Shown piece after piece: positions 1 through 64,000 of a stretch of 64,000 nucleotides of DNA. This DNA comes from Balneolaceae bacterium. Its GTDB lineage: Bacteria; Bacteroidota; Rhodothermia; Balneolales; Balneolaceae. The notes beneath the pieces are model-generated. The model made no database searches. It saw only the letters and a program-made list of their open reading frames with translations, and had not been told where the DNA came from. The position numbers were made by a program, and so were the translations under genes. The stretch is taken from NCBI GenBank assembly GCA_017643365.1, contig JAEPNO010000002.1, positions 219,849 through 283,848 on the forward strand. The letters are read 5' to 3'. The number at the start of each line of letters is the position of its first letter. Within the stretch, counting starts at the first letter, position 1.

Positions 1-484
1 AGACCACCGATATTCCTATCAGATATAGCACAAAAAGAGCTGCAATCGAAAAGATGAGACTAGCCAGTTTATCCGTAGCGAGCAGAAAGGTGTCTTTATC
101 TCCAATTCTCTTTTTCATTTCTGTTTTGTAATACTCGCTATACGGTAAGTCGTCGTACTTGATTCCCTCTCGGTACACAGAAGTAAGCCCCATCAAGCCC
201 ACCCAAAAGGCACGAACAATAAAGTGAAAGATGAACGCGAAGCTCAACACTTGCAACGCAGTTAGAAATACTCCAACTACCAAAATGGGTACTAATTCAT
301 CAATAAACCCCGAATCGAGCTGTAGATTGTACTTATAGTAGTGATGAAATTTCCATACATATTCGGGCAAATTTAAGGTAGCGAATATGGCCAAACCCGA
401 TATCAATAACTCCGGCTCCCAGCTTTGTTCTGCTACTTTCTGAAGCCAACTTTTATTGTGTAATTTCGAATTTGAATCGCTCAT
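1..484 (-). CDS. Partial integral membrane protein, unknown family
   Basis: This frame is open from an ATG at 482-484 to the window edge, giving 161 visible residues with no stop, so the C-terminus is missing. The N-terminus is polar (MSDSNSKLHNKSW). Hydrophobic stretches follow at about residues 25-40, 62-95 and 140-161, with a charged loop between the last two. It looks like a multi-pass inner-membrane protein. I do not recognise the family. It is divergent from the cytochrome c gene on its right, with about 140 bp between them. Confidence 0.7.
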   Translation of the reverse strand, partial: MSDSNSKLHNKSWLQKVAEQSWEPELLISGLAIFATLNLPEYVWKFHHYYKYNLQLDSGFIDELVPILVVGVFLTALQVLSFAFIFHFIVRAFWVGLMGLTSVYREGIKYDDLPYSEYYKTEMKKRIGDKDTFLLATDKLASLIFSIAALFVLYLIGISVV

Positions 485-628
485 TCTTTGCCCTTTTTGA
501 TGATCAGTCAAAGTGGGGTATCTGCCAAAAAAAGGCAATGCACTTTTTAATTCGGATTTTACATTCCGATTTATCAAATTTTAGCGACTGTTCTGGGGAG
601 GGGAATATCAACAAAAATATTGGGTGCC

Positions 629-1618
629 ATGAAGTTAATAGGGAAAATCGCAGCTGCGTTAGTTGGAATTATAGTGTTATTAGTAGGGGGATTACTAATT
701 TATGTTAACACGGCTTTACCGGCCGTTGATGATGCGCCTGAGTTGGCGATCGAAATTACCCCCGAGCGAGTTGCTCGCGGACAATATCTTGCCAACCATG
801 TATATGCTTGTACCGATTGCCATTCCGATCGCGATTATTCACAGTTCGGACATACTTTGGATGAAGAAAACTTGGGTAAGGGAGGAAATTTATTTGGCTT
901 AGATCATGGATTTCCCGGTGATTATTATGCAAAGAATTTAACGCCCTACAATTTAGGTGAATGGAGTGATGGGGAGATTTACAGAGCTGTTACTGCCGGA
1001 GTTCGAAAAGATGGCTCACCTATGTTTCCAATCATGCCTTACACCAATTACTCGAAAGTTGACCCGGAAGACATTTACGATATTATAGCGTATCTCAGAA
1101 CGCTGGAACCGGTAGTAAATGATGTACCTGAAAGCTCTTCGCCTTTTCCTATGAGCCTCATCATTAATACTATTCCTACCAATCCCACAATGTCTAAAAG
1201 ACCGGATATTTCTGATAAAATCGCTTACGGGAAGTATTTGGTTACTGCAGCAAGTTGTGCCGATTGCCACACGCCGATTGATGAACGAGGAGCACATCTT
1301 CCTGGGATGGATTTTGCTGGTGGAATGGAATTTCAAGTACCAGGTGGCTTCGTTAAATCAGCCAACATAACTCCGGATATGGAAACTGGAATAGGAGCTT
1401 GGAATGAAGAAGCTTTTGTAGCCGCTTTTAAACGATTTCAGGATCCCGAGAACGCAATTAATACGAATACTTTGACACCTGGTGAATTCAACACTTCCAT
1501 GCCTTGGAGACCTTACAGCAAGATGAATGAGGAAGATTTACGAGCCATTTATGCCTACCTTCGAACGCTTACGCCGGTTTCGCATACTATGGAGCGTTTC
1601 GTGGCGGCAAGTGATTGA
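629..1618 (+). CDS. Membrane-anchored diheme cytochrome c
   Basis: The protein begins with a short basic start (MKLIGK) and one hydrophobic segment at about residues 5-27, which anchors it on the periplasmic side. Two cytochrome c domains follow, each with a CXXCH heme site: CTDCH near residue 61 and CADCH near residue 210. Met residues in MFPIMPY and NTSMPW are plausible sixth ligands. The arrangement resembles the diheme cytochrome subunits of periplasmic dehydrogenases, but no dehydrogenase is adjacent, so the electron donor is unknown. An in-frame TTG at 620 would add three residues. I chose the ATG because it gives a normal signal-anchor start. Confidence 0.85.
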   Translation: MKLIGKIAAALVGIIVLLVGGLLIYVNTALPAVDDAPELAIEITPERVARGQYLANHVYACTDCHSDRDYSQFGHTLDEENLGKGGNLFGLDHGFPGDYYAKNLTPYNLGEWSDGEIYRAVTAGVRKDGSPMFPIMPYTNYSKVDPEDIYDIIAYLRTLEPVVNDVPESSSPFPMSLIINTIPTNPTMSKRPDISDKIAYGKYLVTAASCADCHTPIDERGAHLPGMDFAGGMEFQVPGGFVKSANITPDMETGIGAWNEEAFVAAFKRFQDPENAINTNTLTPGEFNTSMPWRPYSKMNEEDLRAIYAYLRTLTPVSHTMERFVAASD

Positions 1619-1650
1619 TCCAATAATTCTCACTCTTTGAACACCATTTT

Positions 1651-2829
1651 ATGTACCGATTGCTCTTACTCTGCACTATTTGTGTGATGGGGATGGCTTG
1701 CAAGCAAAAAACCAATCCTGACACTCATTCTAAGACCGATTCAGAAATGATAAAGCAACCCGAGAAGATATTTATTGGCACGTACACTCGTGACGAAGGT
1801 TGGGTTAACGGGAAAGGTGACGGCATTTATCTTGCTTCACTTGCAGACGATGGATCATCAATTACAGATGCTCAAATAGTTGCAGAATTGGTAAATCCTA
1901 CATTTTTAAACCTCTCCCCTGATCGCAAGAATTTGTACGCCGTTAGTGAAATTGGAGGTGGAGAACCCGGTTCCGGGTTGGTTGTAGCTTACGCGATTGG
2001 CGATGACGCTACTTTGACCGAGATCGGACGTTATCCAACCAATGCTTTTTCCCCCTGTTATGTAATTGTTGATGCAACCGGGAAATTTGTATTTGTTGCG
2101 AACTATCAGGGCGGGGTAGCCATGGTGTATCGCCGAAATGATGATGGTAGCCTGGATTTTGTGCAGGAATTAAATCATGAGGGATCAGGGCCCCATCCCA
2201 ATCAAAATGCATCGCATCCTCATATGACCAAAATAAGTCCCGACAATAACTATCTGTTTGTACCTGATTTGGGCTCCGATAAAATTTGGAGTTATCGAAT
2301 CAATCATGATGCCGGTACCGTTTCAAAAACTGAGCAAGAATTCGCACAAATGGCTCCCGGTGCAGGCCCACGCCACATGGATTTTCATCCTTCTAAGAAC
2401 CTTGTATATGTGATAAACGAACTTAACAGCACAGTTTCGGTGATGGAATATGATCCCGCTTTAGGTGCTTTGGAGGAAATTCAAGCAATCTCCACCTTGC
2501 CGGATGATTTTACGGACTGGAACTCCTCCGCCGACATTCATGTGCATCCAAATGGTAAGTTCGTGTATGCTTCAAATCGTGGGCATAATTCCATCGCGGC
2601 CTTTTCTATTGATGAAGATTCGGGCACATTAACCTCATTGGGGCAGGTATCAACGGAAGGTGAGTTTCCCAGGAATTTTGCCATTCACCCGAGTGGTGAG
2701 TTCATTTATGCGGCTAACCAAAATTCAGATTCTATCACCATTTTTTCGATTAATTCTGAAACAGGCACCTTTAAATTCACCGGATCATCTTTAGAAGTCT
2801 CAACCCCGGTTAACATAACGTTTTATTGA
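1651..2829 (+). CDS. Lactonase-family seven-bladed beta-propeller, probable lipoprotein
   Basis: The protein belongs to the 6-phosphogluconolactonase (Pgl/YbhE-type) lactonase family. Repeated blade motifs of the form FLNLSPDRKNLYAVSE, HMTKISPDNNYLFVPD, HMDFHPSKNLVYVINE and NFAIHPSGEFIYAANQ run along the sequence. The first 17 residues are hydrophobic and end in MGMAC, so Cys17 is a likely but non-canonical lipidation site. That would place it in the cell envelope, unlike the cytosolic E. coli enzyme, so the substrate is uncertain. It starts 33 bp after the cytochrome c gene and may be co-transcribed with it. Confidence 0.85.
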   Translation: MYRLLLLCTICVMGMACKQKTNPDTHSKTDSEMIKQPEKIFIGTYTRDEGWVNGKGDGIYLASLADDGSSITDAQIVAELVNPTFLNLSPDRKNLYAVSEIGGGEPGSGLVVAYAIGDDATLTEIGRYPTNAFSPCYVIVDATGKFVFVANYQGGVAMVYRRNDDGSLDFVQELNHEGSGPHPNQNASHPHMTKISPDNNYLFVPDLGSDKIWSYRINHDAGTVSKTEQEFAQMAPGAGPRHMDFHPSKNLVYVINELNSTVSVMEYDPALGALEEIQAISTLPDDFTDWNSSADIHVHPNGKFVYASNRGHNSIAAFSIDEDSGTLTSLGQVSTEGEFPRNFAIHPSGEFIYAANQNSDSITIFSINSETGTFKFTGSSLEVSTPVNITFY

Positions 2830-2837
2830 GAAGAAAA

Positions 2838-2873
2838 GTGATGGCGTGATGGCGTGATGGCGTGATGGCGTGA
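2838..2873. repeat. 8-bp tandem repeat, 4.4 copies of GTGATGGC
   Basis: Four exact copies of the octamer GTGATGGC run from 2838 to 2869, followed by a partial unit. The array begins nine bases after the stop of the lactonase gene and lies in the 160-bp gap before cysE. No open frame uses it. Confidence 0.95.
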
Positions 2874-2883
2874 AAAATACTCA

Positions 2884-2923
2884 AACACGTCAACACCCGA
2901 ACATAAGAACACCCGAATACCTC
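2884..2923. repeat. Degenerate 8-bp repeat, five AACACnnn-type units
   Basis: Read in steps of eight from 2884 the units are AACACGTC, AACACCCG, AACATAAG, AACACCCG and AATACCTC. The AACAC core and the period match the exact AACACTTG array found after cysM. It looks like an older, decayed array of the same kind. Confidence 0.7.
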
Positions 2924-2989
2924 ACCACTTTCCAAAAAACGAACCCTCCCCCATCCACAATTGTTGTACTGTCAAACAGTTAATACCCA

Positions 2990-3826
2990 ATGAACGACCA
3001 ATTTATAAATCAACTATACGCCTCTCATAAAGAGTGTGTGCATTGCCCTTCAAGAGAAGAAGTGCGGAGCTTTTTCGAGAATCTTTTAGGTACTCTATTT
3101 CCGAATTATTCCAAGGTAGATCATGAAAGTCCGGCCAAGTTCAACCTTCACATTTTGAACCTGCGCGAAGAGTTGTATGAATTGCTCTATACTCAGAGCA
3201 AAGCCACCGGTTTCGATGCCGGCGAAGTTACGAAAGCCTTTTTTGATGCATTGCCAGAAATCTATAATCAGCTTCATCAGGATGTAACGGCCATGTTTAA
3301 GGGCGATCCTGCAGCGGTAAGCGAAGACGAAGTGATCCGTTCTTACCCCGGATTTTACGCCATTGCAGCCTATAGATTGGCACATCAGCTTGCAATTTCC
3401 GGTGTTCAGATTTTGCCACGAATGATTACCGAACTGGCGCATAGTCTCACCGGAATCGATATTCACCCTAATGCTACTATTGGCTCGCATTTTTGTATCG
3501 ATCACGGAACCGGAATCGTAATCGGCGAAACGACGACTATCGGGAATCACGTAAAAATCTATCAGGGAGTTACTTTGGGAGCGTTGAGTGTTAAAAAGGA
3601 AGATGCCAAAACGAAGCGGCATCCCACTATCGAAGATCATGTTGTCATTTACTCAAATGCCACCATATTGGGTGGCGATACCGTAATCGGTAAAAACAGC
3701 ACAATCGGCGGCAATGTTTGGATCACCAAAAGCATCCCGCCCAATTCGACCGTGCATTATTCCACACGTGTTAGTGCGGAAGGTGAAAACGCGTATGAAA
3801 CAAATATCATCAAGACAGAATCATGA
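2990..3826 (+). CDS. cysE: Serine O-acetyltransferase
   Basis: This enzyme transfers an acetyl group from acetyl-CoA to L-serine, giving O-acetylserine for cysteine synthesis in the cytoplasm. The 278-residue protein has a helical N-terminal domain and, from about residue 150, a left-handed beta-helix of hexapeptide repeats. The family signature IDHGTGIVIGE includes the catalytic His. The length and the extended N-terminus fit the Bacteroidota-type serine acetyltransferases. Its stop overlaps the start of cysM by four bases (ATGA), so the two steps of cysteine synthesis are translationally coupled. Confidence 0.95.
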   Translation: MNDQFINQLYASHKECVHCPSREEVRSFFENLLGTLFPNYSKVDHESPAKFNLHILNLREELYELLYTQSKATGFDAGEVTKAFFDALPEIYNQLHQDVTAMFKGDPAAVSEDEVIRSYPGFYAIAAYRLAHQLAISGVQILPRMITELAHSLTGIDIHPNATIGSHFCIDHGTGIVIGETTTIGNHVKIYQGVTLGALSVKKEDAKTKRHPTIEDHVVIYSNATILGGDTVIGKNSTIGGNVWITKSIPPNSTVHYSTRVSAEGENAYETNIIKTES

Positions 3827-4704
3827 AATTACAAGAACTTATAGGGAATACTCCCCTGGTTGAAATCGAGCAGCTCAATCCCAATAAATCAGTCAAAATT
3901 TATGGTAAACTCGAGGGGCAAAATCCCGGAGGATCGGTAAAAGACCGTGCTGCATTAAATATGATTCAGAGCGCGATCCAACGAAATGAAATCAAAGTTG
4001 GAGATAAATTGGTGGAGGCGACCTCAGGAAACACCGGAATTGCGTTGGCGATGGTTGCCGGCAAACTTGGGATCAAAATGACACTCATCATGCCGGATGG
4101 AGCAACTCCTGAACGTGTCAAAACCATGCGAGCCTATGGCGCTGAAGTCATACTCACTCCCGCCGAAAAAACCATTGAATATTCGCGTAAGCTTGCCGAA
4201 GAAATGGCCGGATCCGGGGATTATCACATACTTAATCAATTTGCCAATCCTGATAATTACAAAATGCACTATCAAACCACAGGCCCCGAAATTTGGAGAG
4301 ATACCGAAGGTAAGATCACTCATTTTGTTTCGGCGATGGGGACCACCGGCACCATTATGGGCGTATCAAGATATTTGAAGGAGCAAAACCCGGATATACA
4401 GATTGTAGGAACTCAGCCGACCGATGGTTCTCGGATTCCCGGAATTCGTCGGTGGTCACCCGAGTTTTTGCCTAAAATTTACGAACCAAAGCGTGTGGAT
4501 CGCATCATTGATGTTAGCACAGAACAAGCTACAACAATGACACGAAGACTGGCTTCGGAAGAAGGTATTTTAGCCGGTATGAGTTCCGGCGGGGCAATGA
4601 CAGCTGCTTTACAGGTTGCATCCGAAATCGAGGAAGGTGTAATCGTTAGCATAGTGTGTGATCGAGGTGATCGTTACTTGAGCTCTGATTTATTTGAGGG
4701 GTAA
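3823..4704 (+). CDS. cysM: Cysteine synthase B (O-acetylserine sulfhydrylase)
   Basis: This PLP enzyme converts O-acetylserine and sulfide (or thiosulfate) to cysteine (or S-sulfocysteine). The PLP lysine is K40 in GGSVKDRA. TSGNTG (about residues 67-72) is the substrate loop, and GTTGTIMG (about residue 173) is the phosphate-binding loop. At 293 residues with a short C-terminal end (CDRGDRYLSSDLF) it fits the CysM branch better than the longer CysK. It overlaps cysE by four bases. Confidence 0.92.
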   Translation: MKLQELIGNTPLVEIEQLNPNKSVKIYGKLEGQNPGGSVKDRAALNMIQSAIQRNEIKVGDKLVEATSGNTGIALAMVAGKLGIKMTLIMPDGATPERVKTMRAYGAEVILTPAEKTIEYSRKLAEEMAGSGDYHILNQFANPDNYKMHYQTTGPEIWRDTEGKITHFVSAMGTTGTIMGVSRYLKEQNPDIQIVGTQPTDGSRIPGIRRWSPEFLPKIYEPKRVDRIIDVSTEQATTMTRRLASEEGILAGMSSGGAMTAALQVASEIEEGVIVSIVCDRGDRYLSSDLFEG

Positions 4705-4754
4705 CACTTGAACACTTGAACACTTGAACACTTGAACACTTGAACACTTGAACT
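4703..4754. repeat. 8-bp tandem repeat, 6.5 copies of AACACTTG
   Basis: Six exact copies of AACACTTG run from 4703 to 4750, then AACT. The array starts at the cysM stop codon: the last two bases of TAA are the first two of the repeat. It ends about 85 bp before yebC. The unit shares the AACAC core with the degenerate array upstream of cysE. Confidence 0.95.
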
Positions 4755-4840
4755 TTAAAAAAATCGCACTACGAACAAAGGCAGAATACTTTTAAATTGG
4801 GTAGACAATAGTATCAGTTCATCAACATCACTTTTGTTTC

Positions 4841-5563
4841 ATGGGTAGAATTTTTGAAGTACGAAAAGCCGCTAAGTTTGCACGCTGGAATCGAATTGCC
4901 AAGCAATTTTCGCGAATAGGTAAGGAAATCGAGATTGCTGTAAAAGCAGGCGGACCGGATCCTGATACTAACCCCTCGTTGCGGCGTGCCATCCAAAACG
5001 GAAAAGGCGTTAACATGCCAAAGGATCTCATTGAACGTGCCATTAAACGTGCGATGGGGAAAGATTCAACCAGCTGGGACGAAGTTTTGCTCGAAGGATA
5101 TGCCCCACATGGAGTTGCTGTGTTGGTTGAATGCGCTACTGATAATAACACACGTACGGTTGGTAATGTGCGTCCGATCTTCAACAAAAACGGTGGCAAT
5201 TTAGGCAACGCAGGAAGTGTGGCGTTTCAGTTTACACAGGTTGGATCGTTTAAAATAAAGCCCGGTGAATTTGATGAAGAAGAACTCGAACTGGAACTCA
5301 TCGATCATGGTCTTACAGAAATGGGCGAAAGTGAAGACGACGAGGGAAACCGAATTTTAGTGATTCGTTGTGAATTCACCGAATTCGGCAATATGCAGCA
5401 AGCTCTAGAAGATAAAGGCATTGAACCCATTAGTGCCGAAACCGATTGGATTCCTAATTCTACCGTTTCTCTCGACGAGGAGAAAGCCGACGAAGTGCTG
5501 GCAATCATCGACAAACTGGAACAAGACGAAGACGTGCAACGAGTGTTTCACAATCTTGTTTGA
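4841..5563 (+). CDS. yebC: YebC/PmpR (TACO1-like) family protein
   Basis: The 240-residue length and sequence fit the YebC family. They include the N-terminal MGRIFEVRKAAKFARWNRIAK, the central NVRPIFNKNGGNLGNAGSVA and the C-terminal acidic alpha/beta domain. Members have been described as DNA-binding regulators and, more recently, as translation factors that help ribosomes through difficult peptides. The sequence alone does not decide between these roles. It is probably monocistronic, with the octamer array upstream and a convergent gene 31 bp downstream. Confidence 0.92.
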   Translation: MGRIFEVRKAAKFARWNRIAKQFSRIGKEIEIAVKAGGPDPDTNPSLRRAIQNGKGVNMPKDLIERAIKRAMGKDSTSWDEVLLEGYAPHGVAVLVECATDNNTRTVGNVRPIFNKNGGNLGNAGSVAFQFTQVGSFKIKPGEFDEEELELELIDHGLTEMGESEDDEGNRILVIRCEFTEFGNMQQALEDKGIEPISAETDWIPNSTVSLDEEKADEVLAIIDKLEQDEDVQRVFHNLV

Positions 5564-5594
5564 TCAACCAATTCAATTATCGACAATTTGTATT

Positions 5595-6365
5595 TCAACC
5601 GGTTCGCACACCAAAAGTACAAGTTCCTATTACCCCATTTTCTACTTCTGTAATATCCACGATAGGGCTGTTATCTATATTTGAAAAGATATTATCTTCG
5701 TTATTTCTAAGGCGATTTCCTTTCTTTTGAGAGTACACTTCCTGTTGATAAATTCGGTCTGTATTTTCTTCATCGAAGTACATTTGGCTTGTAAAAACTT
5801 CTGAATCATTCACGTATACTTTGATGTGAATATGCGGAGCACGATCAGGATACCAACCTGGATATATCGTTAAGAATTCAACCTCTCCTTCGGCATTTGT
5901 AACCTGAGCCCCTCTCATAAATTTCTTTTCGTTATTTGGCTCCTCATGAAATTGTGGTCTATTATCGTTAGCATGTTTTTGCTGATCTTTTGGAAGACCT
6001 TTTTGCTCCAGAAATTCACCTTGAGGGCTGTATACAGTTTCGTATCCCGAATATTCACCTGCGGCATCACAACTCCAGATATCAACAATAGCATCTTGAA
6101 TAGGAGTACAACTTTCCGCATTTACAATTCTCAATTTTAAATCAAGAAGTGTTCCCGGTCTGCCTTCAGTTATATCCTTTCTGATTAGATTAGCGGCAAA
6201 GTAGAAAGGCCCTTCAGTCTGCTCTGGATAAACAATACATGTTGGCAATTTTGAAGGGGTAATGGAAGCTGAATTACCTTTTAAAGAGATAAAAGGAGCT
6301 AATAATGAACCAGTACCTGCAGCTCCAAGGCCAAGTATTATCTGACGACGTGATAATTTTTTCAT
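5595..6365 (-). CDS. Tat-exported intradiol ring-cleavage dioxygenase-like protein
   Basis: The N-terminus has a twin-arginine motif (SRRQIILGLG) followed by a hydrophobic stretch and small residues, so export by Tat is likely. The rest matches the beta-sandwich of protocatechuate/catechol dioxygenases. TEGPFYF opens the domain, a Tyr lies in AGEYSGY, and WYPDRAPHIHIKV supplies a Tyr and a HxH pair. Together these give the expected Tyr/Tyr/His/His non-heme Fe(III) site. No aromatic-degradation genes are nearby, and exported members of this family often have unknown substrates. Confidence 0.85.
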   Translation of the reverse strand: MKKLSRRQIILGLGAAGTGSLLAPFISLKGNSASITPSKLPTCIVYPEQTEGPFYFAANLIRKDITEGRPGTLLDLKLRIVNAESCTPIQDAIVDIWSCDAAGEYSGYETVYSPQGEFLEQKGLPKDQQKHANDNRPQFHEEPNNEKKFMRGAQVTNAEGEVEFLTIYPGWYPDRAPHIHIKVYVNDSEVFTSQMYFDEENTDRIYQQEVYSQKKGNRLRNNEDNIFSNIDNSPIVDITEVENGVIGTCTFGVRTG

Positions 6366-6526
6366 GTGACTCCATTTTAAAAATGATAGTTAGCACATGG
6401 GTAGCCTGAGTAGATGATTTAAGAGTGTAACGAAAAGAATCTTTTAAACCAAAACTAGTGCATTGACATGCAGAGGCACAACCAGCGTATATTTCACTAA
6501 TGAGTTTGGTAATTCTATGGTGTTAC

Positions 6527-7168
6527 TCACTTACCGAAAAACAAGCTTACATTAACCCCATTGTAGGTAATAGAATTTCGTAGGTAGCCCATTCTAAAAC
6601 CAATTGGCGAATAGCCAACGGCCAGCTTTGCATTTCCAAGATTGATTTCGGCATCCAGACTGGCATTGGAACTAAACTCGAATCGGTTTTCCCGCAACGT
6701 TCTGCCTTCGTTTAAGCCTGCTTCATATCTATACATTCCACGCATCGTAACAACTCCAATGCTACCGCTAGCATTCAAAAACAGCCTCGATCCATTTTTT
6801 GATTTCAAAAATGTGTGGATTTTATTCTCAATTCCAACTCCGAAAGAATGCCCGTTATCTACAATAAAGTCCCCAATAAAAGAGTCGTCATCAAAATGTC
6901 TAGGATCGAATTCACGATTCGAAAAACTAGAATAATACACCGTAATAAAATCTGTGAAACGGTTCTCGATCCCTATTAAAAAGCCGGTAGTTATCAGTGA
7001 TACATTTGCGGTACCATAGCTGTTTTTAAATTTATCGGGTTCATCAAAATTCTCGTACACAATTTGAGCTCGCTCTAAGCCCGTAAATGTTGAAATTTTT
7101 AATTGTTGTGCTTGAAGTGACGTGGATGCTAAAACTGCAATCACACTAAGAAGTATTACCCTAATCAT
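6527..7168 (-). CDS. Secreted or outer-membrane beta-barrel-like protein, unknown
   Basis: A clear Sec signal peptide (MIRVILLSVIAVLASTSLQA-Q) precedes about 190 residues with alternating polar and hydrophobic residues and many aromatics (GIENRFTDFITVYYSS, LAVGYSPIGFRMGYL). The chain ends in ...VNVSLFFGK, with a phenylalanine-rich last strand. This looks like a small outer-membrane beta-barrel, but I cannot assign a family. The 160 bp separating it from the dioxygenase gene hold no gene. Confidence 0.7.
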   Translation of the reverse strand: MIRVILLSVIAVLASTSLQAQQLKISTFTGLERAQIVYENFDEPDKFKNSYGTANVSLITTGFLIGIENRFTDFITVYYSSFSNREFDPRHFDDDSFIGDFIVDNGHSFGVGIENKIHTFLKSKNGSRLFLNASGSIGVVTMRGMYRYEAGLNEGRTLRENRFEFSSNASLDAEINLGNAKLAVGYSPIGFRMGYLRNSITYNGVNVSLFFGK

Positions 7169-7267
7169 AAATCTAGACTTTGTTTGACCTATAACTAATC
7201 TAACAGATTTAAATTATAATGTTATTGAATTCTTTTGATTCTGAAGCACGGAAGGATCATCACCACT

Positions 7268-8926
7268 TCAATTCCCCAGAATATTCTGGCTACTTACATA
7301 AAAATCTGGGTGAACTCTTAGCTCTTCTGCAAAGCTTTCCAATGCTTGCCAATTTGTATAGGGTGCAATCCATTGCTCGGCTTCATCCAGATATACTTTT
7401 ATCGGCATAGTGAAGCCAGAAATCACGTTTCTCCACCTATACAAAAGATTTCCATCTCGAAAAGAATATTCCAGTACCGGAATTCGAATATCTCGCAGAT
7501 ATTGATCAAAAAACAGCGAGAGATCAGCTCCATATGCATCACTAAGATAGTTTTCAATCTGCGCTGAACTAACAGTTTGATGTCGGAAATCTCGGTTTAA
7601 CCCACGCAAGGTTGCTCTCCAAAGGCTATCATCAACAAAAACCTGTCGAAGAGTGTGCAGCATATTCCCACCTTTGTAATACATGTCGGAGGAACCTTCG
7701 TAATGCACATCATACTTACCAATAATCGGTCGATCATTTTGGATGCTAAATCGAACCCCGCGGGCATATTCATCGGCAGCTTGTTCACCAAAGTGATATT
7801 CCAAAAACAGATACTCAGAATAATGGGTAAAGCTCTCATGAATCCACATGTCGGCCACATCTTTATAGGTGATGTTATTGGCGAACCATTCATGCCCGGT
7901 TTCATGCACGATGATGAAATCGAATTTCAAACCCCAGCCCGAACCACTTAAATCTCGACCTGAATATCCGTTTTGATATCCATTGCCATAAGTAACCGAA
8001 CTTTGATGTTCCATCCCTAAATACGGTGCTTCCACCAGTTTGTAGCTGTCTTCATAAAATGGATATGGACCAAACCAATACTCAAATGCCTCGATCGTAC
8101 GGGGAGCATCCGCAAATTGCTCCACAGCTTTTTCCAAATTTTGTTCTAACACCCAATAATCGGCATCCAGTGCTCCTGCTTCGCCGTCGATAACTTCTTT
8201 GAAATTTACGTAGTTACCAATATTCACGTTCACTCCGTAATTATTGATGGGATTACTCACAAACCAATGCCATGTTTTGGTGCCATCATTGTTTTCGGTT
8301 ACCTCGCGCAACCGTCCATTCGACACATTCGTCAACTCATCAGGAATTGTAACACTAATCAGCATGCTATCGGATTCATCATAGGCGTGATCTTTATTTG
8401 GCCACCAAACACTTGCCCCAATTCCCTGATTTGCATTCGCTACAAAGGGCATTCCATTTTCATCACGAGCCCAAACAAAGCCACCATCCCATGGTGCATT
8501 CGCCGCTTTTATCGGTTTTCCTTCAAAATTAATTTCGATCTCTTCGATTTTGCCTATTTGTTTTTGGGGATGGGTTTGGATGAAGTAAAAACTGCTATCT
8601 CGTTCGAACATCAACTCTTCACCCTCTTGCTTGACCGAAGTAATCATCATTGGCTGCTGTAGCTCTATTTGCAGGATGGATGTAGTTAGTGAATCCACCC
8701 GATATCGAATCAGATTGCTTCCACTTAATGTTGAATCTTGCAGATTTACATCAACATCTATATGATAATAAGTAACATCCCACCAAGCACGCTCGGGAGT
8801 TATGGTTCCGCGAAGTGAATCATAACGAGAGAACTCAGTTTGTACTTCGAAGAATTGGGCGTTAAGCGGGTTCGATAAGAGTGATGTTATTATAATGAGA
8901 AGACCGGATGCAATTCGAAATGGCAT
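7268..8926 (-). CDS. M1-family zinc metallopeptidase (aminopeptidase-like)
   Basis: After a signal peptide ending about ...NPLNA-Q, the chain shows a gluzincin catalytic domain. HETGH (from residue 341) provides two zinc His ligands, and the Glu 19 residues after it (in WIHESF) is the third ligand. GMEHQ stands in for the GAMEN exopeptidase loop. At 552 residues it ends soon after the catalytic domain and lacks the large HEAT-like C-terminal domain of classical PepN. It is exported, so a role in periplasmic peptide digestion is likely. Confidence 0.9.
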   Translation of the reverse strand: MPFRIASGLLIIITSLLSNPLNAQFFEVQTEFSRYDSLRGTITPERAWWDVTYYHIDVDVNLQDSTLSGSNLIRYRVDSLTTSILQIELQQPMMITSVKQEGEELMFERDSSFYFIQTHPQKQIGKIEEIEINFEGKPIKAANAPWDGGFVWARDENGMPFVANANQGIGASVWWPNKDHAYDESDSMLISVTIPDELTNVSNGRLREVTENNDGTKTWHWFVSNPINNYGVNVNIGNYVNFKEVIDGEAGALDADYWVLEQNLEKAVEQFADAPRTIEAFEYWFGPYPFYEDSYKLVEAPYLGMEHQSSVTYGNGYQNGYSGRDLSGSGWGLKFDFIIVHETGHEWFANNITYKDVADMWIHESFTHYSEYLFLEYHFGEQAADEYARGVRFSIQNDRPIIGKYDVHYEGSSDMYYKGGNMLHTLRQVFVDDSLWRATLRGLNRDFRHQTVSSAQIENYLSDAYGADLSLFFDQYLRDIRIPVLEYSFRDGNLLYRWRNVISGFTMPIKVYLDEAEQWIAPYTNWQALESFAEELRVHPDFYVSSQNILGN

Positions 8927-8999
8927 AATCGTACATGTTAGGTTCGATTTAATGTACCCAAATCAACATTCGATTCGAATCAAAAAAGTGAAGAAAGCT

Positions 9000-9569
9000 T
9001 TACCCAAACATTTTCAAGAAAAGAAAAACGAGCACGCCGGTAACCGAAACATACAACCAGATCGGAAAGGTCCACTTTGCAATTTTACGGTGACGAACGA
9101 ACTGTCCTGATAACGAGAAATAAAATGTGGTAAGAACTAGGGGCACCACAAATACCGAAAGCACAATATGAGTGATCAGAATGAAGAAGTAGATATATCT
9201 TACAAATCCTTCACCCATAAATTTAGTATCGCCAACGAAGGTGTGATAAACGATATAACTAACTAAGAAAAGTGCTGACGATATAAGTGCACTTATCATA
9301 TAGTTCATGTGTTTGTCGAACTGCTTTTTTCGGATCTCATTAAAACCGAGTAACAAAAACAATGTACTTAGTGCATTAAAGGTAGCATTGAGCGCAGAAA
9401 GGTTTTTTATCCAAGGTAACTCGGTAACCGAAGGCGGCTTAAAATAAATCAACCAAAAAAGCATAAGTACAGCCACAATGCTGATACTGATTATTGTAAT
9501 GATTGCCTTTTTCGAATCGATGCCTTGTAGCGCACGAGTTGAGTCGGGTAATTTGATGTCGTTTGCCAT
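9000..9569 (-). CDS. DUF420 membrane protein (CtaM/YozB-like)
   Basis: The 189-residue protein has five predicted membrane segments and conserved histidines (DKHMNYM, IVYHTF, ITHIVLS). This fits DUF420, whose Gram-positive member CtaM is needed for activity of heme-copper oxidases. It is divergent from the ACIII/caa3 operon and separated from it by 302 bp. That position supports a role in oxidase assembly, though this is inferred from family and context. Confidence 0.85.
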   Translation of the reverse strand: MANDIKLPDSTRALQGIDSKKAIITIISISIVAVLMLFWLIYFKPPSVTELPWIKNLSALNATFNALSTLFLLLGFNEIRKKQFDKHMNYMISALISSALFLVSYIVYHTFVGDTKFMGEGFVRYIYFFILITHIVLSVFVVPLVLTTFYFSLSGQFVRHRKIAKWTFPIWLYVSVTGVLVFLFLKMFG

Positions 9570-9871
9570 ATTATTTAGAGCAATTTCTGTAAATGAATTT
9601 CCTTTCCGTTGCTTCCCTTCAAGTTAATGAATCTTTAAACTAGATAAGGAAGTTCCTTAGTTAGCAAAGATTTTTTAACAATTGTTCTTATCTTGCCGAT
9701 AAGGCGGAAGACAAACAAAAACGGGTATTTGGTGAGGTTTATTTAGAACAGATTTAAATAAGCCAACAAGTCATCAATAAATACTATTCGTTCCAAATTT
9801 TCGATACTTTTGGCTCGCCTCAATTTGGAGGCATTACGCCGTGATAACTCAACAAAAATCAGCTAAAAAAT
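9570..9871. promoter_or_regulatory. 302-bp divergent intergenic region with an inverted repeat
   Basis: This region separates the DUF420 gene (leftward) from the respiratory operon (rightward) and must hold both promoters. It contains the inverted repeat CTTATC-TTGCC-GATAAG at 9687-9703, possibly an operator. TACTTTTG at 9805-9812 matches the Bacteroidota -7 consensus TAnnTTTG, about 60 bp before actA. I did not find a convincing -33 element at the standard spacing. Confidence 0.4.
9805..9812 (+). promoter_or_regulatory. Candidate -7 promoter box for the act-cox operon
   Basis: TACTTTTG fits TAnnTTTG, the -7 element recognised by the Bacteroidota primary sigma factor. Transcription would start near 9818, leaving a leader of about 54 bases before actA. 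No clear -33 box is visible, so this is tentative. Confidence 0.3.
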
Positions 9872-10516
9872 ATGGCGCAGATTTTCCCCAAGTGGACAAA
9901 TCAGGTTCCCCGACTGATATTAGTAGGACTAATTGTAACTGTAAACGTAGTTATTTTGGGAGTTTGGTATTTCTTTTCTCCAGAATACACCGATGTAGGT
10001 TACGCACCTGAACAACCCGTTCCATATTCACATCAAATACACGTGGACAAACTTGGCCTCGACTGCCAATACTGCCATACTTCTGTTTGGGATTCAAAGC
10101 AGGCTAACATCCCGCCTACTCAAACTTGTATGAACTGCCACAATCAAATTAAAACAGACAGCGAAAAACTTGCTCCTATCCGCGAAAGTTGGGAAACAGG
10201 CAAAGCTGTAGAATGGGTTCGTGTTCACAACCTTGCTGATTATGCTTATTTCAATCATGCTGCTCACGTAAATGTGGGTGTGGGGTGTGAAAGCTGCCAC
10301 GGCAGAATCGATAAAATGGAAGTGGTGTACCAAGCCGAGCCATTAAGCATGAGCTGGTGCCTTGATTGCCACAGAGAACCGGAAAAATATTTACGCCCGG
10401 TTGAAGAAGTAACAACCATGGGGTATGAAGTGGAAGACCAGCTTACTATTGGAGCAGAACTGGTTCGTAAAAACAACGTGAGCCCTCCCCAGTATTGTCA
10501 GGGCTGCCACTACTAA
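9872..10516 (+). CDS. actA: Alternative Complex III pentaheme cytochrome c subunit
   Basis: ActA is the multiheme cytochrome of the quinol:cytochrome c oxidoreductase ACIII, a substitute for the bc1 complex. One membrane segment (about residues 12-35) anchors a periplasmic domain with exactly five CXXCH sites, at about residues 65, 86, 139, 163 and 209, the last three residues from the C-terminal Tyr. It is the first gene of the operon. A putative -7 promoter element lies about 60 bp upstream. Confidence 0.95.
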   Translation: MAQIFPKWTNQVPRLILVGLIVTVNVVILGVWYFFSPEYTDVGYAPEQPVPYSHQIHVDKLGLDCQYCHTSVWDSKQANIPPTQTCMNCHNQIKTDSEKLAPIRESWETGKAVEWVRVHNLADYAYFNHAAHVNVGVGCESCHGRIDKMEVVYQAEPLSMSWCLDCHREPEKYLRPVEEVTTMGYEVEDQLTIGAELVRKNNVSPPQYCQGCHY

Positions 10517-10546
10517 ACCAAAGATTGTTGAATTTATAATCATCTG

Positions 10547-13500
10547 ATGAGCGAATTAACACAGAAAACATACTGGAAAAGCTTAAACGAGTTAGCTCAG
10601 AATAAAGAATATGAGAAATTCGTTGAGCGTGAATTTCCTGAAAACGCCACCGAATTAAGCGATGGCTTTTCGCGAAAGGGCTTTTTACGAGTGATGGGTG
10701 CAAGTATCGCACTAGCTGGATTTGCAGCATGCCGTCGCCCTGTTCAAAAAATTCTGCCTTACTCGAAACAACCTGAAGACATTGTACCCGGCATTCCTTT
10801 GTTTTATGCCTCTGCAATGCCGTTTCAAGGCAACTTAACCGGACTCGTGGTTGAAAATCACGAAGGACGTCCAACTAAAGTTGAAGGAAATGACCTTCAC
10901 CCGGCTTCCGGTGGAAATACGAATGCGTATCATCAGGCTTCTATTCTAGAGATGTACGATCCGGATCGTTCTAAATTCCCGGTTCGCAATGGTGCTAAAT
11001 CAAGTACCACAGATTTTCACAGCTTTGTAGCTGACTATTTCGCCGACACAAACAAACGTGTGGCGTTTATTTCTGAAGCCAATTCTTCGCCTACATATAA
11101 TGGTCTTAAAGAAGAAGCGCTTAACCGATTTGATAACGCTGAGTGGGTTACTTACGAACCATTTGGCGAAGACAATGCCATTGAAGGAAACAATATCGCT
11201 TTTGGGCGACGTGTTCGTACGCATTACAATTTCACGAATGCGGATATTATTGTATCGCTCGATGACGATTTCCTTGCCCCTACTCATCCAAACAATGTTG
11301 AGTATGCAAAACAGGTAACTTTCAGAAGAAAAGTAACCAGCCAGCAAGATACGATGAACCGTATCTATTCTGTTGAAAATGGATTTACTATTACCGGATC
11401 ATATGCTGATCACCGCAAGAGAGTAAAAGCTAGTGAAATGGCTGATTTCGCCAATGCTCTAGCCGCAACTCTTTCTAGCAGAATCAGTGGTTTAAACAGC
11501 TTTGCATCGGTAAATAACAAATTTACAGGCAGTGAGTTCATCACTGTTTTAGCTGATGACCTTGCTTCAAACGCCGGTCGTTCAGCAGTTTCTCTTGGAT
11601 TTGACTACGCTCCTGAAGTTCATGCAGTGGTAGCAGCTATTAATAGTGCTCTTGACAATTACGGCACTGCTGTAAACCTGCTTCAGGTTCCTCATTTTGA
11701 TAATCAAAACAACAAAACAGCTTTCGCCAACTTAGTTAGTTCTATCAGCGATGGTAATTTTGATGCAGTTGTGATTATCGGGGCAAACCCTGCACTTACA
11801 GCTCCGGCTGATTTAAACTTTACAGAAGCTCTATCAGGAGCTGACGAAGTATTCCATCTCTCTACTTATAATGACGAAACTGCTAAAACGGCCAGCTGGC
11901 ATGTTGCGCGTTCACATTATTTAGAAGCATGGGGCGATGGTTACTCGTTTAGTGGTGCACGAGCTGTGATTCAGCCTCAGATTCAACCATTACACGATTC
12001 TTTATCTGAAATTGAGTTTTTAGGAGCCATAACAAACGCCGGTAAAATTTCCGGCTATGATATGGTTCGTGAGACGTTCAGCAGTTTTTACTCTAGAAAT
12101 TTCGAAAATCGCTGGTTAGACATCCTCCATGATGGAATTGATGTAACCGATGGCTTTTCAACTGCAAATCGTTCTGCACGCAATGTTTCTCCAGCTCCAT
12201 CTACGACAATCAACGAGATTGAAGTAGTAATCAAGCCGGATAACTCGGTGTACGATGGACGTTTCGCTAACTTAGGTTGGTTGCAAGAGCTTCCCGATCC
12301 GATTACGAAAATCACATGGGATAACGTAGCTCTACTAAGTCCTGCAACTGCTGAGTCTTTAGGAATCAGCACTGATGACTATTTAGGAAAAGCTAAGCAA
12401 CCCGTTTTAAATATTGCGGTAAACGGCACTCCAATCAAATTAGCTGCCTGGGTTCAACCGGGCCATGCTGACGATTCAATCACCGTTCATACGGGATACG
12501 GTCGCGAAGGAATTGGCCGTGTAGCTGATGTAAGCTCAGAAAGCTCGCAGTTACTTGATCCTGAAACAACTTCCGGCGGAGTTAATGTTTATCCGATCAG
12601 AACTTCGTCATCTATGCTGTTTGCTCAGGCAGGTGTAAGCGTAACCGGCGAAAAATATCCGATTGCTTGTGTTCAAGATCACCACAGCCTTGAAGGCCGT
12701 GACATGTACCGACAGGCAACTTTAGCTAAGTACAAAGAAAAAGCTGACTACGCTTCTTTCGAATCGATTCATAAGTATGCAGTTCCCGGAATGGCTGAAG
12801 CTGCTGAGCTTGGCGAAGATCAACCCATTTCATTATTTAACGAACAAACCGCAGTAGAAGGCGAACCTCAATGGGGTATGGCCATCGACTTGAATGCGTG
12901 CTTTGGTTGCGGCGTTTGTATTATCGCTTGTCAATCAGAAAACAACATTCCGGTTATTGGAAAGCGTGAAGTTGAGCGTGGCCGTGAAATGCATTGGATC
13001 AGAAATGATCGCTATTACATGGGCGACAAAGAAAATCCACAAGCTGTACACCAGCCGGTGCCTTGTATGCATTGCGAATTAGCGCCATGTGAGCAGGTTT
13101 GTCCGGTTGCAGCAACTACGCATAGTGATGATGGAATGAACCAAATGACGTACAACCGTTGTATCGGTACTCGTTACTGTGCGAATAACTGTCCGTTTAA
13201 AGTTCGTCGATTCAACTTCTTCAACTATCCGAAAGAGTATTTAACCAGCGGTGAAGATCCGGATATCATCCAAATGGCGATGAACCCTGAGGTAACTGTT
13301 CGTTTCATAGGGGTAATGGAAAAATGTACTTACTGTGTACAACGTGTAAATCGCGAGAAAATCAGCGCCAAGATCGAAACCGGTTCACCAAAACCAGCTG
13401 ATGGCACCGTTCAAACAGCATGCCAGCAAGCTTGCCCGGCTGACGCAATTTATTTCGGTGATTTGACCGACGAAAACAGCGAAGTAACGAAAATGAAACG

Positions 13501-13624
13501 TAACGAGCGTAACTACTTAATGCTTGAAGAGCTGAATGTACGCCCACGAACTTCTTATATCGCCAAATTGACGAACCCAAACCCAGCTTTGGTGAAAGAA
13601 ACTAACGAGGAATACGCCCAATAA
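10547..13624 (+). CDS. actB: Alternative Complex III molybdopterin-like/iron-sulfur subunit
   Basis: This 1025-residue protein fuses a molybdopterin-oxidoreductase-like N-terminal part with a ferredoxin-type C-terminal part. Near the N-terminus, [21 protein letters not shown] is a Tat-like segment ending in a Cys that could be lipidated. Cysteine clusters for several iron-sulfur centres begin at about residues 785 (CFGCGVC), 840 (CMHCELAPC), 872 (CIGTRYC), 927 (CTYC) and 959 (CQQAC). In ACIII the first part carries no molybdenum cofactor and the iron-sulfur part passes electrons. It lies between actA and actC. Confidence 0.95.
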
Positions 13625-15051
13625 TGAGTAAATACGAATACATACCAGAGCCAGCACTTGTTAAAGGCAATCATGACTTTGCGAGTATTACTAAACTAGT
13701 TACTGATGTAAACCTCCGCCCTACTCCAAAAAATTGGTATCTGGCAATGTTGCCGGCTAACGCCCTTCTTGGATTACTTCTTGTATCTATCGGATACTTG
13801 ATTTGGGAAGGAACCGGTATCTGGGGATTAAATAACCCGGTAGGTTGGGGTTGGGCGATTATCAACTTCGTATGGTGGGTTGGTATTGGTCACGCAGGAA
13901 CCTTGATTTCTGCCATCTTATTCCTCTTCCGACAGGATTGGAGAACGGCTATTAACCGTTTTGCCGAAGCCATGACCATCTTTGCCGTAATGTGTGCCGG
14001 TGTATTTCCGGCCATTCACGTTGGTCGTATTTGGGTGATTTACTGGGTATTTCCGGTACCAAATCAAATGGCGATGTGGCCAAACTTCAACTCTCCACTT
14101 CTATGGGATGTGTTTGCAGTTTCCACCTACTTTACAGTATCCTTACTATTCTGGTACGTTGGTTTAGTACCTGATTTAGCTACACTTCGCGACAAGGCAA
14201 CTGATAAAATCAGAAAAGTAGCTTACGGTTTATTCGCCCTTGGTTGGACAGGCTCTAGCCGCGCTTGGTGGAACTACGAAAAAGCGTACATGATCCTTGC
14301 CGGTCTTGCTACACCACTGGTACTTTCGGTACACACTATTGTATCCTTTGACTTCGCGGTTTCAATGATTCCTGGATGGCACACCACGATTTTCCCACCG
14401 TACTTCGTAGCCGGTGCGATTTTCTCCGGATTTGCGATGGTACTCACCTTGATGATTGTTGCCCGTAAGATTTACGGCATGAAAGACATCATGACCGACG
14501 ATCACATGGAAAAAATGAACATCATTATTATGGTAACCGGCTCGATGGTTGGCTTTGCCTACATGATGGAATTCTTCATCGCCTGGTATAGCGGTGTTGA
14601 ATACGAAAAAGCAATTTTTATGCTTCGTGCAACCGGACCTTATGCATGGGCATACTGGATCATGATGTTCTGTAACGTGATTTCACCACAAGTTTTCTGG
14701 TTTAAAAAATTACGTCGAAGCGTTGGCTTCACCTTCTTTATCTCGATTGTAGTAAATATTGGTATGTGGTTCGAGCGTTTTGTAATCACCGTTACTTCGC
14801 TTTCTACCGATTACCTTCCATCTTCTTGGGATTACTACTCGCCAACAGCATGGGACGTTTTAACTTACGTAGGTACATTTGGGTTATTCTTTACCATGTT
14901 CCTATTGTTCTTACGCTTCTTGCCTATGATCGCGATTGCAGAGGTGAAATTAGTAATGCCTCAAGGTGATCCACACAATTATGATGATGAAACACAGGAG
15001 TATCATCTACATGTTGAAGAAGTACCACAACCTAAAGCAGTAAAGGCCTAA
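13624..15051 (+). CDS. actC: Alternative Complex III NrfD/PsrC-like quinone-site membrane subunit
   Basis: The 475-residue protein is strongly hydrophobic, with about ten membrane segments, and matches the NrfD/PsrC family. In ACIII this subunit holds the quinol oxidation site. Its ATG overlaps the last base of the actB stop codon, so translation is coupled. The C-terminal 30 residues are polar and acidic. Confidence 0.95.
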
Positions 15052-15055
15052 GAGA

Positions 15056-15604
15056 ATGAGTACTACAGAATCAAAAAATCTTTACGGTATACTAGCCGAG
15101 TTCAAAAACCCAAAAGCATTGGTTGATGCCTCTGCAAAGGTAGTTGAAGCAGGTTACGATAAATTCGACACGTACACACCATTTCCGGTTCACGGAATTG
15201 ATAAAGCAATGAATTTACCTAAATCAAAATTGGGTTACATCGTGTTTGGGCATGCACTACTAGGTTTTTCAGGTGCAATCGCCATGATGTATTTCATGTC
15301 GGTAATTGATTACCAAATCAACATCAGTGGTAAACCATTCTTCAATGCTCCGGCTTGGGTTCCAATCACTTTTGAGCTTACCGTATTACTTTCGGCCTTT
15401 GGAGCAGTATTTGGCATGTTCTTTTTAAATGGACTTCCAAAACTAAGCAATCCACTTTTCGAAGTAGAGCGTTTTAAGAAAGCTACCGACGACGGTTTCT
15501 TTGTATGCATCGAAGCAAAAGACAGTAAATTTCAGGCCGACTTAGTTCGACAGTTATTCGAAGAAGCAGGTGCTACGCATATTGAGGAAGTTTATGAGCA
15601 GTAA
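15056..15604 (+). CDS. actD: Alternative Complex III subunit ActD (DUF3341)
   Basis: At 182 residues, with two membrane segments (about 60-85 and 100-125) between soluble ends, this is a typical ActD. The N-terminal part (YGILAEFKNPKALVDA, PFPVHGIDKAM) carries the family signature. It begins four bases after the actC stop. Confidence 0.93.
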   Translation: MSTTESKNLYGILAEFKNPKALVDASAKVVEAGYDKFDTYTPFPVHGIDKAMNLPKSKLGYIVFGHALLGFSGAIAMMYFMSVIDYQINISGKPFFNAPAWVPITFELTVLLSAFGAVFGMFFLNGLPKLSNPLFEVERFKKATDDGFFVCIEAKDSKFQADLVRQLFEEAGATHIEEVYEQ

Positions 15605-15626
15605 TCAGTTTAAAATATCAACATTT

Positions 15627-16634
15627 ATGAATACGAAGGGCTTAGGTAAAGCCGGTGGTGTATTGTTAGTAGGTTTGATGTTAAGTGGCTGCCGTGGCAC
15701 CATTTCAGAAAAACCACCTATCCACCCTAACATGAATATGGATCAGCAACCACGTGTTGAGGCTCAGGAAGTAAATAACTTCTTCGAAGATGGTCGCGCA
15801 ATGCGACAGCCCGTTGAAGGTACAGTTGCTCGTGGTTTCCGTAAGTCGGATGCTGCTTATTACGAAGGCGTTGACGAAAATGGCGATTGGATTTCTGAAA
15901 CTCCGGTTGAATTAACAAGAGCATTACTCTACCGTGGACAAGAACGATACAACGTGTATTGCACTCCATGCCATGGCATTACCGGCGATGGACAAGGTAT
16001 CATCATGACTGGTCAATACGGTTATGTTCCTGCTCCAACATTCCATCAAGATCGTTTACGCGAAGCACCGGATGGCGAGATTTACTCTGCAATTTACAAC
16101 GGCGTTCGAAACATGCCGTCGTATGCGCATCAAGTTCCTGTAGAAGACCGATGGGCTATTGTTTCTTACATCCGAGCACTCCAAGCTAGCCAAAATGTAT
16201 CGGAAGAAGACATCGCTAATTACGATATCGACCTTGATGAGTTAAAAGCAGAGTTTTCGGCTGTTGCAGAAGCAGAAGCTGAGTTTGAAGCTGCAAAAGA
16301 AGCTCAAAGCGCAGATGTTGAAGCTACCGCTGATCTTGGTAAAGAAATTATCACACAATACGCTTGTGGCGCTTGCCATAATGTTACTGGTGATCCGGGT
16401 GGAATTGGCCCAACGTGGAAAAACTTATTCGGTAGCGAAGCGGAAGTAGTAACCGAAGATGGTAGCCGAACTACAGTAACAAAAGATGCTGATTATATTA
16501 TCGAATCTACTGTGTATCCAGAGGCAAAGAAAACTGCCGGTTACGAAAATAGTGTAATGGTTGCTTATGATTACTTAGCTGAGCACGAATTGCAGTCTAT
16601 CGTAGAATACATCAAAACACTGAGCGACAATTAA
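15627..16634 (+). CDS. actE: Alternative Complex III cytochrome c subunit, diheme form with a CoxB-like C-terminal domain
   Basis: I chose the ATG at 15627 because it gives a clean lipoprotein signal (MNTKGLGKAGGVLLVGLMLSGC, lipobox LSGC, Cys22). ATG 15594 and GTG 15570 would start inside actD. The first cytochrome domain has CTPCH near residue 112, the expected ActE heme. An Ala/Glu-rich linker (about residues 200-235) joins it to a second domain with CGACH near residue 247. This second domain shares IGPTxK, DGS, YPxxKxxAGYxN and IEYxKT with the C-terminal domain of CoxB in the same operon. ActE is usually monoheme, so this looks like a fusion. Confidence 0.9.
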   Translation: MNTKGLGKAGGVLLVGLMLSGCRGTISEKPPIHPNMNMDQQPRVEAQEVNNFFEDGRAMRQPVEGTVARGFRKSDAAYYEGVDENGDWISETPVELTRALLYRGQERYNVYCTPCHGITGDGQGIIMTGQYGYVPAPTFHQDRLREAPDGEIYSAIYNGVRNMPSYAHQVPVEDRWAIVSYIRALQASQNVSEEDIANYDIDLDELKAEFSAVAEAEAEFEAAKEAQSADVEATADLGKEIITQYACGACHNVTGDPGGIGPTWKNLFGSEAEVVTEDGSRTTVTKDADYIIESTVYPEAKKTAGYENSVMVAYDYLAEHELQSIVEYIKTLSDN

Positions 16635-16655
16635 GATTTTTGGAAAACCAGTACA

Positions 16656-17870
16656 ATGAGTCATAAACCTACAATAACCGATTCTTTACAATTTCCAGCA
16701 GATAGCAAGATTCCACGTGTTCTTCTAATTGTTGGAGCTGTTGGATTGTTAGCCACAGCGATTGGTTTCGCAACTGATTTAGAGCAGTCTCTTTACTCTT
16801 ATTTAGTAAGCTTTGTATTCTTTACGGGCATCGGCCTCGCATCTGTGTTTATGGTGATGTTTCATCATATCACGAAATCGAAATGGGGCGTTGTTGTTCG
16901 CCGTATTCCTGAAACTTTTGGTGGAAATTTAAAATGGTGGTCGCTTGCCTTCTTGCCAATTCTTGGTGGGATGACAGTTTTATACCATCACTGGACCGAT
17001 CCAACTCTATTCGATCCATCTTCTGCTAATTTCGATTATATCGTAGCAAAAAAAGAGTCTTACTTAAATGTACCTTTCTTCATTATTCGCCAGGTTATTT
17101 ACTTCGCAATTTGGGGATATGTAGGTCACAAATTATACAAAGCATCTGTAGAGCTTGAGAAAACCGGCGATTGGGGCATCACAACCTTAATGCGTAAAAT
17201 CAGTGCTCCTGCTATTCCATTATTCGGTTTATCTATCGCCTTTGCAAGCTTCGATTGGTTAATGTCGCTTGATCCACACTGGTTCTCTACCATGTTTGGT
17301 GTTTACTTTTTTGCAATCAGTTTCCAGAGTTTCTGGGCAATTATGATTTTGATGGTGTTCTTCCTTCAATCACGAGGATTGCTTAAAAACACGATTGGTC
17401 AGGTTCACATCTATGATCTAGGCGCTTGGTTATTCGCATTCACTGTATTTTATGCATACATCGCATTTAGCCAGTTCTTATTAATCTATTACGCTAACCT
17501 TCCGGAAGAAACCCTTTGGTTTTACGAGCGATTAGAAGGTAGCTGGAAATACATTGCTTACGGATTATTACTATTCCGTTTTGTACTTCCATTCCTAACA
17601 CTACTAAACAGAGAGCAAAAGCATAGAAAGAATGTGCTTCGCTTTGTAGCTATCGTAGTAGTGATTATGCACTATCTAGAAATTTACTGGATTGCAATGC
17701 CGATGCTAAGTGAGCACGGTATCAACTTCTCTTGGATCGATTTAACATCGTTCTTTGGTCTTGGAGGAATCTTCTTCTGGATGTTCTTCAAAAAATTTCA
17801 GCAAAACAGCATGATCCCTGAAAATGATCCAAAATTGGATGCATGCTTAGAAAAAACGTATCACCAATAA
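16656..17870 (+). CDS. actF: Alternative Complex III membrane subunit ActF
   Basis: The 404-residue protein has about ten membrane segments and resembles ActC in topology but is more divergent. That is the usual picture for ActF, the structural partner of ActC. It follows actE by 21 bp. The C-terminal tail after the last helix is short. Confidence 0.93.
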   Translation: MSHKPTITDSLQFPADSKIPRVLLIVGAVGLLATAIGFATDLEQSLYSYLVSFVFFTGIGLASVFMVMFHHITKSKWGVVVRRIPETFGGNLKWWSLAFLPILGGMTVLYHHWTDPTLFDPSSANFDYIVAKKESYLNVPFFIIRQVIYFAIWGYVGHKLYKASVELEKTGDWGITTLMRKISAPAIPLFGLSIAFASFDWLMSLDPHWFSTMFGVYFFAISFQSFWAIMILMVFFLQSRGLLKNTIGQVHIYDLGAWLFAFTVFYAYIAFSQFLLIYYANLPEETLWFYERLEGSWKYIAYGLLLFRFVLPFLTLLNREQKHRKNVLRFVAIVVVIMHYLEIYWIAMPMLSEHGINFSWIDLTSFFGLGGIFFWMFFKKFQQNSMIPENDPKLDACLEKTYHQ

Positions 17871-17882
17871 TCCTGTTTTAGA

Positions 17883-18401
17883 ATGTCATCAACACACACT
17901 GCAGAGTTTAAAGCGAAAGTTGCCCTTGAAGCACTTTCTGGTAACAAAGACTCAGTTTCTGAGGTTGCAGCCAAATATGATGTAACTACTGCCGAAGTAG
18001 AAGCATGGGTGAGCGAACTTCAAGGTAATGCAACCGCTGCTTTTGGCGGAAGCGATCAGGGACAAGTTATCGATGTAGAAATCGAATCTGACAACGACGC
18101 TTTTGTACATGCCGTAAATTACGGTGTAGAAGATGAAGGCTTAAACATGCCCTCAATCTATATGTGGTCGGGAATTGGAATTGTTGCCGTTGTTGTATTT
18201 ATCGCTGTGCTCATCCCTTTTGCACAGTATTCATTAAATAATGCGAAAGAAAATGCGAATGTAACTTCATCGTACTACGAGATCGAAAAATTGACGCAGG
18301 AAGCTGACGAACGATTGAACAGCTATGGTGTTGTAGATCTTGAAGAAGGTGTTTATCGCATTCCTATCGACGAGGCCATTAATACACTAGCTGTAGATTA
18401 A
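17883..18401 (+). CDS. Small membrane protein with an IS3 OrfA-like helix-turn-helix domain
   Basis: The first 48 residues (HTAEFKAKVALEALSGN, then SEVAAKYDVTTAEVEAWVSEL) closely resemble the helix-turn-helix of IS3-family transposase OrfA (HTH_Tnp_1). Instead of a transposase partner there is an acidic linker, one membrane segment at about residues 98-120, and a C-terminal tail with LNSYGVVDLEEGVYRIPID. The gene is fully embedded between actF and the SCO1 gene with 12- and 14-bp gaps, so it is an operon member, not an insertion. I infer a small accessory subunit of ACIII or caa3. The function of the HTH part is unknown. Confidence 0.75.
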   Translation: MSSTHTAEFKAKVALEALSGNKDSVSEVAAKYDVTTAEVEAWVSELQGNATAAFGGSDQGQVIDVEIESDNDAFVHAVNYGVEDEGLNMPSIYMWSGIGIVAVVVFIAVLIPFAQYSLNNAKENANVTSSYYEIEKLTQEADERLNSYGVVDLEEGVYRIPIDEAINTLAVD

Positions 18402-18415
18402 TTACTAATTCATTT

Positions 18416-19243
18416 ATGAAACGAATTGCACTGTTAACTTTCTTAGCAGTGCTTTCTTCTTTTAGTCACCTAAGCGCACAGCTTAACCGTGAACAACCCG
18501 AAGCACTGCAAAGCGTTGGAATAAACGAAAATCTGGGAGCTACTCTCCCCTTGGATACACGCTTTGCAACAAGTGATGGAGATAGTGTATCGCTTGCCGA
18601 TTTATTCGAAGATGGCAAACCCGTTTTATTAAATCCGTTGTATTACGATTGCCCCATGTTGTGTGGACTTGTAATCGACGGAGTGCTCGATGTTGCCAAT
18701 AATTTAGCTTGGGCTCCCGGCAACGAATACACCATTATTTCTTTTAGTATCGATCCCTCTGAGGATCACACTTTAGCCGCAGAATATAAAAGCCGATACC
18801 TCGATCAACTAAACAAATCTGACGCACAAGATGGCTGGTATTTTTTAACTGGAAATAAAAAAAATATTCAGCATTTAGTTAATGCTGTCGGCTTTGAAAT
18901 TAACGAAATTGAAGACACCGGAGAGTTCGCTCATGCCGCCGCAATCATGCTTATTAGCCCAAATGGCGTAATAACTCGCTATCTTTATGGCATCCAGTAT
19001 GATGAGTTTAATGTACGAAGCGCACTATATGAAGCAGCTGACGGAAAGATCGGAAATACACTCACAAAAGTGCTTATGTACTGCTATCAGTACGATCCGG
19101 ATTCCAACAGCTATGTTCCATTTGCGATAAATATTATGAAGCTTGGTGGTTTGGCTACACTCTTATTTCTTGGTATCTTCATAGGCCTTTTATGGCTACG
19201 TGAAAGAAGGAAAAAACAAACATCTAATATCGATTTCCAATAA
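18416..19243 (+). CDS. SCO1/SenC family copper chaperone
   Basis: SCO proteins deliver copper to the CuA site of cytochrome c oxidase subunit II. A signal peptide (MKRIALLTFLAVLSS...LSA) leads into a thioredoxin-like domain with the copper-binding CPMLC (about residue 80) and the His in FAHAAAIML. A C-terminal membrane segment (about residues 243-262) followed by RERRKK anchors it. Its stop overlaps the coxB start, as expected for a dedicated CuA loader. Confidence 0.93.
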   Translation: MKRIALLTFLAVLSSFSHLSAQLNREQPEALQSVGINENLGATLPLDTRFATSDGDSVSLADLFEDGKPVLLNPLYYDCPMLCGLVIDGVLDVANNLAWAPGNEYTIISFSIDPSEDHTLAAEYKSRYLDQLNKSDAQDGWYFLTGNKKNIQHLVNAVGFEINEIEDTGEFAHAAAIMLISPNGVITRYLYGIQYDEFNVRSALYEAADGKIGNTLTKVLMYCYQYDPDSNSYVPFAINIMKLGGLATLLFLGIFIGLLWLRERRKKQTSNIDFQ

Positions 19244-20184
19244 TGGGTAGACTATTCGATTTCATGCTCCCGGACAACAAGTCTCCGCTTACGGCAGACA
19301 GCACCGACGGGCTATTTCATTTCATCAACGAAGTGAGTTTAATCTTTTTAGTGGGCATTACAATTGCTCTAATTTACTTCGCAATTAAGTACAAGCGTAA
19401 ATCCGAGGACGATAAGACCCCGGTAATCACGCACAACAACACGCTCGAGATAACCTGGTCGGTAATACCATTGCTCATTGTGATGGTTGTTTTCGGTTGG
19501 GGCTATTCCGGATGGTTGAACCTCAAAGCCGTTCCAAACGATGCTTACGAAATTCAGGCTACGGGTTATAAGTGGAACTGGAACTTCAACTACGAAAATG
19601 GTGCTCAAACACTAAATGAGCTTCACGTGCCTAAAGGCCGGCCTATCAAAGTAGTAATGCAATCGCGCGATGTATTGCATTCGTTCTTCATCCCCGACTA
19701 CCGAGTAAAACACGATGTTGTGCCTGGTAGATATACCTACGTTTGGTTCCAAGCTGAAGAAACGGGCGAATCTGTGATATTCTGTACTGAATATTGCGGA
19801 ACTAGCCATTCTGATATGTTGGCTAAAGTAATTGTACACGAACCGAACGAGTTTGAGCAATGGCTTGAACTTAATGGCGGCGGAATTCAAGGAACTCCCG
19901 TTGAACAAGGCGAGCAACTTGTATCGCTACAAGGTTGCCAAACTTGCCACAGTATCGATGGTTCGCCGAAAATCGGTCCTACTTTCAAAGGAATTTGGGA
20001 GCGTGAGCAACAATTAACCGACGGAAGTACGGTAGTTGTTGATGAAAATTATATCAGAGAGTCAATTCTGTATCCGGGTAATAAAGTTGTTGCCGGATAT
20101 CAGAACGTGATGTCGCCTTATGAGGGAAGACTAAGCGACGACGAAATCACTAACATTATTGAATACCTAAAAACCATTAATTGA
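19243..20184 (+). CDS. coxB: Cytochrome c oxidase subunit II with fused cytochrome c (caa3 type)
   Basis: Two N-terminal membrane helices are followed by a cupredoxin domain with a full CuA site: His in DVLHSFF, then C181 and C185 in [12 protein letters not shown], with H189 and M192. A fused cytochrome c domain with CQTCH (from residue 232) completes a caa3-type subunit II. It accepts electrons from ACIII and passes them through CuA to subunit I. Confidence 0.96.
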
Positions 20185-20185
20185 T

Positions 20186-21925
20186 ATGGCGATCACAGAA
20201 GCGAAAAAAATGACCACTCTTCAGGTTAAGCGGTTCAAGCCATCAGAAAACCCAACAAATACGTTCTTAACCGACGAAAAAGGTGTTTGGGCTTGGATGA
20301 CAACCGTTGATCACAAGAAGATCGGCATCATGTACCTTGTTGCAGTTGCTTTCTTCTTTGCACTTGCAGGCTTTCTTGCAATTGCACTTCGAACAGAACT
20401 TTGGACACCGGCTAAAACTTTTATCGAAGCCGATACTTACAATCAGCTATTTACCCTGCACGGTGCCATGATGGTATTCTTTGTGTTGGTGCCTAGTATC
20501 CCGGCTGCCCTCGGTAACTTCATCTTACCTATGCAACTTGGCGCAAAAGATGTAGCATTCCCAAGATTGAACCTTGCTAGTTTATACATCTACGTTGCGG
20601 GTGCAATTTTCACTTTTGCAGCGCTTGCTTCCGGTGGTTTTGATACCGGTTGGACTTTCTACACTCCGTACAGCTCCGATGGAAACGGTGCCGGTGTAAT
20701 TTGGGTAACGCTTGGAGTTTTCATTTTAGGATTCTCCTCTATCCTTACCGGAACAAACTTTATAACTACTATCCATAAGCTACGTGCTCCCGGTATCACT
20801 TGGGATCGACTTCCACTAAACATCTGGGCACTGTATGCAACTTCGATTATTCAGGTATTAGCTACTCCTGTTTTAGCAATTACCATCCTGTTACTTTCTT
20901 TCGAGAACATCATGGATATCGGGATTTTTGATCCTGCTTTGGGCGGTGATCCAGTTCTTTTCCAGCATTTCTTCTGGTTCTATTCTCACCCTGCGGTATA
21001 CATTATGATTGTACCGGGTTTTGGAATTATCTCAGAAGTAATCTCAACATTTTCAAAGAAAACAGTTTTCGGATATTGGGCCATCGCTCTTTCTTCGCTA
21101 GCAATCGCATTTATTGGCTTCCTTGTTTGGGGTCATCACATGTTCACATCCGGACAAAGTGCCGTTGCAACAACTGTATTCTCATTCCTAACCTTCTTGG
21201 TAGGTATCCCAACAGGGATCAAAATCTTTAACTGGATTGCAACACTTTACCGTGGCTCCATCGACATGAAGACGCCAATGCTATATGTATTCATCTTCTT
21301 GTTCTTATTCTCGATCGGTGGTTTTACAGGTATTATGCTTGGTGCGCTTTCGGTAGATATTCACTTACATGATACCTACTACGTTGTAGCTCACTTTCAC
21401 TATGTGATGATGGGCGGTACGTTGATTGCTTTACTGGCCGGTTTACATTACTGGTGGCCAAAAATGACCGGTAAAATGTACAACGAAAAACTTGCTCAGA
21501 TTTCAGCAGTACTGATTTTTATCGGCTTTAACATGACTTTCTTGCCACAATTTATCATGGGTGCGCAAGGCATGCCGCGTCGTTATTACAACTATATCGA
21601 TCAGTTTACTCCGTTCCACCAAACATCCACTATTGGATCGTACATTCTTGGTGTTGCATTCCTGATTATTCTATACTACTTGGTTAAATCACTTTTCAGT
21701 GGAGAAAAAGCGCCTTCAAATCCATGGAACAGCCGTGGCCTAGAATGGCAATCAACTTCGCCACCAGATTTCCATAATTTTGATCACACTCCGGTTGTAA
21801 TCAACGGACCATACGACTACCACAAGCCAATGGAAGAATTCCAGTTAGGATTAGCGGTATCGCATGAAGGACACGACGCAGAGCATGCTCCTGCCGAAGT
21901 GGACACGACCGAAGAAAAAGCTTAA
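20186..21925 (+). CDS. coxA: Cytochrome c oxidase subunit I (A2-type heme-copper oxidase)
   Basis: This is the catalytic subunit, holding heme a and the heme a3-CuB site and pumping protons. The helix VI motif is [16 protein letters not shown] (Y266, S267, H268). A1 oxidases have HPEVY with a proton-channel Glu, whereas here Tyr and Ser precede the His, the pattern of A2-type enzymes such as the Rhodothermus caa3. GHHMFTSG supplies the CuB His pair, and [13 protein letters not shown] supplies heme ligands. The His-rich acidic tail is soluble. Confidence 0.97.
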
Positions 21926-21949
21926 ATCAATCTAAAACTCAACTAATAA

Positions 21950-22615
21950 ATGGCTAATCATTCAGCATCTCACCCTGCTCATGTTCAGCACCATTTTGTA
22001 GATTCGGACCAACAGTTCGATTCTGCAAAGCTTGGAATGTGGGTATTTCTGGTGAACGAAATTCTCTTTTTCGGAGGGTTATTCTGTGCCTATATCATCT
22101 TCAGGGCATGGTACCCCGAACTATTCACCCAAGCAGCCCTACAACTCGACAAAGTTTGGGGTGGTGTTAACACGATCGTACTTATCGGTAGTTCATTAAC
22201 CGTTGCAATGGCTATTCGTTCTGCTCAAAGAAACGAGATTAAAGGCCTGCGCATCAACTTGATGATCACCATCTTACTTGCTTGCGTATTCTTAGTAATT
22301 AAGTATTTCGAGTACGAGCACAAGTTGCATTTAGGAATAGCTCCGGGCTTCTTTTGGAATCCTGCTCCTGAGGTAACAGCAACGTTAGATCATCCACAAG
22401 CTAACATCTTCTTTAGTATATACTATATGATGACCGGTATACACGGACTTCACGTTCTCGTTGGTATCGGATTAATGATATGGTTGTATATCCGCGCAGG
22501 AAAAGGTCATTTTAGCGCCGAGTATTACACTCCGGTTGAAATCACAGGCCTTTACTGGCACTTGGTTGATTTGATCTGGATTTTCCTATTCCCATTGTTA
22601 TACTTAATTGAATGA
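21950..22615 (+). CDS. coxC: Cytochrome c oxidase subunit III
   Basis: The 221-residue protein is a typical heme-copper oxidase subunit III with five membrane segments. The last part carries GIHGLHVLVGIG and GLYWHLVDLIWIFLFPLLY. A His-rich soluble N-terminus (HSASHPAHVQHH) precedes the first helix. It starts 24 bp after coxA. Confidence 0.95.
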   Translation: MANHSASHPAHVQHHFVDSDQQFDSAKLGMWVFLVNEILFFGGLFCAYIIFRAWYPELFTQAALQLDKVWGGVNTIVLIGSSLTVAMAIRSAQRNEIKGLRINLMITILLACVFLVIKYFEYEHKLHLGIAPGFFWNPAPEVTATLDHPQANIFFSIYYMMTGIHGLHVLVGIGLMIWLYIRAGKGHFSAEYYTPVEITGLYWHLVDLIWIFLFPLLYLIE

Positions 22616-22628
22616 GAGGTTTTTAGAA

Positions 22629-22946
22629 ATGAGCGCACAAGAACATCACGGACATCATATTGCATCAGTTAAAATGCTGTGGTCGGTTGGCATTGGGTTA
22701 ACCATTCTAACCGTTTTAACAGTAGTAGTATCATCGTTAGGTCTTCCTAGTCCTCTCGATATCTTATCAGCACTAGCCATTGCTTTAGCGAAAGCTTTTT
22801 TAGTAGCAACCTTTTTTATGGCATTAAAATGGGAGCACCGCTTTAATGCAGTACTTCTCATTGGTGCGGTTGTCTTCTTTTTATTGATGGTTGGAGTAAC
22901 CTTACTCGATACCATGTACAGAATTGAAGTAGTACCTTCTTTCTGA
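22629..22946 (+). CDS. Cytochrome c oxidase subunit IV
   Basis: This 105-residue protein has three membrane segments and matches the prokaryotic subunit IV family (VATFFMALKWEHRFN is characteristic). I chose ATG 22629 over an in-frame TTG at 22608 inside coxC. It is the last gene of the operon, with a terminator 22 bp beyond its stop. Confidence 0.88.
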   Translation: MSAQEHHGHHIASVKMLWSVGIGLTILTVLTVVVSSLGLPSPLDILSALAIALAKAFLVATFFMALKWEHRFNAVLLIGAVVFFLLMVGVTLLDTMYRIEVVPSF

Positions 22947-22968
22947 TCCCAATATCAGACAAATTCTT

Positions 22969-23002
22969 AAAGCTTCGATCAAATTTGGTCGAAGCTTTTT
23001 TT
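22969..23002 (+). terminator. Rho-independent terminator of the act-cox operon
   Basis: A perfect 10-bp stem (AAAGCTTCGA / TCGAAGCTTT) encloses a 10-base loop and runs directly into a seven-base T run. It sits 22 bp after the subunit IV stop codon and marks the operon end. Confidence 0.92.
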
Positions 23003-23042
23003 ATGTAAATGATTTCCGAAATCTTGGCTTTTCGATGCATTA

Positions 23043-23951
23043 ATGCAGAAATTGAGTCAAAAAGAATCTCGAATTATGAGCCTGAGTAAAACTACCTTCG
23101 GACACTTTAATTTATACACCATCGATACCGGGGATTTTAAACTCGACGGTGGTGCCATGTTTGGCGTAGTACCCAAAACGTTGTGGTCGAGAGGAATCCC
23201 GGCGGATGATAAAAACCGCATCACAATGACCGTTCGCTGTTTGCTGATTGAATCAACAAAAACCGGCAGAATTTATTTAGTAGATAACGGCGTTGGCACT
23301 AAGTTCAACGAAAAAATGATGGATATCTATCAAATTGATTACTCTGAAAAGTCATTACAAATGTCGCTTGAGCATCATGGCTTTAGTGCTGATCAGATTA
23401 CAGACATCATATTTACGCATCTTCATTTTGATCACTGTGGTGGAACTTCGTATTACAGCGAATCAGGTGAACTGGAACACACATTCAAAAATGCTACTTA
23501 CCATGTGAACGAACGCCATTGGCAAACGGCAACCAATCCTAACGCTAGGGAGAAGGCGAGCTTTCTGCCAGACAATATCAACCCGATTAAGTCATCGGAA
23601 AGATTGAATCTTGTTCCGGATGATCATCAATACGAGGAAGGTTTGGGAACCGTAATTGTAAACGGCCATACCATTGGGCAGCAATTACCGCTAATCAGTG
23701 ATGGAAACAGAAACATGTTATTTGCCGCTGATCTGCTCCCTACTCATGTTCATGTGCCGTTAGCTTGGGTAATGGGCTACGATATGTATCCCACAAAAAC
23801 ATTGAAGGAAAAGAAAGCAATTCTTGAACGCGCTACCCAAGAGAATTGGTTAATCTATCTAGAACATGACCATCAAAAAGAGATCATTACTCTCGAAAGT
23901 GATGGTAAAAGAGTCTCAGTTAAAAACTCTCATACTTTAAATGATCTTTGA
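23043..23951 (+). CDS. Metallo-beta-lactamase-fold hydrolase
   Basis: The metal-binding signature THLHFDHCGG (HxHxDH, from about residue 126) marks the MBL fold. ADLLPTHVH and EHDHQKE provide further His/Asp ligands. The overall layout resembles quorum-quenching lactonase/YtnP-like members, but the substrate cannot be read from sequence. ATG 23076 is an equally good start and would drop 11 polar residues. It stands alone after the operon terminator. Confidence 0.85.
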   Translation: MQKLSQKESRIMSLSKTTFGHFNLYTIDTGDFKLDGGAMFGVVPKTLWSRGIPADDKNRITMTVRCLLIESTKTGRIYLVDNGVGTKFNEKMMDIYQIDYSEKSLQMSLEHHGFSADQITDIIFTHLHFDHCGGTSYYSESGELEHTFKNATYHVNERHWQTATNPNAREKASFLPDNINPIKSSERLNLVPDDHQYEEGLGTVIVNGHTIGQQLPLISDGNRNMLFAADLLPTHVHVPLAWVMGYDMYPTKTLKEKKAILERATQENWLIYLEHDHQKEIITLESDGKRVSVKNSHTLNDL

Positions 23952-24008
23952 TTACAATTTATACTAATAAACCGTGTTTTTAACCTGACTATTCGATTAC
24001 TTATCTGA

Positions 24009-27000
24009 ATGAACACAACCGGCAAAAATAAATCTGAATATTTAAAGCATAAACTAGATGCAGCACATACTCTAATAAGTAATCGTGCCTCTAGAAATGC
24101 TTATGCCGTATCAATATTTTTTGCCGCTGCCTGGCTCGTTCTTTTTGTGTTGATGGAAACACAGTTTTATTTCTCTCCGGCAATTAAAATAGCTTCGATT
24201 TTACTACTCTTTGCTTTAGTTGCTTTCAATTTATGGAGAAATGCCTCGCGTAAAACTACCGTCGATTTCTTGGCCTTCTATCGGCAATTTAGCAGGCAAT
24301 CTAATCTCAAAGAGCTTGGGTACGCTCTCGACTTAGAACGTTCAGTAAATGCCAATCCGAAGCTGGTAGAAGCTGCTATTTACAAAAATCTGGAGTTAGT
24401 TGATGAGCAAAAATTCCAGGATGCGTTAACCCAGTATATAAATGGGAATCCTGCTTCGGTTCAATTCAAGAAAAATGTGCGGTTTTCGATTGTGGCGATG
24501 CTAGTTGCCGTGTTTAGTTTCTGGAATTTCAGTGAGGCCACACAACGATATTTTAGTCTTGCACAGTCGTTTGAGAAACCAAATCCATATAACTACACCA
24601 TTACTCCCGGCGATATTACCTTAGAACAAGGGAGTCTCTTTGAAGTAAATATTCAATTTATCGGCGATTCTCCGGACGAAGTCTCGTTATATCTCAAAAC
24701 TCCTGTTGAAGACACATTCAGAAAACGAGGTATGGATTCGAGAAATGGTGTTTTCAGTTCAACACCCATCGAGATAAATACAAACCTGAGTTATTTTATT
24801 GAAATGGACGGGTATAAGTCGGGGGTATTTTCGGCGAATGTGCAATTACGGCCAAGGTTTTTACAGCTTACTGCTACTGTTCTCCCTCCTGCATACACCA
24901 AACTTGATTCTGTTTCATTCAACTATCCGTTTTCCCAAATTAATGCTCCTGAAGGTAGCCGTATTAGATTAAATGGAGAGATCAATAAAACGGTAAGTGA
25001 TTTAAAACTCATCAGCAAAAGCGAAAGTGTAGATCTTTCACCGACAAATGAACATCGTTTTTCTTACACCTTAGAGGTTTCAACCAACGATACCCTTCAA
25101 TTTTATATGAAAGACGGGAGTGGACTTGAGAACTTAAATCCTTTTGAGTTTACGATTGAACCAATCGAAGATGCTTTTCCTCTAGCAGAAATTATCGAAC
25201 CCAATTCATCTGTAACTCAGGTTGAACCGTCGGAGCTTGCTCTGTTATATCGAACTACCGATGATTTCGGGATTACTTCTTCAAAACTTAAGTATCAATT
25301 AATTCGCGCGTTTGTTGATGAACCCATTAAGGGATCTATTTCACTTTCTAATCCCACTAACGGAAGTTTACAAGGTCATACTTGGGATGTGAGTTTGCTT
25401 GAATTAAAACCCAAAGATGAAGTAACTTTTTGGATTGAAACCACCGATAACGATGCCGTTAATGGGTACAAAACTAGTCGTTCGGATGTGTTAAGCTTAA
25501 CCCTCCCTTCCTTGATCGACTACTTCGAAGAATTAGATGAAAAGGAAAATGAAGTCGGATCAGAACTAGATGATGTAGCTGAGAGCTTTGATGAGATGCA
25601 GCAGCAGTATGAGCAGTTTAAAGAGCAATTGAAGGAGAATCCGCAGGTTGATTATCAGGACATGCGCCAGCTTCAGGAAGTTCAAAATCAACAAGAGGAG
25701 ATTCAGAATAGAGTCGAAGAGCTGAACAAAAAATTTGAAGAGCTGAAGGAAGAATTGAATGAAAATAGTCTGCTTTCTGAGGAGACTTTAGATGCGTACG
25801 AAGAGCTTCAAAAACTAATGGAAGAGATTGATGATCCTGCTTTTAAAGAAGCATTAGAAAAATTACAAGAAAATATGAGCTCGATGACCCCGGAGCAGCT
25901 CCGTGAGGCTATGGAAAATGCAGAGTTTAATGAGCAACTTTACAAAGAACGGATCGAGCGTACGATCGAATTATTCAAGCAATTGAAACTGAACGCTGAT
26001 TTAGACAAGCTCGCTAAAGCGTATGAAGATATGGCTCGGCAAGAAGAGCAGAATAATAATTCTGATTCGCCCAATGCGGAAGCTCAAAACGAATCTATGC
26101 TTGAGCAAATTGAACAACTGAAAGATCAATTAGATAAACTTTCTGAAAATACTTCACCAAAGAACGAACAAGCAATTAGTGAATTACAAGAGTACAGCAA
26201 AAAAGAAATTGAAGATATTAAAGAGCAATTAGCTCAAAGATTGGAAGAATTACAAAACCAGGAAGCACAATCTGAATCTGATTCATCCGGTGAAAAAGAA
26301 GGTGACCCGCAGCAAGGATTGAATAACGGGAAGCAAAATAAAATTCAAAAGCAATTCAATGAATTAGCCGAGTTAACACGCAATTCGATGCAACAAATGA
26401 ATCAACAACAGATGAATGTAAACATCGCCGGTTTGCAGTACATTTTGTATTCGTTGATCAATCTAAGCATGGAACAAGAAGATTTAGTGAGCTATGCTTC
26501 AGGTGCCGAAAGTAGAAGTCAGGCTTATATCGGATATGCTCGCGATCAGAAAAACGTAGAGAATATTTTTGCAAACTTATCGGATTCGTTGTTTCAGCTA
26601 TCAAAAGAAATCCCTCCATTTTCGAATCAAATTAATCAGGAAAAGCTTGAAGTAGAGCGCTTAATTAAAGCTGCCTTAACTCAAATGGCGGAACGAAATC
26701 AAAGCAGAGCTTCAGTAACAACGCGTCAGGCATTGGGTGGAATTAATAAGTTGTCATTTTTGGTGGCAAACTTACTTGAGCAAATTCAAAATCAACAAAA
26801 TTCGGGTGGTGGAAGTGGCTCGATGTCTGCCCAACAGATGATGGAACAAATGCAGCAAATGGGTGAAGGACAGCGGCAGTTAAATCAACAGATTCAAGAT
26901 ATGATAAACGATATCCAAGGAGAGCGTCTGAGAGAAGACCAGATGGAGCGCCTGGATCAAATGTCGCGCCAACAAAATGCTATTCGTAAACAGCTACAGG

Positions 27001-27389
27001 AATTACAACGCAATGGCGGTATGGAGGCGGGTGATGAGCTCGGTAGCGAACTGGAGCGTATGATCGAACAAATGGAAGAAACTATTAATGATCTACGTGG
27101 TGGTGCTGTAGACCCAACGCTTATCGAGCGTCAACAAAATATCTTGTCGAGAATGCTTCAAGCTGAGGATGCGTTACAAGAACGAGATGAAGAAGAGCGC
27201 CGTGAAGGGCAATCTGCAGAGGACTTTAATCAGGTAACTCCGCCTGAAATCACCTTAGAAGAACTGGAGAAGCAAATCAGAAATCGACTGAACGATCCTA
27301 ATTTCACCAAGTATGCTCCGGATTATCAGCGATTAATCGAGAAATACTTCGAGTTATTAAAGGAAATCCAGCAAAGAGAAATTCAGTAA
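24009..27389 (+). CDS. Large DUF4175-type membrane-anchored coiled-coil protein
   Basis: The 1126-residue protein has two hydrophobic segments near residues 35-75 and a third near 155-175. A beta-rich extracytoplasmic region follows, to about residue 505. From there to the end it is long Gln/Glu-rich coiled coil (repeats such as MQQQYEQFKEQLKE, QMMEQMQQMGEGQRQLNQQ). This is the architecture of the Bacteroidota DUF4175 family. Its function is unknown, but a structural or scaffolding role at the envelope fits. Its last seven bases overlap the convergent HAD gene. Confidence 0.8.
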   Translation: MNTTGKNKSEYLKHKLDAAHTLISNRASRNAYAVSIFFAAAWLVLFVLMETQFYFSPAIKIASILLLFALVAFNLWRNASRKTTVDFLAFYRQFSRQSNLKELGYALDLERSVNANPKLVEAAIYKNLELVDEQKFQDALTQYINGNPASVQFKKNVRFSIVAMLVAVFSFWNFSEATQRYFSLAQSFEKPNPYNYTITPGDITLEQGSLFEVNIQFIGDSPDEVSLYLKTPVEDTFRKRGMDSRNGVFSSTPIEINTNLSYFIEMDGYKSGVFSANVQLRPRFLQLTATVLPPAYTKLDSVSFNYPFSQINAPEGSRIRLNGEINKTVSDLKLISKSESVDLSPTNEHRFSYTLEVSTNDTLQFYMKDGSGLENLNPFEFTIEPIEDAFPLAEIIEPNSSVTQVEPSELALLYRTTDDFGITSSKLKYQLIRAFVDEPIKGSISLSNPTNGSLQGHTWDVSLLELKPKDEVTFWIETTDNDAVNGYKTSRSDVLSLTLPSLIDYFEELDEKENEVGSELDDVAESFDEMQQQYEQFKEQLKENPQVDYQDMRQLQEVQNQQEEIQNRVEELNKKFEELKEELNENSLLSEETLDAYEELQKLMEEIDDPAFKEALEKLQENMSSMTPEQLREAMENAEFNEQLYKERIERTIELFKQLKLNADLDKLAKAYEDMARQEEQNNNSDSPNAEAQNESMLEQIEQLKDQLDKLSENTSPKNEQAISELQEYSKKEIEDIKEQLAQRLEELQNQEAQSESDSSGEKEGDPQQGLNNGKQNKIQKQFNELAELTRNSMQQMNQQQMNVNIAGLQYILYSLINLSMEQEDLVSYASGAESRSQAYIGYARDQKNVENIFANLSDSLFQLSKEIPPFSNQINQEKLEVERLIKAALTQMAERNQSRASVTTRQALGGINKLSFLVANLLEQIQNQQNSGGGSGSMSAQQMMEQMQQMGEGQRQLNQQIQDMINDIQGERLREDQMERLDQMSRQQNAIRKQLQELQRNGGMEAGDELGSELERMIEQMEETINDLRGGAVDPTLIERQQNILSRMLQAEDALQERDEEERREGQSAEDFNQVTPPEITLEELEKQIRNRLNDPNFTKYAPDYQRLIEKYFELLKEIQQREIQ

Positions 27390-28129
27390 TTTAAATTGTA
27401 CTCGATAATTTTATGATAGGCTTCGAGTACTCCATCGGTTGATTTACCACGCAATGCCGTTGATACTGCTTTTACCTGATCTGTGGCGTTAGATGGTGCA
27501 AAAGGCAGTTTTACAATGCTGAGACCGGGAATATCCCCGCTTGAATCTCCAATGTAAGCCACCTCATCTAACGAGTAGCCAAAGTGCTTACAAATCATTT
27601 TAATCCCCTCCCCTTTATTCGCCTTGCTGAGAATAATATTTACCGAAACCTCGGTATGATGAACTTCGAAATGCGGGTAATATTCTGCAATAAATTCTTT
27701 ACAAATATCCCGAATTTCGTAAATCACCTCAGAGTTTTGATTGATTATGCCAATATCAGTGAATTTCGCGAACTCGGGAATGGTTGAATTATACTTAGGA
27801 ATAATATGCTCTTTGTTCCATGCCTTTATTTCTTCAACATCGCGCTTTCGATCAGCAGTTAATTCAGGTGTCCAAGTGAGAATGTTCTGCTCTACATCGT
27901 ACATGCCGCCACCACTTTCGAATAAGAATGGAATTCGAATTCCCAAAATTTGAGCCATTGCTTCGGCATAAGGCATTGGTCGACCCGTGCAAATGGTTAG
28001 CGGGGGAATATTAGGATCAGATTGACTGTTTAAATTAAGTTGTCTGATCTTAGAAAAAGCTTTCCAATCTGGAGTTATAAAAGGATCAGTGACACAGCCA
28101 TCTAAATCCGTAATAAAAAGTTTAATCAT
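27383..28129 (-). CDS. HAD-superfamily phosphatase, Cof/SPP-like
   Basis: Motif I is FITDLDGCVTD with the nucleophile Asp8 and acid/base Asp10. The late motif YIGDSSGDIPGL matches the HAD-IIB (Cof, sucrose-phosphatase-like) subfamily, with a cap domain between. The substrate is unknown, probably a sugar phosphate. It starts two bases after the BatA-like gene, so the pair is likely co-transcribed. Confidence 0.85.
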   Translation of the reverse strand: MIKLFITDLDGCVTDPFITPDWKAFSKIRQLNLNSQSDPNIPPLTICTGRPMPYAEAMAQILGIRIPFLFESGGGMYDVEQNILTWTPELTADRKRDVEEIKAWNKEHIIPKYNSTIPEFAKFTDIGIINQNSEVIYEIRDICKEFIAEYYPHFEVHHTEVSVNIILSKANKGEGIKMICKHFGYSLDEVAYIGDSSGDIPGLSIVKLPFAPSNATDQVKAVSTALRGKSTDGVLEAYHKIIEYNLNY

Positions 28130-28131
28130 GT

Positions 28132-29148
28132 TTATTTAGCTCGGTAATTCGGAATGGCAATAGCTGCAACAAAACAAAGTAGTGCTATGGCTCCTAACCA
28201 TTGGTATTGGTTTTTAAAATCTGCGTACTCTTGACTGCTAAACTCACCCTTTTCAAGCTCATCGACACGTGCAAGAAATGCATCAATACCGTCATTACCA
28301 CGTTCTATCGAATAGTAATTTCCATTTCCTTGTGAGGCAATTTGCCTTAATATTCCTGATTGCAAGCTCGTTGTAACCACACGCCCTTCTCGATCGCGCT
28401 TGTATCCGATTAGCTGACCTGTATCTTCCTCATAAAGCGGTATTGTAGTTCCATCCTGAGTTCCAATCCCTAAGGTGTACACAGAAATATTCGCAGAAAT
28501 CAGCTCCTGCAGTGCTTCTTCATACGATTGGCCGTGATCTTCACCATCAGAAATTATCAATAATACTTTTGCAGCTTCTGTTGAGGATTCCTCTAACGAT
28601 TGAAAGGCTGCCAGCGACATTTCCATAGCTGCTTTAAAATCTGTAGCAGAGCTCGGCATTTGATCGGTATCGACAATTTCTAAAAACAGTAGGAGTGCAG
28701 AGTAATCTAATGTCATAGGACTTTGCAGATAAGCCTCTCCGGTAAAGACCACTAATCCAACTCTGTCACCTTTCAGGCGTTCGATCAATCTCCGGATTTC
28801 AAACTTTGCCTTATCTAAGCGATTAGGGCGCACATCTTCTGCGTTCATGCTCGCTGATAAATCCAATGCAATGAGCATATCAACGCCACGTCGTTTAACT
28901 TCGCGTACTTCGGTACCGACTTTTGGTCCGGCTAATGATACGATGAGAAAGATCAAGCCGGTTACCATTAACGATATTTTTAAGGCATTCCCGGTATCCC
29001 AAAATCCAATTCGTAGTGATTGGAATAGCTCTAAATCGAAAAATTTTTGTTGTGTTCGCTGAATAGATCGTCCTCTCCACCACACTAAACCAATGAGTGC
29101 AGGAACGAGTAGCAATAGCCAGAGATATGTAGAATTTTCCCAGATCAT
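28132..29148 (-). CDS. BatA/BatB-like von Willebrand factor A membrane protein
   Basis: Two N-terminal hydrophobic segments (about residues 8-24 and 57-74) precede a VWA domain with an intact metal-ion site DLSAS (residues 96-100). A C-terminal membrane helix (about 318-334) and a short basic tail close the chain. This is the arrangement of Bat (Bacteroides aerotolerance) proteins. The usual moxR/DUF58 partners are not in the window. Confidence 0.87.
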   Translation of the reverse strand: MIWENSTYLWLLLLVPALIGLVWWRGRSIQRTQQKFFDLELFQSLRIGFWDTGNALKISLMVTGLIFLIVSLAGPKVGTEVREVKRRGVDMLIALDLSASMNAEDVRPNRLDKAKFEIRRLIERLKGDRVGLVVFTGEAYLQSPMTLDYSALLLFLEIVDTDQMPSSATDFKAAMEMSLAAFQSLEESSTEAAKVLLIISDGEDHGQSYEEALQELISANISVYTLGIGTQDGTTIPLYEEDTGQLIGYKRDREGRVVTTSLQSGILRQIASQGNGNYYSIERGNDGIDAFLARVDELEKGEFSSQEYADFKNQYQWLGAIALLCFVAAIAIPNYRAK

Positions 29149-29160
29149 TTTAGTTACTTG

Positions 29161-29550
29161 TTACAGGTTTCTAGGTTCTAGTTTTGGGGCATTCCAATTA
29201 GATTCGACATATTGAATAAAGGAGTAAATTTTTTTACCTAATAACTCATATTGAGATACTAATTCTTCGAGTGAAAACTCTAATTCATGTGTTTCTGAGA
29301 TCATTTGTAAATGCCCCAGAGTTTCATCACATGAGCTCTGGGCATAAGTTAAAAACTTAATGAAGTCTTGTTTATATCGTTTCCTTCCATATCCCTCGAT
29401 GATATTATCTTTTATACTTTTACTTGATCTTCTGATTTGGCTGCCTTGTTCATAGAGCTCATATTTTGGCAGTTTTAGACTCATCTTGTGAACTTTCACT
29501 GCTAACAAAAATGCTTGATTGTAAATATCTAAATCGCGATAACTTTTCAT
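29161..29550 (-). CDS. Four-helix-bundle protein (23S rRNA intervening-sequence S23 family)
   Basis: The 129-residue protein matches the S23/four-helix-bundle family (SYRDLDIYNQAFLLAV, RRSSKSIKDNIIEGYGR). These were first found in intervening sequences of 23S rRNA genes, but here the gene is free-standing, away from any rRNA. It sits between the BatA-like and glycerate kinase genes and is flanked by low-complexity repeats. The role of such stand-alone members is not known. Confidence 0.85.
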   Translation of the reverse strand: MKSYRDLDIYNQAFLLAVKVHKMSLKLPKYELYEQGSQIRRSSKSIKDNIIEGYGRKRYKQDFIKFLTYAQSSCDETLGHLQMISETHELEFSLEELVSQYELLGKKIYSFIQYVESNWNAPKLEPRNL

Positions 29551-29619
29551 CTTTATTTTATCATATCAAACCAGCAACCAGCAACTTCAAAATATACCCA
29601 TCAACATAGAATTCACCAA

Positions 29620-30876
29620 CTACTCAACAATCAACACTTGTAAATCCATGAGATTATTTCCTGTTGGGCCAGTCTTTATTAATGTACCCATTTGTTCATG
29701 AAAGTGATATGAATCATTATTCTGAAGAAGACTTTCGGGGTTAAGCTTCTGTTTGCGAGCTTTCAGAGTTGTGTAAGAATCGATCACCGCGCCGGCTGCA
29801 TCGGTTGGCCCATCGATTCCATCGGTACCAATACTTATCACTTGAACATTGTGTTGCCCTTCAAGTGATAAAGCACAAATTAGTGCTAATTCTTGATTTC
29901 TCCCTCCCTTGCCTGAGCCTTTTACTTCAACTTCACTTTCGCCGTAAAAAATAAGCGCAGCCGGTTTTTTCAAAGGCTGATTTACACTTAGTATTGAAAT
30001 CGCTTTAGATGAAATATCTTTTGCCACCTTTCTAATAGGACCTTCATATGAACGATCTGCAACCCAAGTTGAAAATCCTTGTCCTGATAATTCATTAGCT
30101 ATCGACTCCGCCAATCCCTTTGCGCCATTTAGTTCAATTACTTTATGTTTTCTGAAATAGGCTGCGTCTGGTTTTGGATTCTCTTCAATTTCACCCTCAA
30201 CACCTAATTGAATATGTGTTTGGATAGAAAGCGGGAGTTGATTCCAAATTTTGTAGTCCTTCAATACTTGATAAGCATCCGAAAAAGTAGAAGTATCTCC
30301 CATTGTAGGACCACTTCCAACACTCGATAAATCATCCCCAGGTACGTCAGAAATAAGAAGAGTAATTAGATTTTTTCGTGCTAGTTCACGACCAAGCTTA
30401 CCTCCTTTCAATTCACAAACATGTTTTCGGACTGTGTTTATTTCGTGAATTGAAGCCCCGGAGTTCAGTAATAATTTGTGCAAAAGTGCCAACTCATCAA
30501 CTTCTATTCCATACGGCGGTATGGTTAGCAATGACGAAGCCCCACCAGATAGACATAAGAATACGGTATCTCCATCAGGGATTTGTTTTACCAAAGAAAG
30601 GAGTTCATAAGAAGCTGCAACTGAGTCTTCATCGGGATAAGGATGAGCACCTTTAAATATCTGGAGATTATCGATGTAATCATGAGTGGGAGAAATGATA
30701 ATTCCATCGACAGGAGCATATGGCAATTCTTCGATTAATTCAGTCGCCATATTAACCGACGCCTTTCCTGCACCTAATATCCAAATTTGTCCTGTAATCT
30801 TCTCAAACACCCAATTCGGAATTGAAATCGATGAGGATAAAATCTTCGATACTATAATATCAGGATTGATCGGCAT
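29620..30876 (-). CDS. Glycerate 2-kinase (MOFRL/GckA type)
   Basis: The 418-residue protein has the two-part structure of type-2 glycerate kinases (DUF4147 + MOFRL). GAGKASVNMA lies near the N-terminus, FLCLSGGASSLL near residue 95, and GGRNQELAL and GTDGIDGPTDAAGA in the C-terminal MOFRL domain. It phosphorylates D-glycerate to 2-phosphoglycerate. Its start overlaps the end of the small membrane protein gene, so it shares the upstream transcript, but I see no link to polysaccharide synthesis. Confidence 0.88.
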   Translation of the reverse strand: MPINPDIIVSKILSSSISIPNWVFEKITGQIWILGAGKASVNMATELIEELPYAPVDGIIISPTHDYIDNLQIFKGAHPYPDEDSVAASYELLSLVKQIPDGDTVFLCLSGGASSLLTIPPYGIEVDELALLHKLLLNSGASIHEINTVRKHVCELKGGKLGRELARKNLITLLISDVPGDDLSSVGSGPTMGDTSTFSDAYQVLKDYKIWNQLPLSIQTHIQLGVEGEIEENPKPDAAYFRKHKVIELNGAKGLAESIANELSGQGFSTWVADRSYEGPIRKVAKDISSKAISILSVNQPLKKPAALIFYGESEVEVKGSGKGGRNQELALICALSLEGQHNVQVISIGTDGIDGPTDAAGAVIDSYTTLKARKQKLNPESLLQNNDSYHFHEQMGTLIKTGPTGNNLMDLQVLIVE

Positions 30877-31357
30877 GCGGCGAATCCTTCATTTTAGATT
30901 TTCCATAGACAAAGGCAACATATCCAAAAGAGCCAAGTGGCAACAAATACCTTGAAATGAAATCAACAATTATTAATAATGAAGATGTATAATTAATCGC
31001 AAGACAAACTAATATTAACGTCAAAATCCCCATCATAAAATGAAATCCCGAAAGCACTATATAAGGAATATGATCAACGCCAATAAGTACCAACCCTATT
31101 ACACTAAATAAAAAAAATGAGCCGAATGGGATTTTGAATTGCCATCCCTTCCCATATTCTTCACAATCATTGCAAAAGGTAAACGAAACTGATGATTGAG
31201 CATAAAATGATAGGTCTTCATTTACAATCCCATAATCGTTTGGTAATAAAGTTCCTCTATAAATCTCGTGAATAGATTTTCTCAGCTCTCGTATTCCAAA
31301 AAAGTAAATAACAGCCACAGCTAAAACAATTAATACTTTTTTTAGAATATTATGCAT
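30860..31357 (-). CDS. Small membrane protein, probable exosortase partner
   Basis: Starting at ATG 31357 the protein has 165 residues and four membrane segments. A periplasmic loop after the first carries CNDC. It overlaps the exosortase gene by eight bases. Bacteroidota exosortases of the XrtF/XrtX kind are usually paired with a small membrane protein encoded next to them, so I infer the same pairing here. The in-frame upstream start at 31393 would lie inside the exosortase gene. Confidence 0.6.
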   Translation of the reverse strand: MHNILKKVLIVLAVAVIYFFGIRELRKSIHEIYRGTLLPNDYGIVNEDLSFYAQSSVSFTFCNDCEEYGKGWQFKIPFGSFFLFSVIGLVLIGVDHIPYIVLSGFHFMMGILTLILVCLAINYTSSLLIIVDFISRYLLPLGSFGYVAFVYGKSKMKDSPHADQS

Positions 31358-31874
31358 ATTGAGTTTTTTGGTTAGACGGAAATGAAGCCTCACTTAGCTG
31401 AACCCATATCATCCAAAGGATAAAAATAACAACATAAAAAATAGTTGTAGTCGAATAATCATGAGTAAAATCAAAGAACTCCATCCATTCTTCTTGGGTT
31501 ATTACTAACACTACTATTCTAAAAATATTTACCAGATAGATCACACCAATTCCCAGAAGAGAGAAACTAATTCTGTTTTTCCAATCTCCCGGATATGCCA
31601 ATATGAAACCAAGAAATAACCCAATTGCAGAGATGCCAGTACACCCATCTACCAACTGAATGCCGGCATTTTCACCTATTCCAATAATTCTGTGCATGGT
31701 CCATGTGTCATAACCAAATAATTGAATGATACCATCACTAACCGCAACAATGTTTAACGATAACCACTCATCTAAATCACCTTTAGGTAACAACCAAAGC
31801 TCATAAATAACATACCAGATTGCAAAAATACCTAATGCTTTTAGTATAAATTGAGTCACTGGTGATTTAAGCAT
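31350..31874 (-). CDS. Exosortase-family membrane transpeptidase
   Basis: Exosortases are membrane cysteine enzymes that cleave C-terminal sorting tails of exported proteins, typically in bacteria that make exopolysaccharide. The 174-residue multi-pass protein has the complete catalytic set: Cys78 in DGCTGI, Arg119 in NIFRI and His138 in FTHDYSTTT. The size fits the small Bacteroidota exosortases (XrtF/XrtX-like), though I cannot fix the subtype. It overlaps wbpE by eight bases. No substrate with an obvious PEP-CTERM-like tail is evident in the window. Confidence 0.85.
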   Translation of the reverse strand: MLKSPVTQFILKALGIFAIWYVIYELWLLPKGDLDEWLSLNIVAVSDGIIQLFGYDTWTMHRIIGIGENAGIQLVDGCTGISAIGLFLGFILAYPGDWKNRISFSLLGIGVIYLVNIFRIVVLVITQEEWMEFFDFTHDYSTTTIFYVVIFILWMIWVQLSEASFPSNQKTQYA

Positions 31875-33108
31875 AGTTCGATAAAATCTTAGTTAATTTA
31901 GATACCACATACTCTTGCTGCTCGGGTGTTATTTCCGGATAAATAGGTAATGATAAGGCTTGATTTGCTGCACATACAGACTTAGGGAAGTCTTCTGATT
32001 TAAAGCCCATATCACTATAACATTTTTGCATATGCATTGGAACCGGATAATATACAGCGCTTCCAATTCCTTCATTTTTTAATGCCTCAATTATCTCATC
32101 ACGATTCTTTACACGAACTGTATATTGATGATAAATATGCTTTCCATCGTTTTCGGGTGCGCCTTCAATTTCGCTTGGAAGTACTAACTTATTTTCGGGT
32201 AATGCACATCCTTCATTTCCCTGATCTACGCAAGATGATGAACATTCTGAAATTAGAGATGTAATTCCATGCTCTTCAAAAAGAGCATTATATCTTTGAG
32301 CAGCTTCCCTTCGTTTTTGTGACCACTCATCTAAATAAGGAAGTTTTACTGACAAAATAGCCGCTTGCATAGCATCAAGTCGGCTATTCATTCCAACATA
32401 AATATTATGGTATTTAGGTCGTGCGCCGTGTGTTCGTAGAATATCAACTTTTTCTGCAAGAGCAGCATCTTTAATAGTAATCAGCCCTCCGTCGCCGTAG
32501 GCACCTAGGTTTTTACTAGGGAAAAAACTAAAACATCCAAAATCACCAAATTCTCCGGCTATTTTGCCTTTATACTTCGAGCCAATTGCCTGGGCAGCAT
32601 CTTCAATTACATACAAATCATACATTTTGGCCAATTCCATGATGGGAGTCATTTCGGCCATTTGGCCATATAAATGTACCGGTATTATCGCACGAATCTT
32701 CGACACGTCTACCGCCAAACGATTTGCAACCGGATGCTCTCCATTTAATATCGCCTCAATCTCATTTGGATCGATGTTGAAAGTAGTTGGGTCAATATCA
32801 GCAAACACAGGGATAGCTCCCAATCTTGATATTGCCCCGGCCGTAGCAAAAAAAGTGAACGGCGTTGTTATTACATATTCGCCGGGTTTTATATCGATTG
32901 CCATTAACGCAAGAAGTAATGCATCACTACCTGATGCACATCCAAATGCATGTGTTGCATTGCAATTATCAGCAATTTCAGCTTCAAATCTTTTAACCGT
33001 ATCTCCCATGATGAAGTACTGAGACTCCAAAACTTCATCAATTGCAGATTTTACCTCTGATTTGATACTCTTATACTGTGCATGTAGATCTAATAAGGGT
33101 ACTTTCAT
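31867..33108 (-). CDS. wbpE: WbpE-like PLP transaminase (UDP-3-keto-GlcNAcA aminotransferase)
   Basis: This DegT/DnrJ/EryC1/StrS transaminase carries its PLP lysine in FSFFPSKNLGAYGDGG. Next to WbpD- and WbpB-like genes, it most likely aminates UDP-3-keto-GlcNAcA to the 3-amino sugar. At 413 residues it is longer than usual. The excess lies at about residues 279-315, a Cys-containing segment (CSSSCVDQGNEGC) placed just before HIYHQYTVRV. It overlaps wbpD by four bases (ATGA). Confidence 0.85.
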   Translation of the reverse strand: MKVPLLDLHAQYKSIKSEVKSAIDEVLESQYFIMGDTVKRFEAEIADNCNATHAFGCASGSDALLLALMAIDIKPGEYVITTPFTFFATAGAISRLGAIPVFADIDPTTFNIDPNEIEAILNGEHPVANRLAVDVSKIRAIIPVHLYGQMAEMTPIMELAKMYDLYVIEDAAQAIGSKYKGKIAGEFGDFGCFSFFPSKNLGAYGDGGLITIKDAALAEKVDILRTHGARPKYHNIYVGMNSRLDAMQAAILSVKLPYLDEWSQKRREAAQRYNALFEEHGITSLISECSSSCVDQGNEGCALPENKLVLPSEIEGAPENDGKHIYHQYTVRVKNRDEIIEALKNEGIGSAVYYPVPMHMQKCYSDMGFKSEDFPKSVCAANQALSLPIYPEITPEQQEYVVSKLTKILSNYA

Positions 33109-33680
33109 GCTTCGATGATACTAACTTTATTATCAATTATGCGATATTTCTCCCCGGTTTCTTTACAAATCGCAGTATTATTTTCATCAAAGGATAAACG
33201 GTGGCCAGCTTTTGAAACCCAGCCGATTTGCTTTGCAGGATTACCCACTACTAAGGCAAAATCTTTAACTGGTTTAGTTACGACACTTCCTGCTCCAATA
33301 AATGCAAACTTCCCGATTTCGTTTCCACAAACAATGGTTGCATTTGCACCAATAGATGCACCTCTGCGAACTATTGTCTTCAGATACTCCTCTTTTCGTT
33401 CGATTGCACTACGCGGGTTAATCACATTTGTAAATACCATACTCGGACCGCAAAAAACATCGTCTTCAAGACGAACTGCATCATAAATCGATACGTTATT
33501 CTGTACACGAACATTATTCCCAAGAATTACATCATTTCCGACAAATACATTTTGGCCAAGCACACAGTTTCTACCAGTTTTCGCTTTGGGCATCACATGG
33601 ACCCAATGCCAAATTTTTGTCCCCTCACCAATATTTTGAGGGTTTTCAACAATAGCAGATGGATGGATGAATGCTTTCAA
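33105..33680 (-). CDS. wbpD: WbpD-like sugar N-acetyltransferase
   Basis: The 191-residue left-handed beta-helix protein starts FIHPSAIVENPQNIGEGTKIW, the signature of WbpD-type enzymes that acetylate the 3-amino group of UDP-GlcNAc3NA. An in-frame TAA lies just upstream and no early ATG exists, so the start must be TTG at 33678-33680. A 72-bp hairpin lies immediately upstream. Confidence 0.87.
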   Translation of the reverse strand: MKAFIHPSAIVENPQNIGEGTKIWHWVHVMPKAKTGRNCVLGQNVFVGNDVILGNNVRVQNNVSIYDAVRLEDDVFCGPSMVFTNVINPRSAIERKEEYLKTIVRRGASIGANATIVCGNEIGKFAFIGAGSVVTKPVKDFALVVGNPAKQIGWVSKAGHRLSFDENNTAICKETGEKYRIIDNKVSIIEA

Positions 33681-33686
33681 TTTTTA

Positions 33687-33758
33687 CAATTAAAGATGAA
33701 AAATTTAAAATTATAGATTGAATATAATTTTAAATCTTGAATTTATAATCTTTAATTG
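33687..33758. repeat. AT-rich 72-bp nested inverted repeat
   Basis: Outer arms CAATTAAAGAT (33687-33697) and ATCTTTAATTG (33748-33758) are perfect complements. Inside them, ATTTAAAATTATA (33703-33715) and TATAATTTTAAAT (33723-33735) are also perfect. The structure overlaps the last codons of wbpB and ends six bases before the TTG start of wbpD. Confidence 0.85.
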
Positions 33759-34780
33759 AAATAGCCCGCTGCCCGATAAATCTTCTCAATAATACCCACT
33801 ACCTTTGTGCCATCTAATGATGTAGCGGTAGCTTTTTGACCATGAACAAGTGTATCAACTACATTTTCGATGATATAGTGATGATTCGCAGCACTACCTT
33901 TATACGGTCCGTAATCATTAGGTGGGTTCGTTGGGGGCAATACCGGTTTTTCGTAACCATCTACATGGCAGTATTCTATTTCATTCATATACTGTCCACC
34001 AACTTTTATGCTACCTTTAGTACCAACCACCGTAATACTACTTTCCATATTGGTATCCCAACATGAAGTGGAATAATTAATCGATCCAATTCCCCCGTTT
34101 TCAAATTCAAATTGTGCAAAACCTGAGTCATCAAAATCTTTTAGCTCAGGGTGAGTAAAATTCTTCACAATCGCTTTTGGATTTTTAATGTCGCCAAAAA
34201 CCCAAAACATAATATCGATGAAATGCGAAAATTGAGTAAATAACGCCCCACCATCCTGATCTTTTGTACCCTTCCATTTACTAGGAGCATAATAACGTGA
34301 ATCGCGATTCCAATAACAGTTAGTTTGAACCATTAGAACGTCACCGATAATCTTTTCGTCAACCATCTTTTTCAGCCAAACCGAAGGAGGGCTATATCGA
34401 TTTTGCTTAACTACGAACACTTGTTTTCCAGATGTAAGCTCAGCTTGAACAACTGCTTCACAATCTTTAATTGACAACCCCATTGGTTTTTCGATAACCA
34501 CGTGGTAACCTGCTTCTAAACACCGGATGGCATAATCTGTATGGTATCCATTGGGTGTAGCGATGTTTACGACATCAGACTTACCTTCGTCATTCTTTAA
34601 AAATTCATCAATCGAATAATATGCGGGAACATCGATTCCCAGATTATCCAGATTGTTAAATTCTTCAGGATTGGAATCGGTAACACTTACCAGTTTTGTA
34701 CCCTCAAACTCATGAATAATTTTTGCATGTCGTTGACCTATACGGCCAAATCCTATTACTGAAAAAGCTAATTCTTTCAT
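33752..34780 (-). CDS. wbpB: WbpB-like UDP-GlcNAcA 3-dehydrogenase (Gfo/Idh/MocA family)
   Basis: An N-terminal Rossmann motif (VIGFGRIGQRHA) and the EKPMGLS lysine mark the Gfo/Idh/MocA family. Family and neighbours indicate oxidation of the 3-hydroxyl of UDP-GlcNAcA, the step before WbpE. The last codons overlap the right arm of the 72-bp inverted repeat. Confidence 0.85.
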   Translation of the reverse strand: MKELAFSVIGFGRIGQRHAKIIHEFEGTKLVSVTDSNPEEFNNLDNLGIDVPAYYSIDEFLKNDEGKSDVVNIATPNGYHTDYAIRCLEAGYHVVIEKPMGLSIKDCEAVVQAELTSGKQVFVVKQNRYSPPSVWLKKMVDEKIIGDVLMVQTNCYWNRDSRYYAPSKWKGTKDQDGGALFTQFSHFIDIMFWVFGDIKNPKAIVKNFTHPELKDFDDSGFAQFEFENGGIGSINYSTSCWDTNMESSITVVGTKGSIKVGGQYMNEIEYCHVDGYEKPVLPPTNPPNDYGPYKGSAANHHYIIENVVDTLVHGQKATATSLDGTKVVGIIEKIYRAAGYFN

Positions 34781-34835
34781 GGGCCGAAGTTATGAGTTTT
34801 AATGGTTTAGTTCCCGCTTTTTATAAAATAAGTAA

Positions 34836-34855
34836 GGCCAATTCATGAATTGGCC
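34836..34855. repeat. Perfect 20-bp palindrome
   Basis: GGCCAATTCA is followed directly by its reverse complement TGAATTGGCC. It lies between the ugd stop and the wbpB start, 11 bp from a second hairpin. On the minus strand it is followed by an AT-rich stretch without a clean T run, so it could be a weak terminator, attenuator or repeat-family member. Confidence 0.8.
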
Positions 34856-34865
34856 CAGTAATACC

Positions 34866-34881
34866 CGCATTTAAAAATGCG
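34866..34881. repeat. Short hairpin CGCATTT-AA-AAATGCG
   Basis: A 7-bp stem with a two-base loop lies 14 bp downstream of the ugd stop on the minus strand. With the neighbouring 20-bp palindrome it makes a double hairpin in this 115-bp gap. Confidence 0.7.
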
Positions 34882-34895
34882 AAGCTTATTTAGAA

Positions 34896-36068
34896 CTAAT
34901 CTTTCCCGAATAGATCACGGGTATACACTTTTTCTTCAACATCTTTAATTTCTCCAACCATGCGATTAGCTACGATGACATCTGATATTTTCTTGAATTC
35001 GTCTAAGTCACGAATCACTCTTGAATGATAAAATTCATCCTCTTTCAGATATGGCTCAAAAACTACCACTTCAATACCTTTTGCCTTAATTCGTTTCATA
35101 ATTCCCTGAATAGCGCTCGCTCTAAAATTATCCGAGCCTGCTTTCATTACTAATCGATAGATACCAACAATTTCTGGGTTTCTTTTAATAATTTGATTTG
35201 CAACAAAATCTTTTCGAGTTCTATTTGCATCTACAATAGCACCTATAAGATTATTTGGCACATCTTTGTAATTAGCCAGTAGCTGTTTGGTATCTTTAGG
35301 CAGACAATACCCCCCATATCCAAATGAAGGATTATTATAATGACCACCAATTCTTGGATCTAAACTAACCCCCTCAATGACTTGAACTGAACTCAAATCA
35401 TGAGATTCACAATAAGAATCTAATTCGTTAAAATAGGCTACACGCATTGCCAAATAGGTATTTGAAAACAGTTTAATTGCCTCTGCCTCTGTAGAATCTG
35501 TAAACAGTACAGGAATTTCATCTTCAGGTTTTTTCGCCCCTTCTAGAAGTAGGTTTGCAAAAATCTTAGCTCTTTCAGAACGTTCTCCAACTACAATTCT
35601 AGAAGGATAAAGATTATCATGAAGAGCCTGACCTTCTCGTAAGAACTCCGGTGAAAACATTAAATTTTCAACCCCCATTTCTATTTTTGCTTGAGCAACA
35701 AAACCTACCGGTATGGTAGACTTGATTACCATTACCGCATCAGGATTCAAGCTGGCAACATCTTTGATTACTGCTTCAACAGTATTGGTATTAAAGAAAT
35801 TAGTTTCCGGATCATAGTCTGTTGGGGTCGCAATTATTACAAAGTCGGCTTCTTTGTATGCAGCAACTTTATCTACGGTTGCAGTTAAATTCAGCTTTTT
35901 ATTGGCTAGATAATCTTCAATTTCAGAATCTGATATTGGTGAATGCCCCGAATTAATTTTATCTACTTTTTCCTGAACAATATCTAATGCCACAACTTCA
36001 TGATGTTGAGCTAAAAGTACTGCCAGAGAAAGTCCTACGTATCCAGTTCCAGCTACTGCAATTTTCAT
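34896..36068 (-). CDS. ugd: UDP-glucose 6-dehydrogenase
   Basis: This NAD-dependent enzyme oxidises UDP-glucose to UDP-glucuronate. It has the Rossmann motif [10 protein letters not shown] at the start, FSPEFLREG in the middle and the catalytic Cys in [11 protein letters not shown]. The 390-residue length matches the short E. coli-type Ugd. The C-terminus (VIVANRM) also matches that branch. Confidence 0.92.
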
Positions 36069-36089
36069 GATATTAATACCTTAATTTAT

Positions 36090-37148
36090 TTAAATTTGTC
36101 TATTGCTATACTGCGATTCATAATAATTTCTGTAATCGCCGCTAGTCACAGTTTTAAGCCATTTCTCGTTGCTTAAATACCAATCTATAGTTTTTTCCAA
36201 TCCTTCTTCAAATTGCAAACTAGGCTCCCATTCCAACTCTTTTTTCAGCTTAGAACTGTCTATTGCATATCTCATGTCATGCCCAGCGCGATCTTTTACA
36301 AAACTGATCAACTTTTGCGACTCACCTTCATCTCTCATTAATTTTTTGTCCATAATAGAGCACATCAGCTTAATTAAATCAATATTTTTCCACTCGTTAT
36401 GCCCTCCAATATTATAGGTTTCTCCTAATTTATTAGAGTGAAAAATGACATCAATAGCTCGAGCATGATCTTCAACCCATAGCCAATCTCTAATGTTTTC
36501 TCCTTTGCCATAAACTGGTAAAGGTTTATTGTTTACGATATTATTTATAAAAAGAGGTATTAGTTTTTCGGGGAATTGAAACGAACCGTAATTATTAGAA
36601 CAGTTAGAAATAATAACAGGCATGCCATAAGTATCGTAATAAGCTCGAACAAAATGATCTGAACTTGCTTTAGAAGCAGAATAAGGACTATGAGGATCGT
36701 ACTTTGAGTCTTCAGTAAATAAACCATCTTCACCTAACGAACCATATACTTCATCAGTGGAAACGTGGTAAAACAATTTATCCTGATAACTTTCGCTCCA
36801 AATACTTTTAGAGCTATTCAACAAATTTACAGTTCCAAGAACATTCGTTTGGACGAATTCAATAGGGTTTGAAATTGAACGATCTACATGTGACTCAGCA
36901 GCTAAATGAATAACTGCGTCAAATTTATATTCTTTAAAAAATTGATCAATAAATTCAGCATTGACAATATCACCTTTTATGAAAGTATAATTTGGTTGAT
37001 TTTCAACATCGCTAAGGTTTTCTAAATTACCCGCATAAGTGAGCTTGTCTAGATTAAAAATTGAGTAATTTGGGTATTTGTTAACGAGTAATCGTACTAA
37101 ATGTGAACCGATGAATCCCGCACCACCAGTTACTAAAATTTTCTTCAT
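36090..37148 (-). CDS. rmlB: dTDP-glucose 4,6-dehydratase
   Basis: RmlB makes dTDP-4-keto-6-deoxyglucose. The protein has GGAGFIGSHL near the N-terminus, STDEVYG and the YSASK Tyr/Lys pair, all typical of RmlB. I start at ATG 37148; one more residue would come from an upstream TTG. It is 18.5 kb from rmlA, with the transport and transferase genes between. Confidence 0.93.
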   Translation of the reverse strand: MKKILVTGGAGFIGSHLVRLLVNKYPNYSIFNLDKLTYAGNLENLSDVENQPNYTFIKGDIVNAEFIDQFFKEYKFDAVIHLAAESHVDRSISNPIEFVQTNVLGTVNLLNSSKSIWSESYQDKLFYHVSTDEVYGSLGEDGLFTEDSKYDPHSPYSASKASSDHFVRAYYDTYGMPVIISNCSNNYGSFQFPEKLIPLFINNIVNNKPLPVYGKGENIRDWLWVEDHARAIDVIFHSNKLGETYNIGGHNEWKNIDLIKLMCSIMDKKLMRDEGESQKLISFVKDRAGHDMRYAIDSSKLKKELEWEPSLQFEEGLEKTIDWYLSNEKWLKTVTSGDYRNYYESQYSNRQI

Positions 37149-37194
37149 CAATTCAATTATTTAGTATTAATTGTTAATGTGATTATTAATCAAT

Positions 37195-38502
37195 TTAGGC
37201 TTTGTAAATTTTTTCCTTATCTGCCTCTGATAATTCTGGATATACATTTCGTGTATCTACTATGCAATCCACCCAGTTTTTTAATTCAGTATATTCAACG
37301 TTTTTATGATCTGTAACAATTACAACTGCGTCGAAACTTTTAATGGATTCTTCATTCCATTCTATACTTATCTTACCTTTCCAATTCATATGCTCTCTTG
37401 ATGATGGAATTATAGGAATCCACGGGTCGAAGTATTCTATTTCTACTCCTAAACTTTCTAGTCTATCCATAATCACAAATGAAGGAGATTCTCGCATATC
37501 ATCCACATTTGGTTTATAGGCTATACCTAGAATTAAAATCTTAGAGTTTTTTAGCGCTTTCCCTTTCTCATTTAGAGCCAACATGGTTTTACTAACAACG
37601 TAGTCTGGCATAGCACTGTTTACTTCACCGGCCAGCTCAATAAAACGCGTATTTAAACCGAATTCGCGAGCTTTCCATGTAAGATAAAATGGATCGATAG
37701 GTATACAATGTCCACCTAATCCCGGGCCCGGAGTAAACTTCATAAAACCAAATGGCTTCGTAGCCGCGGCGTTAATAACTTCATGGATATCGATATCCAT
37801 GGCGTCCATAACCAATTTCATTTCGTTAACCAGAGCAATGTTAACCGATCTGAATATGTTTTCAAGCAATTTTGCCGACTCAGCCACTTTAGCTGAGGAT
37901 ACAGGCACCACTTGGTCGAGCGCTTGTTCATATAAAGCTACCGCCAACTCCCTTCCTTTTTGAGAAGCCGACCCTACAACTTTAGGAATTGATTTGGTGT
38001 TAAAATCCGGATTGCCGGGGTCTTCTCTTTCGGGGCTATAAGCCAGATAGAAATCTTTCCCTTCTTCTAAACCCGATGCTTTTTCCAGTATTCCTTTAAG
38101 TAATTCGTCTGTTGTACCCGGATAAGTGGTTGATTCAAGGATTACTAATTGCCCTTCTCTAAGATATTTGCCAATTGTTTCGGTTGTCTGAACAACATAG
38201 CTCATATCCGGTTCACGATGATGATCTAATGGGGTAGGAACACAGATAAGAATTGAATCTACGTTCTTCAGATAACTAAAATCTGTAGTTACTTCGCAGC
38301 GATCAGAACTGGAAAGTTCGACTATCTGAGCGTCGCTGAAGTGTTTGATGTATGTTTTACCTGAATTGATCGCTTCAATTTTTGAAGCATCTACATCAAA
38401 TCCTGTAACTTTTAACCCTGCTTGATGAAATGTATAGAGAAGCGGCAACCCTACATAGCCTAAGCCAATTATGCCAACCGACCGCCGATCAGTATTAATC
38501 AT
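37195..38502 (-). CDS. wbpA: UDP-GlcNAc 6-dehydrogenase
   Basis: The 435-residue protein belongs to the WbpA/WecC nucleotide-sugar dehydrogenases. It has GLGYVGLPL at the N-terminus, SPEREDPGN in the middle and the catalytic Cys in GPGLGGHCIPIDP. It most likely converts UDP-GlcNAc to UDP-GlcNAcA, feeding WbpB, WbpE and WbpD. A WecC-like ManNAc activity cannot be excluded from sequence. Confidence 0.88.
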   Translation of the reverse strand: MINTDRRSVGIIGLGYVGLPLLYTFHQAGLKVTGFDVDASKIEAINSGKTYIKHFSDAQIVELSSSDRCEVTTDFSYLKNVDSILICVPTPLDHHREPDMSYVVQTTETIGKYLREGQLVILESTTYPGTTDELLKGILEKASGLEEGKDFYLAYSPEREDPGNPDFNTKSIPKVVGSASQKGRELAVALYEQALDQVVPVSSAKVAESAKLLENIFRSVNIALVNEMKLVMDAMDIDIHEVINAAATKPFGFMKFTPGPGLGGHCIPIDPFYLTWKAREFGLNTRFIELAGEVNSAMPDYVVSKTMLALNEKGKALKNSKILILGIAYKPNVDDMRESPSFVIMDRLESLGVEIEYFDPWIPIIPSSREHMNWKGKISIEWNEESIKSFDAVVIVTDHKNVEYTELKNWVDCIVDTRNVYPELSEADKEKIYKA

Positions 38503-38509
38503 TTAAATA

Positions 38510-39208
38510 TTATCTAGCTCCTTTTCCAATGAACACGTTAAACGTGATAGTGAAAAATAGCTTTATATCTAATAACAATGAAACATTTTCAACATAAATT
38601 GCATCTGTTTTCATCCAACTTTTAAAGTCGGTTTCTTTTCGAAAATATGCTTGCCAGATGCACCCTAATCCCGGTTTAACTTTAAACCGAACTAAATCCT
38701 CCTCGTCATAATCTTCTAATGGAGTGGATATTGGGCGAGGACCTATTATTGACATCTCACCACGGAGAATATTAAATAATTGAGGAAGCTCGTCGATACT
38801 GGTTTTTCTAAGAAACCTACCCAACTTTGTAATTCTTGGGTCTTTATCAGATTTAAATAACTTACCACCTTCCATTTCATTTAAGTGGCTTAAACGATGC
38901 TGAAGTTCATGTGCACCATCAATCATAGTTCTGAACTTAAAAACACGAATAGGTTTACCACCAAGACCATAACGTAATTGCTTAAAAAATACAGGACCTG
39001 GAGAATCAAGCTTAATAAGTATAGCTACTGCGATAAAAAGTGGAGAAAATAGAATTATGGTAAATGCTGCAATGATGTAATTAAAAAAATACTTTGCATT
39101 TATATACCAAGAATTTTTCGATTGAACCCTAAGATTTCGAACTTTCTTTTCTTGAACCCCTTGCATCTGATCGTAGTCAGAGTGCACAAAACGTATCAAC
39201 TCTTCCAT
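38510..39208 (-). CDS. Initiating sugar-phosphate transferase (WcaJ/WbaP-like)
   Basis: This enzyme starts the repeat unit by moving a sugar phosphate onto undecaprenyl phosphate. One membrane hairpin near residues 45-65 precedes the catalytic domain with DSPGPVFFKQLRYG, FKFRTM, SIDELPQLFN and GPRP, all hallmarks of the bacterial sugar transferase family. ATG 39208 is preferred over a TTG at 39214. The 126 bp upstream are AT-rich and could hold an internal promoter. Confidence 0.93.
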   Translation of the reverse strand: MEELIRFVHSDYDQMQGVQEKKVRNLRVQSKNSWYINAKYFFNYIIAAFTIILFSPLFIAVAILIKLDSPGPVFFKQLRYGLGGKPIRVFKFRTMIDGAHELQHRLSHLNEMEGGKLFKSDKDPRITKLGRFLRKTSIDELPQLFNILRGEMSIIGPRPISTPLEDYDEEDLVRFKVKPGLGCIWQAYFRKETDFKSWMKTDAIYVENVSLLLDIKLFFTITFNVFIGKGAR

Positions 39209-39334
39209 ATACAACTTTGGTTTTGATGATCGCTAAAAGTAAAGCTATAATTTACCGAATACAATTATTCTGAATATTTATTCTATTTTTAAACAGAATC
39301 TAACAATCTGAGAATTTTAATTAAAATCAATTAT

Positions 39335-40402
39335 CTAAACCAATCTTTGATAAATCTTCAACATTTTTTTTATTGAATTTGCCCAATCGTAATCAGAAAT
39401 AACTCTTTCCCTTGCTTTTTGGCCAAGCAACAATCTTAATTCTGAGTTTAGTGCTAGTTTTGTCATTGCTTTGCATGCAGCGCCTGGATTTTCTTTATCC
39501 ACTACATATCCAGTAACATTATGTAATACAACTTCTGGCAGCCCTCCTACATTGCTCACTATCACTGGCACTTCGCAAGCTGAGGCTTCAAGAATTGCTA
39601 CCCCAAAACTCTCTGAATCCAATCTACTAAGTGCTAAATACACATCGAAAGTTTGTAAAAAACTTGGAATCTTTGCGTGAGGCTGATACCCTTCGAACCT
39701 ACAATATTTAAAAACACCTAATTTTTTTGCCAATTTTTTTAAAATTATTTCTTTAGATCCATCACCGACTATTACTAATTTTGATTTGATCTGCGGATTC
39801 ATACTTCGAAACAATGCGTAAGCTCTTAATAAAACATCTATTCCATACTTATCTTCAAGAAATTTGACCGTACCAAAGATAATTTCGCGATTGTTTTCTT
39901 TGTTTCCCCCATGTTTAAAAACTTCTGTATTTATACCAAATGGTGTGTACTCGATTAAGTTTTCGTCTAAACCGGAAATTTTTTCGATTTGTTTAGCCAT
40001 AATTCGGCTTGTTGAACAAACTACATCAGCGTTTCTAATATTATTTAGAATAAACCTTTTCATAATTGGATTTTTGATATCATCATAAATATCACTTCCC
40101 ATAACAGACAACACATGGGGCTTAAAACCAGACAAAGTACCAAGAGTTCCATAACCTAATGCGTAAAAGGAATGGATAATATCCGGATTTAAATGCGCTA
40201 ATACCCTTTTCAATTCTAAAATATTTAGCAAATACCCAAATGGTTTTGGATATTTCAAATAATGAAATTTGAAATCTTTTTTACATACACTACGAGATTT
40301 ATGCATTGAAATAACATGAACTTCGATTCCTCGATTACTTAACGAAATTGCCCATCTAATTACATGTGGTGACTTTAATGAACCTAGAATAGCAACCTTC
40401 AT
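39335..40402 (-). CDS. Glycosyltransferase family 4
   Basis: The GT-B protein has IIHSFYALGYGTLG in the N-terminal domain and ESFGVAILEASACEVPVIVSNVGG, the EX7E nucleotide-sugar site of GT4, in the C-terminal domain. Acceptor and donor are unknown. It overlaps the DUF354 gene by four bases (ATGA). Confidence 0.88.
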   Translation of the reverse strand: MKVAILGSLKSPHVIRWAISLSNRGIEVHVISMHKSRSVCKKDFKFHYLKYPKPFGYLLNILELKRVLAHLNPDIIHSFYALGYGTLGTLSGFKPHVLSVMGSDIYDDIKNPIMKRFILNNIRNADVVCSTSRIMAKQIEKISGLDENLIEYTPFGINTEVFKHGGNKENNREIIFGTVKFLEDKYGIDVLLRAYALFRSMNPQIKSKLVIVGDGSKEIILKKLAKKLGVFKYCRFEGYQPHAKIPSFLQTFDVYLALSRLDSESFGVAILEASACEVPVIVSNVGGLPEVVLHNVTGYVVDKENPGAACKAMTKLALNSELRLLLGQKARERVISDYDWANSIKKMLKIYQRLV

Positions 40403-41424
40403 TTTAAGTAACCATTTATAATCTCGTGCATATAGGCGGTTAGATCAAAATTGATCTTTATTGGCTTCCGGTTATCAAAAAAAGATGGGTTTGAGGTTAA
40501 GTATCGTTTGCTCTCCGCTAATGCTTTCAATACGCCTTCATTGCTTTCTTCAAATCGTTTAATTAGATGATTTTCAGCTTCTAATACATCCGTATATCCT
40601 CTACCTGAATTATCAATATAAACACTTGGCACTCCTAGAATTGCAGACTCACTAGCCATAGTGGCACTTTCGCCAAAGAAAAAGTCCGCCCCTTTTAACA
40701 CAGAATGCATCTTTTGGGCTTCTACATTAAGCTCATATTTTTTTAAAATTTCTGGTAATGGAATTTCTGAAGAGACAAATACTTTTAAATGAGAAGAGAG
40801 CTCCTTAACAATTTGAATTTTCTGGAGGTCGTTAAGTCCAGGATGATTTATGTCATGCATAGATTTTCTAGACACAAAACGTACCACGCAATATTTGTCT
40901 TCAATATTTAAGTTTAACGCAGATTTTATTGTTAAGTCTGGTTTAAAATAATCTGGGTGCAAGTATGAAAATTCCATAAAACCAGGAAAGCGCTTGTGCT
41001 TTACTCCGAGATTTTTTTTGAAAATTTCTGAACTAAATACATTATTTAAAAAAGGAAGGGTAAAACGATGATGCCAAACAGCATTTTCGGTATCTGTAAA
41101 GGCTATGCTTGGAATACCACTAAACTTAGCGGCTTGTGCGCCATAAGGATGCATAAAACTTATTACTAAATCTACATTGTTTAGTTTAATTAGATTTTTA
41201 ATAAACCGAATCGCCTTAAATTGATACAAGAACCTAGATAGAATATTGCTCCCACCTTTCCCTCTACTTATAAATGGAATTGAGTTCGCTTTTAATAAAG
41301 TTAACGTCACATCTTTCTCTCTAGCGACAACTGTTACAGAAGTTCCTTGCTCTCGTAACCGTGCAATTATATGTTTAAAATAATGTACATGAGCTGGGTG
41401 ATTGATATCGAATAATACAGACAT
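40399..41424 (-). CDS. DUF354 family GT-B-like glycosyltransferase
   Basis: The start MSVLFDINHPAHVHYFKHII is the signature of DUF354. The C-terminal part has FFGESATMASESAILGVPS, a GT-B type donor loop. Members occur in surface-glycan loci and are presumed glycosyltransferases. It lies between GT4 and GT26 genes. Confidence 0.82.
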   Translation of the reverse strand: MSVLFDINHPAHVHYFKHIIARLREQGTSVTVVAREKDVTLTLLKANSIPFISRGKGGSNILSRFLYQFKAIRFIKNLIKLNNVDLVISFMHPYGAQAAKFSGIPSIAFTDTENAVWHHRFTLPFLNNVFSSEIFKKNLGVKHKRFPGFMEFSYLHPDYFKPDLTIKSALNLNIEDKYCVVRFVSRKSMHDINHPGLNDLQKIQIVKELSSHLKVFVSSEIPLPEILKKYELNVEAQKMHSVLKGADFFFGESATMASESAILGVPSVYIDNSGRGYTDVLEAENHLIKRFEESNEGVLKALAESKRYLTSNPSFFDNRKPIKINFDLTAYMHEIINGYLK

Positions 41425-41438
41425 GGATTATTACAATA

Positions 41439-42170
41439 CTAACGCAGATAATATTTGAACAAATGAATAAAAATGTTCCGGTACTTTGGATATAGACGCT
41501 TTGGTTCTTTATACAATCGATATAACCACCGTACACCTAGTTTTTTCATCCATTCGGGACTTATTTGTACTTCTCCACTTAAATAATCGAACACGCCACC
41601 AACGCCTAACAAATAACTATTATCAAATAACTGGTGGTGGTGATACAGTAAATAATCTTGTTTGGGGCTACTTAAACCAATCCATACAAAATCAGGTTTA
41701 AGCTTATTAATCTCATTTAACTCGTTGATTATAACTTCTGAAGTTGGAATTTCATTTACCGAAACAAAAGGTGGAGATTTATAACCCAATATCTTACTCC
41801 CATCAGGATCAAGTGCTGCAAGATTCGCTTTAATTTTCTCTAGTTTTGCAGGGGTTGATCCATAAAAAAAATGAGTATTATCACTTTCTTTTAAAAGCCT
41901 ATTAATCAACTTGAAACCACTTACTGTAGATACATTTTTGAATCCCTTTGCTTTGGCAATAAATTCAGACGGCTTGCCATCGGGCATTGCTATATGAGCA
42001 TTGTTAATTATTTCAGCCAACACTGGATCTTCTGTTGCTTCACTTAATACAGAAAGATCAGGGAATAAAATATAAGCTGGTGGGTTTATCGCCTTATTAT
42101 TTAAAACCTGAAACGCTTTCTCAAGATTAATATCGTTTATGGCGACATTAAAGATGGGGATTTTAGTCAT
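41439..42170 (-). CDS. WecG/TagA/CpsF family glycosyltransferase (GT26)
   Basis: MPDGKPSEFIAKAKG, VWIGLSSPKQDYLL and GVGGVFDYLSGEVQISPEW are GT26 motifs. The family usually adds a ManNAc-type or related sugar as the second residue on a lipid-linked intermediate, so it may act directly after the initiating transferase. It overlaps the next gene upstream by eight bases. Confidence 0.87.
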   Translation of the reverse strand: MTKIPIFNVAINDINLEKAFQVLNNKAINPPAYILFPDLSVLSEATEDPVLAEIINNAHIAMPDGKPSEFIAKAKGFKNVSTVSGFKLINRLLKESDNTHFFYGSTPAKLEKIKANLAALDPDGSKILGYKSPPFVSVNEIPTSEVIINELNEINKLKPDFVWIGLSSPKQDYLLYHHHQLFDNSYLLGVGGVFDYLSGEVQISPEWMKKLGVRWLYRLYKEPKRLYPKYRNIFIHLFKYYLR

Positions 42171-43260
42171 TTTCTATCTCAGTTATAATCTGATCTATCA
42201 CCAAACTAAGCCTATTCTCAAAAACTTCAACAGTATTATTATCTTCATATAATTTTCTAGACATAGAAGAGAGTCGCATCTTCAAATCAGGATCATTATA
42301 TATTTTCAAACTCTTAATAGCCATTTCATCAATTGCAGAAGCTTCTACAAGAAAACCATTAACATTATTTCTAACAATATCTGGTATCCCTCCTTCAAAA
42401 CTAGATATGATTGGCGTTGAGCATTGCATTGCCTCTAGCAAAACCAAAGGGTAGCAATCATTATTTGAGGGATAGATAAATAAATCTGAACTTTGAAGAG
42501 CTGTAAATTTTTCTTGACCATACAAAGGCCCTATGTACCTTAACTTCGCTTTTAAATCATTCTTGCAAATAAACTCATTTACCTGTTCTAATGATATATC
42601 TTTTGGCTGACCAATTAAATCAAATCTAAAATTTTTAATTTTATGATTTAAAATTCGAATTACTTCTAAATATTCAAATACCCCTTTATCGTATAAATAA
42701 TTTGCTAAAAATGTAATAGTAAAAGAGCTATCTATACTAGTTAAATTATTTTTACAATTATCTTTTATCCCATTTGGAAGAATAAAATGATTTTTAAAAT
42801 TACAATTTACTATATCATCCTTTAACTTACTTGATAAAATTATACAGAATTCATTATTGAAAGCATAGTTATACAAAAAATGGAAAAATTTTTTTTGTTG
42901 ATATTTTTTCACACCCTTACTATGTAAATGAAAAACTATAGGAACATCAAATTGTTTTATAATAAGTATCGAAATAAAATCTTTTATAAACGCTTTTCCA
43001 CTTGGTGTCAATGCAAAATACACAAGATCAATATCATTCATTCGAAGTGCTTGAAATAAATTGATATAGTTTTTAAAAATTTTTATGATCTTATTTAAGG
43101 AAAATTTTCCAATATCTGTTACAGAATGCGAAATGCTTTGCTTAAGATATAATCGCTTATAATTTGCTGCAATATTCTCTGAGTCCGCAACAATTTGATT
43201 CATTAAGGTTGAACCATGAACAGGGGGAGGTACTTTTAGAAGAAAAAGAACTGTTTTCAA
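42163..43260 (-). CDS. Glycosyltransferase family 4
   Basis: The N-terminus KTVLFLLKVPPPVHGSTLMN and the C-terminal YPSNNDCYPLVLLEAMQCS (with the GT4 EX7E-like site) mark a GT4 enzyme. The start codon is TTG, since the TTG overlaps the previous stop as TTGA and no ATG is near. It is markedly AT-rich like its neighbours. Confidence 0.85.
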   Translation of the reverse strand: MKTVLFLLKVPPPVHGSTLMNQIVADSENIAANYKRLYLKQSISHSVTDIGKFSLNKIIKIFKNYINLFQALRMNDIDLVYFALTPSGKAFIKDFISILIIKQFDVPIVFHLHSKGVKKYQQKKFFHFLYNYAFNNEFCIILSSKLKDDIVNCNFKNHFILPNGIKDNCKNNLTSIDSSFTITFLANYLYDKGVFEYLEVIRILNHKIKNFRFDLIGQPKDISLEQVNEFICKNDLKAKLRYIGPLYGQEKFTALQSSDLFIYPSNNDCYPLVLLEAMQCSTPIISSFEGGIPDIVRNNVNGFLVEASAIDEMAIKSLKIYNDPDLKMRLSSMSRKLYEDNNTVEVFENRLSLVIDQIITEIEND

Positions 43261-44405
43261 TTGCTTTTATTTTGGATTAATGCATATCCCATCATCAAAT
43301 AGTAAGAGAACATTATGCGATTATAGATAAAAGCATTATCTGTTTGTAGTAGTATTATTACAAGTAAAGTAATAGTTAACGCAAGCTTATTTAATGACGC
43401 AAATTTCCCTGTTATGTACAGCCATATCCCAAATAAAATAGGCCCTAGTTCCAGATAAAGACGATAAAAATCACCATGGAAAGCAGTCGCCCACTTTACT
43501 TCATAATAGAGTATGTTTTCAATATATCCCAGGCCTAAACCTGCCCCCCAAATTGGAAACTCAGTTGCATTTGCGAATACAACTTGAAACCTGTTTAATC
43601 TACCCATAAAAAATCTATCCGCACTAATTCCAGTTAAATTTTGAACAAATTGATTGAATGTACCCGATATTATCCCATCCCATGTAATAGCTATTAATGT
43701 ACCAACAATTAAAAAAACCCAGCCATAAAAACTTTTACTTTTAATGGTTTTTAAAGGAAAGAATACATAGAACATTGTACATATAAACACTCCAAATATA
43801 GCAATTCTTTTAGCCCCTAAAATGGTAATGAGTGCAGCAGCGGCTGCATATCTATACTTTTTATTATGTAAAAAGTATAGAAAATAAAACCCCATAATTA
43901 ATGAAACCCCGCTCTCAGTATCATAATAAGATTCCGTTACAATATTAGATTGGAATACTTGAAGGAGTGCGCCAAATGATATGCCTCCTCTAAAAAGCTC
44001 AACTACATAGAACAATGAAAAAGCATAGAAAAGTGTTTTTATAATTCTATCAATCTGTTTGGGGGTAGAGTAATTGATAATTCCCCAACTAAACACCAAG
44101 GGCGTGAAAAGCAATATCAGATTTACAATATTTCGGTAGGTAAAACCAATTTCATGGAAAATAAATGAAACAAAAATTGTATAAACCGCAACAAAAAGGA
44201 AAAGAAAAAATAACTGCTTAAAATATTTGTTCGCTTCATATTTATAACTTTTGAATGATATAAATATGAAAGGAGCAGCAAGAAGCGGCGACAAAAACCT
44301 TAAATCTTTTAAAGGTCCTAAAGGTAGAATAATTGACATAGGGCCAATTAATGCTAGAAATATAGCTCCATAGATTAAAAAGATATTTAAATAACGATTA
44401 TTCAC
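43257..44405 (-). CDS. wzy: Candidate O-antigen/capsule polymerase
   Basis: The 382-residue protein is almost all membrane segments (about ten), with one larger loop near residues 255-300. No strong motif is expected for Wzy. The call rests on topology and on its position among transferase and flippase genes. It starts with GTG at 44405. It could also be an O-antigen ligase. Confidence 0.7.
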   Translation of the reverse strand: MNNRYLNIFLIYGAIFLALIGPMSIILPLGPLKDLRFLSPLLAAPFIFISFKSYKYEANKYFKQLFFLFLFVAVYTIFVSFIFHEIGFTYRNIVNLILLFTPLVFSWGIINYSTPKQIDRIIKTLFYAFSLFYVVELFRGGISFGALLQVFQSNIVTESYYDTESGVSLIMGFYFLYFLHNKKYRYAAAAALITILGAKRIAIFGVFICTMFYVFFPLKTIKSKSFYGWVFLIVGTLIAITWDGIISGTFNQFVQNLTGISADRFFMGRLNRFQVVFANATEFPIWGAGLGLGYIENILYYEVKWATAFHGDFYRLYLELGPILFGIWLYITGKFASLNKLALTITLLVIILLQTDNAFIYNRIMFSYYLMMGYALIQNKSN

Positions 44406-44407
44406 AT

Positions 44408-45514
44408 TTAGTCTATTAAATCTTTGAAGGCCGATAAAAAAATTTCAATTGAACATTCCTCTTCAAAAGTATTTCTAGCTTTTTCTTTCAACGATTGAAC
44501 GCTAACTGGATCTGAAATAATTTGCTTTACTTTAATTTCTAATTCTCTAAAACTCCCTTGTATAGAATTACTTTCATCTAAATATTCAAACTCAGGGCTA
44601 TGGTAAGGTCCTTTTTCTTTATTAGGTAATTGAGTTACAATGGGACATGCGAAACACAAGGAATGAACAATTGCTAAGCCTGTATAACCAAGGTGAAGAT
44701 GTAAATGACTTGCTAATAACATGGAGCCTAGTATTTCCGAGTCTAATATTTGGCCGTATAATGTTACATTATTTACTTGGTTATTCTTGATATAAGTATT
44801 CAATTGTTGCTTAAATGGCCCGTCTCCAACAATATGAAAATTGATAATTTTATCTGAATTAATTGAAACCTCTTGAAATAACTCAATAGATTTAACAATT
44901 TCTTTTTCCTCTATTAACCTTCCTACATAAATAAAATGCAACTCATCATAACTCCAGCCTAATTTCTGATAAACTTGTTCAATACCCAACTTCGATAGAT
45001 TTTGATATACCTCATTTAATGCTAGAGTATCAAGAGTATTATTAGCCACCGAAATAGGTTTCTTAATCAACTTTTCTAATTTTTTTGCACGATCATTTGA
45101 GTAGGTAATAATTTGATCTGAAAATTTCATCATTCGCATCCTAAACCTTCCAGATAGACTAATCTCACCAGTAAAATAGTCTTTATTATTTATTCCATGT
45201 GTCCAACATACAAGTTTAAAACGCAGGAAAAACTTTAATAATAATAATACCCAGAAAGTAAGATTTCTCAGTTCAGGTGTAACTACAACATATTTTGGTA
45301 AGTATCTAAATAAAAGTAAAAACGGGAATTGAAAATACTTTTCGCCTATCCTTATTATGGGGATTGGAAAAAAATTGGCTTTATCAGTTTCGACAGAACT
45401 TAAGGATTGTTCCTTAAGTACATGACTATAAAGAATTTTAAAATCATCTTCGGGAAGGTGTTTTAGAACGCTAAATCTGTAATGAGGTAAAATTTGTTGG
45501 ATAATGAAGACCAT
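44408..45514 (-). CDS. Glycosyltransferase, GT4-like
   Basis: The protein has a GT-B layout. LHFIYVGRLIEEKEIVKSIELF (about residue 190) is the typical linker, and INFHIVGDGPFKQQL begins the C-terminal domain. The usual EX7E site is replaced by a divergent GYTGLAIVHSLCFACP, so the donor site may be unusual. It is separated from wzy by two bases. Confidence 0.82.
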   Translation of the reverse strand: MVFIIQQILPHYRFSVLKHLPEDDFKILYSHVLKEQSLSSVETDKANFFPIPIIRIGEKYFQFPFLLLFRYLPKYVVVTPELRNLTFWVLLLLKFFLRFKLVCWTHGINNKDYFTGEISLSGRFRMRMMKFSDQIITYSNDRAKKLEKLIKKPISVANNTLDTLALNEVYQNLSKLGIEQVYQKLGWSYDELHFIYVGRLIEEKEIVKSIELFQEVSINSDKIINFHIVGDGPFKQQLNTYIKNNQVNNVTLYGQILDSEILGSMLLASHLHLHLGYTGLAIVHSLCFACPIVTQLPNKEKGPYHSPEFEYLDESNSIQGSFRELEIKVKQIISDPVSVQSLKEKARNTFEEECSIEIFLSAFKDLID

Positions 45515-46456
45515 TTAATGAGACCAACTCAATATTTCATTCTGAAAAGTAGTTTCACTAAAGTATTTATCCAGTATGCTACTTGAGTTTGAACTTTCCT
45601 TATATAGTTTTTCAATCACAATATTATCAATATTTACTAGACTAGTTGAATCATTAACACTACCAATAATTGACCTATTATAACTTTTAAGAACATTACC
45701 AATAAAGAAGTGAGGTGGCCCAAAGATTACTTTTTCATAACTTATTGCTGTACCTAAAACACCACTTGATCCAAACCAATCTTGATATGGAATTGCAATG
45801 CATTTAGCTTTTTCAAAAAGAACATGCTTTAAATTTTCATCGACAAAACCGTTTATTATGTATACACCTTTTTTCTCTGAAAATTCTAAAATTCTCAGAT
45901 CGTGAATTTTACCAACTACTAATACATTAATCGACATCGAGTAAAATTTTAAAAATTCGTAGGTCCCTTTCCGTTCATCATGACTTCCAAATAAAAGGAT
46001 GTATTCTTCTGGAATATTATATTCATTTGATCTGTCACTATTATTAGTTGACTGATTTGGGAGTTCAATTGGATCTGGTATATAAGACAACCCAAGCGAG
46101 GTATTAATGTCGTGTTCAACAAGTGTAAAGGAAGTAATACTCCTAAAATGTTTTAAAAAGCTAAAAAAAATAAATAGAAATTTAGATTTTAAATCTGACT
46201 TATGAATGAACTCCAAATTGTATATAAACTGACCTATGCGTTTACTCATTAAAATAATAAGTAAATAATGAATAGGTTTTTTTTTTAGAATTGCCCAAAA
46301 ATTCAATAACAATAGTTTTTCAGACTGCAATTCTTTGAAAATTAACTTGAAGGATAAATCTTTATGAGAAATAACAGAATTAACTTTATTTTTTTTCTCT
46401 AATAACTTGATGTAATAGCCATAGTGACCTTCAGTATTTGGACACAGAATAATCAT
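45515..46456 (-). CDS. Divergent glycosyltransferase-like protein
   Basis: The N-terminus (IILCPNTEGHYGYYIKLL) and IPEEYILLFGSHDERKGTYEF in the middle resemble GT-B proteins. AIPYQDWFGSSGVLGTAISYEK fills the place of the donor loop. The EX7E motif is not evident. The neighbours support a glycosyltransferase role, but the family assignment is weak. Confidence 0.65.
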   Translation of the reverse strand: MIILCPNTEGHYGYYIKLLEKKNKVNSVISHKDLSFKLIFKELQSEKLLLLNFWAILKKKPIHYLLIILMSKRIGQFIYNLEFIHKSDLKSKFLFIFFSFLKHFRSITSFTLVEHDINTSLGLSYIPDPIELPNQSTNNSDRSNEYNIPEEYILLFGSHDERKGTYEFLKFYSMSINVLVVGKIHDLRILEFSEKKGVYIINGFVDENLKHVLFEKAKCIAIPYQDWFGSSGVLGTAISYEKVIFGPPHFFIGNVLKSYNRSIIGSVNDSTSLVNIDNIVIEKLYKESSNSSSILDKYFSETTFQNEILSWSH

Positions 46457-46466
46457 AAATAAATTA

Positions 46467-47387
46467 TTAATATATAATTGATTCAGAACTAGTAATAAAC
46501 TTTTTCCTAATCATTGTTTTTAGTATTGAAACTATATCTGAAATGGAAATAGGTAAATATACCTTTCGTGAATCCAAATTATTTAATAGAGCATTTAAGT
46601 TATACCCAACATTTTGCCATTCATCAGATGAAAATTGGTTCAGAATGTTTTTTACATATCTTTTTCTATACAAAGTATTAATGATATCCTTTTTTCTCGC
46701 AGCTCTTTGCTTATTATTTGTTGGCATATCCCCTAAAGAACCCTTAAGATCAATGGTTGTATCAAATTTAAGATCATTTATACCCAATATGTTTTCAATC
46801 TTTTTAATCTCTAAGTCAGTTTTTAATGGATTTACTAAGTCCTCATAGCATAGCGACAATACATTTTCTTTGTGCTTATTTTTTAAATAAGTATTTATAA
46901 GATTATTTAATCCTTTTTTTAGGTCTACTTCAAAAGGGTGCGTTGTCCAAGTGCTGTTATACCAAGTATTAGCAATTGAAAGCATTACATCTTCAGGATT
47001 TCTCCAAAGAAATATAAATTTCGCATTAGGAAAAACACTCATTATTTCTTCACATATCAAGTGATACCTTGGTGTTTTATCTAAAAAATAAACTGATTTA
47101 TCAGTTCTAAAATCATTGTAAACTGAAATTGAGAATTCCTGAATTCTTTCCCGATATTTTGATAATCCATCAGGATACGCATCCATTAAATCTTTAAAGG
47201 CCCGGCGGTAAATAGAATGGCCAAATTCAGAATACATGTCTACGTTGCTGTATGAGCCAATAATAGGCAATAGAAACCATGGTTCAGATGTGGTACAGAC
47301 TTTCTCTGACGCTCCAATAATTCTTTGTAAAAGAGTAGAGCCAGATCTAGGTAATGAAAATATAAAAATTGGGGTGATATCAGCCAT
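46467..47387 (-). CDS. PAPS-dependent sulfotransferase
   Basis: The 5'-phosphosulfate loop FSLPRSGSTLLQRII lies at the N-terminus and the 3'-phosphate region is FIFLWRNPEDVMLSIA. Both are hallmarks of sulfotransferases. It probably transfers sulfate from PAPS to a sugar of the polymer. The PAPS-forming enzyme CysNC is encoded at the right edge of the window. Confidence 0.87.
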   Translation of the reverse strand: MADITPIFIFSLPRSGSTLLQRIIGASEKVCTTSEPWFLLPIIGSYSNVDMYSEFGHSIYRRAFKDLMDAYPDGLSKYRERIQEFSISVYNDFRTDKSVYFLDKTPRYHLICEEIMSVFPNAKFIFLWRNPEDVMLSIANTWYNSTWTTHPFEVDLKKGLNNLINTYLKNKHKENVLSLCYEDLVNPLKTDLEIKKIENILGINDLKFDTTIDLKGSLGDMPTNNKQRAARKKDIINTLYRKRYVKNILNQFSSDEWQNVGYNLNALLNNLDSRKVYLPISISDIVSILKTMIRKKFITSSESIIY

Positions 47388-48228
47388 TTTTGAATATATT
47401 TCTTACGTAATAATGGAACCTGTAAATTGTTTTATAAAACGGAAAATGTGGATCAAGTTTGGATGCTTTCTTTCTTTCGCCTTGCCTCCTAAAAATAGAT
47501 GCTCTTACTAAATTTAATAAGTTAACATCTACATTATCTTCACTTAACAGATCAACAATTTGAAACATATTTTCCAGATGTGAATCTTTGCTCACATTAT
47601 GGATGCCTTCATCATGAACTTGGTACGCCGAAAACACTCCAGGAATCCATTTAAATTTTGTAACTAGCGATAATTTTAAGCGAAAATGCCAATCTTCATA
47701 TATAAATAATCTCTCATCGAAACCTTTTATTCTTAAGAAAAGATCTTTTGAAAGCCAGAAAGTTCGAATACTAAATAATCGTCTAGCAATCCAAGTCTGA
47801 TAATCCCCTTCTTTAATAACATTTGTATTAATTCGACTTTTATTTTCATTTATATGAACTTTTAGAAAATCTGAAAAATATAGTCCATATTTAGTTCCGT
47901 ATTTTTTTATTACTCCAAATTGTTTTTCATTTTTGCCAGGAAGGAGCCAATCATCTCCTGCCAGAAACCCAATATAGGTGCTACTAGCTTCACGTGCGCA
48001 CGTATTTAAATTACCGGCAATACCTAAATTTTTTTTATGAAAAAGTATACGAATCAAGCTAGGGTGTTTCTTTTTATACTCTTCCAATATTTGCCTAGTA
48101 TTATCACTCGAACAATCATCTCCAATTAAAATTTCATCAGGTAAAACTGACTGATTTAAAACTGAATCCAAACATTTTCTTATATGTTTTTCACTATTAT
48201 ATGTAATTATTATTTGTGAGAAAGTCAT
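47380..48228 (-). CDS. Glycosyltransferase family 2
   Basis: The GT-A fold is clear from QIIITYNSEKHIRKCLDSVL at the start, ILIGDDCSSDNT, and the DxD-like GDDW near residue 95. It overlaps the flippase gene by four bases (ATGA) and the sulfotransferase gene by eight. Confidence 0.9.
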   Translation of the reverse strand: MTFSQIIITYNSEKHIRKCLDSVLNQSVLPDEILIGDDCSSDNTRQILEEYKKKHPSLIRILFHKKNLGIAGNLNTCAREASSTYIGFLAGDDWLLPGKNEKQFGVIKKYGTKYGLYFSDFLKVHINENKSRINTNVIKEGDYQTWIARRLFSIRTFWLSKDLFLRIKGFDERLFIYEDWHFRLKLSLVTKFKWIPGVFSAYQVHDEGIHNVSKDSHLENMFQIVDLLSEDNVDVNLLNLVRASIFRRQGERKKASKLDPHFPFYKTIYRFHYYVRNIFKNG

Positions 48229-49523
48229 AGTCTAGGCTTAACATATTTATTATATAACAAAACTATATCTGAATTTTTTATTAAAAAATAATCAGTAATG
48301 TGTGCACTATTAGGTTTTAATTTTATCAATAAATAAATGTTTATTGTAAAACCAATTGAATAAGAAAATAAGGATGTCCAAGCGGCAGCCACCGCACCAA
48401 ACTTCGGTATAAATATCAAATTTAAAATAATATTTGATATTCCATTTATTGAACTTACTGTGCTTAAGAAAGAATATTTCTCTAAATGAATCCATTTTGC
48501 GGCAAAAATATAGCTAGCTGATCTAAATATGAAAGCACCCGCTAATATTTTAAGAATTAATACTGACTTAAAAAATTCAACTCCTGATAATAGAATTATT
48601 ATATACTCCGATATAAAGAAGACCATGACGGCGCTTAAAACACAAAAACTCATAGTTATTCTAGAGTATTTAGCAAATTCTCCATTTTCAAAAAATTCAT
48701 TATTTCCAATTCTTGAGGAAAAAAACATGTTAATACTTGCCGGAAACATCGTCATCATGGAATATATGCGTACAGCAACAGCGTAATAACCAACATTTAC
48801 GTTAGTAGATAGCAAGCCAAGCATTATTATATCAGAACTACTTACAACATATGCAAACAAACCACTAGGGTATAATTTGGCAAAGTCTTTTCTGAACTTA
48901 GTTCTCAGGTCTTTAGAAACTTCATCCTTTTTGTATTTGTTCATAACAAGTAAAAGCAAAGTTATACTTTGAATTATGAATAATAATATTGTGGATTCTA
49001 TAGTAAGTATATTGAATAATCTAAAAATGATGACTAAAACAATAAATACTAGAGTAGAGGCAAATTCGGAGAACTTAACTTTTACAAAATTTCCTCGTTG
49101 CTTATTAAAAGCATTATGCACAAGTGAAATTATCTTAGTTGGCGCCAGTAATAATGCACTTACTAATAAAATCCAGATATTCAAATTTGGTAATCCAGTA
49201 TTACTGAAATAAATGAAAATCGGGAATACTAGTATAGCTACAATTGACGCATATAAACCTGCACGAACAGAGTAAGTATATACTTGATCATGATTGTAGT
49301 TAGAATTTGAGAATAGGCGGAGAGTAATTGTTTGACCACCTGCATATGTTAAAGTTAAAAGCATTGTTACAACAGTAGTCAAATACGAAAAATCGCCATA
49401 TCCGTCAGCGCTCAATGATCGGGATAATACAACAAGTGAAATTATCTTTAAAATTGAAACACCATATTGCATTAAAGGTACCCCTAGAAAGCCATTTGCT
49501 TTCTCCAAAACAGTCTTGCTCAT
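48225..49523 (-). CDS. wzx: Wzx-type lipid-linked repeat-unit flippase
   Basis: The 432-residue polytopic protein has about 12 membrane segments and the polysaccharide transporter/MATE-like start (GVPLMQYGVSILKIISLVVLSR). It moves the lipid-linked repeat unit across the inner membrane. It is AT-rich. Confidence 0.88.
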   Translation of the reverse strand: MSKTVLEKANGFLGVPLMQYGVSILKIISLVVLSRSLSADGYGDFSYLTTVVTMLLTLTYAGGQTITLRLFSNSNYNHDQVYTYSVRAGLYASIVAILVFPIFIYFSNTGLPNLNIWILLVSALLLAPTKIISLVHNAFNKQRGNFVKVKFSEFASTLVFIVLVIIFRLFNILTIESTILLFIIQSITLLLLVMNKYKKDEVSKDLRTKFRKDFAKLYPSGLFAYVVSSSDIIMLGLLSTNVNVGYYAVAVRIYSMMTMFPASINMFFSSRIGNNEFFENGEFAKYSRITMSFCVLSAVMVFFISEYIIILLSGVEFFKSVLILKILAGAFIFRSASYIFAAKWIHLEKYSFLSTVSSINGISNIILNLIFIPKFGAVAAAWTSLFSYSIGFTINIYLLIKLKPNSAHITDYFLIKNSDIVLLYNKYVKPRL

Positions 49524-49542
49524 TATTAATACCTGAGATTCA

Positions 49543-50655
49543 TTAAAAGGAATTAATAACTTTTGAAATCACCTTAACATCTTCCATTTCTAAAACAGGA
49601 CTAATTGGCAAGCTAACAATCTCTTGCTGAATCTCCTCAGAGATTGGAAATGATAAATGTTTAAATTCTGAGTACGCTTTTTGTTTATGTAGAGATATGG
49701 GATAATGAATCAACGTTTGAATTCCATTGTCTGTCATATATTGTTGGAATTGTTCTCTATTTGCAACACGAACTACAAATAAATGCCAAACATGGTTAAA
49801 TGCTGTTAGCGCTGATTTAGTAGTTATTTTAGGGAGCTTAATTTTTGAATTATTGATTCCTGTTAAATAGCCATTTGCGACTTCTCGCCTTTTCTGATTT
49901 TCCTGATCAATATATTTTAATTTCACATCAAGTATTGCGGCCTGCATCTCATTTAATCGGCTATTTAAGCCTTTATAATCATGTACATATTTTTTGGTGC
50001 TACCATAGTTACCAAGTGTACGAACCATATTTGCAAGCTCTTCATCATTTGTAGTAACAGCTCCTGCATCAGCTAAAGCTCCCATGTTTTTACCTGGATA
50101 AAAACTAAACCCAGCAGCATCACCCAGTGCACCAGTTTTTCTACCCTTCCATTCTGCACCTATTGCTTGAGCGTTATCTTCTATAATCTTGAGATTGTGC
50201 TTATTTGCGATATCTGACAATTTTTCCGACCAACATGCTTGTCCATATAAATGAACCATCATAATGGCTTTGGTTTTAGCAGTTATGGCTGCCTCTATTT
50301 TATTAATATCAATATTAAATGTATTAGGGTCAGGTTCTACAAAAACCGGTTTTAGTTGATTATCGGATATCGCAAGTGCAGAAGCTATATAAGTATTTGC
50401 AGGAACAATGATTTCATCACCTGCTTGCATCACGTTGAGCTCAATATATGCTTTAAGAATTAATCGGAGAGCGTCTAAACCATTGGCAACTCCAATTGCA
50501 TGTTCTGAGCCAATAAACTCGGCAAGGTTCTTCTCAAAGGTAGCTAGTCGCTCGCCAAATAAATACCATCCGGAATCGATAACCTCGTTGGTAACTTTCT
50601 TGAGTTCTTCAGCATGTTGCTGATTTATGTCTTTAAGACTTAGAAATGGAATCAC
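49543..50655 (-). CDS. FdtB/QdtB-like dTDP-3-keto-6-deoxyhexose transaminase
   Basis: This DegT-family PLP enzyme has its lysine in [16 protein letters not shown] and the substrate-side motif [14 protein letters not shown]. Near FdtA/QdtA-like isomerase genes it most likely makes dTDP-3-amino-3,6-dideoxyhexose. The start is GTG, overlapping the TAG stop of the epimerase gene by one base. Confidence 0.85.
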
Positions 50656-51572
50656 TAAAATGAAAATTTGGTTTTAAACTGTGTTAAGTATTCCTGCAAA
50701 TTTTGGCTTGGGGATTGAAGCGATAATTCATTTTCGAATACACTTTTAAGAATAATACTCTTAACAGGTACTTCTTGATTTACAAAAAGTACGTCTATAT
50801 CGGGGAATATCACTTTTAGATATTCAAATATAACTTCGTTTATGCTATAGTTGAACTCTACGGCATTCAATATTTCGATTTGAAAATCATTTACAACTAG
50901 AGATTCTAAAATTTGACAAAGTACTTCTATGCTGATAAAAGCTCGGTGCTGCCTTCCATCTCCAAATACTTTTATCCTATTATTGAAATTGGCATCAAAC
51001 ATAAAACGATTTATAACAGAGTCGAATCGCATTGATCTACTATACCCAAAAACATTTGCACTACGAACAATGTTCACCTTTACAGAATCACTTAACCGAA
51101 GTATCTCTTTTTCTGCACGTCTTTTTGTTATTCCGTAGTGATTAACTGGTTGAGGAACTGAATGCTCATCAAAAGATGAATTATTAAAGCCATATACAGC
51201 TGCAGAACTAAGAAAAATACAATGCTTTACATTTGATTGTTCGATTTTCGATACCAACTCTGTAGTACCCCAATGATTTATTTGCTCAAATTGGTGTAAA
51301 TCTTGATCGGAATAAGGAGTCGTAACTTTGGCTGCTGAATGAATAACTACATCAATTCCTTCTAAAGCTTTTGTTAATTTTCGTCCATCTAGAATATCAC
51401 CATGGATAAAATTTAATTTGCCCGATGGAAATTGATTTTCCAGAAATAAGTTATAGTTTTGTCTGGATAAATTATCAAAAATGGTAATTTTTGAAACCGC
51501 ATCATTATCTGCTAACACATGTGCAAGTTCAGTGCCTATATACCCTGCGCCACCGGTAATTAATATTTTCAT
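50655..51572 (-). CDS. NAD-dependent epimerase/dehydratase
   Basis: The short-chain dehydrogenase fold shows [11 protein letters not shown] at the start and the catalytic YGITK (Tyr/Lys) near residue 147. The sugar substrate is not clear. It could be an epimerase or reductase on the dTDP-sugar or another precursor. It overlaps the CysH-like gene by four bases. Confidence 0.83.
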
Positions 51573-52264
51573 TTACTTTCGACTGTTTCGGTTTGCAATC
51601 CACATTCTGTTTTGTTCATACCAAACCACCTTGCTTCTCTAGGGTCAGAATTAACATCTTGTTTTCGTGTGCACGGCATACATCCAACACTAAAATACCC
51701 TTTTTCTTCTAGTGGATGAGCGGGTAAATTAAATTCTAATCGGTAATCATATATCATTTTGGACGTCCAATCTAAAATTGGATGATATCTTAAAGTGTCG
51801 AACTTCCCCTTAATAATTTTCTCTAGTCCTGCCCTAAAAGAACTTTGACTTTTTCTTACGCCACTTACCCAAATATCATGCTTTTGTAATAATGGCTCTA
51901 GTGGTAACACTTTATTCATATAACAACAGTAATCCGGGTCGGATGCATACATTAACCTACCATCGGAGTCTCTTTGATTAATTCGCTCGATTGGAGAACT
52001 AACATCAATGATGTTAAACCCAAACTTCGTCTTTAGCTCGTTTTTGAAGCTAATAGTTTCTGTAAAGTGATACCCTGTATCCAAAAAATAAATAGGTATT
52101 TTTTGGTCGATTGAGTGAATTAAATGCAGTAAAGGAATACTATGCGTTTGAAAAGAAGAGGTTAGAAAAAGAGAATTTCCATTATTTTGGAAATTAATTA
52201 CCTGTTTTTCTATCTCAATAATATCGGATTGCAAAATTAGATCATCAACTTTCGGAGTTGACAT
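51569..52264 (-). CDS. cysH: CysH-like adenylylsulfate (APS/PAPS) reductase
   Basis: The protein has FLDTGYHFTET, the substrate loop of the APS/PAPS reductase family. Four iron-sulfur cysteines (CC at about 113-114, C195 and C198 in GCMPC) are the mark of APS-type reductases, and the C-terminal ECGLQ holds the catalytic Cys. It looks fully active. Start ATG 52264 is preferred over TTG 52273, with a 20-base overlap with the ACP gene. Its position inside the acyl/amino-sugar run is odd. Confidence 0.83.
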   Translation of the reverse strand: MSTPKVDDLILQSDIIEIEKQVINFQNNGNSLFLTSSFQTHSIPLLHLIHSIDQKIPIYFLDTGYHFTETISFKNELKTKFGFNIIDVSSPIERINQRDSDGRLMYASDPDYCCYMNKVLPLEPLLQKHDIWVSGVRKSQSSFRAGLEKIIKGKFDTLRYHPILDWTSKMIYDYRLEFNLPAHPLEEKGYFSVGCMPCTRKQDVNSDPREARWFGMNKTECGLQTETVESK

Positions 52265-52475
52265 ACTCCACAATTTTATTCACTGTATTTAAATCTTCCA
52301 TTTTATCATCTGAAACGGTAACACCAAAATCTTCTTCAACTTGTAGAAAAAAATCAAAGGTATCTAGCGATTCTATTCCTTGATCTGTTAAATTTGAGTC
52401 ATTCTTTAAATCAGATGCATTTACTTGTCCATTTATTGAAGCAAGCATTTCTTTTACTTTGTCAGCAGTTAACAT
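52245..52475 (-). CDS. Acyl carrier protein
   Basis: The 76-residue protein is an acidic helical acyl carrier protein with the phosphopantetheine serine (Ser36) in GIESLDTFDFF. It lies directly downstream of the KAS III gene and is probably a dedicated carrier for this locus and not the fatty-acid AcpP. Confidence 0.88.
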   Translation of the reverse strand: MLTADKVKEMLASINGQVNASDLKNDSNLTDQGIESLDTFDFFLQVEEDFGVTVSDDKMEDLNTVNKIVEYVNSES

Positions 52476-52483
52476 TCGTCTGT

Positions 52484-53410
52484 TTATTTAGTTCTTTTTA
52501 AAATTGTACTCGACCAGGAAAGCCCTACACCGAAACCACAAAGTAATAAATTTGAGTCTTTATTATCGATGTCATTCATTTGCTTTTCCAATATAAGTGG
52601 AATAGATGAAGATACGGTATTCCCATAATAAGTAGCATCAAATGGGACTTTATTTTTATCTAATTTCAATCTTCTAATAAGTGTATCGCAGATATATTTA
52701 CTGCCTTGATGAAAAACGAAAGAGTCTATTTCATCAATAGAGAGATTATTTTGATCTAGCACTTTAGCAACATCTTTAGGCACATACTTTGCTGCAAAGT
52801 TAAAAATAGATCTACCATTCATATACAGCGATTTTGTACAAATTAACTCTTCGTAACCTTCTCCAATAGTACCAAACGTAAACTTACCTGTAACATATTT
52901 CGGAGAATTTGTTATTAATGTAGCTGCTGCTGCATCACCAAATAAAAGTGAAGTATTTTTATCTGTAGGATCAATAACTTTTGAGTAAGGATCGGCAGTA
53001 AATAAAATGCCTTTTTTCATTCCGTTTGCAACCATAAAAGCTTGAATTGCTGATAAACCATACACAAATCCTGAACAGCCAAGTGAAATATCAAAACTTG
53101 CCACACTCTCTGGTAATCCAATTTTTTTATGGACGACCGCAGCAGTATGTGGTAAGTTGTAATCTGGGTTTTGGGTTACAACTACTATTATTTCAATTTC
53201 TTCAGGTTCAAAAGTCGCTTTCGAAATTAAATCATGATATGCTTTAACACATAAATCTGAAGTTTCTTCGTCTTCATTTTTTCTGGTTACAGATTGTATA
53301 CCAATTTTGTCGGTGATAAAGTTATCGTCAATTCCGAACTCTTCTTTTCTATCAAAATTCGAAATTAATCTTTCTGGTAAGTACTTGCCAATTGCTTCTA
53401 TACCAATCAT
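52484..53410 (-). CDS. Ketoacyl-ACP synthase III (FabH-like)
   Basis: The complete catalytic triad is present: Cys112 in ISLGCSGFVYG, His234 in FVFHQGSKY and Asn264 in YGNTVSSS. The enzyme condenses an acyl-CoA starter with malonyl-ACP. In this context it probably builds a short acyl chain for a sugar N-acyl group. A three-base gap separates it from the unknown 194-residue protein gene. Confidence 0.9.
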   Translation of the reverse strand: MIGIEAIGKYLPERLISNFDRKEEFGIDDNFITDKIGIQSVTRKNEDEETSDLCVKAYHDLISKATFEPEEIEIIVVVTQNPDYNLPHTAAVVHKKIGLPESVASFDISLGCSGFVYGLSAIQAFMVANGMKKGILFTADPYSKVIDPTDKNTSLLFGDAAAATLITNSPKYVTGKFTFGTIGEGYEELICTKSLYMNGRSIFNFAAKYVPKDVAKVLDQNNLSIDEIDSFVFHQGSKYICDTLIRRLKLDKNKVPFDATYYGNTVSSSIPLILEKQMNDIDNKDSNLLLCGFGVGLSWSSTILKRTK

Positions 53411-53412
53411 AA

Positions 53413-53997
53413 TTATTTAGCTATGGATGAAAATTTTAATTGCCCCACCTTTATTGAATCAATATAAATGTTTGAAACTACCATTTTTGTTCCTAAGTGT
53501 TTTATCAATTCAATCTTAATTTCTTCAGTTGTGTTTTTATTGGTTTTTGTTTCAAGCTCCAAACCAACAAATACCCATTTGACTGTATCAGTAATTGTGC
53601 GGTTACAAATCTCTTTTAAAATAGCAACCGAAATTTCTGCAACATTATATCGTGAATAGTTAACAATAGTACCAACAAACCCTGAAAAAGAAGCATTATT
53701 TACGATATCTGGCTCGTCATAATCAATAGAATTGATTACTTCATCGCTACTCTCATAACTATAGAGTCGTTTTTTTTCGTTACCGATTGTATAATCAGCA
53801 GTAGATTGAATTGCTAAATTATCTAAAATTTCATCTTTAAAAAATAACTGCTTTTCAGATAGATGTTTAGAAACTAACTTAACAGAAGTAGGTACTTTAT
53901 TTTCAATTTCTGTTATATGATCACAAATTGCATAAAAGATGTCAGGCCCATGAACATATCGCCTGTTCCCTTTAAATTTGAACTCAATCTCTTTCAT
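53413..53997 (-). CDS. Unknown protein within the acyl module
   Basis: I do not recognise this 194-residue protein. It has no signal peptide or membrane segment. A distinctive motif KGNRRYVHGPDIFYAI lies near residues 9-24. The chain alternates short strands and helices, with a conserved-looking VNYSRYNVAEISVAILKEIC in the centre. It is joined to the LpxD-like gene by an ATGA overlap and to KAS III by three bases, so it probably acts in the same acyl pathway. A dehydratase-, hotdog- or chaperone-like role is possible but is a guess. Confidence 0.75.
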   Translation of the reverse strand: MKEIEFKFKGNRRYVHGPDIFYAICDHITEIENKVPTSVKLVSKHLSEKQLFFKDEILDNLAIQSTADYTIGNEKKRLYSYESSDEVINSIDYDEPDIVNNASFSGFVGTIVNYSRYNVAEISVAILKEICNRTITDTVKWVFVGLELETKTNKNTTEEIKIELIKHLGTKMVVSNIYIDSIKVGQLKFSSIAK

Positions 53998-54911
53998 TTT
54001 TTATCCCTTTTTAATCTTATGAATGACTTAAGGTTTTTTGCATGATCTAATGCAAAATTTCCTGACACAATTTGTGATTTTTTAATATCGGAGATTACAA
54101 CGCTTCCTAATAAAATATTCGAATAGTCGTCCACCTTAATCATATGAGCCATTGTACTATTAGGCCCAACCCAAACATCTGTTCCTAATTTACAATATCC
54201 AGCAATAACTGAATTTCCTGCAATTAAACATCGAGCTCCAATTTCACAACCATGTCCAATATTACATCCAACGCTAATTCTAGTTTCTTCACCAATTCTT
54301 GTACTGTGGTAAAAATAAGGTTTTTGAATAACGGCGTGGCTTAGAATTTCTGCATTATTCTCTATTAATACATTGCCAAGGTCTCTCACACTCATAAATG
54401 AGCCGTCAATTTTGGTGTTATGCATTCCTCTTCCACCAATAATAACGTGATTTTCGATTAGAACGTTATCACCAATAATAGTTCCATCTTCAATGATAGA
54501 ATATTCACCAATTCGAGTTTCTTTTCCAATTTTCACGCCACTTCCAATAATTGCGGTTTTGGCGATTTCTGCTGTCTCAGAAATTTGATTAGGTATATTT
54601 TTATAAGAATATTGTGACGCCAAAACATTATGTATTTCAAAAAATAATTTTTTTGGTGATTCACAAATAATTAGACCTTTACTCTCAGAGATGGAATTAG
54701 AAAATTCTTCGGTGGTAATAACAACATTTACATTCTGATTTTTTGATGCTTTGATTGCGTATCCTTCATTCTCAACAAAACAAATAGACCCTTTAATATC
54801 ACTGGTTGCATAATGAGTTAAATTAAAATCCTTATTTCTCCTAACTTCAAATTTTGATTCTAAATTTAATTGATCTACGGTAATGGATTGATAGGTTAAA
54901 GTGTCACTCAT
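53994..54911 (-). CDS. LpxD-like left-handed beta-helix N-acyltransferase
   Basis: The 305-residue protein has an N-terminal LpxD-like domain and, from about residue 115, a long run of hexapeptide repeats (AIIGSGVKIGKETRIGEYSI, NVLIENHVIIGGRG). LpxD-type enzymes use acyl-ACP as donor. The dedicated ACP and KAS III next door suggest it acylates an amino sugar with an unusual acyl group. Confidence 0.85.
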   Translation of the reverse strand: MSDTLTYQSITVDQLNLESKFEVRRNKDFNLTHYATSDIKGSICFVENEGYAIKASKNQNVNVVITTEEFSNSISESKGLIICESPKKLFFEIHNVLASQYSYKNIPNQISETAEIAKTAIIGSGVKIGKETRIGEYSIIEDGTIIGDNVLIENHVIIGGRGMHNTKIDGSFMSVRDLGNVLIENNAEILSHAVIQKPYFYHSTRIGEETRISVGCNIGHGCEIGARCLIAGNSVIAGYCKLGTDVWVGPNSTMAHMIKVDDYSNILLGSVVISDIKKSQIVSGNFALDHAKNLKSFIRLKRDKK

Positions 54912-55320
54912 TTTTCCACTCCTTAAATTCGCTATAAGTTCTTAAATAATCTTCTTCAGAATATTCGTGAGATGCAAGTACCAAACAAATAGCACCTGAA
55001 GAAAAATTATCTAATTCTCGCCATAATCCAGAGGGCATATACAATCCTATATTTGGTCTATTTAAAGAAAATGTTCTTTTGACTATACCATCATCCAAAA
55101 TTATATCAAAGCTGCCACTGGCTGCTACAATTAACTGTTGAAGTTCAATATGTGCATGGCCACCACGGGCAGCTCCACCCGGAACATCATATAAATAATA
55201 TACTCTAGATATATCGAATGGAACTTCTATGTTACTATTTATTGCGGTTATATTACCTTTTTCTTGAGATATAGCAGGTAATTGAATTAGAGTGGCGTCA
55301 AAAACGGAAGTGGATTTCAA
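54904..55320 (-). CDS. FdtA/QdtA-like dTDP-sugar 3,4-ketoisomerase, copy 1
   Basis: The small cupin (138 residues) has YLYDVPGGAARGGHAHIE, the FdtA/QdtA/WxcM signature. It moves the keto group from C4 to C3 before amination. The start is TTG (TTGA overlap with the upstream gene), as no ATG is available. It is a tandem paralogue of the next gene. Confidence 0.83.
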   Translation of the reverse strand: MKSTSVFDATLIQLPAISQEKGNITAINSNIEVPFDISRVYYLYDVPGGAARGGHAHIELQQLIVAASGSFDIILDDGIVKRTFSLNRPNIGLYMPSGLWRELDNFSSGAICLVLASHEYSEEDYLRTYSEFKEWKNE

Positions 55321-55706
55321 TTACTAACCTCCCTCTTATCGAAAATGTAATCATCTGCAGAGTATACATGACTTGATAGATGCAAACTCAAGGCATTTGT
55401 AGAAAAATTTTGCATGTGCCGCCATGTTCGTGACGGAATATAAAGTGCATTATAAGATCTATTTAAAGAATAAACTTCACTACGCTCATCTGATTCAACA
55501 ACTACATCAAAACTTCCACTAAGGGCAATAATTACTTCGTGTTGTGATTTATAAGCATGTCCTCCTCTCAATTCACCCCCAGGTACATCATACGTCCAAA
55601 ACACCCGCTTAATTTTAAATGGAATGTGTTCATTATCTTGTAGAAAGGTAAGATTCCCCCTAGGATCAAGAAATTTTGGCAAACTTATTAGTTTTACCTC
55701 ACTCAT
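55317..55706 (-). CDS. FdtA/QdtA-like dTDP-sugar 3,4-ketoisomerase, copy 2
   Basis: This 129-residue cupin has [20 protein letters not shown] and matches the same family as its neighbour. The catalytic His in GGHA is kept in both copies. It overlaps rmlA by eight bases, so substrate supply and isomerisation are coupled. Confidence 0.85.
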
Positions 55707-56577
55707 TCATTTCTCCGGTAACTAAGCGTTGTAAATATTGTCCGTATCCATTTTTCTTTAAAACTTCAGCTAATTTCAATACTTTCTCGGTTGATATCCA
55801 TCCATACCGCCAAGCAATTTCTTCCAAACAGGCAATCTTGTACCCTTGTCTTCTTTCAATAATTTCAACGAATTGAGCTGCCTCCATCATAGAATCGTGA
55901 GTTCCGGTATCTAACCATGCATACCCACGACCGAGAACTTGCACGTTTAATGCGTCTAATTCTAAATAAGCTTGATTAACTGAAGTAATTTCTAGTTCAC
56001 CTCGATCTGACGGCTTTACACTTTTTGCGATATCTATTACTCTATTATCATATATATATAAACCTGTAACCGCGAGATTACTTTTTGGCTGAACTGGTTT
56101 TTCTTCAATTGATAACGCATGACAATCTTCATCAATTTCTACCACGCCAAAACGTTCAGGATCAGCAACTCTGTAACCAAAAACAGTAGCGCCTTTAAGA
56201 TTTTGAACAGCGTCTTTCATTTTTTGGCCAAAACCAGGGCCATAAAAAATATTATCCCCTAGAATTAAAGTAACATCATCGGTACCAATAAAATCTTCCC
56301 CAATAATAAAAGCTTGCGCTAATCCATCCGGACTTGGTTGAGTAGCATATTCAATAGAAATACCCCAATCTTCTCCATCTCCTAGAAGACGCTTAAAGCC
56401 ATCCGAATCTTCCGGAGTAGTTATAATCATAACTTCTGTAATCCCAGCAAGCATCAAAACAGACAATGGATAATAAATCATTGGCTTATCGTATACCGGC
56501 ATTAATTGCTTACTAATTGCTTTTGTTACCGGATACAATCTGGTTCCACTACCGCCTGCTAATATAATCCCTTTCAT
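55699..56577 (-). CDS. rmlA: Glucose-1-phosphate thymidylyltransferase
   Basis: RmlA joins glucose-1-phosphate and dTTP to give dTDP-glucose. [18 protein letters not shown] is the nucleotide-binding motif, and [14 protein letters not shown] is the C-terminal signature. At 292 residues it is full length. A decayed second copy lies at 62645-62974. Confidence 0.95.
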
Positions 56578-56603
56578 TCTATCTCAATTATGACTTTATA
56601 AAG

Positions 56604-57740
56604 TTATTCTGCTTGTGTTAAAATATCGTGGCCTGCTTTCTTTAACTGTAAATCACGTTTGAAGTTAACAATATCAGACTGCATCATATCTTTAACCAGC
56701 GCGTTCAAATCGTATTCGGGCACCCAACCTAATTGTTCCTTTGCTTTAGTTGGATCACCAATTAGTAAATCTACTTCGGTTGGTCTAAAGTAAGAAGGGT
56801 CGACTGATAACACTTCTTTTCCAATTTCTAATTGATACTCTTTGTTGTTGCATGCAGCCACATATGCTTTTTCATCAACCCCTTTACCTTTAAATTCCAG
56901 GTCGATACCAACTTCGCTAAATGCCATGCGAACAAAATCTCGAACGGTAGTAGTTTCTCCTGTCGCTATAACCCAATCTTCTGCTGTATCTGCTTGTAAA
57001 ATCATCCACATCATACGAACATAATCTTTAGCATGCCCCCAATCACGTTTAGCTTCCAAATTTCCTAAAAACACTTTTTCTTGCAAGCCTAACGCAATTT
57101 TTGATACTGCTCGAGTAATTTTTCTTGTTACAAAAGTTTCTCCTCGTCTTGGCGATTCATGATTGAATAAAATACCATTACAAGCGAACATATTGTAAGC
57201 TTCACGATAATTCTTAGTTATCCAAAAACCATAAATTTTAGCCACGCCATATGGAGAACGAGGATAAAATGGAGAATTTTCATCATAAAACCCTCGCTCA
57301 TTTTTATTCTCCGGCATTCCTCCATATAACTCAGAAGTAGAGGCTTGATAAATTCTAGTTTTATTCTCTAACCCAAGAAGTCGTACTGCTTCTAATATTC
57401 TTAGAGTGCCTAAACCATCAACATTTCCAACATACTCAGGGGTATCAAAAGAGACTTTGACATGAGACATTGCACCAAGATTATAAATCTCATCTGGTTG
57501 GGTTTCTTGAATAATTCTTGTGAGGTTCATAGAGTCTGTTAAATCTCCATAGTGCAGAATTAATCTTTGATTTGGATCGTGTGGATCTTGATATAAATGG
57601 TCAATTCTATCTGTATTAAAAAGCGATGCTCTTCTTTTAATACCATGAACCACATAACCTTTCTCAAGTAATAATTCAGCTAAGTATGACCCGTCTTGCC
57701 CCGTAATTCCAGTAATTAAAGCTATTTTTCTATTTGTCAT
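56604..57740 (-). CDS. gmd: GDP-mannose 4,6-dehydratase
   Basis: [19 protein letters not shown] and [19 protein letters not shown] are Gmd hallmarks, and the YGVAK Tyr/Lys pair is present. It converts GDP-mannose to GDP-4-keto-6-deoxymannose. Together with fcl it makes GDP-L-fucose. No manB or manC is in the window. Confidence 0.95.
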
Positions 57741-57751
57741 TATTAAAAACC

Positions 57752-58717
57752 TTAATTTATTTCGACTTGTTTAAATTCATTCAAATTATTTAAAAACCAG
57801 TTATAAGTGTCTTTTATACCGATATCTAAATTAATTTTAGCTTTCCAGCCAAGCTGATTTATTCTATCCACACTCATAAGTTTTCTTGGGGTACCATCCG
57901 GTTTACTAGCATCCCACTCAATAGCACCTTCGTGCCCAACAATTTGCTGTATAGTTTCAGCTAAAGATTTAATGGTTAGGTCTTTTCCTGTTCCGGCATT
58001 TATCAAATCGTAATTTAATTCACCATTAAATTCAGCAATAAAACTTACAGATTCTGCCAAGTCTTGAACATGCAAAAATTCTCGCATTGGAGAACCACTA
58101 CCCCATAACTGAACCGGTTTATGACCATTTATTTTAGCTTCATGAAATTTCCGAATCATAGCCGGAAGAACATGCGAGGTTTTAAAATCAAAATTATCTC
58201 TAGGTCCGTATAGATTAGTAGGCATCATTGAAATATAATTTCTTTCAAATTGCTTATTAAGAGCCTGGCAAAGTTTAATCCCAGTGATCTTTGCAATCGC
58301 ATACCATTCATTTGTAGGCTCTAATGAACCGGTTAACAAATATTCCTCTTTTAGTGGTTGCGGCGCCATTTTAGGATAAATACACGAACTTCCAAGAAAA
58401 ATTAGATTTTGAACGTCATTTTCATGAGCTGCATTGATGAGATTAGCCTCAATCATCAAATTGTCATAGATGAATTGCCACGGAAACTCATTATTTGCAA
58501 GAATCCCTCCTACTCGAGCGGCGGCAATAATAATAAGTTCAGGTTTTTCTGTTGCTATAAAATCACACACTGCTTGCTGATTACGCAAATCGAGTTCAGC
58601 ACTAGTTTTGAGAATTATATTTGAATAACCCTTTGATGAGAATTCGTTCAATACTGCTGACCCGACCATACCTCTATGACCCGCAATATAAATTTTAGAT
58701 GTTTTTTTTAACTGCAT
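57752..58717 (-). CDS. fcl: GDP-L-fucose synthase
   Basis: The start [14 protein letters not shown] and the YAIAK Tyr/Lys pair fit Fcl (WcaG), as does [12 protein letters not shown]. It performs the epimerisation and reduction to GDP-L-fucose. It is 11 bases upstream of gmd in transcription order. Confidence 0.95.
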
Positions 58718-58746
58718 AATGATTTAACCGATTGTTATCTTGTATT

Positions 58747-59286
58747 CTACCTATTATTTAGTCTGTCAAGCAAAATTATAGTAGAGGCAACTGCTGAAAT
58801 AGTGGAAGCAAAAACTCCTAAATAGTCTCGAAAGGATGGTTTTCTTTTCACCCTTACAGTAATCGTTTGATTGTTATTCAATGTATATCCCCACATTTCT
58901 GCAGGAAAAGATTCTTCAAAACGGTATTTAAATTCATCAATTACATCAAGATTATTACTAGAATCGTATTCATGAATATAAATTTCGATCCTCATTTTTG
59001 ACCAATCCAAGTTGGTTTGACCATCACGTATCGTTCTCAAGCCCCCACTAAAAGAAATCAGTTCGCTCAACGTAGTACCAACAGGTATCAGATAACGTCC
59101 TGAACTCCCAACATCACCCCAAACGTTCACCGAATCTGCAAACTCACCGGGCTCTGCAATTCGCACAATCCGATCAGCCAATCTAAATTGTAAAGATCTA
59201 TTTAACTGGTCTTGAGCTAATACATCACTATTTTGGATAAGTAAAAATATAAAAATTGCTATGCTAGCACGAAGAAACTTATTCAT
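58747..59286 (-). CDS. SLBB-domain envelope protein
   Basis: A signal peptide (MNKFLRASIAIFIFLLI...LA-Q) precedes an SLBB-like region (VNVWGDVGSSGRYLIPVGTTLSELI) and a C-terminal hydrophobic segment ending in RLNNR. SLBB domains occur in Wza-type export proteins, but at 179 residues it lacks the polysaccharide-export domain. It may be an accessory of the export channel, which is not in the window. Confidence 0.78.
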   Translation of the reverse strand: MNKFLRASIAIFIFLLIQNSDVLAQDQLNRSLQFRLADRIVRIAEPGEFADSVNVWGDVGSSGRYLIPVGTTLSELISFSGGLRTIRDGQTNLDWSKMRIEIYIHEYDSSNNLDVIDEFKYRFEESFPAEMWGYTLNNNQTITVRVKRKPSFRDYLGVFASTISAVASTIILLDRLNNR

Positions 59287-59301
59287 TAATTTAAAAATTA
59301 T

Positions 59302-60009
59302 TTATCTGATTCTCAGAAGTCTATTTACTTCTGTTTTTGAAAAACCCATTTTTTGTAGTTTTGATGAAACTGGGTCAATTTCATAGTCAACACGGTAAAA
59401 ATCACATTTCCATTGGTCAGTGTCTAAGATACAACAAGATGCTCTATAATCCTGATCTCTTGATTGTCCAACACTCCCAGGATTAATCATGTATTTAATT
59501 CCTTTCTTAAACTCTCGCACACCCAATTTCTCAGAAATCATACTTGGTAGATGTGTGTGTCCAAATAAACAAATATCATAGTCTAAGTTTGATAAAATAT
59601 TTCGGACAGTAAACGCGCTATCAAGATATATCCAGCTATCTGGCTTTACAGGAGAAGCATGTGTACAAAGAATTTTGTCGGACAATTCTAACGTTAACGG
59701 TAAATTTCTTAACCAATTAAGATGTCTTTCTTGTAAAATGGATTGTGTTAGTTCAATTAATCTTCTATTTGGGTTTCGAAAATGATTCAACTTCACTTTA
59801 CCAATAACACCAGCGTCATGATTGCCAAGCACAGATTCAAAATCTAAATCCATTAAAACATCAATGCACTCTGCCGAAGAAGGACCATACCCTACAACAT
59901 CACCCAAATTTATCCATTTGTCAGGCTTATACTTATTCAACTCAGTAATTACTGCTTCCAAAGCATTCAAATTAGCATGAATGTCTGAAATAACCGCATA
60001 TCTAGGCAT
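59302..60009 (-). CDS. Calcineurin-like metallophosphoesterase
   Basis: SDIHANLNAL, GDVVGYGP, GNHD and FGHTHLP are the metal-binding motifs of the metallophosphoesterase family, with the YfcE-like short form. Its substrate is not known. It is the first gene of the minus-strand locus and diverges from wzc across 111 bp. Confidence 0.87.
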   Translation of the reverse strand: MPRYAVISDIHANLNALEAVITELNKYKPDKWINLGDVVGYGPSSAECIDVLMDLDFESVLGNHDAGVIGKVKLNHFRNPNRRLIELTQSILQERHLNWLRNLPLTLELSDKILCTHASPVKPDSWIYLDSAFTVRNILSNLDYDICLFGHTHLPSMISEKLGVREFKKGIKYMINPGSVGQSRDQDYRASCCILDTDQWKCDFYRVDYEIDPVSSKLQKMGFSKTEVNRLLRIR

Positions 60010-60120
60010 GAACGATAGAAATAGAAATGAATAAGATTTAAATGAATTTTTAGACTCTAAGTTAATCAGTTATTTTCTATCTTTCACTCTTTCTTTTTTT
60101 GATTTAAAGATTATTTAAAT

Positions 60121-62457
60121 ATGCACCATAACGGCACAAACGGCGTAATTAGCCCATCTAACTCTGCAGCTTCTTCAGATAATAACAACTCAGAACAACT
60201 CGAGCTAGATTTGCTAAGATTTTTCAACATCTTATTGCTTCGCAAATACTTTATTATTGGATTTACTTTTATAGCAGGTATAATTGCAGGTATTTATGCT
60301 TATTCACAAATCCCCATCTACGAAAGTGCTGGAACTATAATGATCTCGCAAAGTCAGAATCGCTATTCATATGCAGGTTCTGATCTATCAAGTCTCCTAA
60401 CAACCACTTATGGAATTGGTGTAGGAAGCACTATAGCCAATGAACTACAAATTTTAAAATCAATTAAGCAAAGCTATGAATTAGCAAACCGGATACAAGA
60501 TATCGAGTATGATCCAACAGGTAAACGTTTCCCTATACTTTGGCGCGAATATCCTGTTGATAGTACAGTTGCTGGAATTGATACCATTGCTTCACGTTAT
60601 AGAAAAAGTATAGTATTCGAACGTGCTGATCCTCAGTCTGATGTAGTTGTTATCAAATTTGAAAGCCCTTCTCCAGCTGAGGCAGCTACTGTAGTTAACT
60701 TAACAATGGATGCTTACTCGTCTCTTTCAACAGAACAAAATAGAACTATGGCAGTATCTGCTTTAGATTTTCTTCATGAAGAAAGAAACCGAATCGAAGA
60801 CGAACTTACAGTGGTTGAAGATTCGTTAAAAGAATTTATGAGGAAAACAAACTATGTTCAAATTAGTCCTCAAACAACACAATTGATAAATCAATTGGCA
60901 GACATTACTGTTCAAATCCAATCAATTGATGTCACCCTATTTGCTGTCAATGCAACTATCTATGAATATAATAAACAGATAGATGAAATTAAACCAGGTT
61001 TAGCTGAACAATATTCAAACGCATTAGGCCCAATTATCGAACGAGCTCAATTTGCTCTTTCAGAACTTGAAACGAACAAATTACAGGTTAAACTTAGAAA
61101 CCCTGGTATCCCAAATGATCATCCAGAGATTTCTAAAATTAATTCCGATATAAAAATTGTTAAAGACGAGATTAAGCAATTAACAAATCAGTTATTTGAT
61201 TCAAGGTCAGACTTACAATTAAGTGTGGTAACTGGTGGTACTGGAACTCAAAAAATTACAGATATTTCGTCTCAGCTTGTTGAACTTAATGTTGAAAAAG
61301 CACAGTTAGAAACCAAGAAAAAGGTTTTGAATGATTATTACGATATACTAGATAATGACTTTCAAAACCTTCCTGATCATATTATTCAATTATCTAGATT
61401 ACAAAGAGATGTGAAAATCAATGATCAATTGTTCATGCTCGTATCTAACCAATATGCAGAGATGAGTTTATGGGAAAAAACACAATTTGGTATGGGAAGG
61501 CCTCTTGATTATGCAAGACCTCCCCAAAAACCAGTAAGTCCAAAAAAGAAATTAATATTACTTGTTGGGTTAATAATTGGAGGAATACTCAGCAGCAGTG
61601 TAGTTATACTTATTGAGATATTTAATGACAAAATTAATTCAACTGAAGATTTAAAAGAATTAAATTTACCAGTACTTGGAACCATACCTGATTTTTCTAT
61701 TATGGATGGATTGGATCCTTCTGGGCGACAATTTATGGATGAAAAGTCTGTGTCAAATCAGTTGATAACTTTTCTAGATCACATTTCTCCACTATCTGAG
61801 GCATATAGACGATTGAGAATAAATGTTGTTTATGCAAACCCTGATAAGCAATACAAAGTTATTATGGTTACATCAGCAAATAAAGGAGAAGGTAAAAGTA
61901 CCGTTGCTGCCAACTTAGCTGTAACATTCTCTGAAGCGGAAAAAACGGTATTAATAATCGATCTCGATTTACGGCGTCCCACTCAGCATAAGATTTTTGG
62001 TGAGAACAGAGAACCAGGTCTAACCGATTCACTCTTTGAAACTGTGAGCTTAAGTAACATAATACGCTCAACAGTTGCTCCAAATGTCGATGTACTAACA
62101 GTAGGAAAGAAAACACCCGAACCAGCGACCGTATTAGACAGTAAACGATTAAAGCAATTAATCGATAAACTCAAAGAGCGATATGATCATATTATTTTAG
62201 ATACCGCCCCCTATGGTATTATATCTGATTCTGCTTCGTTATTACGACTTGTTGATGGTCTTGTTGTGGTTACTCGTTTTAATTCAACCACGAAAAGAGA
62301 ATTACAGTTTACTATTGATGGATTAAATCACCTTAATGCAGATATATTAGGAATGGTATTAAACGCATTTAACCCTGAGAAGAGTACCGATTACTATACT
62401 AATTACGCGTATTACAAGAGAACTTATTACTCAGATTATTATAAAGAGGAAGCTTAG
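60121..62457 (+). CDS. wzc: Wzc-like polysaccharide co-polymerase and tyrosine autokinase
   Basis: The protein has two membrane helices (about residues 42-65 and 480-505) around a coiled-coil periplasmic domain (Wzz type), then a cytoplasmic BY-kinase. The Walker A motif ANKGEGKST starts near residue 586, Walker A' is LIIDLDLRRP and Walker B is IILDTAP. The C-terminus carries a cluster of nine tyrosines (such as DYYTNYAYYKR) for autophosphorylation. It controls polymer length and export. It is the only plus-strand gene of the locus, so it may be under separate control. Confidence 0.93.
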   Translation: MHHNGTNGVISPSNSAASSDNNNSEQLELDLLRFFNILLLRKYFIIGFTFIAGIIAGIYAYSQIPIYESAGTIMISQSQNRYSYAGSDLSSLLTTTYGIGVGSTIANELQILKSIKQSYELANRIQDIEYDPTGKRFPILWREYPVDSTVAGIDTIASRYRKSIVFERADPQSDVVVIKFESPSPAEAATVVNLTMDAYSSLSTEQNRTMAVSALDFLHEERNRIEDELTVVEDSLKEFMRKTNYVQISPQTTQLINQLADITVQIQSIDVTLFAVNATIYEYNKQIDEIKPGLAEQYSNALGPIIERAQFALSELETNKLQVKLRNPGIPNDHPEISKINSDIKIVKDEIKQLTNQLFDSRSDLQLSVVTGGTGTQKITDISSQLVELNVEKAQLETKKKVLNDYYDILDNDFQNLPDHIIQLSRLQRDVKINDQLFMLVSNQYAEMSLWEKTQFGMGRPLDYARPPQKPVSPKKKLILLVGLIIGGILSSSVVILIEIFNDKINSTEDLKELNLPVLGTIPDFSIMDGLDPSGRQFMDEKSVSNQLITFLDHISPLSEAYRRLRINVVYANPDKQYKVIMVTSANKGEGKSTVAANLAVTFSEAEKTVLIIDLDLRRPTQHKIFGENREPGLTDSLFETVSLSNIIRSTVAPNVDVLTVGKKTPEPATVLDSKRLKQLIDKLKERYDHIILDTAPYGIISDSASLLRLVDGLVVVTRFNSTTKRELQFTIDGLNHLNADILGMVLNAFNPEKSTDYYTNYAYYKRTYYSDYYKEEA

Positions 62458-62474
62458 CAAGGCGAAGCTTTACT

Positions 62475-62651
62475 GTTATGAGTTTTGAGTGAAAGTTATG
62501 AGCTTGGTTTCATCGTTTATATGAGAAACTAACCTTAACGTTACACTGTTTTAAATCTTGATTTACGTATTTAAACTTTCCACTAGATTTAAATACTTAA
62601 TCTTAACTAGTGTTAATGCAATTTCAAAAAAATGCGTGCTTAACTCATAAC
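62475..62651. repeat. Inverted 10-mer GTTATGAGTT and degenerate octamers after wzc
   Basis: GTTATGAGTT at 62475-62484 recurs as its complement AACTCATAAC at 62642-62651, and a further AGTTATGAG lies near 62494. The right arm is just beside the rmlA remnant. This could be an old element boundary or chance in AT-rich decayed sequence. Confidence 0.4.
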
Positions 62652-62974
62652 TACCCAAGTACTTTCCTTAAATACTAATCAAAACTATTCTTCTTCGGCT
62701 CATCGGCTTTTTCAAGTAAATTAGCCTTATCATTCTAACCGTTTCTACAGGCTATTTCTTCTAGGCAGGCTGAATTAAAGCCTAGTCGCCTCTCAATAAT
62801 TTCTAAAAACTGAGTTGCTTCCATAATGGAATCGTGAGTTTCGGTTTCCGGCCAAACATAGACGAGGACTAATCGTTGCACATTTAGTTTACATTGTTCA
62901 TCATAAACTGCATTTCCAGTAGTGATTTCTAGTTCGCTTCGTATACTTGGTGTTATTGATTTCTTGTGAACGAC
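62645..62974 (-). pseudogene. Decayed C-terminal fragment of a second rmlA
   Basis: On the minus strand the translation reads SELEIT, then THDSIMEATQFLEIIERRLG and ACLEEIA, closely matching intact RmlA. It continues past an in-frame TAG (62735-62737, in place of a Trp codon). A second TAG lies at 62675-62677 (in place of Gln). Beyond these the reading still tracks RmlA (LLEKADEPKKN, then YLRKVLG). The N-terminal two thirds are missing. The gene is dead and its remaining open frame should not be called a protein. Confidence 0.88.
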
Positions 62975-62989
62975 AGTAAAACAATAGAC

Positions 62990-63018
62990 AAAAAAAGGCA
63001 CCCTGTATTCAGAGTGCC
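62990..63018 (-). terminator. Rho-independent terminator after cysNC
   Basis: On the minus strand GGCAC and GTGCC pair, and an inner CTG/CAG pair continues the stem with one mismatch. The stem is followed by a seven-base T run (62990-62996). It lies 28 bp beyond the cysNC stop. Confidence 0.88.
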
Positions 63019-63045
63019 TTTTCTAATTTTAATGCTGTGAATAGT

Positions 63046-64000
63046 CTAAATCTTATTAACTATCATTTCGACCGCTTCATCTACACTCATCTCATCGGTA
63101 TTGATGGTTAGAGTGGCGTTATCAGGAGCCTGATACTCGGCATCGTAGCCGGTTAATCCAGAAATCTCACCTGATTCAGCTTTTGCGTATAATCCTTTTG
63201 GATCGCGTTTCTGAGCTGTTTTAGGATCGCAGGTTACGTGAATTTCCACAAAGTCAGTTTCAGCTGGGAATAATGATTTCACAAATTCACGATCGTTTTT
63301 GTAGGGAGATACAAAGGTAGATAGTACAATATTGCCATGCTCAAAGAACAATCTGGAGAGATGGCCAACACGACGGATATTCTCTTTTCGATCGTTAGGG
63401 CTGAATCCAAGATCACCATTTAAACCATGACGTACCTGATCGCCGTCCAGAAGTACGGTTTGCTTGCCGTCGTCCCAAAGTTTCTTTTCTAAGGCTTTTG
63501 CAATCGTGCTTTTACCTGCTCCAGAAATTCCGGTAAACCAAAGTAATTTTGCTTTTTGGCCATTACGTGTTTCACGTTCTTCACGCGAAATATTCCAAGG
63601 CTCCCAAGTTACATTTGGAGAAACTAATTCAGTGCGTTCAGCATCACCAATCTCTTTAGAAACTGTAGAGCCTGCACGAATCATACCCGCGCCAACAGTA
63701 ACATTGGTTGTTGGATCAATAATAATGAAACTACCCGTTTTTTGATTGATCTGATAAGGATCAAAGAAAATAGGCTGGCTTGTTTTTAGCTTAACACGGC
63801 CAATCTCATTCAGATTAAGATTCTCAGTATCTTCTCTGTTTAATGTATCTACATTAATACGGTATCTGATCTCATCGATAAATACCTGAACTTGCTTCGA
63901 AGTGTGCTGCAGGATGTATTGCTTATTTACATCCAACGCTTTTTCATTCATCCAGCAAAGATAAGATTCGAACTCATTCCGGATAGTTGGAACGTTGTCT
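63046..64000 (-). CDS. cysNC: Bifunctional sulfate adenylyltransferase subunit 1/APS kinase (partial)
   Basis: The frame is open to the window edge, so the 5' part is missing. The visible part begins with the C-terminal domain of CysN (LCWMNEKAL, YILQHTSKQV). It continues into an APS kinase domain with P-loop FTGISGAGKSTIAKAL, DGDQVRHGL and the substrate-binding FVSPYKNDREF. Sulfate is activated to APS and phosphorylated to PAPS, the donor for the sulfotransferase in the locus. The ATG at 63951 is an internal Met, not the start. Confidence 0.92.
   Translation of the reverse strand, partial: DNVPTIRNEFESYLCWMNEKALDVNKQYILQHTSKQVQVFIDEIRYRINVDTLNREDTENLNLNEIGRVKLKTSQPIFFDPYQINQKTGSFIIIDPTTNVTVGAGMIRAGSTVSKEIGDAERTELVSPNVTWEPWNISREERETRNGQKAKLLWFTGISGAGKSTIAKALEKKLWDDGKQTVLLDGDQVRHGLNGDLGFSPNDRKENIRRVGHLSRLFFEHGNIVLSTFVSPYKNDREFVKSLFPAETDFVEIHVTCDPKTAQKRDPKGLYAKAESGEISGLTGYDAEYQAPDNATLTINTDEMSVDEAVEMIVNKI

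Follow-up and report, generated by a model that had tools for sequence, protein, structure and literature searches.

A transposase-type HTH domain at the N-terminus of the ACIII subunit ActG in Balneolaceae

How a helix-turn-helix (HTH) of transposase type came to stand at the head of a membrane protein encoded in a respiratory operon, and what it might do there, is the question raised by a gene of a Balneolaceae bacterium (assembly GCA_017643365.1). The gene lies in a stretch of 64,000 nucleotides from contig JAEPNO010000002.1 (positions 219,849 to 283,848; hereafter the window), and its features are collected in Table 1. A first-pass annotation had proposed that a transposase domain was domesticated there as part of a membrane-bound respiratory accessory protein. 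One half of this proposal stood, in that a transposase-type HTH has become part of a membrane protein encoded in the ACIII-caa3 operon; the other half did not, since the accessory protein is not new but the known subunit ActG, which lacks the HTH elsewhere.

The gene, its operon and the ActG core

The open reading frame has an ATG as its only early start and is separated by 12 nt from the end of actF (17870) and by 14 nt from the start of the SCO1 gene (18416), so that the tight placement between these two genes described in the annotation agreed with both the coordinates and the domain matches of the neighbors. Upstream, ActC (13624-15051) matched 6f0k_C with E=1e-214 and ActD (15056-15604) matched PF11821 with E=4e-64, and ActA, ActB, and ActE were assigned by position and sequence features. 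Downstream, the caa3 oxidase genes encode a COX2 plus cytochrome c domain and a COX1 domain (E=3e-152). Homologues were present in 38 of 39 close relatives, and the placement after actF that the annotation wished to see checked held in every fetched Balneolales locus, with actF and SCO1 as the neighbors. Together with the purifying selection on the HTH codons described below, these homologues and their synteny exclude chance or a frame artefact as the origin of the reading frame.

The remainder of the protein likewise corresponds to the first description, with a hydrophobic helix from residue 89 followed by a strongly conserved C-terminal tail, whose consensus in the alignments is '..LNSFGVVDxExGIYRIPIDSAI..'; the family signature is 'LxxYgvvDxxxGxYRIPIDxAM'. 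A scan of the window protein found neither CXXCH nor a redox cofactor motif. No match in the PDB was obtained for the window protein on its own. With a profile of the last ~100 residues (alignment A2), which cover the core, 82 of the 296 genomes searched in the phylum gave homologues, including two Rhodothermus genomes, G041 (E=7e-15) and G046, which is R. marinus R-10 (E=3e-16). Across the fetched Balneolales and Rhodothermia loci, ActG lay between actF and SCO1 or adjoined actF. Previous work on R. marinus ACIII identified ActG as a seventh subunit with one predicted transmembrane (TM) helix by mass spectrometry of the purified complex, saw no density for it in the cryo-EM map, and called it non-essential for catalysis (PMC5928083). 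R. marinus ActG (L062) shares with the window protein the place between actF and SCO1, the single TM helix, and a 'GVYRxPIDxAM' tail, but it has a short N-terminus without an HTH. Given the same place in the operon and the homology of core and tail to R. marinus ActG, the window gene is the actG of a respiratory operon for ACIII and caa3, and its core consists of one TM helix followed by the conserved tail. The idea of a stand-alone regulator gene with no link to ACIII was dropped, because the core is ActG.

Chloroflexus aurantiacus ActG (8k9e_G) was reported to be specific to Chloroflexus and absent from R. marinus (PMC9316378). The broad profile A4 matched it weakly, with E=0.0011 over the last ~36 residues only, in the tail 'LNSYG..IPIDRAMDLIVE', which includes 'IPIDRAM'. 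This common tail suggests that, contrary to that report, the Chloroflexus protein is not organism-specific, the match being a short one; at 112 aa it is too short to hold an added HTH, unlike the window protein. Short proteins with an ActG tail also occur outside Bacteroidota and Balneolota, namely L156 and L159 (KSB1), L160 (Neomarinimicrobiota), L163 (Polyangiaceae), and L164 and L165 (Zixibacteria). The Zixibacteria form is only 83 aa long and passes from 'MKK' directly into the TM helix.

Table 1. Features of the HTH-bearing actG gene, its operon context, and ActGs with another N-terminal domain
Feature	Position or locus	Strand	Basis
HTH-ActG gene	17883..18401	+	ORF, 172 aa; homologues in 38/39 relatives; conserved actF-SCO1 placement
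IS3-OrfA-type HTH domain	17901..18047	+	Pfam HTH_Tnp_1 / HTH_Tnp_ISL3, NCBIfam IS66 TnpA and IS3 transposase, AlphaFold2
Acidic linker, residues 56-88, variable length	18048..18146	+	alignment A1; pLDDT 56-67
Single TM helix, residues 89-114	18147..18224	+	hydrophobicity, charge count; AlphaFold2 helix 89-146
ActG C-terminal tail	18225..18398	+	conserved at the level of order, class, and phylum; short, weak match in Chloroflexus ActG 8k9e_G
Tail signature L145-I166 'LNSYGVVDLEEGVYRIPIDEAI'	18315-18380	+	within ActG C-terminal tail
actA to actE (context)	9872..16634	+	ORFs; ActC and ActD tested
actF (context)	16656..17870	+	6f0k_F R. marinus ActF, E=2e-97
SCO1/SenC gene (context)	18416..19243	+	Pfam SCO1-SenC, E=9e-10
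caa3 oxidase genes (context)	19243..22946	+	subunits II and I by domain match; III and IV by position
Fn3/Ig-like N-domain ActGs	L065, L066, L067, L069, L070, L071, L073, L152, L161		Rhodothermia and related genomes

Transposase kinship and history of the N-terminal domain

The first 48 residues had been likened to the HTH of IS3 OrfA, and several lines of evidence bore this out. The window protein itself scored 18.7 bits against Pfam HTH_Tnp_1 over residues 5-50, below the cut-off of 24.1, while orthologues passed that cut-off with 25.9 to 36.3 bits; the model was matched in the ActGs of 10 of 30 relatives, with a best E-value of 7.1e-7. In NCBIfam, the window protein matched IS66 TnpA (E=9e-6) and IS3 (E=4e-4), both below the curated cut-offs. 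AlphaFold2 modeled a three-helix HTH (helices 7-19, 24-32, and 36-55) with a block pLDDT of 91-96, so the fold is not an unrelated one. Foldseek with the whole model returned nothing significant; the Shigella transposase protein TnpE (2rn7) stood at rank 2 with a non-significant E=0.72, and 2jn6 was also listed without significance. A PDB search with the HTH profile recovered only designed repeat proteins, homeodomains, and a sigma factor through short local matches. When the genomes of the relatives were searched with the same profile, the best matches outside ActG were frames of IS3 OrfA size, the top one being an OrfA at L168 (E=1.9e-12) directly followed by an OrfB with an rve integrase domain.

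Comparison with IS3 OrfA, for example L168 from the same order, showed a tri-helical HTH near the initiator Met in both proteins, with K13, A32, and W45 as common profile residues and a trailing 'NA..AF' in part of the family. The recognition helix of OrfA is basic, and the protein has an additional helical stretch and is followed by OrfB; in HTH-ActG both this helix and the linker are acidic, a TM helix is present, and the next gene is SCO1 rather than an OrfB. The first ~55 residues of the window protein are thus an HTH of the transposase superfamily with IS3 OrfA as the best genomic match. Within this superfamily, IS3 is the favored but not the only candidate donor, as NCBIfam places IS66 TnpA slightly above IS3 and a tree of the HTH has too few columns to separate the candidates. 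The shortness of the domain, the lack of a donor in that tree, and matches of some members to HTH_28 and of one to a SciP-type model would be compatible with descent from another, non-transposase HTH protein of the same superfamily. Such an origin appears highly improbable, however, as transposase models gave the commonest and best curated matches and the best genomic matches outside ActG were the OrfA-size frames, including the one that is followed by its OrfB.

The domain has a restricted distribution. In Balneolaceae, a family of halophilic and marine bacteria, about 71 of 92 genomes hold an HTH match in an ActG-size frame, as counted by frame length. Within Gracilimonas, for example, G. 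mengyeensis has the HTH and G. amylolytica lacks it. In 16 genomes from the order's other families, ActG occurs but has no HTH, and the HTH matches there fall in frames of transposase size; Rhodothermia and other phyla also have ActG without it. HTH-less homologues are therefore the rule outside Balneolaceae, which the annotation had named, together with an unrelated fold, as grounds against its reading. The corrected reading is that a transposase HTH was welded onto a pre-existing ActG, rather than that a new accessory protein arose. On an ActF tree of 120 rows, in which every deep Balneolaceae branch includes HTH-bearing rows, the HTH state changed 5 times, compared with 40 changes for shuffled labels, and a tree of ActF, SCO1, and the ActG core also gave 5 changes. 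As the outgroups lack the HTH, these 5 changes are read as one gain and four losses; the domain is confined to Balneolaceae and, most simply, was gained once in the stem of the family and lost about four times. A regain in the subclade of the window is an alternative history of equal length. Loss as a single event in that subclade was rejected, since grouping the six HTH-less rows, a constraint named after a tree had been seen, cost 40.9 log-likelihood units (p-AU 0.0004). Apparent stumps of helix 1 were read by eye in HTH-less members, such as 'MASEEPTYSSESKAKEDT' in L021.

Selection and exchange at a modular N-terminus

Pooled over independent close pairs, dN/dS was lowest in the core (0.08) and reached 0.14 in the HTH and 0.17 in the linker, indicating that the HTH is not decaying. 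Its hydrophobic-core positions are intact across the family, but its recognition helix has lost the positive charge by which such domains hold DNA. The mean net charge of the recognition helix was +1.63 in 19 transposase HTHs versus -1.81 in 62 ActG HTHs (Mann-Whitney p=9e-10, with rows that are not independent). The basic OrfA positions 44 and 46 are lost in the ActG HTHs, and acidic residues (D/E) predominate at positions 40, 41, and 48.

The domain also behaves as an exchangeable unit. Two species groups of genus g17 (L041 and L042 versus L043 and L044) showed 65-70% identity across about the first 150 nt of actG, but mostly 85-100% in actF, SCO1, and the remainder of actG, with 95% or more next to the junctions. 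The divergence of the HTH stretch includes synonymous sites and forms a sharp recombination mosaic, demonstrating that the HTH module alone was replaced locally between g17 species. Elsewhere, the same end of the protein carries a different fold. Nine ActGs from Rhodothermia and relatives have an N-terminal domain of ~90 residues instead of the HTH; Pfam gave weak fn3/Ig matches in most of those scanned, and one was modeled with modest confidence as a beta-sandwich whose Foldseek matches were Fn3 structures (E=2e-4). With the HTH in Balneolaceae and the Fn3-like domain in Rhodothermia, unrelated folded domains occupy the ActG N-terminus in at least two lineages.

Lysine and arginine are commoner on the N-side than on the C-side of the TM helix in 36 HTH-ActGs and fewer in 7. 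Considering this excess together with the minimal homologues, in which 'MKK' precedes the TM helix, the charge rule gives moderate support for an HTH-ActG N-terminus that is probably cytoplasmic. The tail would then lie on the periplasmic side, together with the haem and Fe-S subunits. In most Fn3-type ActGs, the charge rule points in the opposite direction.

Possible roles of the domain

The best explanation, to which a probability of about 0.55 is assigned, is an actG with a lineage-specific, once-gained transposase HTH that would now serve docking or stabilization on the cytoplasmic side. An IS3 element may have landed at actG, whereupon a deletion would have joined the start of orfA in frame to actG. 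Because its recognition helix is acidic, the HTH presumably no longer binds transposon DNA. It could instead be a small folded domain that makes a protein-protein contact at the cytoplasmic face of ACIII or of an ACIII-caa3 supercomplex, serving assembly, stability, or supercomplex formation, and it would be helpful but dispensable, with an Fn3-like domain at the same end in some Rhodothermia. A contact of this kind is proposed because the domain is folded, selected, acidic, swappable, dispensable, and probably located at the cytoplasmic end of a subunit of ACIII; docking as such is reached by exclusion and from the ActG context.

The repeated losses would also fit a near-neutral domain. The fusion might have been fixed by chance, with an HTH that folds without use and is occasionally lost, as the four losses on the simplest reading of the tree, the faster evolution of the HTH relative to the core, its swapping, and the reported dispensability of ActG itself for catalysis (PMC5928083) would allow. 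Yet a dN/dS of about 0.14 and an intact hydrophobic core argue that the HTH has a function under selection, or at least that its fold is constrained, leaving a tolerated passenger as a rather unlikely but serious explanation.

DNA binding by the HTH is judged less likely. Regulators of the ToxR/CadC type combine an N-terminal winged HTH, whose DNA-contact helices are basic, with a single TM helix and a C-terminal extracytoplasmic part. HTH-ActG resembles them in having an N-terminal HTH, one TM helix, and a C-terminal, probably extracytoplasmic part, and differs in that its core is a respiratory-complex subunit and its recognition helix is mostly acidic. A membrane-tethered one-component regulator, in which the periplasmic tail would sense the state of the complex and the cytoplasmic HTH would bind DNA such as the act promoter, would fit the order of parts (HTH, linker, TM helix, tail) and the intact, selected fold, and a related HTH is found on two PAS/HisKA_2 signaling kinases of the family. 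It nevertheless seems unlikely, since most ActGs have an acidic recognition helix, sister species without the HTH retain this operon, and the longest short-spaced inverted repeat upstream of actA is not conserved. That repeat, an imperfect one of 12 bp with the sequence CTAGATAAGGAA-T-TTCCTTAGTTAG, lies at 9640-9664 between actA and the divergent upstream gene; it was absent from the eight relatives in which it was sought (one of the same genus and seven others), and no conserved palindrome upstream of actA was found across the window and these eight relatives. A bolder combination, in which the ActG N-terminus is an accretion point of ACIII for unrelated modules and the Balneolaceae HTH has kept a contact with nucleic acid or with a partner on the chromosome, is very doubtful; if true, the contact would form a direct link between the respiratory supercomplex and the nucleoid or the control of its own operon.

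ActG was known as an ACIII subunit; among the papers searched, none described a transposase HTH in ActG, and no experiment on any Balneolaceae ActG was found. The analysis provides this little understood subunit with a signature sequence, shows it to be widely distributed, and reveals N-terminal modules that are specific to single lineages. The locus is also a clear example from bacteria of selection keeping a transposase DNA-binding domain in a protein of energy metabolism, apparently not for DNA binding.

A second non-transposase use of the domain was observed in two Balneolaceae, where a related IS3-OrfA-type HTH forms the N-terminus of ~660-aa sensor kinases with PAS-PAS-PAS-HisKA_2-HATPase architecture (L166, G012:C4 ~730072; L167, G004:C31 ~6764).
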